Source: Anaerolineae bacterium
GTDB taxonomy: Bacteria; Chloroflexota; Anaerolineae; Promineifilales; Promineifilaceae
Reading direction: 5' to 3'
Length of the DNA stretch: 64,000 nt
Assembly (NCBI GenBank): GCA_023954475.1
Contig: JAMLHW010000001.1
Span: 434,001-498,000 of the forward strand
The notes below the pieces were generated by a model. It was not told the origin of the DNA and ran no database searches. It worked only from the letters and a program-made list of their open reading frames with translations. The position numbers and the translations under genes were made by a program. This document shows positions 1-64,000 of the stretch, piece by piece; the first letter of the stretch is position 1; each line of letters opens with the position of its first letter.

Positions 1-573
1 AGGTTTGTGTCGAATATCTTCCCACTGCTTGACCACACTCAACGCCATCTGACCGAGTGCCACAAATACAAATAACAGCGGTGCATCGCGCCAGAACAAA
101 ATGCCGACCAAACAGGCAACTGCCAGGAGTGTTGCCCAGCCGTTGTTATCCAGCACCAGCATCCAAAAGATGAGCATCAGAATGACCGGAACCGAATAAG
201 TTGCCAGTGACAGGCCAATCCAGACACCAAACATGGTTGCCAACGCTTTGCCGCCGCGAAATTTCAGGAGTGGAGAAAACGCGTGCCCGATGGGTGGTGC
301 CATCGCTACGAGAAACATGGGCCAGCCGCGCCATCCCCACTGTTGGTAAGCCAACCCAACGGGCAATGCCCCTTTAGCAATATCCAGCAACATTGCCACG
401 ACAAACAAGCCGCGGCTACCGGCGCGCATGACGTTGGTTGCGCCGGGATTGTTGTCACCGTAATCGCGAATATCTGTTTTCAGGCCAATACGACCGATCC
501 ACACACTGAAAGGCAGTGCGCCGAGCAGAAATGCAAAGGCGATCCAGAGTAGTTGTTGCGTGAGTGTCGGCAT
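1..573 (-). CDS. plsY: Glycerol-3-phosphate acyltransferase PlsY, 3' end cut by window edge
   Basis: The reading frame stays open from an ATG at 573 to the left edge (191 codons seen). PlsY is a polytopic membrane enzyme that moves the acyl group of acyl-phosphate to glycerol-3-phosphate, the first acylation in phospholipid synthesis. The three PlsY signatures are visible: an N-terminal membrane segment ending in GALPFSVWIGR, the RDYGDNNPGATNVMRAG block (family form SGNIGATN) near residues 37-53, and the GHAFSPLLKFRGGKALAT block near residues 98-115 that carries the catalytic or phosphate-binding residues. Several further hydrophobic segments follow. It starts 14 bases after the lycopene cyclase stop, so it is probably co-transcribed with the carotenoid genes. 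The stop codon lies outside the window. Confidence 0.93.
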   Translation of the reverse strand, partial: MPTLTQQLLWIAFAFLLGALPFSVWIGRIGLKTDIRDYGDNNPGATNVMRAGSRGLFVVAMLLDIAKGALPVGLAYQQWGWRGWPMFLVAMAPPIGHAFSPLLKFRGGKALATMFGVWIGLSLATYSVPVILMLIFWMLVLDNNGWATLLAVACLVGILFWRDAPLLFVFVALGQMALSVVKQWEDIRHKP

Positions 574-587
574 GCACTGGTCACCGT

Positions 588-1418
588 TCAAATTTCACTG
601 TTTACAATGCCATCAGGTTTGTGTTTGGAAGATTTTCGGCCGAAACGCGTTTTCAGGTAAGTCAACCGAGGCTGGCTGTCTTTGGCCAATGCCAGTGTCA
701 TGCCGAAAACAACCAGTATATTGGTCAGCATAAAGAATATCAATTCTTCTATGGGTAAAATGCCGCCGATTAACCATTCCAGCGATTGCTCAGGGTTGAT
801 AGTCCATGTACCTGAACCGATGGCAATCGCATCGGCCGATGCCAGAAAAAGCGTTGGAATCAGAATCGCAGGCAACACAATGCGCCGATAGCGCCACAAA
901 ATGTCAGCCCCGAACCACAACTGCAACATGATTGGGATGAGCGCCCAACTTAACTCCAGGGAAAGGTACGTGCCTGGCCCCCACCGACTGAGCAACAGCA
1001 CGACTGATCCCAACCAGACCACACCTGTTACGCCCACTACCCAACTGCGCAGTCGTGGGTTTGGATTACCGTCACCGTCATGTTGGCGTAACCAGCTCGA
1101 CCGCTGCATCAACAACAGCAGGAACAAACCGGTCATGATCGGTTGCAGAACGAAAAAAGTGTATTCCTCAATTGGTACCCATCCAATCGTGATTCCGGTT
1201 ACCAGAGCGGGGTCATACCACCAGACGCGTGTCGCGACGAGATAGTTGTCCCACGGGGTGGTGTAGATGAGTGCTAAAACGACGTGCAACGCGATAATCA
1301 CCAACGGCGAATAGGTCTGCACGGCGGACGGCAGTTTATCGCGCCGCCACACTTGCAGCGCGAGTAAGATCACAATGGGAATAATCAAAAAAATGGCGAG
1401 AAATCCAAAATAGCTCAC
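588..1418 (-). CDS. crtY: Lycopene cyclase, fused CrtYc-CrtYd type
   Basis: A 276-residue integral membrane protein of the small lycopene cyclase domain family, which adds beta rings to the ends of lycopene. The family half-unit appears twice, as in fused CrtYc/CrtYd enzymes. The first copy has PWDNYLVATRVWWY followed by GWVPIEEYTFFVLQP (about residues 55-95). The second copy ends in GGILPIEELIFFMLTN (about residues 215-232). The paired Pro-Ile-Glu-Glu motifs are the hallmark. At least six hydrophobic stretches are visible. It is the fourth gene after crtB, crtI and a P450, so cyclised and possibly oxygenated carotenoids are the likely products. Whether it makes mono- or bicyclic ends cannot be read from sequence. 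Confidence 0.92.
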   Translation of the reverse strand: MSYFGFLAIFLIIPIVILLALQVWRRDKLPSAVQTYSPLVIIALHVVLALIYTTPWDNYLVATRVWWYDPALVTGITIGWVPIEEYTFFVLQPIMTGLFLLLLMQRSSWLRQHDGDGNPNPRLRSWVVGVTGVVWLGSVVLLLSRWGPGTYLSLELSWALIPIMLQLWFGADILWRYRRIVLPAILIPTLFLASADAIAIGSGTWTINPEQSLEWLIGGILPIEELIFFMLTNILVVFGMTLALAKDSQPRLTYLKTRFGRKSSKHKPDGIVNSEI

Positions 1419-1459
1419 ATTAATTTCCTCTGTTGGGCGGATTACCGACTCACCTTAGC

Positions 1460-2827
1460 TTACGATCGTTTGTGGACCCGTATCTTAACGCCGGGACGTG
1501 GTTCGAGCGTCGCGCCCATATGTGGATGCACTTTATTTTGCAATGGTTCGAGTTCAAATTGTTGCAATACCCGTGCCATGATCACTTTCGCCTCAATTTG
1601 CGAGAACGCAGCACCGATACAATTTCGTGGCCCACCGCCGAACGGCACATAGGCGAGCGCAGGTCGTTTCTCGCGGATGTGTGGGCAAAACCGCTCCGGC
1701 TCGAACTTGTCCGGATTTTCCCACTGTTCCGGATCGCGATGCGTTGTGTAGATGGAGTACATCACGCGCGACTGCTCTGGAATCTGGTACGCATCGATGG
1801 GAATATCGGTATTGGCGCGGCGGTTGCCGATGTGAATGGGTGGGTACATGCGCAGGGTTTCTTTGATTACCTGGTCGCAGTAACTGAGTGGGTGCATGTG
1901 CTCTTCGGCCGGTTGATCTGTGCCAATGACTGTGTCGATTTCAGTTTGAACCTGCATCAGCGTGTCGGGGTGCGTGCCCAGCATGACCCAAATCCATGCC
2001 ATGAGCGCTGTACTTGTGTCATGACCGGCGATCATCATTGTCAGCAACTGGTCACGGATCAAATCGTCTGTCATGGCGGGATGGGCGATCAGACGGCCCA
2101 GTAGATCATCGGCCGAACCCATTTGTGAATTGTTCCGCCGCTCACGAATAATCCGATAGAGATAGTCATCGACTGTTTTGATCGCCCGCCGGTATTGCGG
2201 ACGCGGCATAGTCGGCCACACAATCCACAAACCGGGCGATATGTATTTGAGCAATTTGAGGATTGGCTTCCACAAACGCTCCATATCTGGCATGAAATCG
2301 ACGCCGTACAATGTGCGCATCAGAATTAGTAGCGCCACTTTGCGCATTTCGACGAGCATGTCTACCGTTTGGCCATCCCGCCATTGTGTGATGACGCGAT
2401 CTGTTTCGGCCGACATCGCCGGAACATGTTGTGGGACTGCACGGCGCACGAGCGCCGGATTCATCAAATCGCGATACAGATCGTGTTCGTCGCCGTCGAC
2501 TACAAGCACACCCCGCCGCAACAGCCCGGTAACCGCGTCGCTTTCTGTACGCCAGTCAAACTGATCGCGTTGTGATACGAGCATCTTGCGATTGTTTTCC
2601 GGCCCGACAAGGACAATAGGCTGGAAACCGGGCAAAGTGACCTTGAACAGTGCTCCCACATTGGTGTGCATGCTGCGCAGCGCAGCCAAAAACGAGCGCG
2701 CACGCAGCATGTCTTTAAGAACGTCGAGACCGGTTTCACTGCCCGCAGTTGGGATGGGTTTGTAATCTGTTGTCACGGAAAACTCCGCTGATGTACCTCG
2801 ATCAGGCTGGAACGCGGATAAAATCAC
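1460..2827 (-). CDS. Cytochrome P450 of the carotenoid cluster
   Basis: A 455-residue cytochrome P450. Visible elements are the I-helix oxygen-activation motif AGHDTS with the following [14 protein letters not shown], the K-helix ETLRMYPP (Glu-x-x-Arg), the PERF block, and the heme-binding loop [14 protein letters not shown] with the cysteine ligand. No N-terminal membrane anchor is evident, so it is probably soluble. It overlaps the 3' end of crtI by 26 bases and precedes the lycopene cyclase, so it belongs to the crt operon. No CrtR- or CrtZ-type hydroxylase is seen here, so ring hydroxylation or ketolation of carotene is the natural inference. CYP175A1 of Thermus, a beta-carotene 3-hydroxylase, is a precedent. 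Substrate is not proven by sequence. Confidence 0.9.
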
Positions 2828-4352
2828 TGATTGGTTCGAGCTTGCGCGGGATGGGTTTTTCGGCCGAAGCCGCTATGATCAAATCCTGCGCAATAATAGA
2901 CGACGACAGTACACCAGGCAAACCCGCGCCCGGATGTGTGCCCGCGCCGACAAAATACAGATTATCGATATTTTCGTGACGGTTGTGGGGACGGAACCAG
3001 GCTGATTGTGCCAAAATCGGTTCAATCGAAAACGCAGCGCCCATCGTACTGTTTAAGGTGTCCCGGAAATGGAGCGGGTCGATGACATGTTCCGCGATGA
3101 TATTCTCCTGCAAATCAGGCAGGTAATTGTCTTCCAGAAACTGCATAATCGCATCGCGATAACGCGGGGCTTCGACCGTCCAATCGACATCGGCGCCGAG
3201 ATGCGGCACGGGAGACAACACGTAAAAACTCTCACATCCCTCTGGTGCCATCGACGGATCGGTTATCGACGGCATGTGCAGATAAAGAGAGAAATCTTCG
3301 GCAAGCACTTTATTTTTGAAGATGTCGGTGAGATGGCTTTTATACCGTTCACCCAGAATAATATTGTGGTGGGCAAGTTTCGTACCGACATTGTACCGTT
3401 TCTTTGTGCCAAAATAGATGACGAACAAAGACATACTGTAGCGTGTCAGCTTGTTGAAACGAAAATCAGAGTTGCGCACGCCACGATGCTTCTTGTCGAT
3501 CAAATTGAGATTGGTCCAAGCGACATCGGCGTTGGAGATGACGTGGTCGGCGTAGAAAACGCGGCCATCTTCGAGACGGATGCCTTTTGCTCTGCCCTTC
3601 TCGACAATAATTTCGGCAACGGCACTGTTCAGATGGAATTGTCCACCCAGTTCTTCGGTGAAACGGGCCAGCCCGTCGACGAGCGCGCCTGTGCCGCCCA
3701 TGACGTAATCGACACCCCATTCGCGCTCCAGATAGTGGATCATGGCATAAATCGAAGTCGTGGTAAATGGATTGCCGCCGATAAACAAGGGGTGGAACGT
3801 GAAGCAGAAGCGCAGGAAGTCGTCTTCAATAAATTGGCTAACGTAATTGTAGACTGTTTTGTACGATTGCAGCTTGATCAAGTCGGGTGCAACGCGCAGC
3901 ATGTCGCCGATTTTGAGGAACGGTTTGTCAGCGAGTTCGACGAAACCCTTCTCGAAAATTGCCCTGGTCGTAGCCATGAATCGCTTATAACCTTCTACAT
4001 CAGCCGGATTGCGCTTGCGAATCTCCTCATAAATGAAATCGGGATCATCGTTGTAGTCAAACGAGACACCTTTGTTGTCGAAGATGCGGTAAAAAGGATT
4101 CAACGACTTGAACTCGACATAATCTTCCCGTTTGCGACCGCCCAGTTCGAAGATGTCGTCGAACATGAACGGTGCTGTGATTACCGTCGGGCCCCCGTCG
4201 AATTTGAAGCCGTTTTGTTCGTAGACATAGGCGCGTCCACCGAGTTTGTCGCGTTTTTCAAACACGTCGACATCGTAGCCGAGTGCAGACAGACGTGCAG
4301 CCGCGCCTAAGCCACCAAAACCACTACCGATAATGATTATTTTTTGAGACAT
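2802..4352 (-). CDS. crtI: Phytoene desaturase CrtI
   Basis: A 516-residue FAD-dependent carotenoid desaturase that converts phytoene toward lycopene by repeated dehydrogenation. The N-terminal dinucleotide-binding fold is clear: [17 protein letters not shown] at residues 4-20, then the Glu at the end of the second strand ([14 protein letters not shown]). The substrate-entry block [17 protein letters not shown] follows. The C-terminal FAD signature is [20 protein letters not shown] near residues 465-485. It lies 48 bases after the phytoene synthase stop and overlaps the P450 start, an operon arrangement that supplies lycopene to the cyclase and P450. Some close relatives are diapophytoene enzymes, but CrtB and the cyclase argue for the C40 pathway. 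Confidence 0.96.
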
Positions 4353-4400
4353 GACTTCCTTTCCCCCGTAATTTGTCGAACAAGATGTCCGGACGATCTA

Positions 4401-5345
4401 TTAGTATCCTCTGCGACGCGCACGCCAGTAGATGCCTGGAAGGCGGCGCAATTTTTGTTGTTTGTCAAGATGTGCGCGGTAGGTGAAATTGTTGTAGTCG
4501 TTGGCTTCGATGTCGATCAGGATGGCGCGATAGAGTTCCGCCGCTGCAGCAACGGCGAAGCGTCCCTTTTTGCCGAGCAGGGCAATTCCGGGCAATGATT
4601 CGGCGTAAAGCTGGCGGGTGCGTTCAATCTGGAACGCCATGAAGTTGCGCCAGCGGTTGTCGACAACGCCGGCGGCAATGTCGTCTTCGGTGAGCTGGAA
4701 GGTGTGCAGGTCTTCGAGGGGCAGATAAATTCGGCCGATACGCCAGTCATCCCCTACGTCGCGCAAGATATTGGTGAGCTGCAGTGCAACGCCGAGCTTA
4801 ATAGCATACGGAATTGCTTCGCGTCCCTCATAGCCGGTAATGTGCATTGCCATCAGACCCACAGTTGACGCAACACCGTAACAGTATTCGGCTAGCTCGG
4901 AGAACGTTTCATACCGTTTTTGCGACACGTCACGCGTAACGCCGTCCAGCAACTGTTCGCCATACCGGATAGGAATATTGTACCGTGAACGCGCATCGGC
5001 CCACGCAGTCGCCACCAACTCATCGGAAGCCGGACGTTGCGAAAATGCCTGGCGTCGCCATGCTTGCAATGCCGGGCGCGGATCGTCCGTAGCATTGTCG
5101 ACGATGTCGTCAGAGACGCGACAAAATGCGTACAAAGCACGCATGGCACGTCGCTCGTCACCGGGTAGCAGGGCTGATGCCGTATAAAAGGTACGACTGT
5201 GTTCATGGGTCAATTTTTCGCAATGCGCATAGGCCGTGTCCATGTGTGACGGTTCTGCCCATGCCAAATCGAAGGGCTGATGTGATGCTAGCGCCTCAAA
5301 TGCCCGGTCCAGTAATTGATTTTCCCATGTAACTTGTACAGTCAT
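4401..5345 (-). CDS. crtB: Phytoene synthase CrtB
   Basis: A 314-residue squalene/phytoene synthase family enzyme that joins two geranylgeranyl diphosphates to phytoene. Both Asp-rich prenyl-diphosphate/Mg sites are visible: ALYAFCRVSDDIVDN near residues 70-85 and LTNILRDVGDDWRIGRIYLP near residues 190-210. It is the first gene of the leftward carotenoid operon. AGGAG ends about 10 bases before the ATG at 5345, and a sigma70-like promoter is at 5442-5470. No GGPP synthase gene is visible, so the precursor enzyme must be encoded elsewhere. Confidence 0.96.
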   Translation of the reverse strand: MTVQVTWENQLLDRAFEALASHQPFDLAWAEPSHMDTAYAHCEKLTHEHSRTFYTASALLPGDERRAMRALYAFCRVSDDIVDNATDDPRPALQAWRRQAFSQRPASDELVATAWADARSRYNIPIRYGEQLLDGVTRDVSQKRYETFSELAEYCYGVASTVGLMAMHITGYEGREAIPYAIKLGVALQLTNILRDVGDDWRIGRIYLPLEDLHTFQLTEDDIAAGVVDNRWRNFMAFQIERTRQLYAESLPGIALLGKKGRFAVAAAAELYRAILIDIEANDYNNFTYRAHLDKQQKLRRLPGIYWRARRRGY

Positions 5346-5441
5346 AGTCGGAATGCTCCTTTGTTTATCGCTGTAGCTGGTAACCCTTTCTGCAAAACAA
5401 GTTAGCCGCTGTGACAGTGGTTTTTGGTCGTTACGAGTTTA

Positions 5442-5470
5442 ATCATAACCGCCAAAGATAAATCTGTCAA
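5442..5470 (-). promoter_or_regulatory. Sigma70-type promoter of the carotenoid operon
   Basis: Read on the minus strand, TTGACA (5470-5465) is followed after exactly 17 bases by TATGAT (5447-5442). This matches the -35 consensus at 6 of 6 positions and the -10 at 5 of 6. The predicted start near 5435 gives a leader of about 90 bases before crtB. The surrounding gap (5346-5618) is AT-rich and holds no gene. A light-, redox- or CarH/LitR-type operator was not recognised. Confidence 0.75.
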
Positions 5471-5618
5471 TAAAATATCCATATTTTGTCTATATGTATT
5501 GTGTTATATTAGCTTCTGCGGCCGAGATCACCGTTTTTTTACAGTATACGCGTATGATGCTGTTATTCAGCGAAGTTGTATCATATTTGGTTTAAGTGCA
5601 AATGTCCATCGCTACCGA

Positions 5619-7757
5619 TTATTTGTTTTTGGGCCAGGCCAGGCTGATACGATTGCGTTGTGTGTCAACTGACTTGATGACAACGTCGATGATGTCACCT
5701 ACATTCAGTGTCACTTTTCGTGGAATCTGGCTGCGGTGTAACAGCCCGTCGCGTTTGACACCGATGTCGATAAACACGCCGAAATCGACTATATTGCGTA
5801 CAGTACCTTGCACTTGCAATCCGGCGCTGAGTTGCTCTATATCGACAACGTCATCGCGCAGTAATGGCGTGGGCAAGTCTTCACGTGGATCGCGGCCCGG
5901 ACGCACGAGTTGTTCGCAAATATCGGTTAGCGTAGGTTCACCGGTTTCCAATTCGGCCGATAATTGTTTCAATGACGTTTTTTGCAATAGTGTGTCGATT
6001 CGTGCCTGTTTTTCGGCCGAATCCATCCCTACCAAATCAATCGCTGCCATTTCGAGCAGCGCCTGCGCTGTCTTATAGCTCTCCGGATGAATGGCACTCG
6101 CATCGAGTGGATTGTCGCCGTCGCGTATACGCAAAAAGCCGGCAGCCTGTTCAAACGTTTTTGGTCCGAGACCGGACACCTTGTGCAAACGACTGCGGTT
6201 GGCAAATGGGCCTTCTTCATCGCGATATGCGACGATTTTCTGCGACAAACTGGGGCCGATTCCAGCCACATACTGCAACAAAGCCGGCGATGCGGTGTTG
6301 ACGTCGACCCCGACGCGATTGACAACCAGCGTGACGACATCGGCCAGCGCTTCACTGAGCCGCATTTGATTGACATCGTGTTGATACAGACCAACGCCGA
6401 TGGATTGCGGATCGATTTTGACCAGTTCAGCCAACGGATCGAGTACGCGTCGGGCAATTGATACCGCCCCACGTAATGTCACATCCAGCTCAGGCAGTTC
6501 ACTGCGTGCGAGATCGCTGGCGCTGTAGACGCTGGCACCGGCTTCGTTGACCGTCAGATAATGCAGCGTGTCAAATGTGCGCGTCAATTCGGCGACCAAT
6601 TGCTCTGTTTCACGCGAAGCGGTGCCATTGCCTATGGCGATAACCGTAACGTCGTGACGGCGGACGAGCAGGGCGAGGCGTTTGAGCGCATCGTCTCTGT
6701 TCTTCTGCGGCTGATGGGGGTAAATGGTCGCTGTGTCGAGTAGCTTGCCGGTAGGATCGACGACGGCGACTTTGCAGCCGGTGCGGAATCCGGGATCAAT
6801 GCCAAGGACGACATGGCCGATGAGGGGTGGTTGGCTCAACAGGCCTTGCAGATTTTGGGCGAAGATGGCGATGGCGTGATTTTCGGCCGAATCAGTGAGT
6901 TCGCGGCGGACAGCACGCTCAATCGCTGGTTGCAAGAGTCGTTTACGAGCATCTTCGGTCGCTTTACGCAACTCATCTACCAGCGGTGAAAGGCGGTTTG
7001 GTCGTGCTGCAATGCGTAAGGCCAACAGCCAATCGTGTTCGCTGATTGATACAGAAACGGAAAGGATGCCTTCGTTTTCGCCGCGATTGATCGCCAATGT
7101 CTGATGGGGTCGGATGCTGCTAACCGGCTGCTCAAAGTCGTAATACAGTTTGTAGACAGCCTTGGGATCATCGCTCCCTTCCCTGCGGGTACAGGTCAAC
7201 ACACCTGATTGCATGGCGTGACGCCTTAAAGATTGGCGCGTTAGTGTATTGTCGGCAATCATTTGGGCTACAATATCGCGCGCACCGCTGAAAACATGCG
7301 CCGCTGTCGGGGCTTGTGGATTCAGATAATCAAAGCTCAGTTCGGCTGCCGTCGCATCGGTGACGGGTTGCTCCAGGATCAAGTCGGCAAATGGCTGCAA
7401 ACCAGCCTCGCGGGCAACATCGGCACGGGTTTGACGCCTGCGTTTGAACGGCGCGTAGATTTCCTCGAGATCGGTGAGGGTTTCGGCCGAATCGACTTGT
7501 GATTGAAGTTGTGGCGTTAACACTTCCTGTTCGGCTAAGGCGTTCAAGACAGTCTGGCGGCGCTCAGCCAGCGCACGCTCGTGCTTTAACCTCGCTGCCA
7601 GCAGTTGTACCTGTTCGTCGTCCAGTCCCCCCGTCACTTCTTTGCGGTAGCGGGCAATGAACGGCACAGTATTGCCTTCGTCGAGCAGCGCGACGGTTGC
7701 TGTCACCTGCGATTTTTTGAGCCTCAAAGCTGATGCAATTCTGGTAATTTCGTCCAT
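5619..7757 (-). CDS. tex: Transcription accessory protein Tex, S1 RNA-binding
   Basis: A 712-residue Tex-family nucleic-acid-binding protein linked to transcription and RNA metabolism. Domains in order: helical N-terminal Tex region (TVPFIARYRKEVTGGLDDEQ near residue 40), the YqgF/RNase H-like domain starting HVVLGIDPGFRTGCKVAVVDPTG, a helix-hairpin-helix pair (VNTASPALLQYVAGIGPSLS and HKVSGLGPKTFEQAAGFLRI), and a C-terminal S1 domain (VQGTVRNIVDFGVFIDIGVKRDGLLH). I chose the ATG at 7757 because the protein then begins MDEITRIASAL as in the family. An upstream GTG at 7793 would add 12 residues not typical of Tex and starts in the palindrome at 7797. Neither start has a strong ribosome site. 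Confidence 0.94.
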   Translation of the reverse strand: MDEITRIASALRLKKSQVTATVALLDEGNTVPFIARYRKEVTGGLDDEQVQLLAARLKHERALAERRQTVLNALAEQEVLTPQLQSQVDSAETLTDLEEIYAPFKRRRQTRADVAREAGLQPFADLILEQPVTDATAAELSFDYLNPQAPTAAHVFSGARDIVAQMIADNTLTRQSLRRHAMQSGVLTCTRREGSDDPKAVYKLYYDFEQPVSSIRPHQTLAINRGENEGILSVSVSISEHDWLLALRIAARPNRLSPLVDELRKATEDARKRLLQPAIERAVRRELTDSAENHAIAIFAQNLQGLLSQPPLIGHVVLGIDPGFRTGCKVAVVDPTGKLLDTATIYPHQPQKNRDDALKRLALLVRRHDVTVIAIGNGTASRETEQLVAELTRTFDTLHYLTVNEAGASVYSASDLARSELPELDVTLRGAVSIARRVLDPLAELVKIDPQSIGVGLYQHDVNQMRLSEALADVVTLVVNRVGVDVNTASPALLQYVAGIGPSLSQKIVAYRDEEGPFANRSRLHKVSGLGPKTFEQAAGFLRIRDGDNPLDASAIHPESYKTAQALLEMAAIDLVGMDSAEKQARIDTLLQKTSLKQLSAELETGEPTLTDICEQLVRPGRDPREDLPTPLLRDDVVDIEQLSAGLQVQGTVRNIVDFGVFIDIGVKRDGLLHRSQIPRKVTLNVGDIIDVVIKSVDTQRNRISLAWPKNK

Positions 7758-7974
7758 AGTTTGTTTTCTGCGATGTTTCAGACCAATCAACACGATTCGG
7801 CCGAATCCGAACGTCGCTTTCTCTACGTGGTGTAGCGGCAGTTGTTGCAGCCAATTGTAAAGGATATGGTCATATAAGGCACGGTTGATGTCAAGGAGTA
7901 AGGCACAAAAGACGTGAGCAGTTCATGCACTGCCTTTTCGGGTAAGAAGCGTAGTAGAAAGACAATTTCGTGTC

Positions 7975-8003
7975 TTGTGGTAACGATTGCCTTCTGTTAC
8001 TAT
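7975..8003 (+). promoter_or_regulatory. Candidate promoter for typA
   Basis: TTGTGG (7975-7980), a 17-base spacer, then TACTAT (7998-8003). The spacing is ideal, but the -35 matches only 3 to 4 positions. Transcription from here would include both hairpins in the leader. Confidence 0.4.
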
Positions 8004-8008
8004 TCTCA

Positions 8009-8033
8009 AGCCCTCGCCTCTAAGGTGAGGGCT
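8009..8033 (+). promoter_or_regulatory. Hairpin in the typA leader (or attenuator)
   Basis: AGCCCTCGCC and GGTGAGGGCT form a 10-bp stem with one G-T pair around a 5-base loop. Only TTTGC follows, so a strong intrinsic terminator is unlikely. It lies just downstream of the candidate promoter, so a leader structure or attenuator is possible. Confidence 0.45.
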
Positions 8034-8089
8034 TTGCATGTAAGCGACTGTCCGCAAATGAATTTGGGAATTGTACGGATGGTTTCTAG

Positions 8090-8109
8090 GACGCGGCTTT
8101 GACCGCGTC
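8090..8109 (+). promoter_or_regulatory. Hairpin just upstream of the typA start
   Basis: GACGCGG and CCGCGTC form a 7-bp GC-rich stem with a 6-base loop, ending 12 bases before the ATG at 8122. It occupies the place of a ribosome binding site, and no strong Shine-Dalgarno sequence is visible there. It could hinder or temperature-tune translation of TypA, but nothing beyond position supports that. Confidence 0.4.
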
Positions 8110-8121
8110 GGGACACAGAAA

Positions 8122-9990
8122 ATGAACGAGACCATGACCTTGATCGAGCGCAGCGATCTGCGCAATATTGCGATTATTGCCCATGTCGACCACGGCAAAA
8201 CGACCCTTGTCGACCAATTACTACGCCAATCACACACGTTTCGCGAAAATCAACGCGTTGCCGAACGCGTGATGGATTCCAACGATTTGGAGCGGGAGCG
8301 GGGCATTACCATACTTTCTAAAAACACGGCAATTGCTATCGAAGACCCGGAAACCGGACAGACAGTCAAGATCAACATCGTCGATACACCCGGTCACGCT
8401 GATTTCGGCGGCGAAGTGGAACGCGTACTCAACATGGTTGACGGTGTGTTGTTGCTGGTTGATGCGGCAGAAGGCCCGATGCCGCAAACGCGTTTTGTGC
8501 TGCGCAAAGCGCTGGAAATGGGTCATCGCGCTATCGTGGTCATCAACAAAGTCGACCGCAAAGACGCCGATCCCGATCGCGTGTTGGATGAGACATTTGA
8601 TTTGTTCATCGAATTAGGGGCAACGGAGGCACAGGCTGATTTTCCGGTCGTCTATTCTGTTGCCACTTACGGTGAAGCCGGCCTGACGCCGGAGCTCGGT
8701 CCTGACTTGCAGCCGATGTTTGAAACGATCTTGCGCGAAGTGCCGTGTCCGAAAGTAGCGATCGACGCGCCATTGCAAATGCTGGTGACGACGCTTGACT
8801 ATGACCGTTATCGTGGGTTGACGGCTATCGGCCGAATTTTCGCCGGTAAAATGAAGGTGGGACAACGTGTCGCACGCCTGACACTCGGCAACGACATTTT
8901 TTCCGAACAGGTGCGTTATCTCTACGTTCACCACGGCTTGCAACGTGTCGAAGTTGAATCAGCCATTGCCGGCGACATCGTTGCCATTTCAGGATTGGAC
9001 GCCATTGCTATCGGTGAAACATTAGCTGACTGGGATCATCCCATTCCATTGCCGGCTATCCATGTCGAAGAACCGACAGTGCGCATGAGCTTCAGCGTCA
9101 ACAATTCGCCCTTTGCCGGACGTGAAGGCAAGTACGTCACATCACGCCAGATACGTGAACGGTTGCTCGACGAATTGAAACAAAATGTGTCTCTGCGGGT
9201 AGATGAAACAGATGCCGCCGACACATTTATGGTTTCGGGTCGTGGCGAATTGCATCTGGCGATTTTGATCGAAACGATGCGCCGTGAAGGGTACGAATTC
9301 CAGGTGTCACGTCCTGAAGTGATTTTGCACACCAACGAGGACGGGCAAAAAGAGGAACCGTATGAAGAGGTCCATATCGAGACGTCACCTGATACAGTTG
9401 GCGTTGTCGTCGAAATGTTGGGTAAACGGCGCGGTGAAATGACCAATATGCGTGAGAGCAAAGGCGGTACGGTGGGACTGACCTACATCGTACCGACACG
9501 TGGATTGCTCGGATTCCGCTACCAGTTCCTGACGGCAACACGTGGTATGGGCACGATTCACACTATTTTCCATGGCTACGGCTTGATGGCCGGTGCAATC
9601 GAATCGCGGACACGCGGCTCGCTAGTTGCATCTGATTCGGGTACATCCAATTCGTACGGTTTGAAGAACGCTGAAGTACGCGGAGAATTGTTTATCGGTC
9701 CTGGTGTAGATGTCTACGAAGGCATGGTTGTCGGCGAGCATCAGCGTCCCGATGACCTCGGCGTCAATATCTGCAAGCTTAAACATTTGACCAATATGCG
9801 TGCTGCCAACAAAGATCAGACGACACGTCTGACGCCGCCTCGGCTGATGAGTCTGGACGAGAGTATCGAGTATCTGGCAGATGATGAGTTGTTGGAAGTG
9901 ACGCCGGAAAGTATGCGTATTCGCAAGCGTATTCTCAATACGAGTTTACGCGAACGGGCGGCGAAACGGGCCAAGCAGGAAGTCGCCTGA
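8122..9990 (+). CDS. typA: Ribosome-associated GTPase TypA/BipA
   Basis: A 622-residue translational GTPase of the EF-G/LepA superfamily, involved in ribosome assembly and stress-dependent translation. GTPase motifs: G1 [16 protein letters not shown]2 region with RERGITI, G3 [12 protein letters not shown]4 [10 protein letters not shown]. The EF-G-like domains follow, and the C-terminal TypA region contains [27 protein letters not shown] chose ATG 8122 ([15 protein letters not shown]). ATG 8134 is almost as likely. The longer frame from 8071 adds residues not seen in the family. It is divergent from tex and convergent with hemW. Confidence 0.95.
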
Positions 9991-10010
9991 TTTCGGCCGA
10001 ATAAAAATCC

Positions 10011-10102
10011 TTTTCCACCGATTGCCGGTCTGATCTGCCATGCGGATGGATCGGTTGGTTTGGCGTGATGATCCGCTTGCGCTTAAACCAGGCGGTGGAA
10101 AA
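10011..10102. terminator. Inverted repeat between convergent typA and hemW
   Basis: TTTTCCACCG (10011-10020) is repeated as CGGTGGAAAA (10093-10102), the second arm lying in the last codons of hemW. The 72-base loop has weaker internal complementarity. Position between convergent genes suggests a shared transcription end, but there is no classic U-run, so the call is tentative. Confidence 0.3.
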
Positions 10103-11240
10103 CTTGATTGCTGAGGAACCAGCCACGTTCTGTCAGCAGCAGGTTGCCACCGCTTTCTGTTAGTAAGCCCCAATCGATTAGTTGCGCTAATGTTGGCCCG
10201 TAAACATCGTATGGTGTTCGGCCGAATCGCGTTTCAAAATCAGTCAACGATACGCCTTCCTGCAACAACCGCAACTGCGTGATCATCGTGTCGCCAATTT
10301 GATCTTCGGCCGAAAGTTGAATTTTGTCCGCCAACGCCCCAGACCAGGGGTAGTGCCCTTGCCGTTCAGCGATGCGCCGAATATAGACACGTGGCTGTTT
10401 GACAACCCAATAGCGATAGCCGGCAGCATGTCCGTGTGCTCCGGCACCCAGCCCCAAATATTCATTATTGCGCCAATACGATAAATTGTGTTTGCATTCG
10501 CGTCCCGGCAACGCCCAGTTGGAGATTTCGTAGTGCACCAGACCGGCATCGGCCATGGCGATACACGCCATTTCATACTGTTCGGCAGCGAGATCAGGAT
10601 CGGGCGGTTCAATTTGGCCGCTGTTGAGCCAGCGCTGCATCGGCGTGCCCGGTTCAATGGTCAGGCAGTAGAGGCTGACGTGTGGTGGATTGAGAGCGAG
10701 GACAGCTTCAAGGCTTTGTTGCCATGTTGCCAAAGTTTGTCCCGGCACGCCGTAAATCAGATCGACGTTGAAGTTGTCAAACCCGGCAGCGCGCGCCATA
10801 GTGATGGCGTTGACGACGGTTTGGAAGTCGTGTCGGCGTTCGAGGAGCATCAATTCGGCCGAAATGACACTCTGCACACCAAAACTGAGCCGGTTGACGC
10901 CAAGCGCACGCACCGCTGCCAGATACTCCGCATCCACTGTGCCGGGGTTGGCTTCCATACTGATTTCAGCGTCAGGTGCGAGATCGAAACAGTCGGCAAC
11001 CGCATCTAGGATTTGGCCCAGCGATTCGGCCGACATCAGGGATGGTGTGCCGCCGCCAAAGAAGATGGTATGCGCGGCGCGACGTTCATCACCGGCGACC
11101 TGGCGGATTTCGTCGGCCAATGCGCGAGCATACGGCTCTTTGAGATCGTCAAGGCTGGTGTACGTGTTGAAATCGCAGTAGGAGCAGCGATGAGCGCAAA
11201 ACGGAATGTGTAGGTAAAGACTGAGCGAAGGCGTAGGCAT
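10083..11240 (-). CDS. hemW: HemW-like radical SAM protein (coproporphyrinogen oxidase family)
   Basis: A 385-residue radical SAM protein. The cluster motif CAHRCSYCDF (Cys-x3-Cys-x2-Cys) follows SLYLHIPF at the N-terminus, and the HemN/HemW family block IFFGGGTPSLM is near residue 60. The HemW-type C-terminal region is present. Family knowledge places HemW as a heme chaperone or insertase rather than a true oxygen-independent coproporphyrinogen oxidase, and the length (about 380) fits HemW better than HemN (about 450). I chose ATG 11240 (MPTPSLSLYLHIPF). The GTG at 11297 would add 19 residues before the conserved start. It is the last gene of a leftward run. Confidence 0.88.
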   Translation of the reverse strand: MPTPSLSLYLHIPFCAHRCSYCDFNTYTSLDDLKEPYARALADEIRQVAGDERRAAHTIFFGGGTPSLMSAESLGQILDAVADCFDLAPDAEISMEANPGTVDAEYLAAVRALGVNRLSFGVQSVISAELMLLERRHDFQTVVNAITMARAAGFDNFNVDLIYGVPGQTLATWQQSLEAVLALNPPHVSLYCLTIEPGTPMQRWLNSGQIEPPDPDLAAEQYEMACIAMADAGLVHYEISNWALPGRECKHNLSYWRNNEYLGLGAGAHGHAAGYRYWVVKQPRVYIRRIAERQGHYPWSGALADKIQLSAEDQIGDTMITQLRLLQEGVSLTDFETRFGRTPYDVYGPTLAQLIDWGLLTESGGNLLLTERGWFLSNQVFHRLV

Positions 11241-11312
11241 GGCTAGTCGCGCTTTGCGGGAAACGACTTTATCTTCAGGTGGCGTCGGATAACCCACAAA
11301 TGAGCAACATGG

Positions 11313-11771
11313 TCACTCAATCTGCTCACCTTTGCCGTTGGCGATGCGCCAGATCAGGAAAAGCAGCAGCCCGAACGGCCCCGTCATCAGCGTAAAAAAT
11401 AGCGCTGGAATGCGTACCCACGCCGGCGCACCGTCTTTTTGTGCCTGTCGGTAAATCCATGCGCCGGCAAACAAGTCCAGTGCCAGAAAGTGTGCCCAGC
11501 CTGCCAATGCGCCTTCACGCGTGCCTAGACCCCGTCGGATGCCGTCCAGCGACGTGAAATCCATACCACCACCTGCCGGATCGCTGGTTTCGCTTGAACT
11601 GCCGCCGTGAATTGCTGCGATCAGCGCCGTGACATAGGTCAATCCCATGATGCCAAAGATGGCGCTGGAGCGGCTGGCGCGTCGCGTAAGCTTGTGGTTA
11701 GGTGCAAACATCATGGCCAACCAGACGGGCATGGGGAGCAAATTGATGAGTTGGAAGAATTTATCTTGCAT
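11313..11771 (-). CDS. DUF4281 (ABA4-like) membrane protein
   Basis: A 152-residue integral membrane protein with three to four hydrophobic segments. Family marks I recognise from memory are FAPNHKLTRR after the first segment, GWAHFLALDLFAGAWIY in the middle, and FFTLMTGPFGLLLFLIWR near the C-terminus. The plant relative ABA4 is required for neoxanthin formation. The bacterial role is not established. The gene is 13 bases after the NUDIX gene and 72 before hemW, so it is part of a housekeeping run rather than the carotenoid operon 6 kb away. Family assignment is fairly confident, function is unknown. Confidence 0.75.
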   Translation of the reverse strand: MQDKFFQLINLLPMPVWLAMMFAPNHKLTRRASRSSAIFGIMGLTYVTALIAAIHGGSSSETSDPAGGGMDFTSLDGIRRGLGTREGALAGWAHFLALDLFAGAWIYRQAQKDGAPAWVRIPALFFTLMTGPFGLLLFLIWRIANGKGEQIE

Positions 11772-11784
11772 GTGAGGATGGTTG

Positions 11785-12417
11785 TTAGTTGGTGTTGAAT
11801 GCCAGTTGCCAGCGGCCGAGAAATTCGCTGAGCATCATTGCCGTTGCGCCCCACACTTTGTGCCCTTGTACATCGTAAAACGGCACGTCCATGGTGTAGG
11901 TGCCGAAATGCCACGGTTCTTTGTGGCGTGTGGTTGGCTGCAACAGATAATCGACGGACACTTCGAGTAGTTCAGCGACTTCTGCCGTGTTGGGTGTGAA
12001 ATTCGGCCGATGAGGAATCCAACCGACGAATGGATGGACTTCAAAATCAGTCGGCGGGATGTAGAGCGGCGTTAGTTCGCCCAGAACTTCAACCTGCGAC
12101 GGTGGAATGCCTAACTCCTCCCACGTTTCGCGCAGAGCCGCCGTGGTTGGCGATTCATTCGGCTCAACTTTGCCGCCGGGAAACGAGACTTGTCCTGAAT
12201 GATCTTTCAAATTGTCGGGACGTCGTGTCAGGGCCAGGTGAGTTGTCTCATGATAAGGGTATAGTAAAACCAGGACAGCTCCGACACGAGGTGAGCCGCT
12301 GCGTTCATCTGGGCGGCGTATTGCGCGTGGCAAAGGGGCCATTTTCAGTTGCGCTTGGCGACCATCATAGCCGTTGACGCGCCACAATCGTTTTAAGTTA
12401 GTCATCATTGTCTGCAT
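11785..12417 (-). CDS. NUDIX hydrolase, CoA-pyrophosphatase type
   Basis: A 210-residue NUDIX enzyme. The NUDIX box is GGKVEPNESPTTAALRETWEELGI near residues 76-99, with the REtxEE metal-binding core. The preceding LALTRRPDNLKDHSGQVSFPGG matches the CoA pyrophosphatase (NudL/YeaB) signature, which cleaves CoA and acyl-CoA to phosphopantetheine and 3',5'-ADP. The substrate is inferred from the signature. It lies between a folC-like gene and the DUF4281 gene on the same strand. Confidence 0.87.
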   Translation of the reverse strand: MQTMMTNLKRLWRVNGYDGRQAQLKMAPLPRAIRRPDERSGSPRVGAVLVLLYPYHETTHLALTRRPDNLKDHSGQVSFPGGKVEPNESPTTAALRETWEELGIPPSQVEVLGELTPLYIPPTDFEVHPFVGWIPHRPNFTPNTAEVAELLEVSVDYLLQPTTRHKEPWHFGTYTMDVPFYDVQGHKVWGATAMMLSEFLGRWQLAFNTN

Positions 12418-12582
12418 CGATCTACTCCACCCACAAATTATATCGGACGATCTGGTGATGCGGGTGGCGTTTGTGCGACTTCTAACGGAATGGATGCGCT
12501 AAACAAGTCAACATAGCCATACACATTGACCGGAGGCTGTGGATAAATCGCTCCTGTGCCGGCCTGTGGCGGGTGCAATCTG

Positions 12583-13971
12583 TCAGCGATTGGCTTCGAG
12601 GTTTTGCAGCAGTTCGGCGGTAGGGAACCAACGTTCGCGTGCCGCACCAACGAGATAAATTGAGCCGGTAACGACGATGATATCGTTTGGCTGCGCATTT
12701 TGCAGCGCTAAATCGAGCGCCGCTTGCACACCTGGCGCAGTGGCAACGGTGCTTTCTGGTGCAACAGTACGAATGCGCTCAGCCAGGAACTCATGTGGCT
12801 GCCCCGGTTTGCCGAAGACGTGGGGCTGGGTGGCGATGAAGCGATCGGTTATCGGCCGAATCGCCTCAATCATCCCGTCCGCTTCTTTACGTGCAATCAT
12901 GCCCACAATCGTCGTGATGCGCCGATCCGGATAGCGCGCACGCAAGCTTTCGGCCAATGCTCGCATTTTGTGGGGGTTGTGGGCACCGTCGATGATTACC
13001 GTGGGTGACGCTTGCATTGTTTCCAGACGCCCCGGTACGACACAGCCGCTCAAAGCGTGCTCAATCGTGGCATTGTCCAGCGTGAAGTCAAAATCGTGTG
13101 CCAGCACATCGACGGCGGCGACAGCCAATGCCGCATTGACTACTTGGAAGCCCTCCGACAAATCGAGCGCAAGGTTGCTATATAGATTGTACGGCGCGTC
13201 AATGGTCAGCGTTCCGTCTGAATTTGTGTTGAAATTGAGTTCAAACAATGGCGCGTTTTTCTGTTCGGCTTCGCGACGGATGACGGTAAGTACGTCGGGA
13301 TGGGTTGCGGCGGTGATGACAGGTGTATTCGGCCGAATGATACCCGCTTTGTGCCAAGCAATGTCCGTTAACTCCGGCCCCAACGTCGTCACATGGTCAA
13401 AATCGACATTGGTGATAACGGCCAATTCGATGGGCATGACAATCGTCGGATCAAAGCGCCCGCCCCGTCCCGTCTCCATCACTGCCCAATCGGGATTTTT
13501 ATGGACGAACCAAAGCAGCGTCAAAGCGACCCACGCCTCGCCATAATGTAAGTCGCCGCCTGCTTTACCCCATGCGCCGTACAGGCGGCGAAACTCGCGC
13601 ACGAGATCGGCAAACTCCGATGGCGCGATCATTTGGCCGTCGAGACGCAGTTTTTCGTTGCAAACCTGCAAATATGGACTGATATGATCGGCAGTGCGCT
13701 GTCCGCAGGCTGTCAGCAGGGTGGCAATCATCGTCGTGACGGAGCCTTTGCCGCTGGTGCCGGCAACCTGCACCGCCCGCAAATGGCGCTGCGGATTGCC
13801 GATAAATGCCATAAAAGCAGCCATACGCTCAATGCGTTCGTAGTCGCGCTGCCGGTATTCGGCGGCGCTACGCGGTGCGTTGAAGCGCAACCCTTCTGGA
13901 TCGCGAATCAATGAAAGTAACCATTGTTCTTGTGCGCGGAAATCGGCGAGGGTGGAGGCGAAGGACGACAT
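12583..13971 (-). CDS. FolC-like Mur ligase (first of two), atypical
   Basis: A 462-residue member of the folylpolyglutamate synthase/dihydrofolate synthase (Mur ligase) family, which uses ATP to join glutamate to folates. The P-loop is AGTSGKGSVTTMIATLL near residue 70, the ADHISPYLQVCNEKL region follows, and NVDFDHVTTLG and AWHKAGIIRP give the Mg/ATP region. The C-terminal domain has VIIDGAHNPHKM. The usual GLGGRLDATN block is instead TGRGGRFDPT, so the substrate may not be a standard folate. It lies 60 bases after the patB-like gene and shares the operon with a second, more typical paralog at 15222-16496. The 165-base gap to the NUDIX gene holds nothing I recognise. Confidence 0.83.
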   Translation of the reverse strand: MSSFASTLADFRAQEQWLLSLIRDPEGLRFNAPRSAAEYRQRDYERIERMAAFMAFIGNPQRHLRAVQVAGTSGKGSVTTMIATLLTACGQRTADHISPYLQVCNEKLRLDGQMIAPSEFADLVREFRRLYGAWGKAGGDLHYGEAWVALTLLWFVHKNPDWAVMETGRGGRFDPTIVMPIELAVITNVDFDHVTTLGPELTDIAWHKAGIIRPNTPVITAATHPDVLTVIRREAEQKNAPLFELNFNTNSDGTLTIDAPYNLYSNLALDLSEGFQVVNAALAVAAVDVLAHDFDFTLDNATIEHALSGCVVPGRLETMQASPTVIIDGAHNPHKMRALAESLRARYPDRRITTIVGMIARKEADGMIEAIRPITDRFIATQPHVFGKPGQPHEFLAERIRTVAPESTVATAPGVQAALDLALQNAQPNDIIVVTGSIYLVGAARERWFPTAELLQNLEANR

Positions 13972-14031
13972 GATTTAACGATTTTGTAGGGAATAGCTTT
14001 CAGCAGGTTGACATCGCTGTATTGCACTGCT

Positions 14032-15201
14032 TCATTCAGACAATTGTAAGGCTGCAGCCAGATTGTCGAGAGCCCGTTGAACTGTATCTCGTGGACATGC
14101 TATTGTCATTCGTGCAAAGCCTGCGCCTTCACGCCCAAACCAATAGCCTGGGGCAATGGCAATTTGTGCTTCCTGAGCTAGAAATCGCTCAAGTGCTTTT
14201 GCGTCCAGACCTAACTCTCGAAAATCCAGCCACACCAAAAACGTCCCTTGCGGTTCAATCAATGTAACGTTGAGTGCATTGACCTGTAAAAACTCTTTGA
14301 TGAAAGCGATATTTCCTTGTAGATAAGTCAGCAGTGCATCCAACCAGGCAGCGCCATCACGATAAGCAATTTCTGTGGCAATTGAAGCGAATACGTTGAC
14401 CTTGTTGATCTGATAGCGATGCGCAAATTCATGAAATCGCTGTCGATGGTCTGCGTTTGGAATAATCGTGATGGCGTCGACCATGCCGGCGATATTGAAA
14501 GTTTTCGCAGGTGAAATACAGGTTGCAGAGTCTTGCGCAGAGATTGTCTGATATGGTGTATAGTGATGAGGTGGAAAGACAAAATCCCCATGAATTTCAT
14601 CTGCAATTACAAATATATTGTACCGCTCGCAAATGGCTGCTACTCGCTCTAACTCCGGCGTTGTCCAAACCCTGCTGACGGGATTGTGTGGGTTACACAG
14701 TATCAATATTTTATTGCGCGGATCGGCTGCCTTGGCTTCCAAATCGTCAAAATCAATCTGGTATTGTCCCTCAACCAGTTTGAGTGGGTTTTTGATGATA
14801 GCCCTGCCGTTGCTCTTGATGACCATGCGAAACTCAAAGAACACAGGTGGCTGCAGAATAACCCCATCTCCCGCATTGGAGTGTTGATTGATCAGAATGG
14901 CGATAGCATTCAAGATAGATGGACAAGGTTCAATGTGTTGCCGTTCTATTTTCCATCCATGCTTGTTACGATACCATGACTCAAGCGCAGCAAAATAGGT
15001 CTCTGGTTTATATTCATAGCCGTAGATTCCATGCTCTACGCGCTTATGCAAATGCGCAATTACAGAAGGAGGCGCTTTCAGATCCATGTCGGCAACCGAC
15101 ATAGGGATTGCTTCTGCATTGCCAAAATGGTCGAGCAGGAAATCGCCACTCCATTTCATTGTCGGATAGTGGCTGCGGTCAATAGGCTCGTCAAAATCCA
15201 T
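14032..15201 (-). CDS. PatB/MalY-type C-S lyase, PLP-dependent
   Basis: A 389-residue fold-type I PLP enzyme of the MalY/PatB (cystathionine beta-lyase-like) branch of class I/II aminotransferases. The family start FDEPIDRSHYPTMKW is at residues 3-17 and PMSVADMDLKAP near 32-43. ILCNPHNPVSRVWT contains the cofactor Asn, VIADEIHGDFVF the cofactor Asp, and SPAKTFNIAGM the PLP-binding lysine near residue 233. The reaction inferred is beta-elimination from cystathionine or a related thioether. It starts 20 bases after the folC-like stop at 15222. No TCGGCCGA copy lies within it, but the gap is not longer than expected by chance. Confidence 0.88.
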   Translation of the reverse strand: MDFDEPIDRSHYPTMKWSGDFLLDHFGNAEAIPMSVADMDLKAPPSVIAHLHKRVEHGIYGYEYKPETYFAALESWYRNKHGWKIERQHIEPCPSILNAIAILINQHSNAGDGVILQPPVFFEFRMVIKSNGRAIIKNPLKLVEGQYQIDFDDLEAKAADPRNKILILCNPHNPVSRVWTTPELERVAAICERYNIFVIADEIHGDFVFPPHHYTPYQTISAQDSATCISPAKTFNIAGMVDAITIIPNADHRQRFHEFAHRYQINKVNVFASIATEIAYRDGAAWLDALLTYLQGNIAFIKEFLQVNALNVTLIEPQGTFLVWLDFRELGLDAKALERFLAQEAQIAIAPGYWFGREGAGFARMTIACPRDTVQRALDNLAAALQLSE

Positions 15202-15221
15202 TTCTTTTTATTCCTTTGACC

Positions 15222-16496
15222 TCAAGATTTGAGCATCAGTTCTGACGGATACCAATATTCGCGCACATCGCCGATCAGGTAGAGCGATCCTGTTATCCAA
15301 ACCAGATCATCTGGTTCGGCAACGCTCAGGGCGAGATCGACAGCGTGCAACGGGTCTGGTTCTGTCCAAACGGTCAGTGTGTGATCTTGGGCGATGATGG
15401 CTTGTGTGAGTTCTGTGGCAGGGACCGGATACCACAAGCCTTTGACAGCAAATTCGGTCGTGATGATGTGATTGGTCAACGGCAGCAGGTGCAGCAGGAC
15501 ATTGGCAATATCTTTGCCGCGTTTCATCGCCAGAATGACGATGCGGCGACGGGCGGGCTTAATTCGGCCGATTGCCCCCACCGCTGCCCGCATTTTGTCA
15601 GGATTGTGTGCGCCGTCGAGTACGACAATTGGATTTTCCTGCACAATTTCCATCCGACCCGGAATGTTGACTTGCGCCAGACCATGAGCTACCTGAAAGT
15701 CGTCGATTGTGGGCATGAATGCTTGCGCAGCAGCCATAGCACAAGCGGCATTGATGCGTTGAAAATCATTGTCCAGATGCAGTGGAAGTTCGCCGTCGTA
15801 GGCAGCTTCGATCAGATTGAATTGCGCTCCAACAGATTGACACCGTTCTCGAATAATAGCACGCGCATCTGCTTGAACAGCAGCAGTGAATACAGATTGC
15901 CCTGCTTTGATAATGCCGGCTTTGTCTGCGGCTATCTCGGCAATCGTGTCACCCAGAATCTCTGTGTGATCAAGCCCAATGCTCGTGATCACAGCCACTT
16001 GCGCCGGAATGACATTAGTCGCGTCCAATCGTCCGCCCAACCCGACTTCGATTACGGCCACGTCGACGTGTTCGCCTGCAAACCAGAGACAGGACAGCGC
16101 GAACTGCGCTTCAAAATAGCTCGGTTTGCCAAATGGCAGACGGCGCTCAACTTCTGTAAACAGCGGTTCCATTTCTGTGAACAAGGCCAGTAGAGTGTCT
16201 GTTGGGGCGAGTTTACCGTTGATCTGGTGGCGTTCGTTGAGAATTTGCAGATGCGGTGAAGTGTGCAGCCCTGTTATTAATCCGGCGCTTTGCAAGATAG
16301 CGGCTGTCATCGTCGCCGTTGACCCTTTGCCTGACGTGCCACCGATATGAATGGATGGAAACTGCAGATGCGGATTACCTAGCAGCTCGACCAATAATGC
16401 AATGCGTTCCAGTTTGAGATTGATCTCGGCGCTGAACTTGACCGGGCCGATCAGGGCAGAGAGATTGGATTCGAGTTGTCGGTATTGAGGGGTCAT
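15222..16496 (-). CDS. folC: FolC, folylpolyglutamate/dihydrofolate synthase (second, typical)
   Basis: A 424-residue Mur ligase family enzyme with the standard FolC features: P-loop GGTSGKGSTATMTAAIL, folate loop SPHLQILNERHQING, EVGLGGRLDATN, TSIGLDHTEILGDT, DKAGIIK and C-terminal VVLDGAHNPDKM. I chose ATG 16496 (MTPQYRQLESNL), because the longer frame to 16556 translates a dispersed repeat patch. The protein adds glutamate to dihydropteroate and/or folates. It sits between argS and the patB-like gene. Together with the gene at 12583 it makes two FolC-like enzymes in one run. This one is the better candidate for the essential folate enzyme. Confidence 0.9.
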   Translation of the reverse strand: MTPQYRQLESNLSALIGPVKFSAEINLKLERIALLVELLGNPHLQFPSIHIGGTSGKGSTATMTAAILQSAGLITGLHTSPHLQILNERHQINGKLAPTDTLLALFTEMEPLFTEVERRLPFGKPSYFEAQFALSCLWFAGEHVDVAVIEVGLGGRLDATNVIPAQVAVITSIGLDHTEILGDTIAEIAADKAGIIKAGQSVFTAAVQADARAIIRERCQSVGAQFNLIEAAYDGELPLHLDNDFQRINAACAMAAAQAFMPTIDDFQVAHGLAQVNIPGRMEIVQENPIVVLDGAHNPDKMRAAVGAIGRIKPARRRIVILAMKRGKDIANVLLHLLPLTNHIITTEFAVKGLWYPVPATELTQAIIAQDHTLTVWTEPDPLHAVDLALSVAEPDDLVWITGSLYLIGDVREYWYPSELMLKS

Positions 16497-16560
16497 CGAA
16501 AGGATGAAGGCGGAAGAACGAAGGCGGAGACTCATCCTCCCGCCCTCATCCCTCATCCTT
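16497..16560. repeat. Dispersed low-complexity repeat patch between folC and argS
   Basis: The 64 bases are built from degenerate 12-base units of the kind GAGGGATGAGGG / CCTTCGTTC, giving peptides like DEGGRM or RSSAFIL in translation. From memory, this repeat type is common in gaps of several large bacterial genomes. It has no coding role here and misleadingly extends the folC frame. Confidence 0.6.
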
Positions 16561-16562
16561 TC

Positions 16563-18230
16563 TCACATAACTTCTGGTGCGGACATGCCCATCAGGTTGA
16601 GGACGCGGGCGAGGACCGTTTTGGCGGCGCGGTAGAAGCGCAGGCGTGCCAGTGCCAGGTCGTGTGGCACGTCGCTGTGCAACACGCGACATTCTTCGTA
16701 GGCAGTATGGAACGTAGTAGCCAGTTCGTAGGCAAAGAAGGCGATGTGATGTGGCTCAAAGGTTGTGATACATTGTTCGATGACGGCGCTCAATTCGGCC
16801 GATTTGCGTAAAAATGCCAACTCGCGTTCATGCGTCAACAGCGATAAGTCAGCCCCGTCATCTGCATCTGCATCAAAACCGGCCTCTGCCCACTTGCGGA
16901 AAATACCCGCACAGCGCACATGCGCATTTTGAATGTAGTAAACCGGATTTTTGTCTGAATGCTCGATGGCCAGTGTGAGATCAAACAGCACACCACTGTT
17001 GGCCGAACGCGCCAGCATGAAGTAGCGTACCGGATCGGAGTCGACTTCATCGACGAGTTCATCGAGCGTAACATAATCACCGCGCCGTGTGCTCATGCGC
17101 AGTTGGATGCCGTCGCGTTCCAGATTGACGATTTGATGTACCAGCGTATGCACGAAATCGGTATCAAAACCGAGCATTTGTACGCCCATCAATACTTGCG
17201 GCGCGACCGCGTGGTGATCGGGGCCAAAGACATCGATGACGACATCGAAACCACGTTGCGCTTTATGCCAGTGGTAGGCGATGTCGGGCAGGCGATAAGT
17301 CGGCAAGCCGTCACCTGAACGAATGATCACGCGATCTTTGTCATCGCCAAACGCAGTTGTGCGCAACCACTTTGCGCCGTCGTCAGTTTCGTAGACGTAG
17401 CCGTTTTCCTGCAAAACGTCCAGCGCTTCTTGTAACCGACCGCTGCTGTACAGATCGTTTTCGTTATAGTAAACATCGTGATGGATGTTGATGCGATCCA
17501 GGCTGGCTTTCTGCTGTTTTGAAATGCGTGCTTTGGCGTAGTCACTGAAGTAATCGGCCGATTCGTCCAGTAACGCATCACCATGCTCGGCAACCAGGGA
17601 CTGCGCGATGTCGACGATGTATTGCCCCTGATAATGGTCGTCAGTAAGGTCAACTTCTTTGCCGAGAAGTTGTTGGTAGCGGATTTGCACCGATTCACCG
17701 AGCATCTGAATCTGGCGACCTGCGTCGTTGTAGTAATATTCGCGGGTTACGTCATAACCGCCGGCTTCCATCAGCCGGGCCAATGTGTCACCGATGACGC
17801 CGCCACGGGTTCGGCCGATTGTGATCGGCCCAGTCGGATTGGCACTGACAAACTCGATTTGCGCTTTTTTGTTATTGCCGATATTGATTCGGCCGAAATC
17901 GACGCCGTCGTGCAAAATCTCATCGACAATGCCTTGAACATATTTCGTTGCCAGCCGGAAATTGATAAAACCAGGAGGCGCCACATCAATATCTGATATG
18001 TAATCCGGCACAACAAAATTATCCGCGATCAGGTGTGCGATTTTGATTGGCGCCATGCGTGCCAATCGCGCCATTTGCAAAGCACTGGCTGTCGCATAAT
18101 CACCATGTGTCAAGTCACGTGGACGCTCTATTCTGATTTCAGGAATGTCGAATACCGGCAAATCGCCCGCACTCTGAGCCTTTTCAATTGCTGTCCGCAC
18201 GCCGTATTCAATGTCACGATGTAACAACAT
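16563..18230 (-). CDS. argS: Arginyl-tRNA synthetase with altered HIGH motif
   Basis: A 555-residue class I synthetase that charges tRNA-Arg. The N-terminal Add-1 domain is followed by VSANPTGPITIGRTRGGVIGDTL where relatives have SANPTGPLHVGHGRG. Both HIGH histidines are replaced, giving TIGR. REYYYNDAGRQI, the RSDGD-like IIRSGDGLPTYRLPDIAYH and the KMSK-region RMSTRRGDYVTLDELVDEV are recognisable. The C-terminal anticodon domain ends in LARVLNLMGMSAPEVM as usual. Nothing else suggests decay, so it is probably functional. I chose ATG 18230, which has AAGGA about 11 bases upstream. The longer frame adds an uncharacteristic basic leader. Copies of TCGGCCGA lie at 17554, 17811 (on the HIGH box) and 17889. 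Confidence 0.92.
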   Translation of the reverse strand: MLLHRDIEYGVRTAIEKAQSAGDLPVFDIPEIRIERPRDLTHGDYATASALQMARLARMAPIKIAHLIADNFVVPDYISDIDVAPPGFINFRLATKYVQGIVDEILHDGVDFGRINIGNNKKAQIEFVSANPTGPITIGRTRGGVIGDTLARLMEAGGYDVTREYYYNDAGRQIQMLGESVQIRYQQLLGKEVDLTDDHYQGQYIVDIAQSLVAEHGDALLDESADYFSDYAKARISKQQKASLDRINIHHDVYYNENDLYSSGRLQEALDVLQENGYVYETDDGAKWLRTTAFGDDKDRVIIRSGDGLPTYRLPDIAYHWHKAQRGFDVVIDVFGPDHHAVAPQVLMGVQMLGFDTDFVHTLVHQIVNLERDGIQLRMSTRRGDYVTLDELVDEVDSDPVRYFMLARSANSGVLFDLTLAIEHSDKNPVYYIQNAHVRCAGIFRKWAEAGFDADADDGADLSLLTHERELAFLRKSAELSAVIEQCITTFEPHHIAFFAYELATTFHTAYEECRVLHSDVPHDLALARLRFYRAAKTVLARVLNLMGMSAPEVM

Positions 18231-18354
18231 CTTATGTATGATCCTTAATTGAAGATTGTCGGCAGATTGTAGCATGGCGAAAACCGAGACACAACCGGTG
18301 CTGCATCGGAAAATAATCCGTATGAGCGTGTGCCTTAATCTGCGCAACAAGAAA

Positions 18355-18392
18355 CGGCGTTGTCTTCCCATTTGAATTAGAAGACAACGCCG
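18355..18392 (-). terminator. Hairpin terminator after the C25 peptidase gene
   Basis: CGGCGTTGTCTTC (18355-18367) pairs perfectly with GAAGACAACGCCG (18380-18392) around a 12-base loop. Read leftward from the C25 stop at 18458, the stem is followed by TTTCTTG, a moderate U-run. It separates that gene from argS. Confidence 0.65.
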
Positions 18393-18457
18393 CTAAAGAA
18401 TTCGGTTGCTGGTCGACGGCACTTTGTCGCCGATAAATGCGCTATTGGTGATTACAT

Positions 18458-21400
18458 TCAGCCGCCCATACTCGCAGTGTGTGTCAACTGTTTACTGCGC
18501 TCACGGTACTTGTTCCGTGTAACCACACCAATAGTTACGAGAGCTAATACCACAGTCATTGCAGCTATTAGTGATACAGACGCATAAGATCCGCCAGGCG
18601 TTGATGCTGTGCTCAATGTGATAGCCGTAGGATCGCTGCGGTCAGACAATTGCAACGCCGGATCGCCTTGCAATGTGAATGCATAGACTTCTGATATATC
18701 ACCACCTGACTCGTTGATGTAATGGGTTTTGGAATAGATGATCGCATCACCAATGTGTAAAAGGCCGGCGGTTAGATAACCTTCATAGAATCCTTCGTGC
18801 AATACCGTGTGCTCAAGGCTATATCCCAATCCGCTGGATGACCAATGTGCGGCTGTACCGACGTCTTCATAGCCGAGGAAAGTCTCGCTCAACGCGGGTT
18901 GATCAACATACACGCCACCAACGTACTGGAAGAATGTGAAATTACCGTCCAGACAATCGGCACTGACAATGATTGTCGGTTTGCCTGTATTTTCCCAGTA
19001 GGTATTGATGTAAGGCTGTCGTATATCGAGAAGATCCTGCGCCCAGTTAAACACGGCCCCATGCCCACGATAATTTAGAATGGCAACGCCATCGTCCAAA
19101 TGGATTTTCATATCTGCCCGCATTGCCGCAGACGCATCGGCCGGTGATGGCGGTGGAGTCGGAGGGGGAGGATTCAGATACGTGTCCAGGCACAACTGTG
19201 TGTCGATGAAGTTGTCTTGCACGTAATCCGTGTCGACTTTGGCATTTTCCAAACAAAAATTACCACCTGTGTCGAAGTTGTCGGCCGCATAAAGGATGTA
19301 ATTCATCCAGTCGCTCTCGTTGGCTGCTGCACTTTCGTACTGAAACGTTTTCTGGATCATATTGTCCAGTTCAGCAAGTGTTTGTACAGCGAAACGCCCA
19401 ACGGCAATATCGGGTATATCGTCTAGCCCATCAGGAGTTGCATAAGGGTGATCGGTCGGTATTTGTCCCTGAAAACGGTCGATAAACAACAGATTGGTCG
19501 GCACAAGATCAAGACAGTCTGTACAGCTTAAAGTTTGACGTGGATTAGCTGATGCATCACCGACCAATACGAGGTAACTGGGTGGTATTGACCAGGTCAG
19601 GGCGTGGTGCATATAGTCACGGATTGCTTTAGGCACTGGTAGGCCGTAGCCATATTGGTTAAATACATCGGCTACATCGGCTACAAATGTCGTGTGACCA
19701 CCACCGGCTGGGGTTGCCCGATAATCCGCCAAATCCTGTGTTGTTGAAAAAGATTGTGTCGTTGTAATAAAGTCGCCGTAGGAAATTGCCACCCAGTCAG
19801 CCCCGCTGCTCGGATCGATGTCCTTCACAAAATACGACTCGATCTGTGGCTGTTTTACGCCCGACTCATTGGCGATGATAAAGCGAGACTCTGCTGCATG
19901 TGTGCTACCAATCTGATAGGTGTACGGGTTGCTGCCACTGATCGCGCCGGCTAATACATCGATGCGCTCTGGCTGGTTCAGATTGGTTACATCCCAGGCA
20001 ATCACCTGGGCTGCATCGCCGACGGTGTAGCCGCTAATGTCAAATTGGCGCGCGCCGCCAATCGTATCTTTGAAAGCCAGGTAGTCATTATCAGCTATTA
20101 ATAAGCGGTCATAGGTGATGTCGATACGTTGCAGTTTTAGCTCGCGCGTGGTGATCGGATCGATCGTCAGTGTATTGGCGCCGTTGCTAAGCGTACTTGC
20201 CGGCACATTACCCGTAATGTTCACGTCATTATAGCCAGACCAAGCGCGGCTGAAGGCAGGTGCGCCTGGAAGTGTCACGGAAACGGAGTGTGTGCCCGTA
20301 TCGACGCTGTTGATTTCTACCAGAATCTCAGCATTTGTTCCGGTTGGGTCAACATGGGTTGCGAATGCATCGGCCGTTCGTGCTGCCCCGCCACTCAATG
20401 TGAACCAGTAATAACCGTCCGGCTCATTGTCAAACGTATGCCACTGATTGGTGAACGTCGGATGACCACCGACATCGACTTCGGTTGTCTGTGTGACCCG
20501 CAGCGTGCTCACCGCCGGATTGCCGACTTCATTCGGCCGATTCGTCACCAGCGTCGGCGTCCCCCCTGCCCACAGCCAAAACACATTCGTCTGATCCTTG
20601 ACATGCTGCCGCTCAATCCGGTTCGGATACTGCTCGACACCGGTGTTGTACAGCGGGTCTGTGTAGTCGACCTCATACTGCCAGCCGTAGAACCGCACCG
20701 CCTCGCCACTCTCAAACTGGCTGTCGCCGTCGCCGATGAACTCATACGCCACCGGTTCGCCACGGTACAACATCTCAAACGTGTTGGGATCGACCGTACT
20801 CACCGGCATCCCGGCGGCCGCCAGATCGGCATAGCTCAACTCGTAGATGCCGTCTTCGGTGACAGAGATCTTGTACGCCGTCTGACCGACCGGCAGGGCT
20901 GTCGCCGCCGCATTTTGTGTCGCTCGCGGCAGACTGCGCCAATCGCCTGCTTCTGCCTGGGCATAGTTGAGCACCAGGTCGCGCAGCCCGGTCGTGTAGG
21001 CGGTGTCGCGGCTGGGGGCCGGTTGGCGGTTTGTCAGGTCGCCGCCCTCAAAGCGCACTGCGACGTGCAGCTCGGTGGCGTGGTGCAGAGTTCCGGCAAC
21101 GGGATTGTACTGCACCGGATAGAGTGTCAGTTGCACGACGCGCAGGTCGCGGATGTACTGGGGGTCTGACAGCGTGTACAGCGCGGCGGGATAGGCAGTA
21201 TCACCAGCGTAAATGACCGGGTCTTCGTCATAGGCCAGGCCAAATGCTTCCAGCGAGAGCGCGCTGCCCTCAACCAGAGCAGTTTGCAGGCTGTCGCTGT
21301 CGGCGACGGTGGGCACGGGTTGCAGGCGTGTGACGGCTTGTGCGACGCGGTCACCGGCTGTGACGGTGATGGCGGCGGTCGCTTCCGGCGGCAGGGCGAT

Positions 21401-21664
21401 GAGGGTGCTGTAGATGGGCAGGGCCGGTACGCCGGGCAGATTGAGGCGTTCTTCCAGACCGGCGATGGTGACGATGCCGTCTATATCAACATCCGGTGCG
21501 TCAGTTTGCAGGGTAAAGTTTAAGCCTTCGGCCGAACTCAGCGTGACAGTTATGGACTGCTGAAGTTTGGGAGCAGCAGTTACTGTAAGAGTAATGGCTA
21601 ACAAACAGATGAGTGCGATAAGTGCAGATAAAAATGTGGTTGACTTCCATTGCATGAAGCGCAT
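18458..21664 (-). CDS. Gingipain-like C25 cysteine peptidase, secreted and membrane-anchored
   Basis: A 1068-residue surface protease. ATG 21664 has GGAG eight bases upstream and opens a signal peptide (MRFMQWKSTTFLSALIALICLLAITLTVTAA). A propeptide-like beta region follows. The C25 catalytic domain (about residues 640-960) shows SYLVLVGDASANPRQT, DDIPDIAVGRFAV, NYRGHGAVFNW with the catalytic-type His, and IIVSADCLDGNF with the catalytic-type Cys. A C-terminal hydrophobic span (SLIAAMTVVLALVTIGVV) followed by RNKYRERSK is a membrane anchor with a cytosolic basic tail. Arg- or Lys-specificity, as in Porphyromonas gingipains, cannot be told. It has its own hairpin terminator and is preceded by a 321-base gap. 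Confidence 0.85.
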   Translation of the reverse strand: MRFMQWKSTTFLSALIALICLLAITLTVTAAPKLQQSITVTLSSAEGLNFTLQTDAPDVDIDGIVTIAGLEERLNLPGVPALPIYSTLIALPPEATAAITVTAGDRVAQAVTRLQPVPTVADSDSLQTALVEGSALSLEAFGLAYDEDPVIYAGDTAYPAALYTLSDPQYIRDLRVVQLTLYPVQYNPVAGTLHHATELHVAVRFEGGDLTNRQPAPSRDTAYTTGLRDLVLNYAQAEAGDWRSLPRATQNAAATALPVGQTAYKISVTEDGIYELSYADLAAAGMPVSTVDPNTFEMLYRGEPVAYEFIGDGDSQFESGEAVRFYGWQYEVDYTDPLYNTGVEQYPNRIERQHVKDQTNVFWLWAGGTPTLVTNRPNEVGNPAVSTLRVTQTTEVDVGGHPTFTNQWHTFDNEPDGYYWFTLSGGAARTADAFATHVDPTGTNAEILVEINSVDTGTHSVSVTLPGAPAFSRAWSGYNDVNITGNVPASTLSNGANTLTIDPITTRELKLQRIDITYDRLLIADNDYLAFKDTIGGARQFDISGYTVGDAAQVIAWDVTNLNQPERIDVLAGAISGSNPYTYQIGSTHAAESRFIIANESGVKQPQIESYFVKDIDPSSGADWVAISYGDFITTTQSFSTTQDLADYRATPAGGGHTTFVADVADVFNQYGYGLPVPKAIRDYMHHALTWSIPPSYLVLVGDASANPRQTLSCTDCLDLVPTNLLFIDRFQGQIPTDHPYATPDGLDDIPDIAVGRFAVQTLAELDNMIQKTFQYESAAANESDWMNYILYAADNFDTGGNFCLENAKVDTDYVQDNFIDTQLCLDTYLNPPPPTPPPSPADASAAMRADMKIHLDDGVAILNYRGHGAVFNWAQDLLDIRQPYINTYWENTGKPTIIVSADCLDGNFTFFQYVGGVYVDQPALSETFLGYEDVGTAAHWSSSGLGYSLEHTVLHEGFYEGYLTAGLLHIGDAIIYSKTHYINESGGDISEVYAFTLQGDPALQLSDRSDPTAITLSTASTPGGSYASVSLIAAMTVVLALVTIGVVTRNKYRERSKQLTHTASMGG

Positions 21665-21985
21665 AGGTCGTTCTCCGGAAAATATGTGCGGCATCGGCCG
21701 AAAAGATTGCGTATTTGAACTTGTGTCCAGATCGATAATTTGACGAAAAATCATCTGTTTCACGGTAGTGGACAGAGCGCTTTTTCGCGTTCCATGCATA
21801 GTACTAAACGCCTAGCATGGTATGAAAAGTCTAGCGCATCAATCTTACGAATATTCTTTCGGAATCAGTTTTCGGAGGGGAGGTAAGATGTGGGCGAAGT
21901 AAACTTATCCCTTGCTAATCCGTCTAGGAGACGCTGTATGTTTTCGGCCGAAAGCGGTGCAGACGATCAGGGCAGAGATTAGCTG
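21665..21985. other. Gap between the C25 peptidase gene and the GT4 gene
   Basis: This gap has no supported coding frame and contains two TCGGCCGA copies (21694 and 21944). A leftward TACTAT at 21803-21798 could be a -10 for the peptidase gene, but no good -35 accompanies it. The rest is unremarkable. Confidence 0.5.
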
Positions 21986-23122
21986 CTACCTGGTTTGCAG
22001 GATTGCGTCATAGACCAGCAGCGTTTCATGTGCCGTCGTTTCCCAGGAAAATGTTTGGGCTTGGGCCAGTCCTTTGCGTCGCATATCGGCTGCCAGGTTG
22101 TCTTGTACCAGCGTAGCAATAATGGCACCTGCCATATCCCGTTCGTCATCCGGGTCTACGGTAAACGCCGCATCACCGACAATTTCCGGGAGTGAGCCGG
22201 CGTCGGTGGTGACGACCGGTGTACCGCAAGCCATCGCTTCCAGTGGCGGAAAGCCAAATCCTTCGGCGCGGCTGGGGAAAACAAACGTGTTGGCATGGCG
22301 ATACAGGGCTGCTTTATCAGCTTCGTCGACATATCCGATCCAGCGCACTTGATCTGTCAGGCCAATCCGTGCGATGTAGTCGTCATAATCGGGAAACAGC
22401 GATGATACTTTATCCGGTTTTTTCCCTGCCAGCAGCAGCGGAAAATCGTTGCCGACAGCTTGCACGACATAGCTGTACGCTGCCAACAGGGTGATGACGT
22501 TTTTGTGTAATTCATAACCGCCGAGATATAGCACAAAATCTTCGGGGAGATCGTATTTTTGAGCCAGCGCCATATCGAGAAGGAAATTGGATTCGGCCGA
22601 AAATTCACTACCAACACTCAGATAAATCGCCGTCACATCATCCTCATCGATTCCCAATACATCCATCACATCCAGTTTACTGGAGAAGGAATCGGTGATG
22701 ATATGCGCTGCACCGCGTGCCGCTGCACTGACCAGGGCATTGTACAGGCGTACCTGGGGCGAGCGGCGGTAGTCGCGGATCATTTCTGTCGTCATGTCAT
22801 GGATGGTCACGACCACAGGCACCGCGCAGCGCAATGGGCCACCCCAATACGGTACGTGCGCCAAATCTGCACCCGCAGCAGCGACAGCGCGTGGAAAGCC
22901 GACTTGTTCAAACAATACCTTGCCGACATGTCCGGCACGCGCCGGGGCACGGACGACCCGAACAGATGGGGGAACATCGTTGATTTCGTCGTGGTGAGGA
23001 TAAATCAGTGTGATGGTCAGATCGGAGACAAGGCGGTTCAAATAGTGTACGAGCCGGCGCGTGTACTGGCCACTACCGGTATTCGGCCGATTCCAAAACC
23101 ATCCGTTAAATGCTACATGCAC
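21986..23122 (-). CDS. Glycosyltransferase family 4
   Basis: A 378-residue GT-B fold glycosyltransferase. The N-terminus carries NTGSGQYTRRLVHYLN, the acceptor-domain glycine-rich loop. The C-terminal donor domain has LYLGGYELHKNVITLL, RWIGYVDEADKAALYRHANTFVFPSRAEGFGFPPLEAMACGTPVVTTDAGSLPEIVGDA, the complete EX7E-type GT4 signature. It is cytosolic or membrane-peripheral and probably acts on a lipid- or polysaccharide-linked acceptor. Neighbours do not define the sugar. It is divergent from rex with 188 bases between the starts. Confidence 0.88.
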   Translation of the reverse strand: MHVAFNGWFWNRPNTGSGQYTRRLVHYLNRLVSDLTITLIYPHHDEINDVPPSVRVVRAPARAGHVGKVLFEQVGFPRAVAAAGADLAHVPYWGGPLRCAVPVVVTIHDMTTEMIRDYRRSPQVRLYNALVSAAARGAAHIITDSFSSKLDVMDVLGIDEDDVTAIYLSVGSEFSAESNFLLDMALAQKYDLPEDFVLYLGGYELHKNVITLLAAYSYVVQAVGNDFPLLLAGKKPDKVSSLFPDYDDYIARIGLTDQVRWIGYVDEADKAALYRHANTFVFPSRAEGFGFPPLEAMACGTPVVTTDAGSLPEIVGDAAFTVDPDDERDMAGAIIATLVQDNLAADMRRKGLAQAQTFSWETTAHETLLVYDAILQTR

Positions 23123-23239
23123 AGTTCAATTTGCCTCTGGTCATCGCGTCATTATCGTGCAACATTATAAGAGAGCAGTAAATCAGATACCACAAGAAGC
23201 GCATTATCGCACTGGGTGTACAAGTCGAAAAGGTCACGT

Positions 23240-23268
23240 TTGCGACGCATTTTTCGATATGCTAGAAT
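23240..23268 (+). promoter_or_regulatory. rex promoter
   Basis: TTGCGA (23240-23245), a 17-base spacer and TAGAAT (23263-23268) form a good sigma70-like promoter with a start near 23275. That places the TTG at 23278 too close to the transcript start and supports ATG 23311 as the start of rex. Confidence 0.65.
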
Positions 23269-23285
23269 TGTGAAAAGTTGCACGA
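23268..23285 (+). promoter_or_regulatory. Probable Rex operator (autoregulation)
   Basis: TTGTGAAAAGTTGCACGA matches the Rex consensus TTGTGAAnnnnTTCACAA at 7 of 7 positions in the first arm and 5 of 7 in the second. It overlaps the end of the -10 and the transcription start of the rex promoter, where a bound repressor would block initiation. Confidence 0.6.
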
Positions 23286-23310
23286 ATGGTTTGATAGCAG
23301 ACAGGTCAAC

Positions 23311-23952
23311 ATGGCGACTGAAATCCCGGATATTGTAATCGGCCGATTGCCCCTATATTTACGTGCCCTGACTCACCTTGCCGAAAAAGGACAAACTACC
23401 ACGTCGTCTCACGAACTAGGACAGCGATTAGGCATCAGTTCCGCGCAAATTCGCAAAGATCTGTCCCATTTTGGTGAATTTGGCAAGCAAGGCACCGGGT
23501 ATCACATCAATTTCCTGATCGACCAATTGCGGCACATCCTTCATCTCAATCTCGTTTGGTCAATTGCCATTGTCGGCGCAGGCTACCTGGGGCATGCATT
23601 GGCTCATTATCAGGGATTTGAACAGCGGGGATTTCGCGTTGCCTGGGTGTTTGACAACGATCCCCAACGCGTCGGTGAAACGGTAAACGGCGTAGAAGTG
23701 AGGCACATTAACGACATGATCGCTTGTTTACGTGAAGAGCATGTGCAGATGGCGCTGCTCGCTGTGCCGACTGAAGCAGCCCAAGAAACGGCCGATATGC
23801 TCATTGAAGCGGGCATCACTGCCATTCTTAGTTATGCGCCTATCAATTTGAAGGTTCCGGTGGGCGTGCAGGTACAATACAGCGATCCGGTCGTGCAGAT
23901 GCAGCGGATGACTTATTATCTCAACGCAACGGCGCAATATCCCGAAACGTAA
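23311..23952 (+). CDS. rex: Redox-sensing transcriptional repressor Rex
   Basis: A 213-residue DNA-binding repressor that senses the NADH/NAD+ ratio. The N-terminal winged helix includes GRLPLYLRALTHL, SSHELGQRLGISSAQIRKDLSHFGEFGKQGTGY. The Rossmann domain follows with IVGAGYLGHALAHYQGFEQRGFRVAWVFDNDP and the C-terminal swapping helix MQRMTYYLNA. Length is normal. I prefer ATG 23311 (MATEIPDIVIGRLPLY) over TTG 23278 because of the promoter position. The gene ends at a bidirectional terminator shared with mreB. Confidence 0.95.
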   Translation: MATEIPDIVIGRLPLYLRALTHLAEKGQTTTSSHELGQRLGISSAQIRKDLSHFGEFGKQGTGYHINFLIDQLRHILHLNLVWSIAIVGAGYLGHALAHYQGFEQRGFRVAWVFDNDPQRVGETVNGVEVRHINDMIACLREEHVQMALLAVPTEAAQETADMLIEAGITAILSYAPINLKVPVGVQVQYSDPVVQMQRMTYYLNATAQYPET

Positions 23953-23995
23953 GCAAACCGACAAGCTGTCGGCAGCACGACACGGCATTTAACGT

Positions 23996-24025
23996 AAAAA
24001 GCTCCCCCAATCGGGAGCTTTTTTT
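23996..24025. terminator. Bidirectional intrinsic terminator between rex and mreB
   Basis: AAAAAGCTCCC, a loop of CCAATC, and GGGAGCTTTTTTT form an 11-bp stem with A- and U-tracts on both sides. It can stop rightward rex transcripts and leftward mreB transcripts. Confidence 0.9.
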
Positions 24026-24061
24026 GCTTGATCACACCTTTGCGCGAGACTGAAGCTGGTC

Positions 24062-25081
24062 TTATAGATTGGGAATACTGCGCTGCAATATCGGCAATTC
24101 ACTCAGCGCCCTGCCTGCGCCCAGCGCCGTACATTGCAATGGATTGTCTGCCATGTACGCCGGAACTCCGACTTGCCGTGTCAACAGCACGTCAATATCG
24201 CGCAGCAACGCGACACCACCGGTCAACGCAACACCGCGATCAATGATGTCTGATGCCAGTTCGGGTGGTGTTTTGGCCAACACTGCACGCACGACATTGA
24301 TCATGGCGCTCAATGGTTCTGAGATCGCTTCCACCACTTCGGCCGAATTGACTGAAATCGTCTTCGGCAGCCCGGCAATCTGATCGCGACCTTGAATTTG
24401 AATTTCCTGAATTTCCTCCGGCTCCATCGCCGTACCAATCTTGATCTTGATCTCTTCTGCCGTCGGCTGACCGATGACCAGATTGTACTTTTTACGCACG
24501 TAGCTGACGATAGCTTCGTCCAGATGGACACCGCCAACCCGCACCGATTCCGCACAGACAATGCCGTTGACAGACACGACTGCCGCTTCAGTGGAGCCGC
24601 CACCCAAATCGACAACCATATTGCCGATGGGCGTCCCGATCGGCAGTCCGGCGCCAATTGCGGCCGCCAGCGGTTCGGGAATCAGGTGAACTTCGCGTGC
24701 ACCGGCAGCCAAACCGGCTTCGCGAATGGCGCGGCGCTCGACACTGGTGACGCCGTATGGATGGGTGATCATCACCACCGGGCGGCGACGCAGCGGAAAA
24801 CGGCTGCCGACTTTTTCGATGAAATAGCGCAGCATGGCTTCCGTGACAAAATAGTCGGCAATGACACCTTCACGCAATGGACGCATCACCTCGATCATCT
24901 CCGGTGTGCGGCCATACATATCGCGTGCGGCGCGACCAACCTCCACAATCGTCGTTTTCGTGCCGTCATCCTGAATGGCGACGACGGACGGCTCCTCGAT
25001 CACCACGCCGCGACCATCGACGTAGACGAGGACGTTGACGGTTCCCAGGTCGATGGCAATTTGCGAAGTGAAGAAAGGCAC
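24062..25081 (-). CDS. mreB: MreB/Mbl-type actin homolog
   Basis: A 339-residue bacterial actin that organises the cell-wall elongation machinery. Visible actin-fold motifs are phosphate-1 [14 protein letters not shown], phosphate-2 [17 protein letters not shown], and the adenosine loop [16 protein letters not shown]. The usual MreB block [24 protein letters not shown] is near residue 100. The start is a GTG at 25081 preceded by GGAG. It begins 18 bases after the atpC stop, so it is probably transcribed with the ATP synthase genes, an unusual partnership. The associated mreC and mreD genes are not visible. Confidence 0.93.
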
Positions 25082-25099
25082 GCGTTATTTGTCTCCGGT

Positions 25100-25546
25100 C
25101 TACTCGTCGTTGTCGTCGCCGAATTGCGGCACACCGGAGCGGCGGCGTTTGCGGCCGACATCAATGCGGATTTGCGCACGACGCAGCGACGCTTCGATTT
25201 GTGCATAGCGGGCGGGGTCTTCCGGGACACCTTCCCGCACGATTTGTTCGGCACGGTCGCGGGCTGCCTGAGCACGTTCGAGATTGATTTCTTCGGCACG
25301 TTCGGCCGAATCCGCCAAGACGATCACCTTGTCCGGCTGAATTTCGGCAAAACCGCCGCCAACGGCGAAAAATTGCTCGACGCCGTCTTTGCGCACGTAC
25401 ACTTCGCCAAAGTCCAGCACCGTCAACAGCGCCGAGTGATTGGGCAAAATTCCCATGCGCCCTTCGATACCCGGCAAATTAACCGAGTCGACATCACCGC
25501 TAAATACAGTCCGTTCCTGTGTCACAATTTCACAACGAATTGGCAT
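25100..25546 (-). CDS. atpC: F1F0 ATP synthase epsilon subunit
   Basis: A 148-residue epsilon subunit, part of the central stalk that couples rotation to catalysis. The N-terminal beta-barrel has IVTQERTVFSGDVDSVNLPGIEGRMGILPNHSALLTVL. The C-terminal helical hairpin (residues 85-130, rich in Glu, Arg and Ala) can inhibit ATP hydrolysis in this family. The basic-acidic tail RKRRRSGVPQFGDDNDE is a little longer than usual. It is the last F1 gene of the operon and lies between atpD and mreB. Confidence 0.94.
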   Translation of the reverse strand: MPIRCEIVTQERTVFSGDVDSVNLPGIEGRMGILPNHSALLTVLDFGEVYVRKDGVEQFFAVGGGFAEIQPDKVIVLADSAERAEEINLERAQAARDRAEQIVREGVPEDPARYAQIEASLRRAQIRIDVGRKRRRSGVPQFGDDNDE

Positions 25547-25564
25547 AATGTCACCTGATGGTGT

Positions 25565-25661
25565 TGGTTGGTCAATTTACTCGCTTTCCAACCACCTCAA
25601 AAAAGAAAGTGATGGCAGTAGCCTAACTCATAATCGAGTTATTGGCTTCCACCATCACTTT
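25565..25661 (-). repeat. Two inverted repeats between atpD and atpC
   Basis: The 133-base gap holds two potential RNA hairpins. AAAGTGATGG (25606-25615) pairs with CCATCACTTT (25652-25661), with TAACTC/GAGTTA pairing inside the loop. TGGTTGG (25565-25571) pairs with CCAACCA (25588-25594). No U-run follows, so they look like processing or stability elements rather than terminators. Confidence 0.65.
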
Positions 25662-25679
25662 GTCGTTAACAACGTCTCA

Positions 25680-27107
<1,428 letters not shown>

Positions 27108-27115
27108 TTACTCTC

Positions 27116-27148
27116 AGAAACCGAGTTTTTGTCAAAAACCCGGTTTCT
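27116..27148 (-). repeat. Inverted repeat between atpG and atpD
   Basis: Arms of 15 bases (27116-27130 and 27134-27148) around a 3-base loop pair fully in leftward RNA if one G-U is allowed (AGAAACCGGGTTTTT read on the minus strand). The neighbouring AGTGTTCAGTGTTC (27092-27105) is another short repeat type. From memory, this hairpin resembles a dispersed repeat of several bacterial genomes. Confidence 0.7.
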
Positions 27149-27165
27149 ACGTTCGATTGCTTCTA

Positions 27166-28065
27166 TCAAGCGGCAAGTGCTTCTGCACCGCCGACAATGT
27201 CCAAAATTTCGTTCGTAATATTTGTCTGGCGCACTTTGTTGCGCTCCAATGTCAACGCTTCGACCAAAGCCATCGCGTTGTCAGTAGCGTTTTGCATTGC
27301 CATAAACCGCGCACTTTCTTCACTGGCGATGGATTCGAGCAGTGATTGATAAAGCTGTAGTTCGGTAAAGCGCGGGACAATGGTGTTGAGCAATTGCTGC
27401 GGTTCCGGTTCGTAGGTGTAGCTCTGGCTCATTGCCGTTTTTACATCAGCCATCGCGACGTATTCGGCGGCAGCCATACCTTCCATTTCGAGTTGTTTCA
27501 ACGGCAACAATTGTTTAACAACCGGCACTTGTTTGGCCAGATTGACGTAATCGGTGTAAGCGACAAACACTTCGTCAACTTTGCCGCTCAGGTAGTCGTC
27601 TGTAACGACTTTGGCGACGGGCGTAATGTCGTAAATAGTTGGCGTGGTGGGCATGCCGGTGAAGGAGGCGACGACGTTGTAGCCACGCCGTACCATCAGG
27701 TCACGCCCTTTTCGGCCGATTGAGACAATCTGCACCGGAACACCAAGCGCGTGGGCGAACTGCTCTGTCAAGCGGATGATATTCGTGTTGTACGCGCCTG
27801 CCAGACCGCGGTCTCCTGTAATCAGCACAATCGACGCGGCCTTGATTTCGTCGCGTGTTGTCAACAACGGGTGATCGAGACCACCTGCCTGCGCCGCCAG
27901 ATTGTTCAAAATCTCGAACGCCTTGCCGGCATAATCGCGTGTTGCCCGCACCTGTCGCTCAGCACGACGCGCTTTTGAGGCCGATACGGCACTCAGCGCG
28001 TTCGTCACTTTGGAGATGTTCTTGACGCTGCGAATGCGTTTTCTCAGTTCAAGTTCGGTAGCCAT
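27166..28065 (-). CDS. atpG: F1F0 ATP synthase gamma subunit
   Basis: A 299-residue rotor subunit. The N-terminal helix LRKRIRSVKNISKVTNALSAVSASKARRAE and the C-terminal helix ARFMAMQNATDNAMALVEALTLERNKVRQTNITNEILDIVGGAEAL form the family coiled coil. VLITGDRGLAGAYNTNI is the conserved central motif. It is in standard order after atpA. Confidence 0.97.
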   Translation of the reverse strand: MATELELRKRIRSVKNISKVTNALSAVSASKARRAERQVRATRDYAGKAFEILNNLAAQAGGLDHPLLTTRDEIKAASIVLITGDRGLAGAYNTNIIRLTEQFAHALGVPVQIVSIGRKGRDLMVRRGYNVVASFTGMPTTPTIYDITPVAKVVTDDYLSGKVDEVFVAYTDYVNLAKQVPVVKQLLPLKQLEMEGMAAAEYVAMADVKTAMSQSYTYEPEPQQLLNTIVPRFTELQLYQSLLESIASEESARFMAMQNATDNAMALVEALTLERNKVRQTNITNEILDIVGGAEALAA

Positions 28066-28094
28066 AAAAACTCAGAAACCTGATAACGCAATAA

Positions 28095-28144
28095 CCAATA
28101 ACTGATTTGAGCTTCGTTATGGGTTACTGGTTCATAGTTATTGG
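28095..28144 (-). repeat. Inverted repeat between atpA and atpG
   Basis: CCAATAACT (28095-28103) pairs with AGTTATTGG (28136-28144). The wider gap 28081-28144 is made of degenerate ATAACCAATAACTG-type units, another dispersed-repeat type. It is the third atp-operon gap with an inverted repeat. Confidence 0.6.
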
Positions 28145-28147
28145 ATG

Positions 28148-29806
28148 TCAGTCACTCCACGTCGCATTGAAGTCCGTAATCGCTTCACCGATAGCATCCA
28201 GATCCGGTTTTTTGCCGGTCTGTCGCATTTCTCGGCCGATTTCCGGGAATGCCGTGTCCATATAGCGCAAGAACGCTTTACTCCATTGATCGATTTTGTT
28301 CTTGTCGATTTTGTCCAGATAACCCCGTGTACTGGCGTAAATCAAATACACTTCGTGATCGAGCGGATAGGGGGAGTATTGCGGTTGCTTCAAGATTTCC
28401 ATCAGCCGTTCGCCGCGTGCGAGCTGACGCTGAGTCGCAGCGTCCAGGTCCGAGCCAAACTGGGCAAACGCAGCCAGCTCAGCGAACTGAGCCAGGTCTG
28501 ACTTCAAACCACCGGCGACAGCTTTCATCGCCTTTGTCTGAGCAGCACTACCGACGCGACTTACCGACACACCAGCGTTGATAGCGGGGCGCTGACCGGC
28601 GTTGAACAGGTCAGTTTCCAGGAAAATCTGGCCGTCGGTAATCGAGATGACGTTGGTGGGGATATATGCCGACACGTCACCGAGCAACGTTTCAATAATG
28701 GGCAGCGCGGTTAGAGAACCACCTGTGCCGGGAACTTTTTTAACTTCATAACCGGCGCCGAGTTCTTTCAAATCGGCTTCAAAATGATCTTCGGCCAGAT
28801 TGCCGAAATAGACTTTGCCGTTGACCCCGGTTTCAGTCTCTTTTGTAACCTCAGTGCCTTCTTCCACGATGACAAATTCATCGCGCAAGCGCACGGAGCG
28901 TTCCAGCAAACGGCTGTGCAGCGAGAAAATATCGCCGGGATACGCTTCGCGACCCGGTGGACGGCGCAATATCAAAGACATCTCGCGGTATGCCCATGCA
29001 TGCTTGGAGAGGTCATCATAGACAACCAGCACGTCGCGGCCTTGATCCATGAAAAATTCGCCCATGGCGCAGCCGGCATAGGGAGCCAGGTATTGCAACG
29101 GGGCAGGGCTGGATGCGCTGGCAACGACGATGATGGTGTTATCCATTGCGCCGTATTCCTGCAATGTGGCATAAACCTGGGCCACTTGCCCGGCACGCTG
29201 ACCGATAGCGACATAAATGCAAATCATGTCACCATCTTTTTGATTGATGATGGTGTCGAGACAAATGGCGGTCTTGCCGGTTTGCCGGTCGCCGATGACG
29301 AGTTCGCGTTGGCCGCGACCAATTGGTGTCAATGCGTCGATGGCGACGATGCCGGTTTGCACGGGCGTGTCGACTTCTTTGCGTTCGATGACTCCCGGTG
29401 CAATGCGCTCAATAGGCATAATGGCCTCGACGGCGATAGGACCTTTGCCGTCGATCGGTTGTCCAAGCGGGTCAACAACTCGGCCGATTAACCCTTCACC
29501 CGCCGGAACGGAGGAAATGCGTCCGGTTGTACGCACTTCATCACCGACCTCGATAGTCGTATAGTCGCCCATCACGACGACGCCGACCGATGCCTCTTCG
29601 AGATTGAGAGCGATGCCGAGTACGCCGGAGCTAAACTCGACCAATTCGCTGGCTTTTACATCGGCGAGGCCGTCAACGAGGGCAATACCGTCACCGACAG
29701 AGATCACCTTTCCGATGCTGCGCGCGGCGGATTTGTATTCAAACGATTCAATTTGCTTAAGAAAGGACTCAGCAATGCTAGAAAAATCTTGCGTGAGGGG
29801 CGCCAT
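28148..29806 (-). CDS. atpA: F1F0 ATP synthase alpha subunit
   Basis: A 552-residue regulatory nucleotide-binding subunit. It shows [15 protein letters not shown] (Walker A), [14 protein letters not shown]-type block as [35 protein letters not shown], and [37 protein letters not shown] Shine-Dalgarno AAGGAG stands before ATG 29806. The usual upstream genes atpB, atpE, atpF and atpH are absent: the next gene is a divergent cyclophilin. This operon therefore encodes only alpha, gamma, beta and epsilon. Confidence 0.98.
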
Positions 29807-30116
29807 TCACCTGTCTCCTTGAAGTATAACTGCGATAATCCGGCAATGTAATTTGGACCACTTTCAGAGGTTTTTCAATGTGTATTGCCATTATTTTAAG
29901 GCGTTAGGCATGCAAAAAGATCACTTTTGCAAGCTCGTTGATCCTACCTGATCGCCGGGTATTTGTCCAGAAATTCACAAGCGTCGCTGAATGTGGGGTA
30001 GCACAACATTTGTTGGTGTATGAGTGATGTTAGTAAGATGGATGGGTTGACGCTTTTTCGGCCGAAAACCAGCCCCTAATGTTATAATCACCCGACTTTT
30101 CAACAAGGAGCAACCT
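29807..30116. other. Divergent control region between atpA and the cyclophilin gene
   Basis: These 310 bases hold no gene. They contain the extended -10 of the cyclophilin promoter, one TCGGCCGA copy (30058) and AT-rich stretches. The atpA promoter must be here. A leftward TTGCAT with TAATGG 16 bases downstream is the best candidate I see, and it is weak. Confidence 0.5.
30080..30088 (+). promoter_or_regulatory. Extended -10 promoter of the cyclophilin gene
   Basis: TGTTATAAT is a perfect extended -10 (TG-n-TATAAT). No good -35 stands 17 bases upstream, which extended -10 promoters can do without. The palindrome TTTTTCGGCCGAAAA at 30054-30068 sits in the -35 zone. AAGGAG at 30105-30110 is the ribosome site for ATG 30117. 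Confidence 0.65.
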
Positions 30117-30605
30117 ATGTTCAAACGCAATCAAAAATCCCCGCCACCGATCACAATCGACACGGACAAAGTGTACATCGTGAAGATGGAAACTGAAAAA
30201 GGGCCGATAGAGCTGGAGCTTTATCCCCAGTACGCGCCCGTTACTGTCAATAACTTCGTTACGCTGGCTCAGGATGGCTATTACGACGGTATCGTTTTTC
30301 ACCGCGTCATCGCCAACTTCATGATTCAGGGCGGCGATCCGACCGGAACCGGGCGCGGCGGTCCGGGCTACAATTTTCAGGACGAGTTTGACGGCAACCC
30401 GCTGCGGCACGAAGCCAAAGTCATTTCGATGGCAAACGCAGGCCCGAATACCAATGGCAGTCAATTCTTCATCACCCATTCGCCGCAGCCCCATCTCGAC
30501 GGGATGCATACAGTGTTCGGCAAAGTAACGAGCGGCGCTGAGGTTGTTGATGCTATCCGCCAGGGTGATGCAATGACGAAGGTGACGGCAGAAGCGAAGC
30601 AATAG
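30117..30605 (+). CDS. Cyclophilin-type peptidyl-prolyl isomerase
   Basis: A 162-residue cyclophilin that catalyses cis-trans isomerisation of prolyl bonds. The active-site blocks are [30 protein letters not shown] (with the FHR arginine), [32 protein letters not shown], both near full consensus. There is no signal peptide, so it is cytosolic. The ribosome site AAGGAG and the promoter at 30080 fix the start. Length is typical for small bacterial PpiB-like enzymes. Confidence 0.95.
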
Positions 30606-30640
30606 CTGCCAGCTTTCAGCCGTCAGTTATCAGCTTTTTT
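30604..30640. repeat. Dispersed repeat patch after the cyclophilin gene
   Basis: AGCTGCCAGCTTTCAGCCGTCAGTTATCAGC-like units directly follow the stop codon and end in TTTTTT. The same CAGCTATCAGC-type unit is found inside recD2 at 52037-52073. The run of T may add terminator activity. Confidence 0.5.
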
Positions 30641-30725
30641 ATTTAAAGGAGGGACGCGACGCACTTGTGCCAGCGTTTCTCCCCATCACCGCGTCTCCCT
30701 AGCCTCTACGCTTCACGTCCCCTTA

Positions 30726-31829
30726 TCATGCCAACAAAATCACACCACGGGCCAGTGTTCCCGCGAGCATGTCGGTGTAGGCGTCGTTGATCTGATCGAG
30801 TGTGTAGGTGCGCGTGATCAGGCGGTCGAGGTCGAGCTTGCCCTCTCGATACCATTGGGCATAGCGTGGAAAGTCGCGTGAGGTATCGGCCGAACCGTAG
30901 TACGAGCCGACGATGGTTTTTTCCTGACGGGCGATGATAGCGCTGGGGAAGTTGGTAGCGGTGCCCATTGGCGACAGGCCGACGAGCACGAGTGTGCCGC
31001 CCGGGCGCACAGCCGCCAGACATTGTTCCTGCACACTGGGAATGCCAATCGCTTCGTAGACGATATCCGCACCGCGACCTGCTGTGAGAGCCTGAATGCG
31101 GGCGATCACGTCTTCATCAGCCGTAATCGTGTCGGTTGCGCCGAAAGACCGGGCCATTGCGCTTTTTTCGGCCGAAACATCCACCGCAATGATCCGCTCT
31201 GCACCTGCCAACTTTGCCCCCATAATCGTACTCAGCCCCACACCGCCGGCACCAAAAACCGCGACCGTGTCACCCGGCTGCACCGGCGTTGTGTTCAGCG
31301 CCGCACCAACACCGGTCGTAACCGCACATCCGAGTACAGCCGTCACCGCCGCCGGAACCTCGTGCGGAATCGGCACACAACTTTCCTGCGGCACAACGGC
31401 ATAGTCGGCAAAGCACGCCAGACCGCTGAAATGGTAGACGGGTTGGCCGTTGCGCGAAAGGCGCGTCGTGCCGTCCATCATTGTGCCGGCCCAAATCGGC
31501 GCGACATAGGTGGCGCACAGGCTGGGGCGACCATGCCGGCAATAGAAACAGTCGCCGCAGTTGGGTGCCCAGTTGAGAGCAACCTGCTCGCCGATTTGGA
31601 CTCGCGTTACACCATCGCCGACTGCTTGCACGATGCCCGCACCTTCGTGTCCAGCAACGACAGGCAGCGGATGGTCGGTTGCGCCGGTGACAAGGTGCCA
31701 ATCGCTGTGGCAAACGCCGGCGGCGCTGATTTTGACGAGTACTTCGCCGTGTTGCGGCGGCGCGAGATCGATTGTTTCAATCTGGAATGGGGTATTGGGA
31801 GTGTACAGAACGGCGGCGCGTGTTTTCAT
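30726..31829 (-). CDS. Zinc-dependent alcohol dehydrogenase (MDR, class III-like)
   Basis: A 367-residue medium-chain dehydrogenase. The catalytic zinc ligands are in GVCHSDWH and GHEGAGIV, with the third cysteine in VLGCAVTTG. The structural zinc lobe has CGDCFYCRHGRPSLC with four cysteines. The NAD(P) Rossmann motif is VAVFGAGGVGLS. The sequence resembles the AdhC and S-hydroxymethyl-thiol dehydrogenase branch, so oxidation of primary alcohols or formaldehyde adducts is plausible, but the substrate is unknown. Ribosome site AGGA stands 8 bases before ATG 31829, and an extended -10 is at 31880-31888. Confidence 0.9.
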   Translation of the reverse strand: MKTRAAVLYTPNTPFQIETIDLAPPQHGEVLVKISAAGVCHSDWHLVTGATDHPLPVVAGHEGAGIVQAVGDGVTRVQIGEQVALNWAPNCGDCFYCRHGRPSLCATYVAPIWAGTMMDGTTRLSRNGQPVYHFSGLACFADYAVVPQESCVPIPHEVPAAVTAVLGCAVTTGVGAALNTTPVQPGDTVAVFGAGGVGLSTIMGAKLAGAERIIAVDVSAEKSAMARSFGATDTITADEDVIARIQALTAGRGADIVYEAIGIPSVQEQCLAAVRPGGTLVLVGLSPMGTATNFPSAIIARQEKTIVGSYYGSADTSRDFPRYAQWYREGKLDLDRLITRTYTLDQINDAYTDMLAGTLARGVILLA

Positions 31830-31879
31830 GCTCGGTTTCCTGTTTTAAGTTGTTAGTGATCGTTGATGGACAGTCAGCG

Positions 31880-31888
31880 ATCATAGCA
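31880..31888 (-). promoter_or_regulatory. Extended -10 promoter of the alcohol dehydrogenase gene
   Basis: Read leftward, TGCTATGAT (31888-31880) fits TG-n-TATAAT with one mismatch. The -35 region is weak. The leader to ATG 31829 is about 45 bases. The rest of the gap 31889-32103 holds a TCGGCCGA copy at 31942 and nothing else I recognise. Confidence 0.5.
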
Positions 31889-32103
31889 CAGGATGAAAAA
31901 AGCGTGATTAGGCGTGCGTGACACGGGTGCGGAGTATTATTTCGGCCGAAAAAAATGTACACTACACTTCTGACTCAGCCATAACTGCCTGGATTTCCGA
32001 TTTCTTGCCGCCCGGCAGCAGCCATCCGCTAGCGACAAAATCGGATGCCTGGTCGCGAGGCTTTGTCGTTATGCACAATCCAAATCAAAAAAGGGGTACC
32101 CAG

Positions 32104-34734
32104 ATGCTACGCAAACAACTGCTCATTCTCTGTCTGCTTGTCCTCGGAATAACGTTGGCAGCTTGTGAAGGTGTGACCATCACCTTTGACGATACGGCGG
32201 ACGGTGCGCCCGAAACCGCCGTGCAACAGGCTGTTGGATTGGCAGCGGCACCCGCTGTGCCTGTCACATTTACCAACTTCGTCTGGCAATGGTCGGAACT
32301 GGCCGAGAGCAATCCCGCAAGCCAGTCGGTTGTACCTGATCCTGCTAACTACACTCTTACGTTTCAGGATGACGGGTCACTTGTCGTAAAGGCAGATTGT
32401 AATAACGGAACCGGCAGCTATACACGCGCTGTCGATAGCGATAGCCTCAGCATTGAACTGGGCGCCATGACAGCCGCGTTTTGTGGTGAAGCGTCGCTCG
32501 ACAATCAATTTATGCAACTGTTGAGTACTGTGAATGCGTATACATTGAGTAACGGGCGGCTTTCCCTGTTTACTTCGGCCGATGCTGAGATGCGTTTTAC
32601 TTCCGGTGGACCATCGCCATTGGCACAGGAAGTCGGTCTGATGCCCAGCCAAATCAGCCTGGACACACAAGGATTGCCCTACTCCTGGCAGGCCAGCCTT
32701 GTTCCCGGCACGCCATATGACGCCAGCCTGCCGCCCGGACCAACGGGCATTCCCGGCCACATGGTCATCAGCTTCGGTGTTGTCAATCCCAACGATGCGC
32801 AACCCAACGATCCGGTTATGCTGATCATTCCGGCAGCGGCGTATGAACAGCAATGGCTCGACAATGATAATGAGACCGTTTCGCGGACGATGGAAGCGAT
32901 TTTCGGCTATACCGTCGCGCTGCCCGCGCCTGCGCCGACGAGCAGTATGCCTGTGCTGCCGGTTGAAGCGACGACCGGTGTCAACGATGTTGCCACGCAG
33001 GTTGCCCGCGCCGGAGCGACAGCGTTTAGCGCTACCAAAAACGGCTATCGTTTTGTCGGCCGATTTGCACAAGACGCCAATCCGATTACTAGTGACGGAC
33101 TGCCGTTGCGCTATATCTATCAGGGTTTCACCAACGACGCCGATTACCTCGTCGCCTTTTTCTATCCGGTTACCACGGATGCGTTGCCGACCAACGCCGA
33201 CGTTGATGCCGACTGGAACGAGGCACTGAGTCAAGATGGTGGGGCGCAGGCGTTCCTCGACCAGCAAATTGCGGACTTGAATGCGTTGTCGCCCAGCGAT
33301 TGGCAGCCCGATCTCGACACATTGGATGCCGTGGTGCAATCGCTGCAGATAAGCGGTATGCCGTCAAATGCCGTTATCGGTCAGTCGTGGCAGCTATCGG
33401 CCGATACAGGTACAGATGCCGCCATCGTCAACAGCGACCAATACACCATAAGCTATCGCGAAAACGGCACATTCAACTACACAACAGACTGCAACAACGG
33501 CAGCGGTGTTTACATCGTCAATGGTTTGGCCGGTGTGACCGGACCAATTGCGATGAATGCACAGGCGAGCACGCTGATGGCTTGTCCTCCGGATTCTGCG
33601 CATGATTTGTTTGTCGGCACATTGGCTGCGGCGCAAGATTTCAAGGTGCGTCCCGGTGTCGACAAAGCACTCGAATTAGTGCGTCCGGCAGGTGGTGGCT
33701 CATTGGTCTTCACTCCGGCCGGGCCGGTTGAAGAGATCGTGCCGCCGCCTGATACAGCGACGGCTACGCCTCTGCCGGAACTGCCTACGGCAACGCCGGC
33801 ACCACCGACAGCTACACCGGCACCTTCAGAGCCATATGGCATTATCACCGCACCGCGTGGCGTCAATATTCGCAGTGGGCCGGGGACAGTTTATCCGGTG
33901 GTCGATTCGGCCGAATTTGGTGATGTGATCGCCATTGTAGGCCGTAGTGCCGATAGGTTGTGGTGGGCCTCGCCGTCGCGCATATCCCCAACCGGACTGG
34001 GCTGGGTTTCGGCCGATTATGTCAATGCGTTTAACGTTAGCAATGTACCTGTACTGCCTGCACCGCCCGTGCCGCCTACGGCAACGCCGGTGCCGACTGC
34101 GACACCGCAGCCGACCGCCGTGCCGACGGCAACATCTGTACCGAGCATCAGCTTCACCGCCGACAGCACGGTGATCACGCAAGGAAGCTGTACGACGTTG
34201 CGCTGGTCAGTTGAAAATGTCCAGGCCGTCTGGGTCTATCCCGCAGGCCAGCCTTACAACCAATACCCGGTGCCGGGCAACGGTACACAGCAAGTCTGCC
34301 CACAAACGACGACGACATACGAGATGCGCGTCCAGCTTACCGATGGCAGCGTCCAGTTCCGTCAGGTGACGGTCCAGGTTAATCCGCAGAATCCGTTGGC
34401 AAACAGCAATTGGAGCGTGGCACGCTTTGGTGGTTTTGGTGTTCCGCTGCCCGGTACATCGCTGACGGCGTCGTTTGGCGGCACGGGAACATTCAACGCC
34501 AATGGCGGCTGCAACTCGTATGGCGGGACGTACACGATCAACGGCAACAACATCCAAATTGGCCCGCTGGCCGGCACGCAAATAGCGTGTGGTGACGACA
34601 TCGATCAGCAGGAGGCCCTCTATGTGACTTCACTGCAGGCGGCGTCGCGCTATGAATTGCGGGATGGCGGGACGTTCCTGGTGTTGTTCGACGCAGGCGG
34701 TGTTGAATTGCTGAGTTTTAATCGCCAGCCGTAG
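32104..34734 (+). CDS. Large lipoprotein: META-META-SH3-Ig-like-META
   Basis: An 876-residue exported lipoprotein. ATG 32104 has AGGGG seven bases upstream and opens a lipoprotein signal with lipobox LAAC (Cys 21). Modules: META/HslJ-like domain 1 (about 50-160, with DCNNGTGSYT), an unassigned middle region (about 165-420), META-like domain 2 (about 425-535, with DCNNGSGVYI), a Pro-Thr-Ala linker, a bacterial SH3 domain (GVNIRSGPGTVYPVV to GLGWVSADYV, about 575-640), a second Pro-Thr linker, an Ig/CARDB-like region (SCTTLRWSVENVQAVWVYP), and META domain 3 (about 770-876, with GGCNSYGGTY). META domains are linked to stress or adhesion, SH3b to wall binding. Such TATP linkers are frequent in Chloroflexota exported proteins. 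The exact function is unknown. Confidence 0.87.
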   Translation: MLRKQLLILCLLVLGITLAACEGVTITFDDTADGAPETAVQQAVGLAAAPAVPVTFTNFVWQWSELAESNPASQSVVPDPANYTLTFQDDGSLVVKADCNNGTGSYTRAVDSDSLSIELGAMTAAFCGEASLDNQFMQLLSTVNAYTLSNGRLSLFTSADAEMRFTSGGPSPLAQEVGLMPSQISLDTQGLPYSWQASLVPGTPYDASLPPGPTGIPGHMVISFGVVNPNDAQPNDPVMLIIPAAAYEQQWLDNDNETVSRTMEAIFGYTVALPAPAPTSSMPVLPVEATTGVNDVATQVARAGATAFSATKNGYRFVGRFAQDANPITSDGLPLRYIYQGFTNDADYLVAFFYPVTTDALPTNADVDADWNEALSQDGGAQAFLDQQIADLNALSPSDWQPDLDTLDAVVQSLQISGMPSNAVIGQSWQLSADTGTDAAIVNSDQYTISYRENGTFNYTTDCNNGSGVYIVNGLAGVTGPIAMNAQASTLMACPPDSAHDLFVGTLAAAQDFKVRPGVDKALELVRPAGGGSLVFTPAGPVEEIVPPPDTATATPLPELPTATPAPPTATPAPSEPYGIITAPRGVNIRSGPGTVYPVVDSAEFGDVIAIVGRSADRLWWASPSRISPTGLGWVSADYVNAFNVSNVPVLPAPPVPPTATPVPTATPQPTAVPTATSVPSISFTADSTVITQGSCTTLRWSVENVQAVWVYPAGQPYNQYPVPGNGTQQVCPQTTTTYEMRVQLTDGSVQFRQVTVQVNPQNPLANSNWSVARFGGFGVPLPGTSLTASFGGTGTFNANGGCNSYGGTYTINGNNIQIGPLAGTQIACGDDIDQQEALYVTSLQAASRYELRDGGTFLVLFDAGGVELLSFNRQP

Positions 34735-34773
34735 CTGGATTGATACAGCGCTCAGTGTTTGACTGACATGTGA

Positions 34774-34838
34774 GAGTTCAGAAGTTTTGATATCGGTGTC
34801 TCCGATGACTCCGGTTGACGAACTTCTGAACTCTTTTT
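34774..34838. terminator. Large hairpin terminator between convergent genes
   Basis: GAGTTCAGAAGTT (34774-34786) pairs perfectly with AACTTCTGAACTC (34821-34833), and ATCGG/CCGAT pair inside. TTTTTGA follows on the plus strand. It ends the lipoprotein gene, and the symmetrical stem may also end the leftward P450 gene. Confidence 0.75.
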
Positions 34839-34857
34839 GATCGCTCAGTTCGATTGC

Positions 34858-36228
34858 TTAATCGGCCGAAACAGCCGTCTCCATGACATCCTGGTTGCGT
34901 AACGTCGGTTTGCGCCGGTAACGGACAACTGTCGGTGATGGGTGATTGGCACCCAGGCCGCGCACGATGGTTGTATCTTGTGTTACCAGTTCGAGATCAA
35001 ATTCACGCAGCAGCAGCGCTGTGATGATCGTCATTTCGTTGTTGGCAAAATTCATGCCGGTACATTTGTGGACACCACCACCGAATCCGAACAGGGCGAA
35101 CCGGTCCTGCTTGTCTTCGGCGCGGTCCGGAGCAAAGCGCAGCGGGTCAAATTCCTGCGGCTCTGCAAATAGTTCAGGCAAATTGTGACCAATTTCCTGC
35201 GCAACCTGCACCAGCCACCCTTGGGGAACGACGTAATCGCCAAATTCTGTATCTTCGTTGACTGTGCGCATCAACAAATCGGCCGAAGGGCGTAGCCGTT
35301 CAACTTCGTGAATCGTATAGGTGATCTGGTCGAATTGCAGCATGCGTTTGGGATCGATATACACCGGATAGGGTGCAACGGTTTCAATTTCCGCTTGCAC
35401 ACGCTCCAATACATCGGGATGTTGCAGCAAGAGGATAATCGTCCAGGCTGCCTGACCTGCCGTTGTCTCGTGCCCGGCAAACATGAAGCCGACCAGCATG
35501 TTGAGCACCAGCTCTTCGTCCAGCTTATTCCCGTATTTGTCATCCTTCATGATGATGTCTTGCAGGAAGTCGTCGTACTGCTCCGGGTTGGCGCGTCGTT
35601 TGGCGATAATTGGCTGCAATATTTCGATCATGCGGGCTTTGGCGCGGTCGCGTTTCCTGAACTTGGGCAGCGGCCAGTCAGGTGGCAGCAGCGGGTCGAG
35701 CGACGCACTCAGATCGGCGTACAAATCCCAGAATTCTCGGCCGATTTCTTTGTGGGCATCGGGTCCCAGGAAACAGTTGCCCGCAACTTCCTGCACCAGC
35801 CATCCCAACTCCTTGACCAACTCCATTTCGCCCTCATCTTCGAGCGTATCGAGCCAATCCTGTACCACTTCCTGCATCACATCGACATAATGCAGCATCT
35901 TGTCGCGTTTGAACAACTCCTGTACGAACGGTCGTTGCCGCATGTATTCATCGTGCGGCGCGAGAAAGAGAATATCGCCAAATATGGCGCGTAGAAATTG
36001 ATACGGCTCCTGGATATTGAGTCGTTTGTCGGTTTCCATGAAGAATGTCTTCTGATTTTCCGTACCGATGACGACGGCAACGTTCTGATTGGCAAGCTTG
36101 ATGGCAAAGACATTGCCATGTTCCGCAAAGCCGCGTTCAATCAACTGCGGGCGATTACTGCGGAACTCAAGCGCATGGCCGACGATTGGCTTGGCACCGG
36201 ATGTTAAAGGTGGGGTTGGCTTACTCAT
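34858..36228 (-). CDS. Cytochrome P450, CYP51-like heme loop
   Basis: A 456-residue soluble P450. The I-helix has MFAGHETTAGQAAW, the K-helix EVERLRP, and the heme loop FGFGGGVHKCTGMNFANNEM with the cysteine ligand. The heme loop and the N-terminal GHALEFRSNRPQLIERGFAEHGNVFAIKL resemble CYP51-type (sterol 14-demethylase-like) bacterial enzymes. No sterol-synthesis gene is visible, so a sterol substrate is only a possibility. The sequence is not close to the P450 of the crt cluster. It diverges from the cNMP-binding esterase gene across a 327-base control region that carries a CRP-type palindrome. Confidence 0.88.
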   Translation of the reverse strand: MSKPTPPLTSGAKPIVGHALEFRSNRPQLIERGFAEHGNVFAIKLANQNVAVVIGTENQKTFFMETDKRLNIQEPYQFLRAIFGDILFLAPHDEYMRQRPFVQELFKRDKMLHYVDVMQEVVQDWLDTLEDEGEMELVKELGWLVQEVAGNCFLGPDAHKEIGREFWDLYADLSASLDPLLPPDWPLPKFRKRDRAKARMIEILQPIIAKRRANPEQYDDFLQDIIMKDDKYGNKLDEELVLNMLVGFMFAGHETTAGQAAWTIILLLQHPDVLERVQAEIETVAPYPVYIDPKRMLQFDQITYTIHEVERLRPSADLLMRTVNEDTEFGDYVVPQGWLVQVAQEIGHNLPELFAEPQEFDPLRFAPDRAEDKQDRFALFGFGGGVHKCTGMNFANNEMTIITALLLREFDLELVTQDTTIVRGLGANHPSPTVVRYRRKPTLRNQDVMETAVSAD

Positions 36229-36333
36229 GATAGGTCTCCATTACTCGATTGCGTCCTGCTCAGCTTCCTGTTGTACGATGGTCACCCAGGCTAGAGATGG
36301 ACTTCTTTGACGCTCGTTGGTAGATCGTTTGCT

Positions 36334-36351
36334 CTGTGAATTTTGTCACAG
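36334..36351. promoter_or_regulatory. CRP/FNR-family operator palindrome
   Basis: CTGTGAATTTTGTCACAG is a perfect inverted repeat of CTGTGA around six bases and matches the CRP consensus TGTGA-n6-TCACA exactly. It lies about 106 bases upstream of the P450 start and about 150 upstream of the predicted esterase transcript start. It may serve the P450 as an activator site, or both genes. Confidence 0.65.
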
Positions 36352-36467
36352 ACCTCCAATCAGACTTTACCAGAAAGGAATATGGCGCGTAAAGATGTGG
36401 GCTGCACTTACAGCAGATTCTTAACAATACCGATTATCCTGTTCCAATTTGGAGCGTGTGCCTGGAA

Positions 36468-36495
36468 TTGCATTCGGCCGAAAATCGGATAGCAT
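36468..36495 (+). promoter_or_regulatory. Candidate promoter with the iterated palindrome as spacer
   Basis: TTGCAT (36468-36473), a 16-base spacer and TAGCAT (36490-36495). The spacer begins with TCGGCCGA. The leader to ATG 36556 is about 55 bases, and AAGGA precedes the ATG. Confidence 0.5.
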
Positions 36496-36555
36496 AAGCT
36501 TGCTCGAGGATCATCGAATTTCACCGCTCAAATACCGTCTGTACAAGGATTCATC

Positions 36556-38790
36556 ATGATAGATTCGGCCGAAAACACACCGCAGTCCGACTCATCCAAC
36601 CAATTGACGCTGCACCAACTGGTGGCATCATTGGATCGTTTTTCCGAGATGGAAACAGAAACCCAGCTTGAATTGGTCGAACTCAAGGCCGGTGAGGTGT
36701 TATTCGAGCAGGACGATGAATCGGACGGTATGTACATTGTCATTGCCGGTGTTTTGGGTGTGCGTGTGCGTCATGATGATGGGACAGAGTCTGAGATCAA
36801 TCGTCATGCGCCGGGTGCGATTGTCGGCGAAATGGCGCTGGTGAGCGGTCAAAAACGCACCGCAACAGTGTACGCGATCAATGACGCCGGCCTATTCCGT
36901 TTGAGTCAGGCCGACTATAAAAAACTGGTCGCGGAAGACGCACAGGTTGAGACACTCATCAGTGAGTCGTTCGATTCACGCTGGCAAGTTATTCAGTTGT
37001 CCGAAGTGCTGCGCGATCTTATCGGCGATGTCGATGCGTTGACGGTGCAGACATGGCACGAAGCGATGGAATGGCTGCGCCTGTCTAATGGCGATATCGT
37101 TTTTCGTCAGGGTGAGGCGCCGGATGGAATGTATATCGTTATCAATGGCAGGTTACGCGTCGTTGCGACGACACGAGACGGCAAAGAACAGGTGATTGCC
37201 GAAATCACGCCCGGCGAGACGGTCGGTGAATTTGCGGTTCTGACCGGTGAACCGCGTTCGGCTACGGTTTATGCTGTGCGCGAAAGCACTGTTGTCAAAA
37301 TAGCAACCGAGACATTTCATCGGCTGGCTCGCGTCAATCCGCATTTTATGACGGAGATCACCAAGATTATCGTGGCACGACAGCAGCGGTTGCTCGATCA
37401 GGGTAAGCCACCTGCGCCTGCGGCGTTGTCTGTCGCGTTAGTATCGGCTGGGCATTCGGCCGATTTGGATGCGTTTGCGCAACAATTAACACAAGCCATG
37501 CAGCCCTACGGCAAGTGCAAAACGATCAATGCGCAGGAGTTCGACGCGTTATTTGGCAAAGCAGGTGCGGCGCAATCGACAAAAGAAGACGCACTGGACG
37601 GACTGGTTGCCGACCGACTCGATGAACTGGAAGCAAACAACGCGTTTGTGATCTACGCGGCAGAGGCGACACCGACGGCGTGGACGCACCGTTGTCTGGG
37701 ACGGGCTGATCGGGTTGTCATTGTCGCTGATCCGACTGCTGATCCGGTTCCCGGCGCCGTAGAACAGTTAGCGACGCAATTTGAGATTCCCGTACGCACC
37801 GAACTGGTGATGTGGCATTCGGCCGATACGCAACAACCGACAGGAACGACCCGCTGGCTGGCAGAGCGCGATGTTCATGCCCACCATCACGTGCGCCAGG
37901 GTGATGGGCGGCACATGGCGCGATTGGCGCGACGCCTGACCGGCCACGCCATTGCACTCGTATTCAGTGGTGGCGGCGCGTTGGGCTTCACCGAAATGGG
38001 CGTCTACAAAGCATTATTGGAACTGGATATTCCATTCGATTATGTCGGCGGGACAAGCATGGGCGCGATTATGACGGGTGCAATCGCCTGCGGTTTTTCA
38101 TACAACACGTTTGAAGAGAAAGCGCAACTGATGGCAGACAAGGGCGTGATGGATATTACGCTGCCGTTGGCCTCGTTGACGGCGTCCAAAAACGTCACCG
38201 AGTTGCTCCAGCAAATGTTCGGCAGCTTTGCCATCGAGGATTTGTGGATTCCGTATTTTTGTGTTTCCTGTAACTATTCGCTGGCAGAGCCTGTGGTGCA
38301 TCGTCGCGGGTCGCTGTGGCGGGCGATTCGGGCGTCGATGTCAGTTCCCGGCGTCTTTCTGCCTGTCGTTGAGGACGGCAACGTGCTCGTCGACGGTGGC
38401 ATTATGGACAATTTCCCGGTAGAAACGATGGTGAAGTTGTGCGAACCACACAGCGTTATCGGCGTCGTCATCAATCCGTTTAAGGAACGCAAGCGGGAAT
38501 ACGATTACGATACGAGCTTGTCGGGGTGGAAGATTTTGTGGAGCCGTCTCAATCCGTTCAGCAAACCGCTGCGCACACCGTCGATGCTGCGTACGTTGAC
38601 GCGGGCGTCGGAGATCAATGGCATTCGCACGAGCCGACAGCAGGAAGCGCTGGTCGATCTGATGATTACACCCAATGTAAAGGGGTTTAGCTTCACCGAT
38701 TACGAGAAGTGGCGTGAGCTGGCACAGGTTGGTTATGATGCGGCGCTTGAACCGCTCCGTGAATGGCGGGCGGGTCAAGCGGATTTGTAA
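36556..38790 (+). CDS. cNMP-binding patatin-like phospholipase (NTE family)
   Basis: A 744-residue protein of the neuropathy-target-esterase type. Two cyclic-nucleotide-binding domains come first, at about residues 20-140 (GEVLFEQDDESDGMYIVIAG ... GAIVGEMALVSGQKRTATVYA) and 160-285 (GDIVFRQGEAPDGMYIVING ... GETVGEFAVLTGEPRSATVYA). The PRSATV-like phosphate cassette is more complete in the second. A middle nucleotide-binding-like domain (290-460) follows. The patatin hydrolase has the oxyanion GGGALGF, nucleophile GTSMG near residue 505 and catalytic DGG in VDGGIMDNFPVE. It should deacylate membrane lysophospholipids under cNMP control. No membrane anchor is visible. ATG 36556 has AAGGA seven bases upstream. 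Confidence 0.93.
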   Translation: MIDSAENTPQSDSSNQLTLHQLVASLDRFSEMETETQLELVELKAGEVLFEQDDESDGMYIVIAGVLGVRVRHDDGTESEINRHAPGAIVGEMALVSGQKRTATVYAINDAGLFRLSQADYKKLVAEDAQVETLISESFDSRWQVIQLSEVLRDLIGDVDALTVQTWHEAMEWLRLSNGDIVFRQGEAPDGMYIVINGRLRVVATTRDGKEQVIAEITPGETVGEFAVLTGEPRSATVYAVRESTVVKIATETFHRLARVNPHFMTEITKIIVARQQRLLDQGKPPAPAALSVALVSAGHSADLDAFAQQLTQAMQPYGKCKTINAQEFDALFGKAGAAQSTKEDALDGLVADRLDELEANNAFVIYAAEATPTAWTHRCLGRADRVVIVADPTADPVPGAVEQLATQFEIPVRTELVMWHSADTQQPTGTTRWLAERDVHAHHHVRQGDGRHMARLARRLTGHAIALVFSGGGALGFTEMGVYKALLELDIPFDYVGGTSMGAIMTGAIACGFSYNTFEEKAQLMADKGVMDITLPLASLTASKNVTELLQQMFGSFAIEDLWIPYFCVSCNYSLAEPVVHRRGSLWRAIRASMSVPGVFLPVVEDGNVLVDGGIMDNFPVETMVKLCEPHSVIGVVINPFKERKREYDYDTSLSGWKILWSRLNPFSKPLRTPSMLRTLTRASEINGIRTSRQQEALVDLMITPNVKGFSFTDYEKWRELAQVGYDAALEPLREWRAGQADL

Positions 38791-38829
38791 AATGAGGATT
38801 GATTACTTTCCAATAGTTGCCAACGCTTC

Positions 38830-39465
38830 TTAAATCGACCAACCATAAGCACCGCCGTTGAGGAAAACGGTCATGATGACGCTGGTGCTGTCATAATCCT
38901 CGTCGGTGGGCAGGCCGAGTTTGTGAATCAGACGCTGCATCGGCCGATTATTGCGATTCACAACGGCTTCCAAGCGGGCTAATCCGTCATTCTGAGCAGC
39001 ATTGACCAGTTGCTTGACCAAAATCGTTCCCAACCCCAACCCCTGAAATTCATCGGCGATGCTCAGTGCGATTTCGGCCGAATCATCGTCCGTATACACA
39101 AAACGGGCTTTGCCCATCGGCGTTTCGCTGCCGTCGGCTTCTTTGCGGACGACGATGAACCCTTTGCCCTGCCTGGACGTGATTGAGTTCACGGTTTGAC
39201 GAGCCAATTGGTGCAGAAAGCTGTCAGCGATGTTGCTCAGTGAGGTGTTGAAGCGCATGTAACGGCTGTCGGCGCTCAATCCATCGAGAATCTGGACGAT
39301 CAGGTCGGTGTCATCGGCTGTAATCGGCCGAATGTGTGCCGTCGAGCCGTCTTTTAACTGCACGTCCAGCGTATCGTTGCGCGAACGAACCCAACTCAAA
39401 ACGAACTGTGCGAAGCCCTGTTCCCGATTTGTCCATTGTGTGCGTAATGCGGTTAGCTTGTTCAT
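38830..39465 (-). CDS. GNAT acetyltransferase, Pat-like
   Basis: A 211-residue N-acetyltransferase. LKDGSTAHIRPITADDTDLIVQILDGLSADSRYMRF resembles the start of the acetyltransferase part of protein lysine acetylases of the Pat type. The acetyl-CoA-binding motif A is IADEFQGLGLGTILVKQLVNAAQ. The substrate (protein lysine or small molecule) is open. I chose ATG 39465, preceded by AGGGA. The upstream frame to 39558 has no ribosome site. The gene is convergent with the esterase gene. Confidence 0.85.
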   Translation of the reverse strand: MNKLTALRTQWTNREQGFAQFVLSWVRSRNDTLDVQLKDGSTAHIRPITADDTDLIVQILDGLSADSRYMRFNTSLSNIADSFLHQLARQTVNSITSRQGKGFIVVRKEADGSETPMGKARFVYTDDDSAEIALSIADEFQGLGLGTILVKQLVNAAQNDGLARLEAVVNRNNRPMQRLIHKLGLPTDEDYDSTSVIMTVFLNGGAYGWSI

Positions 39466-39613
39466 CGTTTCCCTGTCCTGTTGAACTATCGTTTGACTTG
39501 ATAGCAAAACAATATCAGGGAGACGTACCGAAAACGTACCGAGAAGAGGATTTATCAAATAGGAGAGGCGACCGATCGGTTGCCCGCACGAAAGGAAAAC
39601 GCTCGGAGTTTAT

Positions 39614-40126
39614 TCAGGCAAAATCAATGCCAAACTGGACGGTGTCACCTTCGTAGCCGGTGAGTTGGTACGTTTTTTCGTAGTGCAGACCAATTTTGCG
39701 CAACAGATTAGCTGACGCGACATTGTCCGGCGCTGTGATGGCGATGATGCGTTTGAGTCCGATTACATCGCGTCCGTACGCCAGCACCGCTGCGGCTGCT
39801 TCGACGGCAAATCCGTTGCCCCAACAGCGTTCGAGAAAAGCGTAGCCGATATCGACATCGCCCAGTGTTTTGCGTTTGATCAGGCCGCACACGCCGATCA
39901 ATTCGGCCGAATCGCGCAATGCAACACCAAACAGACCAAACCCGTAGCGTTCGTAGCTGGCAGTCAGCCGCTCCGCGATGTACGTTCGCGCATCGTCAAC
40001 CGATCGGACACCTTGATCCGCGATGTTTGCGATGTACGCCGGTTCGTTGACCAGTTCAACGATAAACGCAGCATCAGCAGTTACCACATGCCTGATCGTC
40101 AATCGCTCTGTTTCCAGGACAATCAT
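39614..40126 (-). CDS. GNAT acetyltransferase, RimJ/RimL type
   Basis: A 170-residue GNAT enzyme of the ribosomal-protein-acetyltransferase-like group. It opens with [23 protein letters not shown], carries the RimJ-type [53 protein letters not shown] block, and ends normally. The real target is not predictable. Its ATG overlaps the stop of the LLM gene by four bases (ATGA), indicating translational coupling. Confidence 0.9.
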
Positions 40127-41226
40127 GATGCGGTGCGTCGCGCAATTTCGGCACGAACGACCGGCGCAACTTTCGTGCCCAGCAGTTCAATTGCGTGCAT
40201 CACCTGCTCATGCGGCATCGTGCCGACGCTCAATTGCAGCAAAAAGCGATTGTGCTTGAACAAATCGTGCTGAAAGAGGATTTTTTCGATTACATCGTCC
40301 GGGTTGCCGATGAAGTTGGCTCCGCGCAATGTCGTGGAGCGATCAAATTGCTGTCGCGACATCGGTGACCAGCCTCGTTCTCGGCCGATTTTGTCCATCA
40401 CCATTTTGAACGGCGGGAACGCTTCATCGATTGCCTGCCGGCTGTCGTCGGCAATGTGACCGTGCGAATTGATGCTGACATGCAGTTGCGACCGGTCGTG
40501 TCCGGCAGCATCCACTGCACGCCAGTACAAATCGACCAGCGGTGCGAATTGCTCCGGGTAGCCGCCAATAATGGCAATTGCCAGCGATAATCCCAGCGTA
40601 GCAGCACGGACGACTGACTCCGGCGTGCCGCCGACGGCAACCCAGATCGGCAACGGGTCTTGCAATGGGCGTGGATAGACGCCTTGTCCTTGTAGCGGTG
40701 GACGGTGTGTGCCAGACCACGTAACGTATTCTGAATCGCGAATTTTGAGCAAAAGTTCCAGTTTTTCCGAGAAAAGCGTGTTGTAATCGCGCAAATCGTA
40801 GCCAAACAGCGGGAACGATTCGATGAACGAGCCACGTCCGGCCATGATTTCGGCACGCCCATTGGAGAGCAGGTCGAGCGTGGCGAAGCGCTGAAAGACG
40901 CGCACCGGATCGTCAGAACTGAGTACCGTGACGGCGCTGCTCAGGCGAATGCGCTGCGTCCGTGCTGCTGCGGCTGCCAGAATGACGTCGGGTGCGGACG
41001 AGACAAAGTCCGGCCGATGGTGTTCGCCGAGCGCAAAAACGTCGAGACCGACCTGATCGGCCAGTTCGACGCGTTCGAGCAGATTGCGCAGCCTTTCGGC
41101 CGAACTGATCAGTTTGCCGGTTTTGGGGTCAGGCGTCCGTTCAGCGAATGTGTAGAGACCGATTTCAAAGGGGCGTGAAGGTGTTTCTGCAGGCATAAGC
41201 ATTTCGGTTGTCACTGTGCAAACCAT
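40123..41226 (-). CDS. LLM-class flavin-dependent oxidoreductase
   Basis: A 367-residue luciferase-like TIM-barrel oxidoreductase using FMN or F420. Typical parts are [70 protein letters not shown] and a C-terminal [19 protein letters not shown]. Its substrate is unknown. ATG 41226 overlaps the DinB gene by 16 bases. ATG 41202, eight bases after the DinB stop, is an equally good start. It is the middle gene of a DinB-LLM-GNAT operon. Confidence 0.92.
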
Positions 41227-41789
41227 TCGCTTTCCGGTAGTACGAGCAAGCGTTGCACGTCGTTGACATGGTGCATATTGTGGTAGAGGGTAAAGAACAG
41301 GATTTCGCGCACGGTCATGTCACCGAGCAGCGGGTGGGGCAAAACGTATTGGTCGAGATGCTTTTCTGACCATTTGGGGATGACGGCGACGAGCTCGGAA
41401 CTTTTGGCGTGCCATTTGGCGAGGATGTTGGTGCGGTTTTCGGCCGAAAAGTCATCAACCTCCGGCACATATCCGCCCGTCGCCACGGCGCCGCCGGCTA
41501 GAGCCACATCAGTATACTCTGCCCGCACCTCCGCTAATGTGCGTGATGCCGCTTTCGCCTTGCCAAAGCGCAGGCGCAGTGCTAGTTTGGGTAGCTTCAG
41601 CGCCATCACGACGGGTGCGGATGATTTGATCAGATGGACGAGATTGTCGGCAGGTGACCAGATGCCTGCCGGTGCGGTGAAGAAAAGATCGGGATCGATG
41701 TCGGCGAAAAAGGAGTGGACGGCGTCGGTTTCGGCCGAAAGTGCGGCTATGATCTCGTCGCTGGAATACGGTTCACCCAATTGTATCAT
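41211..41789 (-). CDS. DinB-family four-helix protein
   Basis: A 192-residue DinB/YfiT-like protein with a probable metal-binding four-helix bundle. Histidines are placed as in the family: one in [13 protein letters not shown] near residue 52, and HNMHHVNDV near residues 171-179. Members include thiol-S-transferases of mycothiol or bacillithiol metabolism as well as proteins of unknown role. It is the first gene of a three-gene operon, with TCGGCCGA copies at 41440 and 41731. Confidence 0.8.
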
Positions 41790-41862
41790 CTGCTTGCCTC
41801 GCTGTGCTTGCTGTTGTCATAGGAAGTATAGGGGCTTTTCGGCCGATTGGAAACGGAATGGA

Positions 41863-41891
41863 ATGACACCATGCGGTAACGATGTTATCAT
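41863..41891 (+). promoter_or_regulatory. Promoter of the zinc-ribbon gene
   Basis: ATGACA (41863-41868), a 17-base spacer and TATCAT (41886-41891), with TG one base before the -10 (extended form). The start is near 41898. Two TCGGCCGA copies, at 41839 and 41912, bracket it. Confidence 0.6.
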
Positions 41892-41942
41892 GATTGCGAG
41901 TCGACTGTGTTTCGGCCGAAAACAGCTTAACGAGGTGGTCCT

Positions 41943-42200
41943 ATGGTTCTGTTACAAGCCGCAGAAGGTGATTTCATTGCCAATCCTGGCTTGCTGGGCA
42001 TCCTTATCATTGCAGGGGCGATCCTCGCCTTTTATTGGTATCGCACGCACTGCCCCAATTGCAAACGCATTTTTACACGCGAGACAATCAAGAAAGAGAA
42101 AGCCGGCCTGTTGCCGACAGCGATCAGCGGGAAGGAGCGCCGCCATTATCGTTGCAAACATTGTGGCAACGAGTGGGAAGCCACGCATTACGTCGAGTGA
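41943..42200 (+). CDS. Small membrane-anchored zinc-ribbon protein
   Basis: An 85-residue protein. An N-terminal hydrophobic span (LLGILIIAGAILAFYWY) is followed by a four-cysteine ribbon, CPNC near residue 37 and CKHC near residue 71, separated by a basic stretch. GAGG stands about seven bases before the ATG, and a good promoter is upstream, so I regard it as real. I do not recognise a named family. Confidence 0.75.
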   Translation: MVLLQAAEGDFIANPGLLGILIIAGAILAFYWYRTHCPNCKRIFTRETIKKEKAGLLPTAISGKERRHYRCKHCGNEWEATHYVE

Positions 42201-42243
42201 TGTTGTTGCGACACCGTTTCCGCTTATGGTGCTCTGATTGCGT

Positions 42244-43512
42244 TCAGACCCTCGTTTCCAACTGTTGAATGAGTTCTACCGCCTGTGCGACACCATTTTC
42301 TGCTCGTATTCTCATGCCAAGTTGAGCTGCACGGTCACGCATAGCTGAATCTGTCACTGCTATGTGGATGGCATTTGCTAGTTTTTCGGCCGATAGTTTT
42401 TTTCGTGGAATTGGCTTCGGCCCAACTCCCAATTGAGCGACGCGTTGTCCCCAAAAAGGTTGATCGGCAAAAAAAGGTATCAGTATCGAAGGAACGCCGG
42501 CTCTGAGCCCGGCTGCTGTGGTACCGGCGCCGCCGTGATGGATAACGGCAGCAACTTGTGGGAACAACCACGCATGCGGGATTGAATCGATCATAAAAAT
42601 CGATTCAGGCAACGTGGACTTCTGTATGCCACTCCAACCGGAAAGCAGGATCGCCCGTTGCTTACTCTGAAGCACTGCTTCGACAATCAGTTTAGATGTC
42701 TCCTCAGGTTTGCGACTGCTCATGCTGCCAAAACCAATGTACACTAGTGGTGGCCCGGCGTTTAGAAAATCAACCAGGTCAGCAGGTGGCGTCCAATTGT
42801 CCTCCGAATCCAAAAACCAATAGCCGGTAACATGCATGTCTGTATCCCAATCGGCCGGTTTCGGAATGACGGAAGGACTGTACCCATACAGAATTGGCTG
42901 ACCTTGCACGCAGGCGCTGTGATACGGACCCCAAAAGGGTGCTTTGGGCAAATCAAGCTTCTCTTTTCGAATCAGTTGATCGGCCGAACGAGACGCCTGC
43001 CACATCACTTGTCGCGTTATGTGATGGGTCAACCGATTAAACGAACCGCCCATTTCCGGTACAGATCCCGGCAACAGGGCACCCGGAAACGCTTTCGTCG
43101 GCGTGAAGGGCACATAGTAGGCTTGTAGTAGGGGGCACTTCAGTTTTTCTGCTAAAGAGATACCGAGAAAAACGCCGCCAATGCCAGCGATTATCAAATC
43201 CACACCGTCACAGGCTATGAGACCATCTTCTGCCCACTCAACAGCCGCTTTTTTAGCTGCTTTGGCTGTGTATGCTGAGATGGTGAGGAAGTTGCCTTTT
43301 TCCAGAAGCTCACGCATTTCAGGACTTTGAGCCACTTCCTGTGCATCGCCGCGCATGACCCAAAATGCCAGGCCATGGGCAGTGACGAGTTTTTCGTAGT
43401 TCTGGTGGGTCAACAGGCGCACATCGTGCCCTGCTTCTTGTAAGCCTTTGCCCAACGCAACGTAAGGTTGAACATCTCCCCGGCTGCCCAAAGCAATGAT
43501 GGCGATTCGCAT
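42244..43512 (-). CDS. UGT/sterol-glucosyltransferase-like GT-B glycosyltransferase
   Basis: A 422-residue glycosyltransferase of the UGT/MGT type (GT1 or GT28). The N-terminus MRIAIIALGSRGDVQPYVALGKGLQEAGHDV is the standard acceptor-domain start of bacterial and fungal sterol-type glucosyltransferases. The donor-binding region has YIGFGSMSSRKP and PHAWLFPQVAAVIHHGGAGTTAAGLRAGVPSILIPFFADQPFWG. It transfers an NDP-sugar to a small hydrophobic acceptor, possibly a carotenoid, sterol or polyketide. I chose ATG 43512, which has AAAGG eight bases upstream. It lies downstream of the two reductase-like genes, but an inverted repeat separates them. Confidence 0.88.
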   Translation of the reverse strand: MRIAIIALGSRGDVQPYVALGKGLQEAGHDVRLLTHQNYEKLVTAHGLAFWVMRGDAQEVAQSPEMRELLEKGNFLTISAYTAKAAKKAAVEWAEDGLIACDGVDLIIAGIGGVFLGISLAEKLKCPLLQAYYVPFTPTKAFPGALLPGSVPEMGGSFNRLTHHITRQVMWQASRSADQLIRKEKLDLPKAPFWGPYHSACVQGQPILYGYSPSVIPKPADWDTDMHVTGYWFLDSEDNWTPPADLVDFLNAGPPLVYIGFGSMSSRKPEETSKLIVEAVLQSKQRAILLSGWSGIQKSTLPESIFMIDSIPHAWLFPQVAAVIHHGGAGTTAAGLRAGVPSILIPFFADQPFWGQRVAQLGVGPKPIPRKKLSAEKLANAIHIAVTDSAMRDRAAQLGMRIRAENGVAQAVELIQQLETRV

Positions 43513-43586
43513 CAAAAACACATCCTTTTATACATTCTCAGGCAAGTCATTGACGATAATTTTGGACTCATTCCAGTCATTACTTG

Positions 43587-43638
43587 ATAGGGTTTCGCAG
43601 TTCAAATTCGGCCGAAACGTTTCCAAGCGAAACCCTAT
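43587..43638. repeat. 12-bp inverted repeat with the iterated palindrome in its loop
   Basis: ATAGGGTTTCGC (43587-43598) pairs perfectly with GCGAAACCCTAT (43627-43638). TCGGCCGA at 43608 lies in the 28-base loop. It stands between the second reductase-like gene and the glycosyltransferase gene. There is no U-run, so its role (processing, pause or cruciform) is open. Confidence 0.6.
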
Positions 43639-43663
43639 TTTCACGCGATTCAATCTGCTGCGA

Positions 43664-44671
43664 TCAATTCTGCTCAACATCTCGTTCCTTTTCAACCATT
43701 TCCCGCTGTTTTCGTTTTGCCTGCGCGGCCATGAAACCATGTTGGATTTTTTCGTAGCCTGCCAGACTGAATGGGCAAACGGCAATGCAAACGCCACAAC
43801 CATGGTTTGCTGCCATAAACGGCCCACAAATCGTGTTGTCAATCGCAGAAATGCGACCATCCAAATCGGGTTCAGGGTCCTGCCTAATCGCCTGCGGCGG
43901 ACATTTGCGAATGCATTTGTGGCACATACCGCAAAAATCGAGTACCCAATCATGCTCATTGCTTGTTGGATACGGCAAGTTTTCAATATTGGTATAAACG
44001 ACGTTGATGCGCACGCGTGCGCCGTGTTCCGGGCTGATCAACGAGCCGTGATAACCGATTTTCCCCAAACCTGCTTTCTCCGCCAGCCGCGTATGATCTA
44101 CCGATCCGCCGATAGAAACACCTGAATAGGCGCTAAACCCATGCTTGCGTAGATAACTGCTCAATTGATTGGCGATTTGCGTTGTGTCGGCATACAGCTT
44201 GGCCACTTCGACCATCGATTCGACGCTCGGCGCTGTGATGAAAGGCTCTTTGCGCATCTCTGAGATCAAGACGATCGCATTCTGATGCGGAATCACGAAA
44301 TCTTTGAATATGAGGTCGGGCGTGATGCGAGCATATCCAATCGCCGTCGCCCCATTTTCGCGGGCGAATTGTTCAAGCTCGGCGATAAACGCCACAGAAG
44401 CTTCCGATTTACTGGCCTTTGCCGGAAACTTATAGCGCGTGTAACTGCCCAATACGCCCTTAAAGATACGTGCGATTTGGGGAAACAGTTTCGGCAAGTC
44501 CGCGTAGTTGCGCTTCGCATCGTAATCTTCAGGCAGCGGCATTCGCTGCCGTGAATGCTCTCGCCCGTAGACGGCGGTATCGACTGCTGCAGCTTGCCCT
44601 TCGACATGTTTGACAAAATTGGTCATCACTGTTCCAATGTTCTTGTTTGATCTTTTGGCTTCTTGTGTCAT
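43664..44671 (-). CDS. Corrinoid/Fe-S reductase-like protein (RdhA/QueG-like), copy 2
   Basis: A 335-residue protein with the catalytic core of reductive dehalogenase and epoxyqueuosine reductase relatives. The core block is AEKAGLGKIGYHGSLISPEHGARVRINVVYTNIENLPY. Two 4Fe-4S sites follow: CGMCHKCIRKCPP and, with an upstream Cys, CGVCIAVCPFS. It lacks the TAT signal and is shorter than membrane-bound RdhA (about 450-500). QueG-type tRNA modification is not excluded, but the GxRVR-VxTDI-like block is closer to RdhA. The basic C-terminal tail after the second cluster is unusual. It follows its paralog by 55 bases in a TetR-controlled unit. The start could also be ATG 44626. Confidence 0.75.
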   Translation of the reverse strand: MTQEAKRSNKNIGTVMTNFVKHVEGQAAAVDTAVYGREHSRQRMPLPEDYDAKRNYADLPKLFPQIARIFKGVLGSYTRYKFPAKASKSEASVAFIAELEQFARENGATAIGYARITPDLIFKDFVIPHQNAIVLISEMRKEPFITAPSVESMVEVAKLYADTTQIANQLSSYLRKHGFSAYSGVSIGGSVDHTRLAEKAGLGKIGYHGSLISPEHGARVRINVVYTNIENLPYPTSNEHDWVLDFCGMCHKCIRKCPPQAIRQDPEPDLDGRISAIDNTICGPFMAANHGCGVCIAVCPFSLAGYEKIQHGFMAAQAKRKQREMVEKERDVEQN

Positions 44672-44726
44672 GAATACGTTGTTGGGTTCAATTGATGAAA
44701 AGTTGGTGTCGTTTTGTTGCCAGTGC

Positions 44727-45680
44727 CTACTGCTTCAACTCAAACTGTGTCTTTAGGTGGTCATACTCCGAGTAGCTAAATGGGCAAAATTTGATGCACA
44801 GCGTACAGCCATTGTCATTGGAGAATGGCACGGCACATTTGGTGTAATCGATGAAAATGGGGCCGTCATCGTCGTGCGTAATAGTTTGCAAGTGAATGGC
44901 ATCTGCCGGGCAATGGCGGACACAATTGTTGCAGCTTTCGCAGTAGTCGCGCACCCAGTGGAACGGGTTGTCTTCTGCAATTGGTAGGTTTTCGATGTCG
45001 GTAACGACGGCAGCTAACCGTACACGTGGCCCATTGGCTTTGGTGATCAGTAGACCGTTTTTGCCAGAGTAACCAAGCCCAGCGTCGATGGCGACGGGGA
45101 TCATATTGATATCGCCGCCGATGGCAGGTTGTGCCGAGGCGTTGAAACCCCGTTCGCGCAGAAAATCAGCGACCTTGTTGACGATCACCCCCAGTTCGTA
45201 ATAGGTGCGAAATATCTCGATAAACGAAGGAATTGCAGGGGCTTGTTTGATTTTCTCTTTTTCCATGGCCATTGTAAAGACGATGGCGTTAGGGTAGAGG
45301 ATTTTGAAGCGTTTGAAAATGTAACGCGTATTGATTTGTGTGTAGCCAATGTCGGTAATGCCCAGACTGTATGCATACGTTTCAAGTTCGTGCAATGTGT
45401 CGGCGTCAATGGTTGTGTTGCCCGTGTATGGATTGGCGCGCACACTCTTGGCACTGATGCGCATCTCTTTGATCGCGCCGGCCAGTTGTCGGCCGATGTA
45501 GCGTATCTGTTTTAGACGGGCCAACGTGTTCCCATAATCGGCAATGACCAGCGGCACGATGCGGTTGTCACGTGCTTCCGGATGGCTGGAAATGGGGTTG
45601 TCTTCCGGTCTCAAATAGCTTTCGTAGCTCAGAAACCAGGGAGGTCGTTTGAATCGTTCTGACAAGACAATTTTCGGCAT
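44727..45680 (-). CDS. Corrinoid/Fe-S reductase-like protein (RdhA/QueG-like), copy 1
   Basis: A 317-residue paralog of the next gene downstream. The core block is VAIDAGLGYSGKNGLLITKANGPRVRLAAVVTDIENLP. The clusters are CESCNNCVRHCPADAI and, with Cys in IDYTKCAVPF, CTLCIKFCPFS. Both four-cysteine sites look intact, so two 4Fe-4S clusters are expected. Corrinoid binding is inferred from family. It is first in a leftward unit driven by the promoter at 45814-45842. A cytosolic reductase of an organic substrate is the best general call. Substrate is unknown. Confidence 0.75.
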   Translation of the reverse strand: MPKIVLSERFKRPPWFLSYESYLRPEDNPISSHPEARDNRIVPLVIADYGNTLARLKQIRYIGRQLAGAIKEMRISAKSVRANPYTGNTTIDADTLHELETYAYSLGITDIGYTQINTRYIFKRFKILYPNAIVFTMAMEKEKIKQAPAIPSFIEIFRTYYELGVIVNKVADFLRERGFNASAQPAIGGDINMIPVAIDAGLGYSGKNGLLITKANGPRVRLAAVVTDIENLPIAEDNPFHWVRDYCESCNNCVRHCPADAIHLQTITHDDDGPIFIDYTKCAVPFSNDNGCTLCIKFCPFSYSEYDHLKTQFELKQ

Positions 45681-45796
45681 CGTTTGCTCCCACTGTGTAC
45701 AAGGTTAGTCTTTTCGATTCCGGGGCCAGAGCAGATTGACACCGCACTGGCGATGGGCATAGGTGCTTCATGAGCAAATTCAACTTACAAATTGAT

Positions 45797-45850
45797 TGCA
45801 AGTGTTGACTTGCATTATAGATCGAAATGCAATGCAAGTCAACACTTGCA
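45797..45850. promoter_or_regulatory. Paired TetR operators in a perfect 20-bp inverted repeat
   Basis: The 20 bases at 45797-45816 recur exactly inverted at 45831-45850, with 14 bases between. Each arm contains its own 18-bp palindrome: TGCAAGT-GTTG-ACTTGCA at 45797-45814, and its complement at 45833-45850. Operator centres are 36 bases apart, and both overlap the divergent promoters. This is the expected layout for a TetR dimer pair controlling itself and the reductase genes. Confidence 0.85.
45814..45842 (-). promoter_or_regulatory. Leftward promoter of the reductase-like genes
   Basis: Read leftward, TTGACT (45842-45837), a 17-base spacer and TATAAT (45819-45814). The -35 lies within one operator and the -10 touches the other, so repressor binding would block it. 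The leader to ATG 45680 is about 127 bases. Confidence 0.8.
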
Positions 45851-45875
45851 TCGGGCGCTTCTTATCTCTTATAAT
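45846..45875 (+). promoter_or_regulatory. tetR promoter giving a leaderless transcript
   Basis: TTGCAT (45846-45851), an 18-base spacer and a perfect TATAAT (45870-45875). The ATG at 45882 is seven bases after the -10, so the mRNA should start at or next to the start codon. The -35 overlaps the right operator. Confidence 0.65.
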
Positions 45876-45881
45876 GGACGC

Positions 45882-46442
45882 ATGGCAAAGCAAATTGACG
45901 ACGAACAAGTCTATGCAGCGACGATTGAACTGCTGCTGGCAAAAGGGTATGCAGGGGCAACGACCAAGATGATAGCCAGGAAAGCGCATGTCAACGAAGT
46001 CACCTTGTTTCGCAAATACGGCAGCAAAGCACAGTTGGTCGCGGCGGCGTTGGCGCACGAACGGGATCAGATGGCAGTCGATTCGGTTGATTACACGGGG
46101 GATGTTTCGGCCGATTTAATGCACATGGTGGAACTGTATCACAGCGCAACGCCGCGACAGAGCCAGATGATGCTGCTGATCGTGTCGGATATGGCGCGTT
46201 ATCCCGAATTGCGTGAGACGATACAGATTCCGTTTGAGATGGTTGCGACGTTCAGCCAGATTATCATGCGCTATCAAGCAGAGGAGCAATTACGCGAAGG
46301 CGACCCGTTTTTGTGCGTCCAGGCATTGTTGGGGCCGGTTATAGTAAATACGATGCTGCGATCGGCCGATGCGGCGATGCGTGTCCCCATGATCGATTTA
46401 CAGGAACATGTAGCTCGTTTTCTTTCCGGCTACGGCAATTGA
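45882..46442 (+). CDS. TetR-family regulator
   Basis: A 186-residue TetR-type repressor. The N-terminal HTH is IDDEQVYAATIELLLAKGYAGATTKMIARKAHVNEVTLFRKYGSKAQLVAAAL, residues 4-56, matching the family fully. The C-terminal ligand domain is variable, as expected. ATG 45882 is chosen because the frame upstream is the operator DNA. It is divergent from the two reductase-like genes and 10 bases from the convergent CNNM stop. Its ligand is unknown, presumably the substrate or product of the reductases. Confidence 0.92.
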   Translation: MAKQIDDEQVYAATIELLLAKGYAGATTKMIARKAHVNEVTLFRKYGSKAQLVAAALAHERDQMAVDSVDYTGDVSADLMHMVELYHSATPRQSQMMLLIVSDMARYPELRETIQIPFEMVATFSQIIMRYQAEEQLREGDPFLCVQALLGPVIVNTMLRSADAAMRVPMIDLQEHVARFLSGYGN

Positions 46443-46452
46443 TTGGCAACTT

Positions 46453-47778
46453 TCAGTGTTCAGTTTCCGGTGATTGATCGTCTTGGCTCGTCTCTGTTGC
46501 AACAAGCACCTTGTCAACGCGCAAACCGTCAATGTCTACTACCTCAAACCGATACCCTGCCCACAGGCACGACGCGCCGACCATCGGCATCTGTCCGATC
46601 ATCGTCACGATGAATCCGCCCAACGTGTTATAAGTCGTCTCGGCCGGAAACGTCTCAATCCCCAGAAAAGGCTTCAGATCGTTGATTAAGACCATACCGT
46701 CAACTAGATAGGATCCGTCATCGCGTTGTACGATAGGTGGTTCTGCCATTTCTTCACTTGTCGGGATGTCACCGACGAGTGTTTCGAGAATATTGATCAG
46801 CGTAACGACGCCTTCGATCCCGCCAAATTCATCCACGAGCAGCCCCAAATGAGTACCGGTGGCCTTAAAGCGTTCCAACGCACGCAAGGCGGGCATTGTT
46901 TCCGGCAAATAGAGAGGCTGCTGTAGCGAAGCACGCAAATCAAAGGGTTGGCCTGACCAGGTGCGGGCCAGCAAATCTTTGGCGCGCACGATGCCCAGCA
47001 CTTTATCGAGTTCGCCGTCGCATACGGGAAAACGGGTGTGAGCAGAATGTTCGACAATAGAACGAATCTCTGTTTCGCTCGCGTTGGCGTCTAGCCAGAT
47101 GATGTCGGTGCGCGGCGTCATCAAACGGCCCACTTGCAAATCGCCAAAGCGAAAAACGCTTTCGACCATTTCGCGCTCCTCAGGCTCGATGATGCCGGCG
47201 GCGGCGCTTTCTTGCACCATAATGCGTATCTCATCCTCGGAAACTGCCTCGACCACATTGTCTTTCACGCCGATTAGCCGGATGATGCCGTCGGTTGTCA
47301 GCGCGAGTAGCTGGACAACAGGAGCGACCACACGCGAGAGAAAATACATCGGCCGAGCGACCAACACGGCGATGCGTTCGGGATCTTGCAGACCAAGCCG
47401 TTTTGGTACGAGTTCGCCAATGACGACTGAGAAAAACGTGATGCTGCCGACGACGAGGACAAAGCTGACCGTCGCTGCATATCGGCCGATAATTGGGAGA
47501 TTCTCGAGCAGAGATGCAAGCTCACGGGCTAACGTCGCCCCACCAAATGCCCCGGCAACAATACCGATCAGTGTAATGCCAATTTGGACGGTAGATAAAA
47601 ACTGAGTCGGATTGAGGACGAGTTCCAGCGCTGTTTTAGCGCCTTTGTTGCCATCGGCGACCATGCTCTGCAATCGCACTCGCCGCGACGAGACAATGGC
47701 GATTTCCGACAGGGCAAAGACACCGTTGAGCAAGATCAACAGGAGCAGAATGGAGAGTTCAAAGAAGATAGTACTCAT
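46453..47778 (-). CDS. CNNM/CorC-type (hemolysin C family) membrane protein
   Basis: A 441-residue protein with an N-terminal CNNM transmembrane domain (four hydrophobic segments within residues 1-170, including SEIAIVSSRRVRLQ and GELVPKRLGLQDPERIA). A CBS pair follows (VGRLMTPRTDIIWLD ... RFPVCDGELDKVLGIVRAKDLL ... LLVDEFGGIEGVVTLINILETLVGDI). A C-terminal CorC/HlyC domain starts near residue 355. The family takes part in Mg2+ or Co2+ homeostasis. I chose ATG 47778 over TTG 47790. The last residues, QSPETEH, are encoded by a dispersed-repeat-like stretch near 46453-46475. Confidence 0.9.
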   Translation of the reverse strand: MSTIFFELSILLLLILLNGVFALSEIAIVSSRRVRLQSMVADGNKGAKTALELVLNPTQFLSTVQIGITLIGIVAGAFGGATLARELASLLENLPIIGRYAATVSFVLVVGSITFFSVVIGELVPKRLGLQDPERIAVLVARPMYFLSRVVAPVVQLLALTTDGIIRLIGVKDNVVEAVSEDEIRIMVQESAAAGIIEPEEREMVESVFRFGDLQVGRLMTPRTDIIWLDANASETEIRSIVEHSAHTRFPVCDGELDKVLGIVRAKDLLARTWSGQPFDLRASLQQPLYLPETMPALRALERFKATGTHLGLLVDEFGGIEGVVTLINILETLVGDIPTSEEMAEPPIVQRDDGSYLVDGMVLINDLKPFLGIETFPAETTYNTLGGFIVTMIGQMPMVGASCLWAGYRFEVVDIDGLRVDKVLVATETSQDDQSPETEH

Positions 47779-48026
47779 CAGATTGTTCAACTCTCTATCA
47801 GATCATACCACGGGCCTGTCTTTGACATGAGCTGATTATCCTGGCTGACAGCCATGGGCCGGCGATTGTCCCGACATGTCAAGCGCAGTGGTTGGCACAC
47901 CGGCAAAATGTGAGATCATGCGGCCAGCTACGCGAAGCAAAAGTTGTCTTGGCTAACGCGGGCGTCCGGCTGCGTTTCGGCCGATCCGGAAAACGATCTC
48001 GATCTGCGTGACGCCCATTCGCAGCG
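47779..48026. other. Gap with nothing recognised
   Basis: These 248 bases between the frameshifted nucleotidyltransferase gene and the CNNM gene contain one TCGGCCGA copy (47977). I see no coding frame, hairpin or convincing promoter, although a CNNM promoter must lie in or upstream of it. Confidence 0.5.
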
Positions 48027-48928
48027 TTAGACAACATCCAGATTGGGCGGCGCGTAACGCCATTCAGGCCTCTGAAAGCGAAAGACGCTGCGCAACCAAT
48101 CGACATCCAGTTCAGGTATCGCGTTTTCGATTAAGTCGTAAGTTTCTTCAACCAATTCTGTTAGCAGCACGGCACCTTGCGCCGGTGGCATTGTGTACAG
48201 TTGTGCCAGTCGTGAAACGAACTCTTCTGGCTTAATGATCAGGTGTGTATCGACTACATCGAGCCATTTGAAGCCGAAATAGTAGACGCCGTTGAGCGCC
48301 AACAGGATGTAACAGTTTCTTTTGTACCTGCGCGAACGCATCGTAGAGCATCATCAGGTTGTTGCCAGCGCTCCAGCCACATTTGCCAGCGCCAGAAATG
48401 ATCGATTTGTGCATACCGCCGCAAAACGGCCAGCTTGAGGCCATCGGGATAGGTTGCTGCACGCGCCTGCCATACGTCGATTAAGTCGGCGTTGTGCAGT
48501 GGTTTGCCGTTGAGGACGCCGGCAACCAGGTTTTGCTTGAGCAGGTCGGGATCGTAGCCGAGCAGTACAGCATCGAGGGTTTGCTGTATGAAGTCGGTCG
48601 TGTAGTGGATGATTTCGAGATGGACGCCGCTTTTCGGCCGATTCTCTCCATCCCTACCCACGATAAACGCATCGCTCCACACCTGTTCCGCTTCGTCAAA
48701 CGGATACAAATAGCGCCAGTCGCTGTTGATCCGATCCGCAGCAGCTTGACGTTCCGCATCCGTCGGGGGCTGATGCCAGAAAACGCCCAACTCGATATCC
48801 GAATAACGATCCGCATGGCCGCGTGCAGTTGAGCCGCCAACGATGACTGCAGCGACATGCGGATTAGCGGCGTAAAGAGGCGCGATCTGCGCCGCCAGAG
48901 CGTGACGCCATTGGCTTGCCGCATTCAC
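48027..48928 (-). pseudogene. Nucleotidyltransferase-fold protein gene with two frameshifts
   Basis: The gene starts at GTG 48928, with AGGAG seven bases upstream and a GTGA overlap with the preceding stop. Frame one gives an NTase fold, VIVGGSTARGHADRYSDIELGVF (Gly-Ser and Asp-x-Glu pattern), continuing to MWLERWQQ. Near 48355 the sensible peptide moves to a second frame (NLMMLYDAFAQVQKKLL). Near 48310 it moves to a third (ILLALNGVYYFGFKWLDVV ... PELDVDWLRSVFRFQRPEW), which ends at 48027. Two shifts within about 50 bases mean either a pseudogene or base-call errors. An intact protein would have about 300 residues. It resembles the adjacent aadA-like gene in fold only. Confidence 0.75.
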
Positions 48929-49743
48929 GATGGCACTCCTTCCGGCCACATCTGCCACCGCAAGTCGAGCATATAGCGGATAAACTCAAGTGTAAGCGCC
49001 AACTCGGCCGGATCCGCCGGCACGTGGACGTTTTCATATTGATTCGGCCGTTTCGCCAGCGCACGATCGATCAATCCGATCCACCGTGGATCGAGATTGT
49101 TTTTCGCCCACCGGGCACTGACCGGTTTTGATTCGACGCGCGCTGTCTGAACTGTGTGCAACATGCGGCAATAACTCAGCACGGCAAACATCTGATACCA
49201 GACATTGTTCATCTCATTCGGGTCGTTGAACAGGAGGTCGGCCCAAGATGCCATCACATCGGCAACTTCACGACGCAGTGCATCGGGTTTAATCGGATCG
49301 ATCAGCGTCTTGATGTCCGGTCCGGCCAGCGTGATGCCGCGTTCGCGCAGTGACCAGCGCACGACCAATGTGTCGTCATGCTTGTGTTGAATCAATTGTC
49401 GGCTGCCGTTGTCCAGATACCAGAGCGGCTCATCATCCGGATCAAAACGGCGCACGCTTTCTCGTGTGAAATACGATCCTTCGAGGTGTTTTGCCCAGCG
49501 CAGTTCCTGATCGAAAATGCGTGCGTGCATCGCTTGTAATGCCGCCAGTTCCGCTTCATTTAGCGGCTGCCGGATGATCATATTGAAATCGCAATCGCTG
49601 TGTTCGTCAAAATCGCCGACGGCAAAAGAGCCTTGCAGGTATGCGCCGATGAAGTTGCTGCCGAGGATGGCCTGTGCGCTGGTGACGAGGTCATGTAGTA
49701 CGGCGTTGAGTTCAGAGTAAGGTGTCGGTTGTTTCGCAGTCAT
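48925..49743 (-). CDS. Aminoglycoside nucleotidyltransferase-like (AadA-type) protein
   Basis: A 272-residue protein with an N-terminal nucleotidyltransferase domain, FIGAYLQGSFAVGDFDEHSDCDFNMIIRQPL near residues 30-62 (GS and Asp-x-Asp motif), and a C-terminal helical domain (VADVMASWADLL onward) as in AadA/ANT(3'') enzymes. Resistance is not implied: chromosomal relatives often have no known substrate. It starts five bases after the DDAH stop and overlaps the next gene by four bases (GTGA), so PPOX, DDAH, this gene and the frameshifted NTase gene form one leftward operon. Confidence 0.8.
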   Translation of the reverse strand: MTAKQPTPYSELNAVLHDLVTSAQAILGSNFIGAYLQGSFAVGDFDEHSDCDFNMIIRQPLNEAELAALQAMHARIFDQELRWAKHLEGSYFTRESVRRFDPDDEPLWYLDNGSRQLIQHKHDDTLVVRWSLRERGITLAGPDIKTLIDPIKPDALRREVADVMASWADLLFNDPNEMNNVWYQMFAVLSYCRMLHTVQTARVESKPVSARWAKNNLDPRWIGLIDRALAKRPNQYENVHVPADPAELALTLEFIRYMLDLRWQMWPEGVPS

Positions 49744-49748
49744 CGTTT

Positions 49749-50525
49749 TCAGAAGCGCAGCGACAGGCAGGTCAAACCGCCATCCATTTTGCGCATTTCG
49801 GAAGTGTCGAGCGTGATTATCGGCCGATTCAAGACGTCCAATTGGTTCCGAACTGCGGCAAAACCGGCCGGCATGATCAATGTTCCGTTGATGAATAATG
49901 TGTTGGCAGCATACGCGTCTTCGTCAGCGACAACAATGCGATCATACGCAGTCAGCGCCGGGTGGTCGGCAAATGCGGTTGTTACCAGCAGCGTGCGACC
50001 GCCGACGTGATTGACGCTCGATTTGAAATGTAGCCCGTCGCCGACGGGAATGGGTGTGGTCGTGTAACCAAATGGGGACAGAGCGAGCTCTAGTTGGCGT
50101 GCGCCTTCCGCATTGGTGCGGTCGGAAAGGCCGACCATGATGTGTTTGTCCACCACAAGCACATCACCGCCGTCCAGTGTGCCGGGTGTGACAATGGAGA
50201 CGAGCGAACGATATCGGCCGATAACATTCACCATGTGCAGCACCTCGCCACGCCGTTCCACTGCACCCGGTCGCGTCAAAACCGCCACTTCCGGCAGCAC
50301 AACGGCGACATCTTCGACAAAATACGCGTCGGGATAGCCGGGCAGCGCCTCCAGCTCAATGACATTCAGGCCCAACGATTTGAGTGCGGCAACATAAGCC
50401 GCATGTTGTTCCAGCAATAATTCGTAGCCCGGTATGCCCAAATCGGCCGAAGTCAAACCGTGCAAGGCATCGGGGCCTGGTTGACGCACAATGGCATACT
50501 GAAATAGCGGTTCGGCAATGTTCAT
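49749..50525 (-). CDS. Dimethylarginine dimethylaminohydrolase-like amidinotransferase-fold enzyme
   Basis: A 258-residue enzyme of the guanidine-modifying superfamily. The block YPDAYFVEDVAVVLPEVAVLTRPGAVERRGE matches DDAH, with substrate-binding Asp and Glu. TLDGGDVLVVDKHIMVGLSDRTN follows, then DGLHFKSSVNHVGG with the catalytic His, and GGLTCLSLRF with the nucleophilic Cys close to the C-terminus. The likely reaction is hydrolysis of methylated arginine to citrulline and an amine. Length fits bacterial DDAH. Confidence 0.87.
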   Translation of the reverse strand: MNIAEPLFQYAIVRQPGPDALHGLTSADLGIPGYELLLEQHAAYVAALKSLGLNVIELEALPGYPDAYFVEDVAVVLPEVAVLTRPGAVERRGEVLHMVNVIGRYRSLVSIVTPGTLDGGDVLVVDKHIMVGLSDRTNAEGARQLELALSPFGYTTTPIPVGDGLHFKSSVNHVGGRTLLVTTAFADHPALTAYDRIVVADEDAYAANTLFINGTLIMPAGFAAVRNQLDVLNRPIITLDTSEMRKMDGGLTCLSLRF

Positions 50526-50552
50526 ATTTTCTAAAGACCGTTTCCTGTCAAC

Positions 50553-51056
50553 TCAAAATTGCCAACGTGTTGCCGTGCCGGGGAAATCGGTTTCCAGCCA
50601 TGCCATGGCCACGGCAGGTTGCAGTGCTAACATGGAATCGCCGCTACCGTCTTCCGGATAAACCGTCAGCTTATATTTGTTGTTATAGCGCACTGCGAGG
50701 CGGCTCAGCAAGCCGCGATCGGATACGGTGTGCACGACGCCTTCCAGAATGACCACTTCGTCGCCGCTTTCCAGATGCACGACGATGTTCGGGTTCACCG
50801 CCAGATTGCGTCCTTTGCGCGATTCGGGACCGACGCCGAAATAGAATGTGTCTTCATACCAAACGCCCCAGACCGGCGTGGCATGAGGCCGTCCGTCCGG
50901 GCGCGTCGTACAAATCCAGTAATTGCGCGATTGTGCCATGCGGTCGCTGACCCAGGCCCAATCGAACAAACCATCGCCCTCATTTTCCGGTTTGACGCCA
51001 TAGCCCGGCATGTGCGGACGTGTCACAATGGGATGTTGTTTGCTGGAATCATTCAT
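50553..51056 (-). CDS. Pyridoxamine 5'-phosphate oxidase family protein
   Basis: A 167-residue split-barrel flavoprotein. NYWICTTRPDGRPHATPVWGVWYEDTFYFGVGPESRKGRNLAVNPNIVVHLESGDEVVILEGVVHTV is the standard PPOX/F420-dependent reductase block. FMN, F420 or heme binding cannot be decided. It starts an operon with DDAH 27 bases downstream. It is divergent from recD2, and the 125-base gap between them holds nothing I recognise. Confidence 0.87.
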   Translation of the reverse strand: MNDSSKQHPIVTRPHMPGYGVKPENEGDGLFDWAWVSDRMAQSRNYWICTTRPDGRPHATPVWGVWYEDTFYFGVGPESRKGRNLAVNPNIVVHLESGDEVVILEGVVHTVSDRGLLSRLAVRYNNKYKLTVYPEDGSGDSMLALQPAVAMAWLETDFPGTATRWQF

Positions 51057-51181
51057 AGTTTGTTTTCCCTGGTTTTCAAACTACAGCGTTTGAGTGCTGT
51101 CGCTTCAGATAGTGTTACGGAATAAGAAGTGTAGCACGGTTGTGGATGCGACAGCAGGTCACAATCGGGTAAAATGAGCGT

Positions 51182-53476
51182 GTGAGCAAAGACCAGATTA
51201 GCGGCTCGGTAGAGCGCATCACTTATTACAACGAAGAAAACGGCTACACTGTTTTGCGGCTGAATCCTGATGCCAAAGGGATGTTGCCGTTCAAATACGC
51301 CAGTGGGCGCGACGCGTTGATCACGGTGGTCGGCACTTTGCCTGAACTCAATCCCGGTGAGTGGCTCAAATTGACCGGTCAATGGGCGACGCACGCCAAA
51401 CACGGTCGCCAATTTCAGGCTGAATTGTGCGAACAGTCCCAACCGGCGACGGTGGAAGGGATCAAACGGTATCTCGGTTCGGGTTTGGTGCGCGGCGTGG
51501 GTAAGGTGATGGCAGAGCGCATTGTCGATCGCTTTGGTCTGGAGACGCTAGACGTGATCGACAATGAGCCGGAACGATTGCAAACTGTGTTGGGCATCGG
51601 CCGAAAACGGGCCGCACTCATCGAAAAAGCATGGGATGAGCAGCGTGCCATCAAAGATGTCATGCTTTTCCTGCAATCGCACAACGTTTCCACAAACCTC
51701 GCTGTCAAAATTTACAAACAATACGGCGATGAAGCACTGGCTGTCGTGCAAAATACACCGTACAAATTGGTGCAGGATGTGCGCGGTATCGGCTTCAAAA
51801 CGGCCGATAAAATCGCGCGGGACATTGGGCTGGCACACGACGATCCGGCTCGCATCGAAGCGGGCATCGCTTACACCCTCAATCGCATGGCGCAAGACGG
51901 CCACGTCTATGTGCCGCAGGAACTATTGGAGCCGGAAGCGTCGGAAATCCTCGGCGTGCAGGAAGAACAGATCACGTATGTCATCGACCGGTTGGAAGAC
52001 GACAATCTGATCAAGCGGGAAACATTGCAGTATGAAGCTGTGAGTCAACAGCCGTCAGCTATTAGCTATCAGCAGGAACATTCCGAAATCCGAAATCCCA
52101 CATCCGAAATCAAAGAGGAGCGTGCCGTTTACCTGACGCCGTTTTACTATTCTGAGGTCGGAGTGACTAACCGCATTCGCCGTTTGGTCGACCAGCCGAC
52201 GAGTCGAATCAAGTCGGGTTTCGGCAGCGATCGCGTGCTGACGCAGTTGCTGGCAGAGGTGGAGCGGAAATCGGGCATGGCTTTAGCGCCGCAGCAGAGA
52301 CAGGGGATTATTGCCGCTGTCAGCAACAAAGTGGCGATTTTGACTGGTGGTCCCGGCACAGGCAAGACGACGACACTGCGCACGCTGCTCGATTTGCTCG
52401 ACCGTACCGGTCGGCAAGTGGCGCTGGCATCGCCGACGGGACGCGCCGCCAAGCGGCTTGCGGAAGCGACGGATCGTCCTGCGAAGACGATTCATCGTTT
52501 ACTGGAATTTCAGCCGGGGGTTGGTTTCGGCCGAAACGAGGAAAATCCGATTCAAGCCGACATGATCATCATTGATGAAGCGTCTATGCTCGATCTCGTG
52601 TTGGCGAACAACCTGCTCAAAGCTGTGCCGCTCAACAGCCACCTGTTGCTCGTCGGCGATATCGATCAATTGCCGTCGGTCGGTGCCGGTGACGTGCTCG
52701 GCGACTTGATCGATTCCGGTGTCCCGGCGGTTGTGCGTTTGGAAACGATTTTCCGCCAATCGGCCGATTCCCTGATCATTCAGAACGCCCATCGCATCAA
52801 TCATGGCCAGACGCCGATCACCGACCCCAACGCGCGCGATTTCTTCCTTTTTGTCAAGAATGATCTCGATACACTGCCCGATTTGCTCGTGGAAGTAGTG
52901 CAACAGCGCGTTCCGCACAAATTTGGTCTCGATCCGTTTGACGATATTCAGGTGCTGGCGCCCATGTATCACGGGCAGGCCGGTGTGCTGAATCTCAACA
53001 CGCGTTTGCAATTGGCTTTGAATCCGCCCGGCAGACGCAAGATGGAACGCCGACTCGGCGGTCGTGTCTTTCGCGTCGGTGACAAGGTGATGCAGACCGT
53101 CAATAATTATGACAAGCATGTGTACAATGGCGATATCGGCCGAATCACTGCCATCGATCCCGTGATGCAGACAATGACGCTCAACGTGGACGGCGCGCCG
53201 ATTGCCTACGACTTTCTCGAAGCCGATGAACTGGTTCACGCCTATGCGATCAGCGTTCACAAAGCGCAAGGAGCCGAATATCCATGCATTGTCATGCCGG
53301 TCGTCACCCAACATTACATGATGCTCCAGCGCAATTTGCTCTATACGGCGATCACCCGCGCCAGGAAACTCGTTATTTTGATTGGCACGCGCAAAGCCAT
53401 CGCCATCGCCGTGCGCAACAACAAGACGACCGAGCGGCACACCGCACTGGACTGGCGACTCACGCACAAAACGTGA
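51182..53476 (+). CDS. recD2: RecD2-type ATP-dependent DNA helicase
   Basis: A 764-residue SF1B 5'-3' helicase. The N-terminal OB-like region (ISGSVERITYYNEENGYTVLRL) is followed by tandem helix-hairpin-helix motifs (SGLVRGVGKVMAERIVDRFG, VLGIGRKRAALIEKAWDEQ), the helicase core with Walker A TGGPGTGKTTTLRTLL, DEAS in IIIDEASMLDLVLANNLLKAVP, and a C-terminal UvrD-like 2B part (DELVHAYAISVHKAQGAEYPCIVMPV ... LLYTAITRARKLVILIG). It starts with GTG. Residues near 285-312 (about 52037-52115) are translated repeat DNA placed just before YLTPFYYSEVGVTNRIRRL. The frame is intact. It is not part of a RecBCD complex here. Confidence 0.94.
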   Translation: MSKDQISGSVERITYYNEENGYTVLRLNPDAKGMLPFKYASGRDALITVVGTLPELNPGEWLKLTGQWATHAKHGRQFQAELCEQSQPATVEGIKRYLGSGLVRGVGKVMAERIVDRFGLETLDVIDNEPERLQTVLGIGRKRAALIEKAWDEQRAIKDVMLFLQSHNVSTNLAVKIYKQYGDEALAVVQNTPYKLVQDVRGIGFKTADKIARDIGLAHDDPARIEAGIAYTLNRMAQDGHVYVPQELLEPEASEILGVQEEQITYVIDRLEDDNLIKRETLQYEAVSQQPSAISYQQEHSEIRNPTSEIKEERAVYLTPFYYSEVGVTNRIRRLVDQPTSRIKSGFGSDRVLTQLLAEVERKSGMALAPQQRQGIIAAVSNKVAILTGGPGTGKTTTLRTLLDLLDRTGRQVALASPTGRAAKRLAEATDRPAKTIHRLLEFQPGVGFGRNEENPIQADMIIIDEASMLDLVLANNLLKAVPLNSHLLLVGDIDQLPSVGAGDVLGDLIDSGVPAVVRLETIFRQSADSLIIQNAHRINHGQTPITDPNARDFFLFVKNDLDTLPDLLVEVVQQRVPHKFGLDPFDDIQVLAPMYHGQAGVLNLNTRLQLALNPPGRRKMERRLGGRVFRVGDKVMQTVNNYDKHVYNGDIGRITAIDPVMQTMTLNVDGAPIAYDFLEADELVHAYAISVHKAQGAEYPCIVMPVVTQHYMMLQRNLLYTAITRARKLVILIGTRKAIAIAVRNNKTTERHTALDWRLTHKT
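52037..52115 (+). repeat. Two dispersed repeat types inserted in frame in recD2
   Basis: At 52037-52073 CAGCTATTAGCTATCAGC-type units translate as QQPSAISYQQ. At 52081-52115 CCGAAATCCGAAATC-type units translate as SEIRNPTSEIK. These peptides are familiar from spurious ORFs in intergenic repeats. Here they form an extra linker of about 26 residues between the HhH region and the helicase domain, keeping the frame. Confidence 0.75.
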
Positions 53477-53546
53477 CCCACTTGTCTCTCTACGATACAA
53501 TCAACCAGCTATATAACGATCCAACCGACTAAATTACGGTTCTCCC

Positions 53547-54260
53547 ATGGAAGTCATTTTTGGAGTCGCAAAAATTCGCAAATACGCCGTCAGCCTAAGC
53601 GGTGACACATTGGAAATGGTCGAACGGCCTCACGGTGGCTTGTCGATTGTGCTGGTGGACGGCCAGCGCAGCGGCCGCTCGGCCAAAAAGATCAGCAATG
53701 TCGTTGCTCGCAAAGCCGTACAGTTGCTGGCTGAGGGTGTTCGCGACGGCGTCGTTGCCCGGGCTGCACACGATTACTTGTTTAATTATCGTGACGGCAA
53801 AGTCAGCGCGACACTCAATATTGTTTCGGTTGATGCCCGTTCACAAACTGTCGTTGTTTCGCGCAATAATGATTCACCGGTCATCGTGCACACGCCGCAG
53901 CGTGGCGTCTATCTACTCAATGAGCCGAGCCAGTCAATCGGAACGCACCGCAATGTCAAACCGTGCGTTGTCGAGATTCCAATGGAACTGGGCCCGCTGG
54001 TCATTGCCTACACAGATGGATTGCGTCACGCCGGCAGCCGTTACGGCGGAGCCGGATTTGATCCGGTGGCGGCGACGAAGCGCTTGCTGGCACAGGGCAT
54101 CTCCGATCCACAGACAATTGCGGACTCGTTGTTGGCATTGGCGATGGAAGCGGACGATGGTCGGCCGATAGATGACATTAGTGTAGTTGTGCTGGAAGTG
54201 CGTGAAGAGCGTGACGACAGCGATGGCGTTCGTCGGGTGAGTGGGCGGCTGATCCTGTAA
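53547..54260 (+). CDS. SpoIIE/PP2C-type serine phosphatase
   Basis: A 237-residue metal-dependent protein phosphatase. Motifs in order: SIVLVDGQRSGRSAKKISN (metal Asp), ATLNIVSVDARSQTVVVSRNNDSPVIV, LVIAYTDGLRHAGSRYG (second metal Asp) and GRPIDDISVVVLEVRE (third). There is no sensor or membrane domain, so it may act on a partner-switching anti-sigma antagonist or on a general Ser/Thr-phosphorylated target. It is followed after 15 bases by a small P-loop protein. An FHA protein is encoded 1.7 kb away, but a kinase of the Hanks type is not visible. Confidence 0.88.
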   Translation: MEVIFGVAKIRKYAVSLSGDTLEMVERPHGGLSIVLVDGQRSGRSAKKISNVVARKAVQLLAEGVRDGVVARAAHDYLFNYRDGKVSATLNIVSVDARSQTVVVSRNNDSPVIVHTPQRGVYLLNEPSQSIGTHRNVKPCVVEIPMELGPLVIAYTDGLRHAGSRYGGAGFDPVAATKRLLAQGISDPQTIADSLLALAMEADDGRPIDDISVVVLEVREERDDSDGVRRVSGRLIL

Positions 54261-54275
54261 AAGGGTGGGAGCCAA

Positions 54276-54647
54276 ATGCCGGAATCTGACAGTGAACCTG
54301 CGTTACGATTAGCGTTGGTCGGGCCGTGTGCATCCGGCAAGAGTACGCTTGCCACCTATTTGAAAGCGGCAGGTTATATCGTGCGCCAACCGACACAGGA
54401 GCATTCCTTTGTGCCGGATATGTGGCAGAAGATGAGCAAACCGGACATCCTGATTTACCTCGATGTCAGCTATGAAGCGTATTTGCAGCGGCGCCCGCAT
54501 CAGGATCACGGCGCACAGTATCATGAGGAGCAGAAGCAGCGACTGGCTCATGCCCGCACGCATTGTGACTTGTATGTCGATACGAGTGGATTATCGGCCG
54601 AAGAGGTACGCGCTCAGGTCGAGCGCTTTCTGGAAGGCGTCAGGTAA
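54276..54647 (+). CDS. Small P-loop nucleotide-binding protein
   Basis: A 123-residue protein with Walker A LVGPCASGKSTLATYL near residues 15-30 and a kinase-like continuation, DILIYLDVSYEAYLQRRP, as in small nucleotide or shikimate kinases, and no other domain. GGGAG precedes the ATG. It is probably translated with the phosphatase gene. The phosphate acceptor is unknown. Confidence 0.75.
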   Translation: MPESDSEPALRLALVGPCASGKSTLATYLKAAGYIVRQPTQEHSFVPDMWQKMSKPDILIYLDVSYEAYLQRRPHQDHGAQYHEEQKQRLAHARTHCDLYVDTSGLSAEEVRAQVERFLEGVR

Positions 54648-54776
54648 CGTCTCTACAACACGTTGTGAACACCGACCATTGAATTCGGATACAGCCATTC
54701 GGCCGAATCCAGACCCATGATTGAGCGCAAATATCCATGACAACCGTACACAGTTTCCACAAGGAGATCGCACAAA

Positions 54777-55970
54777 ATGAACACAAATCCACAAACACTT
54801 ACCTGGGTTGACAATTCCATTCGAGAGCTAAAAGACCAGGGCCTTTTCACGACCATTCGCACCCTCAGTTCCCCGCAAGGAGCGTGGCTCGTCGTCGATG
54901 GGCGCGATGTGCTCAACTTCTGTTCTAACAACTATCTCGGCCTCGCCAACGACAAGCGCATCGTCAAGGCAGCCAGGAAGGCGATGAAGCACTACGGCGT
55001 CGGGCCGGCCGCCGTGCGCACCATAGCCGGCACGATGGATCTACACATTGAACTGGAATCGCGCCTCGCTGCGTTCAAAGAAGCGGAAGCGGCCATCCTG
55101 TTTCAAAGTGGCTTCACGGCCAACATCGCCACGATTCCGGCACTGGTCGGACGCGATGACGCCATTTTTTCCGACGCACTCAACCATGCCAGCATCATTG
55201 ACGGCTGCCGTTTGAGCCGCGCCAAAATCATCGCCTATGCGCACAATGATCCCGATAACTTGCGCGAACAACTCGTAGCCCATCGCGATACTTTCGACAA
55301 GGCATTGATCGTCACCGATGGCGTCTTCAGCATGGACGGTGACATTGCGCCCTTGCCTGCGTTACAGGCGTTGGCCGAGGAATTCGGTTGCATGTTCATG
55401 GTCGATGATGCGCACGGCGAAGGTGTGATGGGTCAGGGCGGACGTGGCATTGTCCACCACTACGGTTTACAGGGCAAGGTGGACGTGGAAATCGGCACGA
55501 TGTCCAAAGCGTTTGGTGTTGTCGGTGGATATGTGGCGGGCAATGCGGCCATCGTCGCCTGGTTGCGGCAGCGTGGTCGCCCGTTCCTCTTTTCGTCAGC
55601 GATGACGGTGCCTGATACGGCGGCATGTCTGGAGGCGGTCAACATTCTGGAAGAGAGCACCGAACTTGTCGACAGGCTGTGGGACAATGCTCGCTATTTC
55701 AAGGCAGAAATGCAACGTTTAGGCTTTGATACGGGTCAAAGTGTGACGCCGATTACGCCTGTAATGCTCGGTGATGAGAAGTTGACACAGATGTTTAGCC
55801 GCCGCTTGTTCGAGGAAGGCGTGTTTGGCACGGCGATTGCGTTCCCCACAGTAGCGTTGGGCAAGGCGCGTATCCGCGTGATGATTTCGGCCGCTCACAG
55901 CCGCAGCGATCTCGATAGAGGATTGGAGATTTTCGGCAACGTTGGACGTGAGTTGGGTGTGCTTGCCTGA
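54777..55970 (+). CDS. kbl: Glycine C-acetyltransferase / alpha-oxoamine synthase
   Basis: A 397-residue fold-type I PLP enzyme. [22 protein letters not shown], the glycine-rich [57 protein letters not shown] and the PLP-lysine motif [13 protein letters not shown] are all present. The [11 protein letters not shown] and AAVRTIAGT forms favour 2-amino-3-ketobutyrate CoA ligase (threonine/glycine metabolism) over AONS (BioF). No threonine dehydrogenase or bio gene lies nearby. AGGAG precedes the ATG, and a palindrome copy lies at 54699 in the leader. Confidence 0.9.
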
Positions 55971-55995
55971 AGCCGTGGGTAAGTGGCCGCGTGGG

Positions 55996-57195
55996 TTAGC
56001 CCATGTAGGTCCACCACGCGGCACCGCCCAATGTGATCACCAGCAATAACAGCCAATACCAGGCCACCAGTGGCCGCACCGTGACTGAGCCGGGCACACG
56101 CAACTCTTTTCCGGTTTCCAGATCCATGCGTACTTCAAATGGTGTGGCGCGGGCAAGGCCCAGCAGATGACGGCGCGTCACGACTATTTCTTCCTGAATT
56201 GCTTCCTGGGCTCCTGCTTGCAGTATCAGGTGCTGTTTTTCACCGGAAAATGCTACAGCATTGCGCTTGCTGTCAATGTCGAGTTGATAGACGATGGTTG
56301 TGTTGCCGGTGTTGTGCAGGTAGACGGTGAGGGAATCGCCGGCTTCGAGACTCTTGGGCATGATCGATAAGTTGATAGCTTCGTGTTTGCCGATAATGTA
56401 TTCATTTTCGGCCGAAGTTGTTATCTCCGTGCCGGAAGCTGAACTAGCCTTGAAATGATAGCGATACAAGCCCGGTTTGGCAGCAGAAATCTGCGGCGGT
56501 CGCACGATAACTTTGACCGTTTCAGATTGTCCCGGACGCAATGCAAGGGGCGCCGGCGAATTGCGAATCCACTCTTTGGGCAAGCCGTTACACTCGATGT
56601 TAAACAGGTCGACCGTAGAAGTGTCATTAGTGATAGAAACGGTCAGTTCTACCGACTGATAGGGGGCAACTTGCACCGTTGTGGGCGTCACTTCGACAAA
56701 AACTTTCTCCGTAGCCCCGGGAACAGTAGCAACCGGGCTGGAGGATACCGGGTCAGCCATTTGCCCCATGACGGGCGCTTCCATGATCATGGTGATGTCG
56801 CGATCAGGCGTGATGACCTGAGTACGCATGTCATCTTTCCACGCCAGGGTGCTGTTACCGATACGAACGGTCTGGCTTGGTTCCCATCTGACAGGCACAT
56901 TGGGATTGATAGGTGCACCATTCAGATAGGTACCGTTGGTGCTGCCGAGATCGCAGATATACCAGCCGCCGGCCCGATGCTCCAGGCGTGCATGTCTTCG
57001 TGATACATTGGGATCGTTGAGCACGATTTCGCGATCAGTTGCCCGCCCGATGTAAAGCACACCCGCATCAGGCTCATAGGTGATGCGCTCGCCTTCATCC
57101 GGGGTAATGAGGATCTCGCCCTTGATTGGTAAGCGACGGGCGATTCCATTTTCACTTTTTGTGGATTCTGCAATTCCTTTCATGATGATAGCCAT
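55996..57195 (-). CDS. FHA-domain protein with Ig-like repeats and C-terminal anchor
   Basis: A 399-residue protein. The N-terminal FHA domain (about 40-115) has YIGRATDREIVLNDPNVSRRHARLEHRAGGWYICDLGSTNGTYLNG, with the phosphothreonine-contact Arg, Ser and Asn. Two Ig-like/NEW3-type beta regions follow (about 165-260 and 275-360). The protein ends with one hydrophobic span (WYWLLLLVITLGGAAWW) and almost no tail, so it is probably tail-anchored with FHA in the cytosol. It should bind phosphothreonine on a partner. A start at ATG 57183 is also possible. Confidence 0.85.
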   Translation of the reverse strand: MAIIMKGIAESTKSENGIARRLPIKGEILITPDEGERITYEPDAGVLYIGRATDREIVLNDPNVSRRHARLEHRAGGWYICDLGSTNGTYLNGAPINPNVPVRWEPSQTVRIGNSTLAWKDDMRTQVITPDRDITMIMEAPVMGQMADPVSSSPVATVPGATEKVFVEVTPTTVQVAPYQSVELTVSITNDTSTVDLFNIECNGLPKEWIRNSPAPLALRPGQSETVKVIVRPPQISAAKPGLYRYHFKASSASGTEITTSAENEYIIGKHEAINLSIMPKSLEAGDSLTVYLHNTGNTTIVYQLDIDSKRNAVAFSGEKQHLILQAGAQEAIQEEIVVTRRHLLGLARATPFEVRMDLETGKELRVPGSVTVRPLVAWYWLLLLVITLGGAAWWTYMG

Positions 57196-57456
57196 TTACT
57201 TACTGGTAAATCTCGGAGAATCGACTCACCGTTTGATTGCTTTACAACACCTATTCAAAATTGTACTGCTAATTGTCCTGCTCAGAGCGGGGCTAAACTA
57301 CGTACTGTGACAGTTACTTTATGGAGTATATTGCGAAGTAAGGTGGAATCTAGTGAAATTTGCATGAAAATCTAGTAGGGATCGGGATCTTTCACGTAAA
57401 GATTACGCACGGTTCATATCCTGAGTTGGTTCAAAACAGGGTGCAACGGGTGTCGA

Positions 57457-58173
57457 TTATGTAATGGTGAATGGATTCGGCCGATTGGCGTAAATCTGAT
57501 CTAGAATCACATGTTCACGTCCACAAACGATGTCCAAAAACGGACGTGCATCCTTCATCTGCTTGAATGCGACAAACCCCCGCTCCAGAAAATCCTGCAA
57601 CTCACCCCAGCCGGCGCGGTATGCCGGGCCGTGCGCCAGTCGTAAAACCTGTTCGGCAAAGGGGCGACGCGCCAATTTGTTGACGCCCAGACCGACTTCC
57701 ATGAGCATGTCGATCTGTTGCTTGCGCAAACCGTAGTTGTCACAGAGGCGGTAGGCTTCGGCGTATAATTCGGCCGATAACTGATCCGTCATGCCCAACT
57801 GATCGACCAACACGGTGAGTAAGTCGTCGTCCAGGCTGCGTGTCAGCCGGTTCAGCTCCAGCGCCAATCCAACTGTCTGCAACATCCGATCCGGCAAAAA
57901 CGTGCGCATGATCTCATAGACGTGCTCGCCGTCCTGATCGCGCTGGCTGAAATCGCGCGGCGCATAGAGATCGCTGAGGAAAAAAGCACACGCCGGGCCG
58001 AATCGTTCGCTGTGCAGCAAGTCGTTGTGCGTTGCCGTCAAGCGTTCCAATTGCCACTGACGCAGCAACGTCATTTCTGGACTGAGTTGGCGTAGTTCAG
58101 CTTTGTGCCTGTCTCCGGCACGGCTGGGGTGCAGGTTGCGGAATCGGCCGAAACCGCTCGATCGATCACTCAT
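57457..58173 (-). CDS. Conserved protein of the FFLSDLY type, unknown function
   Basis: A 238-residue soluble, helical protein. The stretch ACAFFLSDLYAPRDFSQRDQDGEHVYEIMRTFLP is a block I have seen in uncharacterised bacterial proteins of about 220 residues. No catalytic motif is recognisable. It follows the feoC gene by about 100 bases and could be part of the feo transcript. Clusters of Arg and Asp recur through the helices. No function is assigned. Confidence 0.7.
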   Translation of the reverse strand: MSDRSSGFGRFRNLHPSRAGDRHKAELRQLSPEMTLLRQWQLERLTATHNDLLHSERFGPACAFFLSDLYAPRDFSQRDQDGEHVYEIMRTFLPDRMLQTVGLALELNRLTRSLDDDLLTVLVDQLGMTDQLSAELYAEAYRLCDNYGLRKQQIDMLMEVGLGVNKLARRPFAEQVLRLAHGPAYRAGWGELQDFLERGFVAFKQMKDARPFLDIVCGREHVILDQIYANRPNPFTIT

Positions 58174-58227
58174 GCCTAAAGTCTACTTGATTCGTCAAAA
58201 AGCGCACGAGGATGGTGTTGGGAGGTT

Positions 58228-58270
58228 GGAAGATAACAGTCGATCTCCAATCTCCGATCTCTAAACTCAC
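58228..58270. repeat. Dispersed repeat patch after feoC
   Basis: ATCTCCAATCTCCGATCTC-type units, which translate as LQSPISKL. This is a common spurious-ORF repeat type, lying between feoC and the FFLSDLY gene. Confidence 0.5.
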
Positions 58271-58274
58271 TCCC

Positions 58275-58547
58275 TCAATAACACACAACACCCGGCTCAA
58301 CCCGTCCTGTTTTCGGCACGACAACATAGCGGGTCTGATGGGTTGCCAGCAAATTGCACTGCTCCTGCACACCACACGACGCACACACGCCGCCATCTGC
58401 ACCGACCACGATGACGCGCCCGCGTTGCACCAGCATCTGCAACATCCCCTCCACCGCACTTGGCTCTGCATTGAGTGCGTCACTTAACTCACTCAATCCC
58501 AGCCCACCGCGATGTGTTTCCAACAAACGCAACAATTCAGAAAGCAC
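58275..58547 (-). CDS. feoC: FeoC-like winged-helix protein
   Basis: A 90-residue protein beginning VLSELLRLLETHRGGLGLSELSDALNAEPSAVEGMLQMLVQRGRV, the FeoC-type winged helix, followed by CASCGVQEQC (Cys-x2-Cys-x5-Cys), which may bind an Fe-S cluster. I chose GTG 58547 because AGGA is seven bases upstream. The longer frame to 58604 translates repeat DNA. It is downstream of feoB, as in enteric feoABC, and probably modulates FeoB stability or activity. Confidence 0.78.
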   Translation of the reverse strand: MLSELLRLLETHRGGLGLSELSDALNAEPSAVEGMLQMLVQRGRVIVVGADGGVCASCGVQEQCNLLATHQTRYVVVPKTGRVEPGVVCY

Positions 58548-58574
58548 AGTAATTTCCTGCCATGTAAGGAAGAT

Positions 58575-58660
58575 TTGGCTCACGCAAAGGCGCAAAGCCG
58601 CCAAGGTCTACTCCATTTCTTTGCGCCTTCACAGCTGTGCGTGCTATTTCTTGATACAAA
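58575..58660. repeat. Dispersed repeat patch between feoB and feoC
   Basis: ACGCAAAGGCGCAAAGCCGCCAAGG units and their inverse (TTTCTTTGCGCCTT) give peptides such as RKGAKAAK. They can pair as a loose hairpin. This is a familiar dispersed repeat type. The same kind is at 61877-61963. Confidence 0.6.
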
Positions 58661-58669
58661 TTCGTTATC

Positions 58670-60901
58670 TTATCCATAACCAAGCAACAATCCACCCTGA
58701 TAAACCAACAACGCACAAACCCAGGCCAATGCCGTCTGGTAGACAGCCGCCGTCACCGCCCAGCGTTTGCCGAATTCCTGTTTAACCGCCGCAATCGTCG
58801 CCACACAGGGCACGTAAAGCAAGACAAAGACGAGGAACGAGACCGCCGACAACGGTGTAAAACTGTCGCGTAGCGCCGAACTGAGGGCAACATCTTCCGG
58901 TTCCGTGTTGTTGCCGGTCAGATCAATGCCCGGAATGATGCTGATCAACGTTCGCGCGGCATCGACCGCCGCTTCCCAGAAGCCGACCATAATTTCAAGC
59001 ACATCCTGCGCAAACGAGGTCGTCGTCTCAATGTCCAGGTCGTCCTGTGCGCCGATGTAGATTTGCGACAGCGTGCTGACGACCAACTCTTTGGCGATGA
59101 AGCCGGTGATCAGCGATCCGGTCGCTTCCCACGTGCCGAAACCGAGCGGTTCAAACACCGGCGCGACGGTCGCACTGACTTGCCCGAAGAGTGAATCCTC
59201 CTGCTCGGCGACGCCTAGCGGCAGATTGAGCAGCAGCCACAAGACGACTGACACTGCCAAAATCAATGTGCCCGCCTTGTGGACGAATTCTTTTGTGTTG
59301 CCCCAGGTGTGCAGCAGCAAACTGCGTCCTGTGGGCATGCGGTAAGGAGGCAGTTCGAGGACAAACGCGGCGTTTTCGTCGGGCTGCAAGATGGTGCGCG
59401 TAAAAATGAGACCGGCCAGGACGGCGATGACGATGCCGACGAGATACATGATCCAGATGACGGTGCCGGCGTATCGGCCGAAAAACGCCAGTCCAAACAC
59501 CACATACACCGGCAGCCGCGCCGAACACGACATCAATGGAATCAGCAGCGCCGTCAGAATGCGGTCGCGTCGATTGCTCATCGTGCGCGTGGCGTAGACA
59601 GCAGGCACCGCACAGCCAAAGCCTAAAATCAGCGGAATCATCGCTTTGCCGTGCAGACCGACGACGGTCATCAAGCGGTCCATGACAAACGCCGCCCGCG
59701 CCAGATAGCCGGAATCTTCGAGAAAGGCGAGAAACAGATACAAGACGATCAGACCCGGCACGAAGACGAGCACGCCGCCAACACCGGCGATGATGCCCTC
59801 GATGACCAGCGATTGCAGCCAGGCGGGTGCCGAAATTGCCGTCAGGATGGTCGCCGTCCACGATGCGATTGGCCCGGTAATGACCGCATCAACCCAGTTG
59901 AGGAACGGCGCGGCTACATCGATCACCAGCCGGAATACGAGCAGCATGACGAGCATGAATAGCGGCAGGCCGAGATAGCGATGGGTGACGATGTCGTCGA
60001 TTCGGTCGGTCAGGGCGACGCGGTCAACCGGTTTTTGCTGAACCTGGCGCACGAGGCCGTTGATGAAGCCGTAGCGGTGATCGGCGGAAACAATGGGTAG
60101 ATCGTCGTTGAATAATGTCTCCAATCGGCCGATTTGTGCTCCAACCTCAGCCAAAATTGCCTGTCCGTTGTCAAACTCACGCACCGTTTCGATGACAGTC
60201 TGGTCGCTTTCGAGCAGCATCAGCGCCATCCAGCGGGCAAACGAGTCGACAAAAATCTCGTCGGCTAACCGGGTTTGAATGGTGGCGATGGCGGCTTCGA
60301 TTGCTGTGCCGTAGTCGATGGCAAAGGTGGGTGGCGTGGGGTTTTCGGCCGAATGGACCACCGCATCCAGTAATTCATCGATGCCATGCCCGCGATTGGC
60401 TGCCGTCGCCACCACCGGAATGCCGCCCAGCAACTGGCCGAGCCATTTTGTGTCGATGCGGATTCCCTGTGCGCGGGCGCTGTCTGCCATGTTGAGCGCC
60501 AGCACCAGCGGCACGCCGATTTCGCGGATTTGCACCGCCAGATAGAGATTGCGTTCCAAATTGGTCGCGTCAGCGACACAGACGACGACATCCGGTTCGC
60601 CGCTGATGATATGGTCGCGGGCGATACGTTCGTCGAGCGAAAAGGCAGTCAAACTGTACGTACCGGGCAGGTCGACCACGCTGATCGTGTGGCCGTTGCG
60701 GCGGCAGATGCCGGTCTTCTTTTCGACCGTTTTGCCCGGAAAGTTGCCGACACCCTGATTGAGACCGGTCAGCGCGTTGAACAGGGACGTTTTGCCCGCG
60801 TTGGGATTACCGGCGAGGGCGATGGTGAGCGTGGGTGTTTTGACGGAAGCGGCCATGCCAGCGGGGCTACGATGCGGTTGTGATTTGGACATTACGGGCA
60901 T
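58670..60901 (-). CDS. feoB: Ferrous iron transporter FeoB
   Basis: A 743-residue inner-membrane Fe2+ transporter. The N-terminal G-protein domain has G1 [17 protein letters not shown]3 DLPGTYSL and G4 LNMADSA. After the GDI region, two Gate domains follow ([29 protein letters not shown] and [15 protein letters not shown]), with [13 protein letters not shown] between. The start is uncertain: ATG 60901 and 60892 overlap dtxR, and ATG 60856 lies 11 bases after its stop. Order is dtxR-feoA, feoB, feoC, so FeoA function is supplied by the fused regulator or from elsewhere. Confidence 0.95.
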
Positions 60902-61796
60902 CTTTGCGGCGCAGGGAGAGGCGGTACCCTTTGATCCGATATTCGATGGGATCGCCGAGCGGGGCGACGCGTTCAGTTTTTATTTCAGCGCCAACGGTAA
61001 GTCCCATTTCGAGGTAGCGTTGGCGCAATGCGCCGTTGCCGCCGACGTGCCGGATGGTGCCGGTGTGACCGGGTCGCAGGCGGTCGAGCGTGGTTTCGAT
61101 GGGTGCGGCCGGTTCGCTTTCGGCCGAAAACGGCACGACCAACACCAACTGCGCCACGTTCTGACCGAGCATGAACGTGTCGGATTCATCGACGAGCAAG
61201 GTCAATGGTCCGTCGAGTGGGGCGATGCCGGTGATTTTGACAGTGGTGCCGGGTAGCAGGCCACGTTCTTGCAGGTAGACGTAGATGTGCGTTTCGGTTG
61301 GGGTGATGGCACTGATGCGGGCGATTCGGCCGATGCCCAGTTTCGCCAACGGTATGCCATCTGCGTCTTCCAGTTTGCCGCTCATCTCTGGAATCGGCAA
61401 ACCGTGCGGACACGTCTCCGGATGATCGAGATAATTCGCCAACGCTTCGGCCAGCACATTCGACGTGGCGTGCTCCAGTCGACAGCTCAACTCGTAGACG
61501 CTGGCCCAATTCAGTCCGAGATGATCGGCCAGAAAGCACTCCCACAGTCGCTGGCGGCGCGTCACGCTGCGCGCAATGGCGCGACCGTCGTCAGTCAATT
61601 CGATGCCTTTGTAGCGCTGGCGTGCGACCAGCCCTTGCGCATCGAGGCGCTGCATCATTTCGTTGGCCGAGACAGTTGAGACTTCAAGCCGTTCGGCAAT
61701 TTGTGCGACAGCAACCGGTGCCTCGCACGCGCCGAGTTCGGCGAGCGTTTTGAGGTACATTTCGGTGCTTTCGTTGGTGGTGGTCTGGGTGCGCAT
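60867..61796 (-). CDS. DtxR/IdeR-type regulator fused to FeoA
   Basis: A 309-residue fusion. Residues 1-75 are the DtxR winged helix ([11 protein letters not shown] ... [22 protein letters not shown]), 76-150 the dimerisation and metal domain ([32 protein letters not shown]), and 160-225 an SH3-like third domain. About 235-305 form a full FeoA domain ([69 protein letters not shown]). The cluster-leading protein should be both the iron-responsive repressor and the FeoA partner of FeoB. GAGG precedes the ATG, and the operator lies at 61817-61832. Confidence 0.9.
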
Positions 61797-61816
61797 GGTC
61801 GCCCTCGATTACAAAG

Positions 61817-61832
61817 ATAAGGTTGACCTTAT
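61817..61832. promoter_or_regulatory. DtxR-type operator before the feo operon
   Basis: ATAAGGT-TG-ACCTTAT is a perfect 16-bp palindrome located 20 bases upstream of the dtxR-feoA ATG, in the expected promoter zone. Its AAGGTnnACCTT core resembles binding sites of iron and manganese DtxR-family repressors. A perfect TATAAT at 61830-61835 on the plus strand is probably incidental. Confidence 0.7.
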
Positions 61833-61876
61833 AATACAATCTGGGGCAGCCTTGCCTACTGAAGAATGTCATTCCT

Positions 61877-61963
61877 TTGTGTGACTTTAGTCATGCTCAG
61901 GTTGGCACACCAAGCCACAAAGGGGGCTTTCATCTTGGTGACTTTGCGGCTTTGCGTGAGAAA
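61877..61963. repeat. Dispersed repeat patch upstream of the feo operon
   Basis: The segment reads GACTTTGCGGCTTTGCGTGAG and related units (peptide type HAKPQSHQDESPLCGLVCQPE). It fills the gap between the ABC permease stop at 61964 and the feo control region. No function is seen. Confidence 0.55.
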
Positions 61964-63676
61964 TTAGTCGCTTTCTATCGGCCGAATCGCCTCCAAAACC
62001 TCCGGCTCGCGCTGTAGCAACAACCTTTCCGCAATGGCAACGCCGACCCAGAGCAGCAGCGCCGCGTACGGAATCGCCAGCAGCGCCGCCGGCACGACGA
62101 TCCAGTCGTATTGCGGCAAAATGACATTGACCGCATTGACAGCCAGCAACGGCAAATTGACTAGGCCGATCAGCAGCGGCGTGACGATAATCGAGCCGAT
62201 CACCTGCAAACAGCCACCGCTCGACCGTGCATTTTTGCCCCGTTTGAATTCCAGCCGCACCGGTAACGGAAACAACACCGAGGTGGCCGCCAGCACCGCC
62301 AGCGCGTTTAAGCCCATCAACAACCCCAAAAAGGTCCACACGCCGTCGATGAGCGTACCATTTCTGATGACGAAAAATGCGCCAAAAAGAATGTAAGGAA
62401 AGCCGGCCAGCGCAGCCAAAACCAGAATCTTGCCGCGAAAGATGTGGCGACGGCGTACCGGCGTCAGCAGCAGCATTGCCAACCCTTTGTGCTCCCAGCC
62501 GAGCATGTTTTGTCCGATGATCCAGAAGGTGAGCAGGATGTATAGCGGGAAAAAGTTGATCACGATGGTGCTGTAATCCGATCGCTCTGGATTGCTGTTA
62601 AACAGCGAAAAGCCGAGAATGATAAACGGCAGCAAAATACCCTGCAACGTGCCGATACGCCGCTGCGGAATGCGCCAAGCTGATTGGTATTCTTTGCGGG
62701 CGACGGCGAGCGTTTCGGCCGAAAAGAACCATCCCAACACCGGCAATGTCCGTTCCGGTTTGCGCTCTTTCGTCTGCTTTGCCTGCCCGAAATTGAGCCA
62801 GAATCCCTGCCCGGTCAACAATCGGCCGACCAGACGCGTCCACGCCACCGCGATCAGCACCAAAATCAATGCCACATACGCCAACCAGAACAGCGACGCC
62901 GGCCAGTCACCGTAACTCGCCCGTTCAATCGCCCGTGCTGCGGCACCCGGCGGCAGCCATTGCAAAAAGTTCAGCGGTCGCCATGTCCCTACCATTTCCA
63001 GCGTGTCCTGATTGACAAGGTCATCCGTAAAGCGAAAGACACTCTGCATTGCCTGACTCAAGCCCCAGCACGCAAAACCGGACAGCGACATGACCACAAT
63101 CGCCACATCGCGAAAGCGGCGACTCTGCAGAACGCCGCCCAACGCCGTCAACATCAACTGGCTGGTCAACACCATATTGCCGTAAACGAGTAACAGCGCC
63201 ACCACGACGACCAGCAAAACCGGCCAGCCGGCAAATGCGATGACGATTGCAATAAAAAGCGGCCATGTCAAATAGGTGGTGTAGTCGAACAGGGTGCCGA
63301 GCAGCGAACTCACCGCCAAATCGCGCGGCTTGAGCGGATAAATGAGCAGCCGTTCGAGGTCAATACCTTCGTTGAGTGGTGCAAACAGGATGGGGAACAC
63401 GATCCAGATCAGCCACATTACGGTCAGGATGCCGGCCAGCAGTTGAAACGGCCACGGATCCGGCAAATGGATATAGCCGATCCACGATGCAAAGGCCAGC
63501 CCAATTGTCAGCGGCAGGAAGATCAAGATTGCAATGATTGCCCAGACGATGCGCCCTTTTTGTGCCGTGTAACGCCGCCATGTCAGACGCGCCCGCAAGC
63601 CAAACAGCGCCTGTTGCGGAGACGATGCCCGGTGCGAAGCCGTTGGCTGTTGCGGTGGTTGCATCATCCCAGCCAT
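61964..63676 (-). CDS. ABC exporter permease, large polytopic
   Basis: A 570-residue membrane protein with about twelve hydrophobic segments in two halves. It begins with a hydrophilic N-terminus and RARLTWRRYTAQKGR. Substrate and family (ABC-2-like or putative ABC exporter) cannot be pinned down. ATG 63676 has GGAG ten bases upstream. ATG 63667 overlaps the ATPase stop as ATGA. Both are consistent with tight coupling to the ATPase gene upstream. Confidence 0.82.
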   Translation of the reverse strand: MAGMMQPPQQPTASHRASSPQQALFGLRARLTWRRYTAQKGRIVWAIIAILIFLPLTIGLAFASWIGYIHLPDPWPFQLLAGILTVMWLIWIVFPILFAPLNEGIDLERLLIYPLKPRDLAVSSLLGTLFDYTTYLTWPLFIAIVIAFAGWPVLLVVVVALLLVYGNMVLTSQLMLTALGGVLQSRRFRDVAIVVMSLSGFACWGLSQAMQSVFRFTDDLVNQDTLEMVGTWRPLNFLQWLPPGAAARAIERASYGDWPASLFWLAYVALILVLIAVAWTRLVGRLLTGQGFWLNFGQAKQTKERKPERTLPVLGWFFSAETLAVARKEYQSAWRIPQRRIGTLQGILLPFIILGFSLFNSNPERSDYSTIVINFFPLYILLTFWIIGQNMLGWEHKGLAMLLLTPVRRRHIFRGKILVLAALAGFPYILFGAFFVIRNGTLIDGVWTFLGLLMGLNALAVLAATSVLFPLPVRLEFKRGKNARSSGGCLQVIGSIIVTPLLIGLVNLPLLAVNAVNVILPQYDWIVVPAALLAIPYAALLLWVGVAIAERLLLQREPEVLEAIRPIESD

Positions 63677-64000
63677 GCGAGCGAATCTCCGCTTTCTATG
63701 CCGTTTTGAGCGCCAACTGCACGCAGAAACAGGTCTTCCAGTGTCGTTTCGTCACCTGCTTGCGCCCGCTCGCGCAGTTCGGGGATGGTGCCCTCGGCGA
63801 CCAATTTGCCCGCGTCGATGACGGCGACACTGGTACACAGGCGTTCGGCGACTTCGAGGATATGGGATGAGAAGAAGATGGTCGTGCCGGTTCTGCGCAG
63901 CCGCTGCAACACGTCGAGAATGGCGCGTTTGGAGATGACATCGACGCCTTCGAACGGTTCATCGAGAAAGAGGACGCGCGGCGCGTGGATTAGGGCGGCA
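63664..64000 (-). CDS. ABC transporter ATPase, 5' end cut by window edge
   Basis: The C-terminal 112 residues or so are visible. They include the Walker B with D-loop, RVLFLDEPFEGVDVISKR, and the H-loop FFSSHILEVAERLC, followed by DAGKLVAEGTIPELRERA. The N-terminal Walker A lies to the right of the window. It is the partner of the permease that follows. SSHILEVAERLC and the domain end resemble ABC-2-type exporter ATPases such as those for antibiotics or lipids. Confidence 0.9.
   Translation of the reverse strand, partial: AALIHAPRVLFLDEPFEGVDVISKRAILDVLQRLRRTGTTIFFSSHILEVAERLCTSVAVIDAGKLVAEGTIPELRERAQAGDETTLEDLFLRAVGAQNGIESGDSLAWLG

Follow-up and report, generated by a model that had tools for sequence, protein, structure and literature searches.

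Tandem repeats with a unit length that three does not divide are expected to be purged from genes, yet here they recur in conserved enzymes. How such DNA comes to lie in frame within a gene is the question raised by a helicase gene in the 64,000-nucleotide stretch of an Anaerolineae genome analysed here (the window). The gene, recD2, occupies positions 51182–53476 on the forward strand, starts with GTG and encodes an SF1B helicase RecD2 of 764 amino acids. The TIGR01448 profile matches it over nearly its full length (residues 8–759 on profile positions 1–712 of 713; E-value 2.9e-264; 878.6 bits against a cut-off of 500), and the Pfam domains are OB_YrrC, HHH_RecD2, AAA_19/30, SH3_13 and UvrD_C_2. 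A structure predicted with AlphaFold2 from 39 sequences (mean pLDDT 83.7) has D. radiodurans RecD2 as its top solved matches (Z 38.9 for 3e1s, 37.9 for 3gp8, then 36.0); domains and structural match agree on an HhH region and an SF1B helicase core. In B. subtilis and D. radiodurans recD2 is dispensable. The preliminary description of the locus spoke of an essential-type helicase, a label without support: the word "essential" is absent from the available excerpt of the B. subtilis RecD2 paper (PMC12143592).

A repeat-derived linker (52037–52115, forward strand; residues approximately 286–312) connects the HhH region to the helicase core, where the preliminary description had placed it. The linker holds two heptamer patches on the forward strand, 8 bases apart and together spanning residues 290–310 or thereabouts: (CAGCTAT)n at 52049–52073, with a lag-7 score of 8.0 and encoding approximately QPSAISYQ, and (TCCGAAA)n at 52082–52111, with a score of 13.0 and encoding SEIRNPTSEI. 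TRF reports period-7 arrays at 52055–52073 and 52082–52111, the latter of 4.3 copies. These two patches are the only lag-7 arrays in the entire gene to score 6 or more. The reading frame is open right across both, which bears out the proposal that repeat DNA is carried in frame.

Low-complexity linkers are common in proteins, and on that general ground a period of seven in such a loop might be put down to chance or codon bias. None of 1,000 codon-order shuffles and 3 of 1,000 synonymous-codon shuffles scored as high as 13, which contradicts this reading, as does the presence of identical units between genes and in unrelated proteins. We give it practically no credence: by TRF and by the shuffles, the linker holds a tandem 7-nt unit beyond chance expectation.

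In the model, helices at residues 246–257 and 261–274 lead into a strand at 277–286, a segment with pLDDT below 50 at 288–305, and a second strand at 309–318. The insert is thus predicted to be the disordered turn of a beta hairpin that follows the HhH region, and the hairpin carrying it looks winged-helix-like in our reading of the model. A hairpin within the RNA of the insert was considered and rejected; the folding energy is that of shuffled sequence (z −0.56, 54 of 200 shuffles folding equally well) and the two patches are not complementary.

RecD2 was found in 31 of 40 relatives and in 46 of 52 genomes of the family; the named relatives that carry it are Chloroflexota MAGs (Anaerolineae, Ardenticatenaceae, Promineifilum). 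Had all homologs shared the linker, it would be an old part of the protein; since they differ in it, the alignment gave the opposite result. The loop measures 36 aa here. In the sister clade (L013 and L179; SH-aLRT 99) it is 25 and 22 aa long and free of arrays, and the tree places the gain of the arrays on the branch of this genome. Because the sister-clade loop already measures 22–25 aa, the net gain is 11–14 residues, and the earlier figure of about 26 added residues was an overstatement. The site is an old loop of variable length, so repeat DNA took the place of some of the residues already there.

The same loop attracts heptamers elsewhere in the family. In a set of 81 RecD2 sequences (the window copy and 80 named loci kept of 402 found) it contains 22 lag-7 arrays in 15 sequences. 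This amounts to 22 per 6,192 loop nt versus 12 per 174,918 nt elsewhere in the aligned genes (13 before removal of one N-run artefact; Fisher p 2e-24, the sequences not being independent); control lags of 4, 5, 8, 10, 11 and 13 gave 0–1 arrays in the loop. Many of the arrays outside the loop fall at a second linker (52190–52297, forward strand; the PTSRIKSG...LAPQ region), which is array-free here and a heptamer hotspot in relatives. The units at the first loop differ among homologs and include CACCCAA, AATCTCC, CCGTAGA, CAGTNNN and CACTCAG, among others. On a tree of 92 sequences, built without the two loops, arrays occupy site 1 in 19 sequences, site 2 in 13 and both in 10, with at least seven state changes for each site. 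Across these 92 rows the loop ranges from 5 to 62 aa, length and sequence varying freely. The congeners L169 and L170 differ at site 1 by exactly 7 residues, NPLSVNR, the equivalent of three heptamers. The genomes compared, which are drafts and mostly MAGs, yielded no occupied site with an empty counterpart identical in all other respects, the nearest relatives belonging to other genera and being up to 78% identical; for this reason the RecD2 data fit both insertion and gradual growth in situ.

The units of both patches are also present elsewhere in the genome. Allowing at most one mismatch, there are 18 clusters of TCCGAAATCCGAAATCC (the TCCGAAA type) and 5 of CAGCTATCAGCTATCAG (the CAGCTAT type), and reversed-pattern controls gave none in this genome; both types are dispersed, as first described. 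Classified by hexamer-based gene calls made for this analysis, the 18 strict TCCGAAA clusters comprise 9 coding, 8 intergenic and 1 edge case, and the CAGCTAT clusters 2 coding and 3 intergenic. The further claim that the repeats are usually intergenic holds per base and fails by count. One intergenic CAGCTAT-type patch lies in the window at 30610–30638 (forward strand), between the convergent genes 30117–30605 (forward) and 30726–31829 (reverse). Mostly intergenic inverted pairs of TTTCGGA/TCCGAAA were also seen at L152:11197–11269, L163:10556–10615, L165:10065–10135 and L166:10036–10092, where they fill short gaps between codirectional genes and may form hairpins.

Arrays of any unit were sought in the intergenic space of 738 kb of contig 1 and of six stretches chosen for holding TCCGAAA or CAGCTAT. 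At a score of 9 or more there are 23 lag-7 arrays, compared to 0–2 in five order-2 Markov nulls; lag 14 comes next after lag 7, and lag 8 is mildly raised. The units include AGCTNNC, CCGAAAT, AAGGATG and CAGTGNN. In contig 1, at a score of 9.5, 9 arrays lie in 85,909 intergenic nt and 3 in 652,091 coding nt, with 3 at edges; in 400 kb of the relative G055, at a score of 10, the counts are 20 in 55,450 intergenic nt, 21 in 344,550 coding nt (two of them resembling ordinary low complexity) and 4 at edges. Both genomes therefore show the dispersal, and the greater density between genes, that characterise heptanucleotide simple sequence repeats (SSRs). A strict scan of contig 1 (score 12, mismatch −2) gave zero lag-7 arrays; the later counts use a milder mismatch penalty and depend on that choice. 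Period-8 arrays, too, exceed the null in several sets (the G055 stretches L274–L293 and the homologs of PurL and aconitase X); they may be a second class of repeat or reflect conserved patterns of codons.

The distribution of (AATCTCC)3 across the class is patchy: with at most one mismatch allowed, 74 of the 298 genomes contain it. In a set of 147 arrays from four genes and 29 genomes, arrays of one genome in different genes matched in 0.239 of 318 pairs at score 12. Permuting genomes gave a mean of 0.115 and a maximum of 0.218, none of 500 permutations reaching the observed value. Sharing was 0.195 within genera and 0.095 between them.

Two further repeats were noted in passing. One is the palindrome TCGGCCGA, often extended to TTCGGCCGAA, of which the window has 97 copies (for example at 7474–7496 and 52518–52540) where approximately 1.75 would be expected. 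The 738 kb of contig 1 contain 1,155 copies, most of them within genes; 400 kb of G055 contain only 5, yet the 5.2 kb of the sister locus L179 contain 9. The palindrome is similar to HIP1, the highly iterated palindrome of cyanobacteria. The other, at 45797–45850, is an inverted repeat with perfectly matching 20-nt arms around a 14-nt loop.

RecD2 is one host among many. Arrays within coding sequence were also found in adenine deaminase, aconitase X, PurL, a P-type ATPase, a type ISP enzyme and a MoeA-like protein. Three of these were picked because this genome's copies hold arrays, and since genes so selected give no estimate of a genome-wide rate, the following counts describe these genes only. 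PurL has 94 lag-7 arrays in 28 rows (85 distinct; the self copy and three duplicate rows are counted in the 94), and almost all of them fall at six sites (query positions approximately 73–83, 598–611, 670–687, 984–1008, 1118–1121 and 1196–1201), with 2 arrays at the control lag of 5 and 23 at lag 8. Aconitase X has 20, all but one at 419–452, and 19 at lag 8; adenine deaminase has 13, of which 11 fall at 405–415. These three genes have been colonised repeatedly in the family, by different heptamers. The PurL locus L162:7887–11690 (homologs L184–L213) encodes a 1267-aa PurL/PurQ-type FGAM synthase whose homologs carry heptamer arrays at about six loops, several of the arrays forming strong hairpins; at L164:7684–7765 a fused aconitase X carries two different heptamer patches exactly between its two domains.

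In adenine deaminase and aconitase X the patch falls between Pfam domains. These junctions are what one would expect if linkers were selected as flexible tethers, or as mRNA structure slowing ribosomes between domains, and in the excerpt available B. subtilis RecD2 strand switching is tied to the N-terminal domain (PMC12143592). Several results speak against a functional linker: in PurL, the P-type ATPase, the type ISP enzyme and the MoeA-like protein the patch can fall inside a Pfam span, the RecD2 loop varies freely in length and sequence, and its insert has no RNA fold. We regard such a function as very improbable. The linker residues are probably without a dedicated role, and the term "domesticated", which implies use, is not supported.

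Neighbouring arrays are frequently related to one another. A survey of 347 distinct arrays, at the loci collected by then, yielded 77 distinct neighbouring pairs: 44 inverted (gaps of 2–32 nt), 2 direct and 31 of unrelated units. Among the inverted pairs, 41 begin with the G-rich array, 2 end with it, and in 1 the two are equal; among pairs of unrelated units the corresponding numbers are 22, 3 and 6. Convergent order, G-rich then C-rich, thus holds for 63 of 68 polarised pairs. Because an inverted pair reads identically on both strands, this polarity is a property of the element and not of transcription. Close relatives supply several pairs each, which makes the binomial values for polarity too small; the test behind them also includes the single direct pair that is polarised. 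The RecD2 insert breaks the rule, its patches being unrelated and the first not G-rich.

The excess of inverted pairs with short loops over direct ones (44 versus 2 of 77) would fit a dedicated mobile hairpin with heptamer arms, REP/REPIN-like and moved by a Y1/HuH transposase, or MITE-like, inserting into loops and spacers. Three PurL inverted pairs fold strongly (−40 to −62 kcal/mol, z approximately −9), and Y1_Tnp proteins occur in 48 of 52 family genomes (three matches in G000). As described in the consulted part of PMC3116915, REPINs, RAYT-mobilised REP doublets, are likewise short dispersed hairpins, but here a conserved REP sequence is not apparent in the pair listing; units vary by genome and no fixed consensus emerges. 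Moreover, the unfolded RecD2 insert with its non-complementary patches does not fit, nor does G022, which has 31 TCCGAAA matches at 92% completeness and no Y1_Tnp match. A mobile hairpin is therefore an unlikely source. No known mobilising enzyme is indicated: as universal causes, both a Y1 transposase and a reverse transcriptase were rejected, each being absent from some array-bearing genome.

Polarity can also be read in terms of DNA ends. Heptamers rich in G might be added to 3' ends, or a G-rich nascent strand might fold back and prime synthesis, with the ends then joined into convergent pairs; among polarised pairs, the expected order is seen in 41 of the 43 that are inverted and in 22 of the 25 that combine unrelated units, and convergent GGGAATC pairs are known in Xanthomonas (PMC4692102, in the part available). 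Against this, the RecD2 pair is itself not G-rich first, pairs from related genomes are not independent, and fold-back at stalled G-rich strands could give the polarity without end joining. Reverse transcriptase would be unnecessary, and the RVT_1 profile has no match in this genome. It seems doubtful, then, that an unrecognised process adds G-rich heptamers to the 3' ends flanking a break or stalled fork and then joins the two ends, in a manner resembling fused telomeres. If true, such a process would keep making new linkers in RecD2, PurL and aconitase X, because some of its products would land in frame in loops.

Taking these data together, we consider it fairly likely that the RecD2 linker arose in this lineage, when two heptamer families from the genome's own pool expanded a surface loop that was already there. 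Heptamer units would arise and spread by polymerase slippage, together with template switching or ectopic copying. Slippage would account for the 7-nt period and its drift, template switching at repeats could yield inverted neighbours, and genome-specific units would need copying between sites or a common bias. Most insertions in genes would be lost, frame-breaking cases being purged; survivors would keep the frame, lack stops and occupy tolerant loops, which matches the observed pattern. The heptamer patches may well be mobile, but to say that the locus documents mobility exceeds the data, since local slippage would account for recurrence and genome-specific units as well as spreading would. 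Several observations count against an expansion from such a pool. Units are shared to a modest extent (24%), which is almost matched within a genus (19.5%), simple slippage leaves convergent inverted pairs unexplained, and lag 8 is likewise above the null. If slippage kept the frame, a higher-order pattern of 21 nt would be expected; it is seen in a few long arrays only (20 versus 18 of 40). A general imprint of frame selection, as 21-nt repeats, was rejected; it is confined to the longest coding arrays, and the intergenic control at 42 nt or more holds a single array.

Similar systems have been described. Rickettsia palindromic elements are longer palindromes with a conserved consensus; they too keep repeat DNA in the reading frame of coding genes, at positions where it is tolerated. 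The RecD2 insert shares this in-frame retention but is neither palindromic nor foldable, and the present elements are short, varied heptamer arrays. Close parallels are heptanucleotide SSRs, the STRR of Calothrix and Nostoc and GGGNATC of Xanthomonas and Nostoc (Rehm et al. 2015, PMC4692102). According to the available part of that study, these are likewise degenerate 7-nt units, few per array and dispersed, with 70 (Xcc) and 75 (Xac) convergent inverted pairs close together; they are 89–93% intergenic, one main unit being studied per species. Here, in contrast, there are many units per genome, sites in frame within conserved enzymes are frequent, and the same protein loops are reused by different units. 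The RecD2 patches also lack quadruplex G-tracts: neither CAGCTAT nor TCCGAAA contains GGG or CCC, and the runs of three or more G typical of GGGNATC units are missing. The mostly intergenic TAACTGA repeats of Beggiatoaceae (MacGregor 2015, PMC4679880) are heptamers too, and share the seven-residue peptide period (translated LSVISYQ); in the excerpt available, mobility is suspected, no mechanism is given, and repeats within ORFs lie mainly at protein ends, an RNA polymerase-like ORF excepted. The present arrays are instead interior, at loops that recur across a family. PurL sites resemble Nematomorpha mitochondrial palindromes in being inverted repeats within coding genes, but those, as far as the portion consulted goes, are perfect, reach 284 bp and have arms encoding conserved regions (PMC6649704), whereas here degenerate arrays occupy non-conserved loops.

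Judging from the parts of PMC4679880 and PMC4692102 consulted, heptamer repeats, rare cases within ORFs and convergent pairs of one heptamer were thus already known. In the literature searched we found no report of heptamers lying regularly in frame at interior loops that recur in the core enzymes of a whole bacterial family, of a polarity common to unrelated heptamer units, or of in-frame heptamers in Chloroflexota enzymes, and the repeat-peptide strings had no match. Database peptides such as SEIRNPKSEI and NLQSPIS should not be taken for homology. The convergent polarity is a testable clue to the origin of seven-base repeats. Heptamers recur at the same loops with units that are specific to each genome, which makes the birth and turnover of protein linkers traceable site by site in this family.
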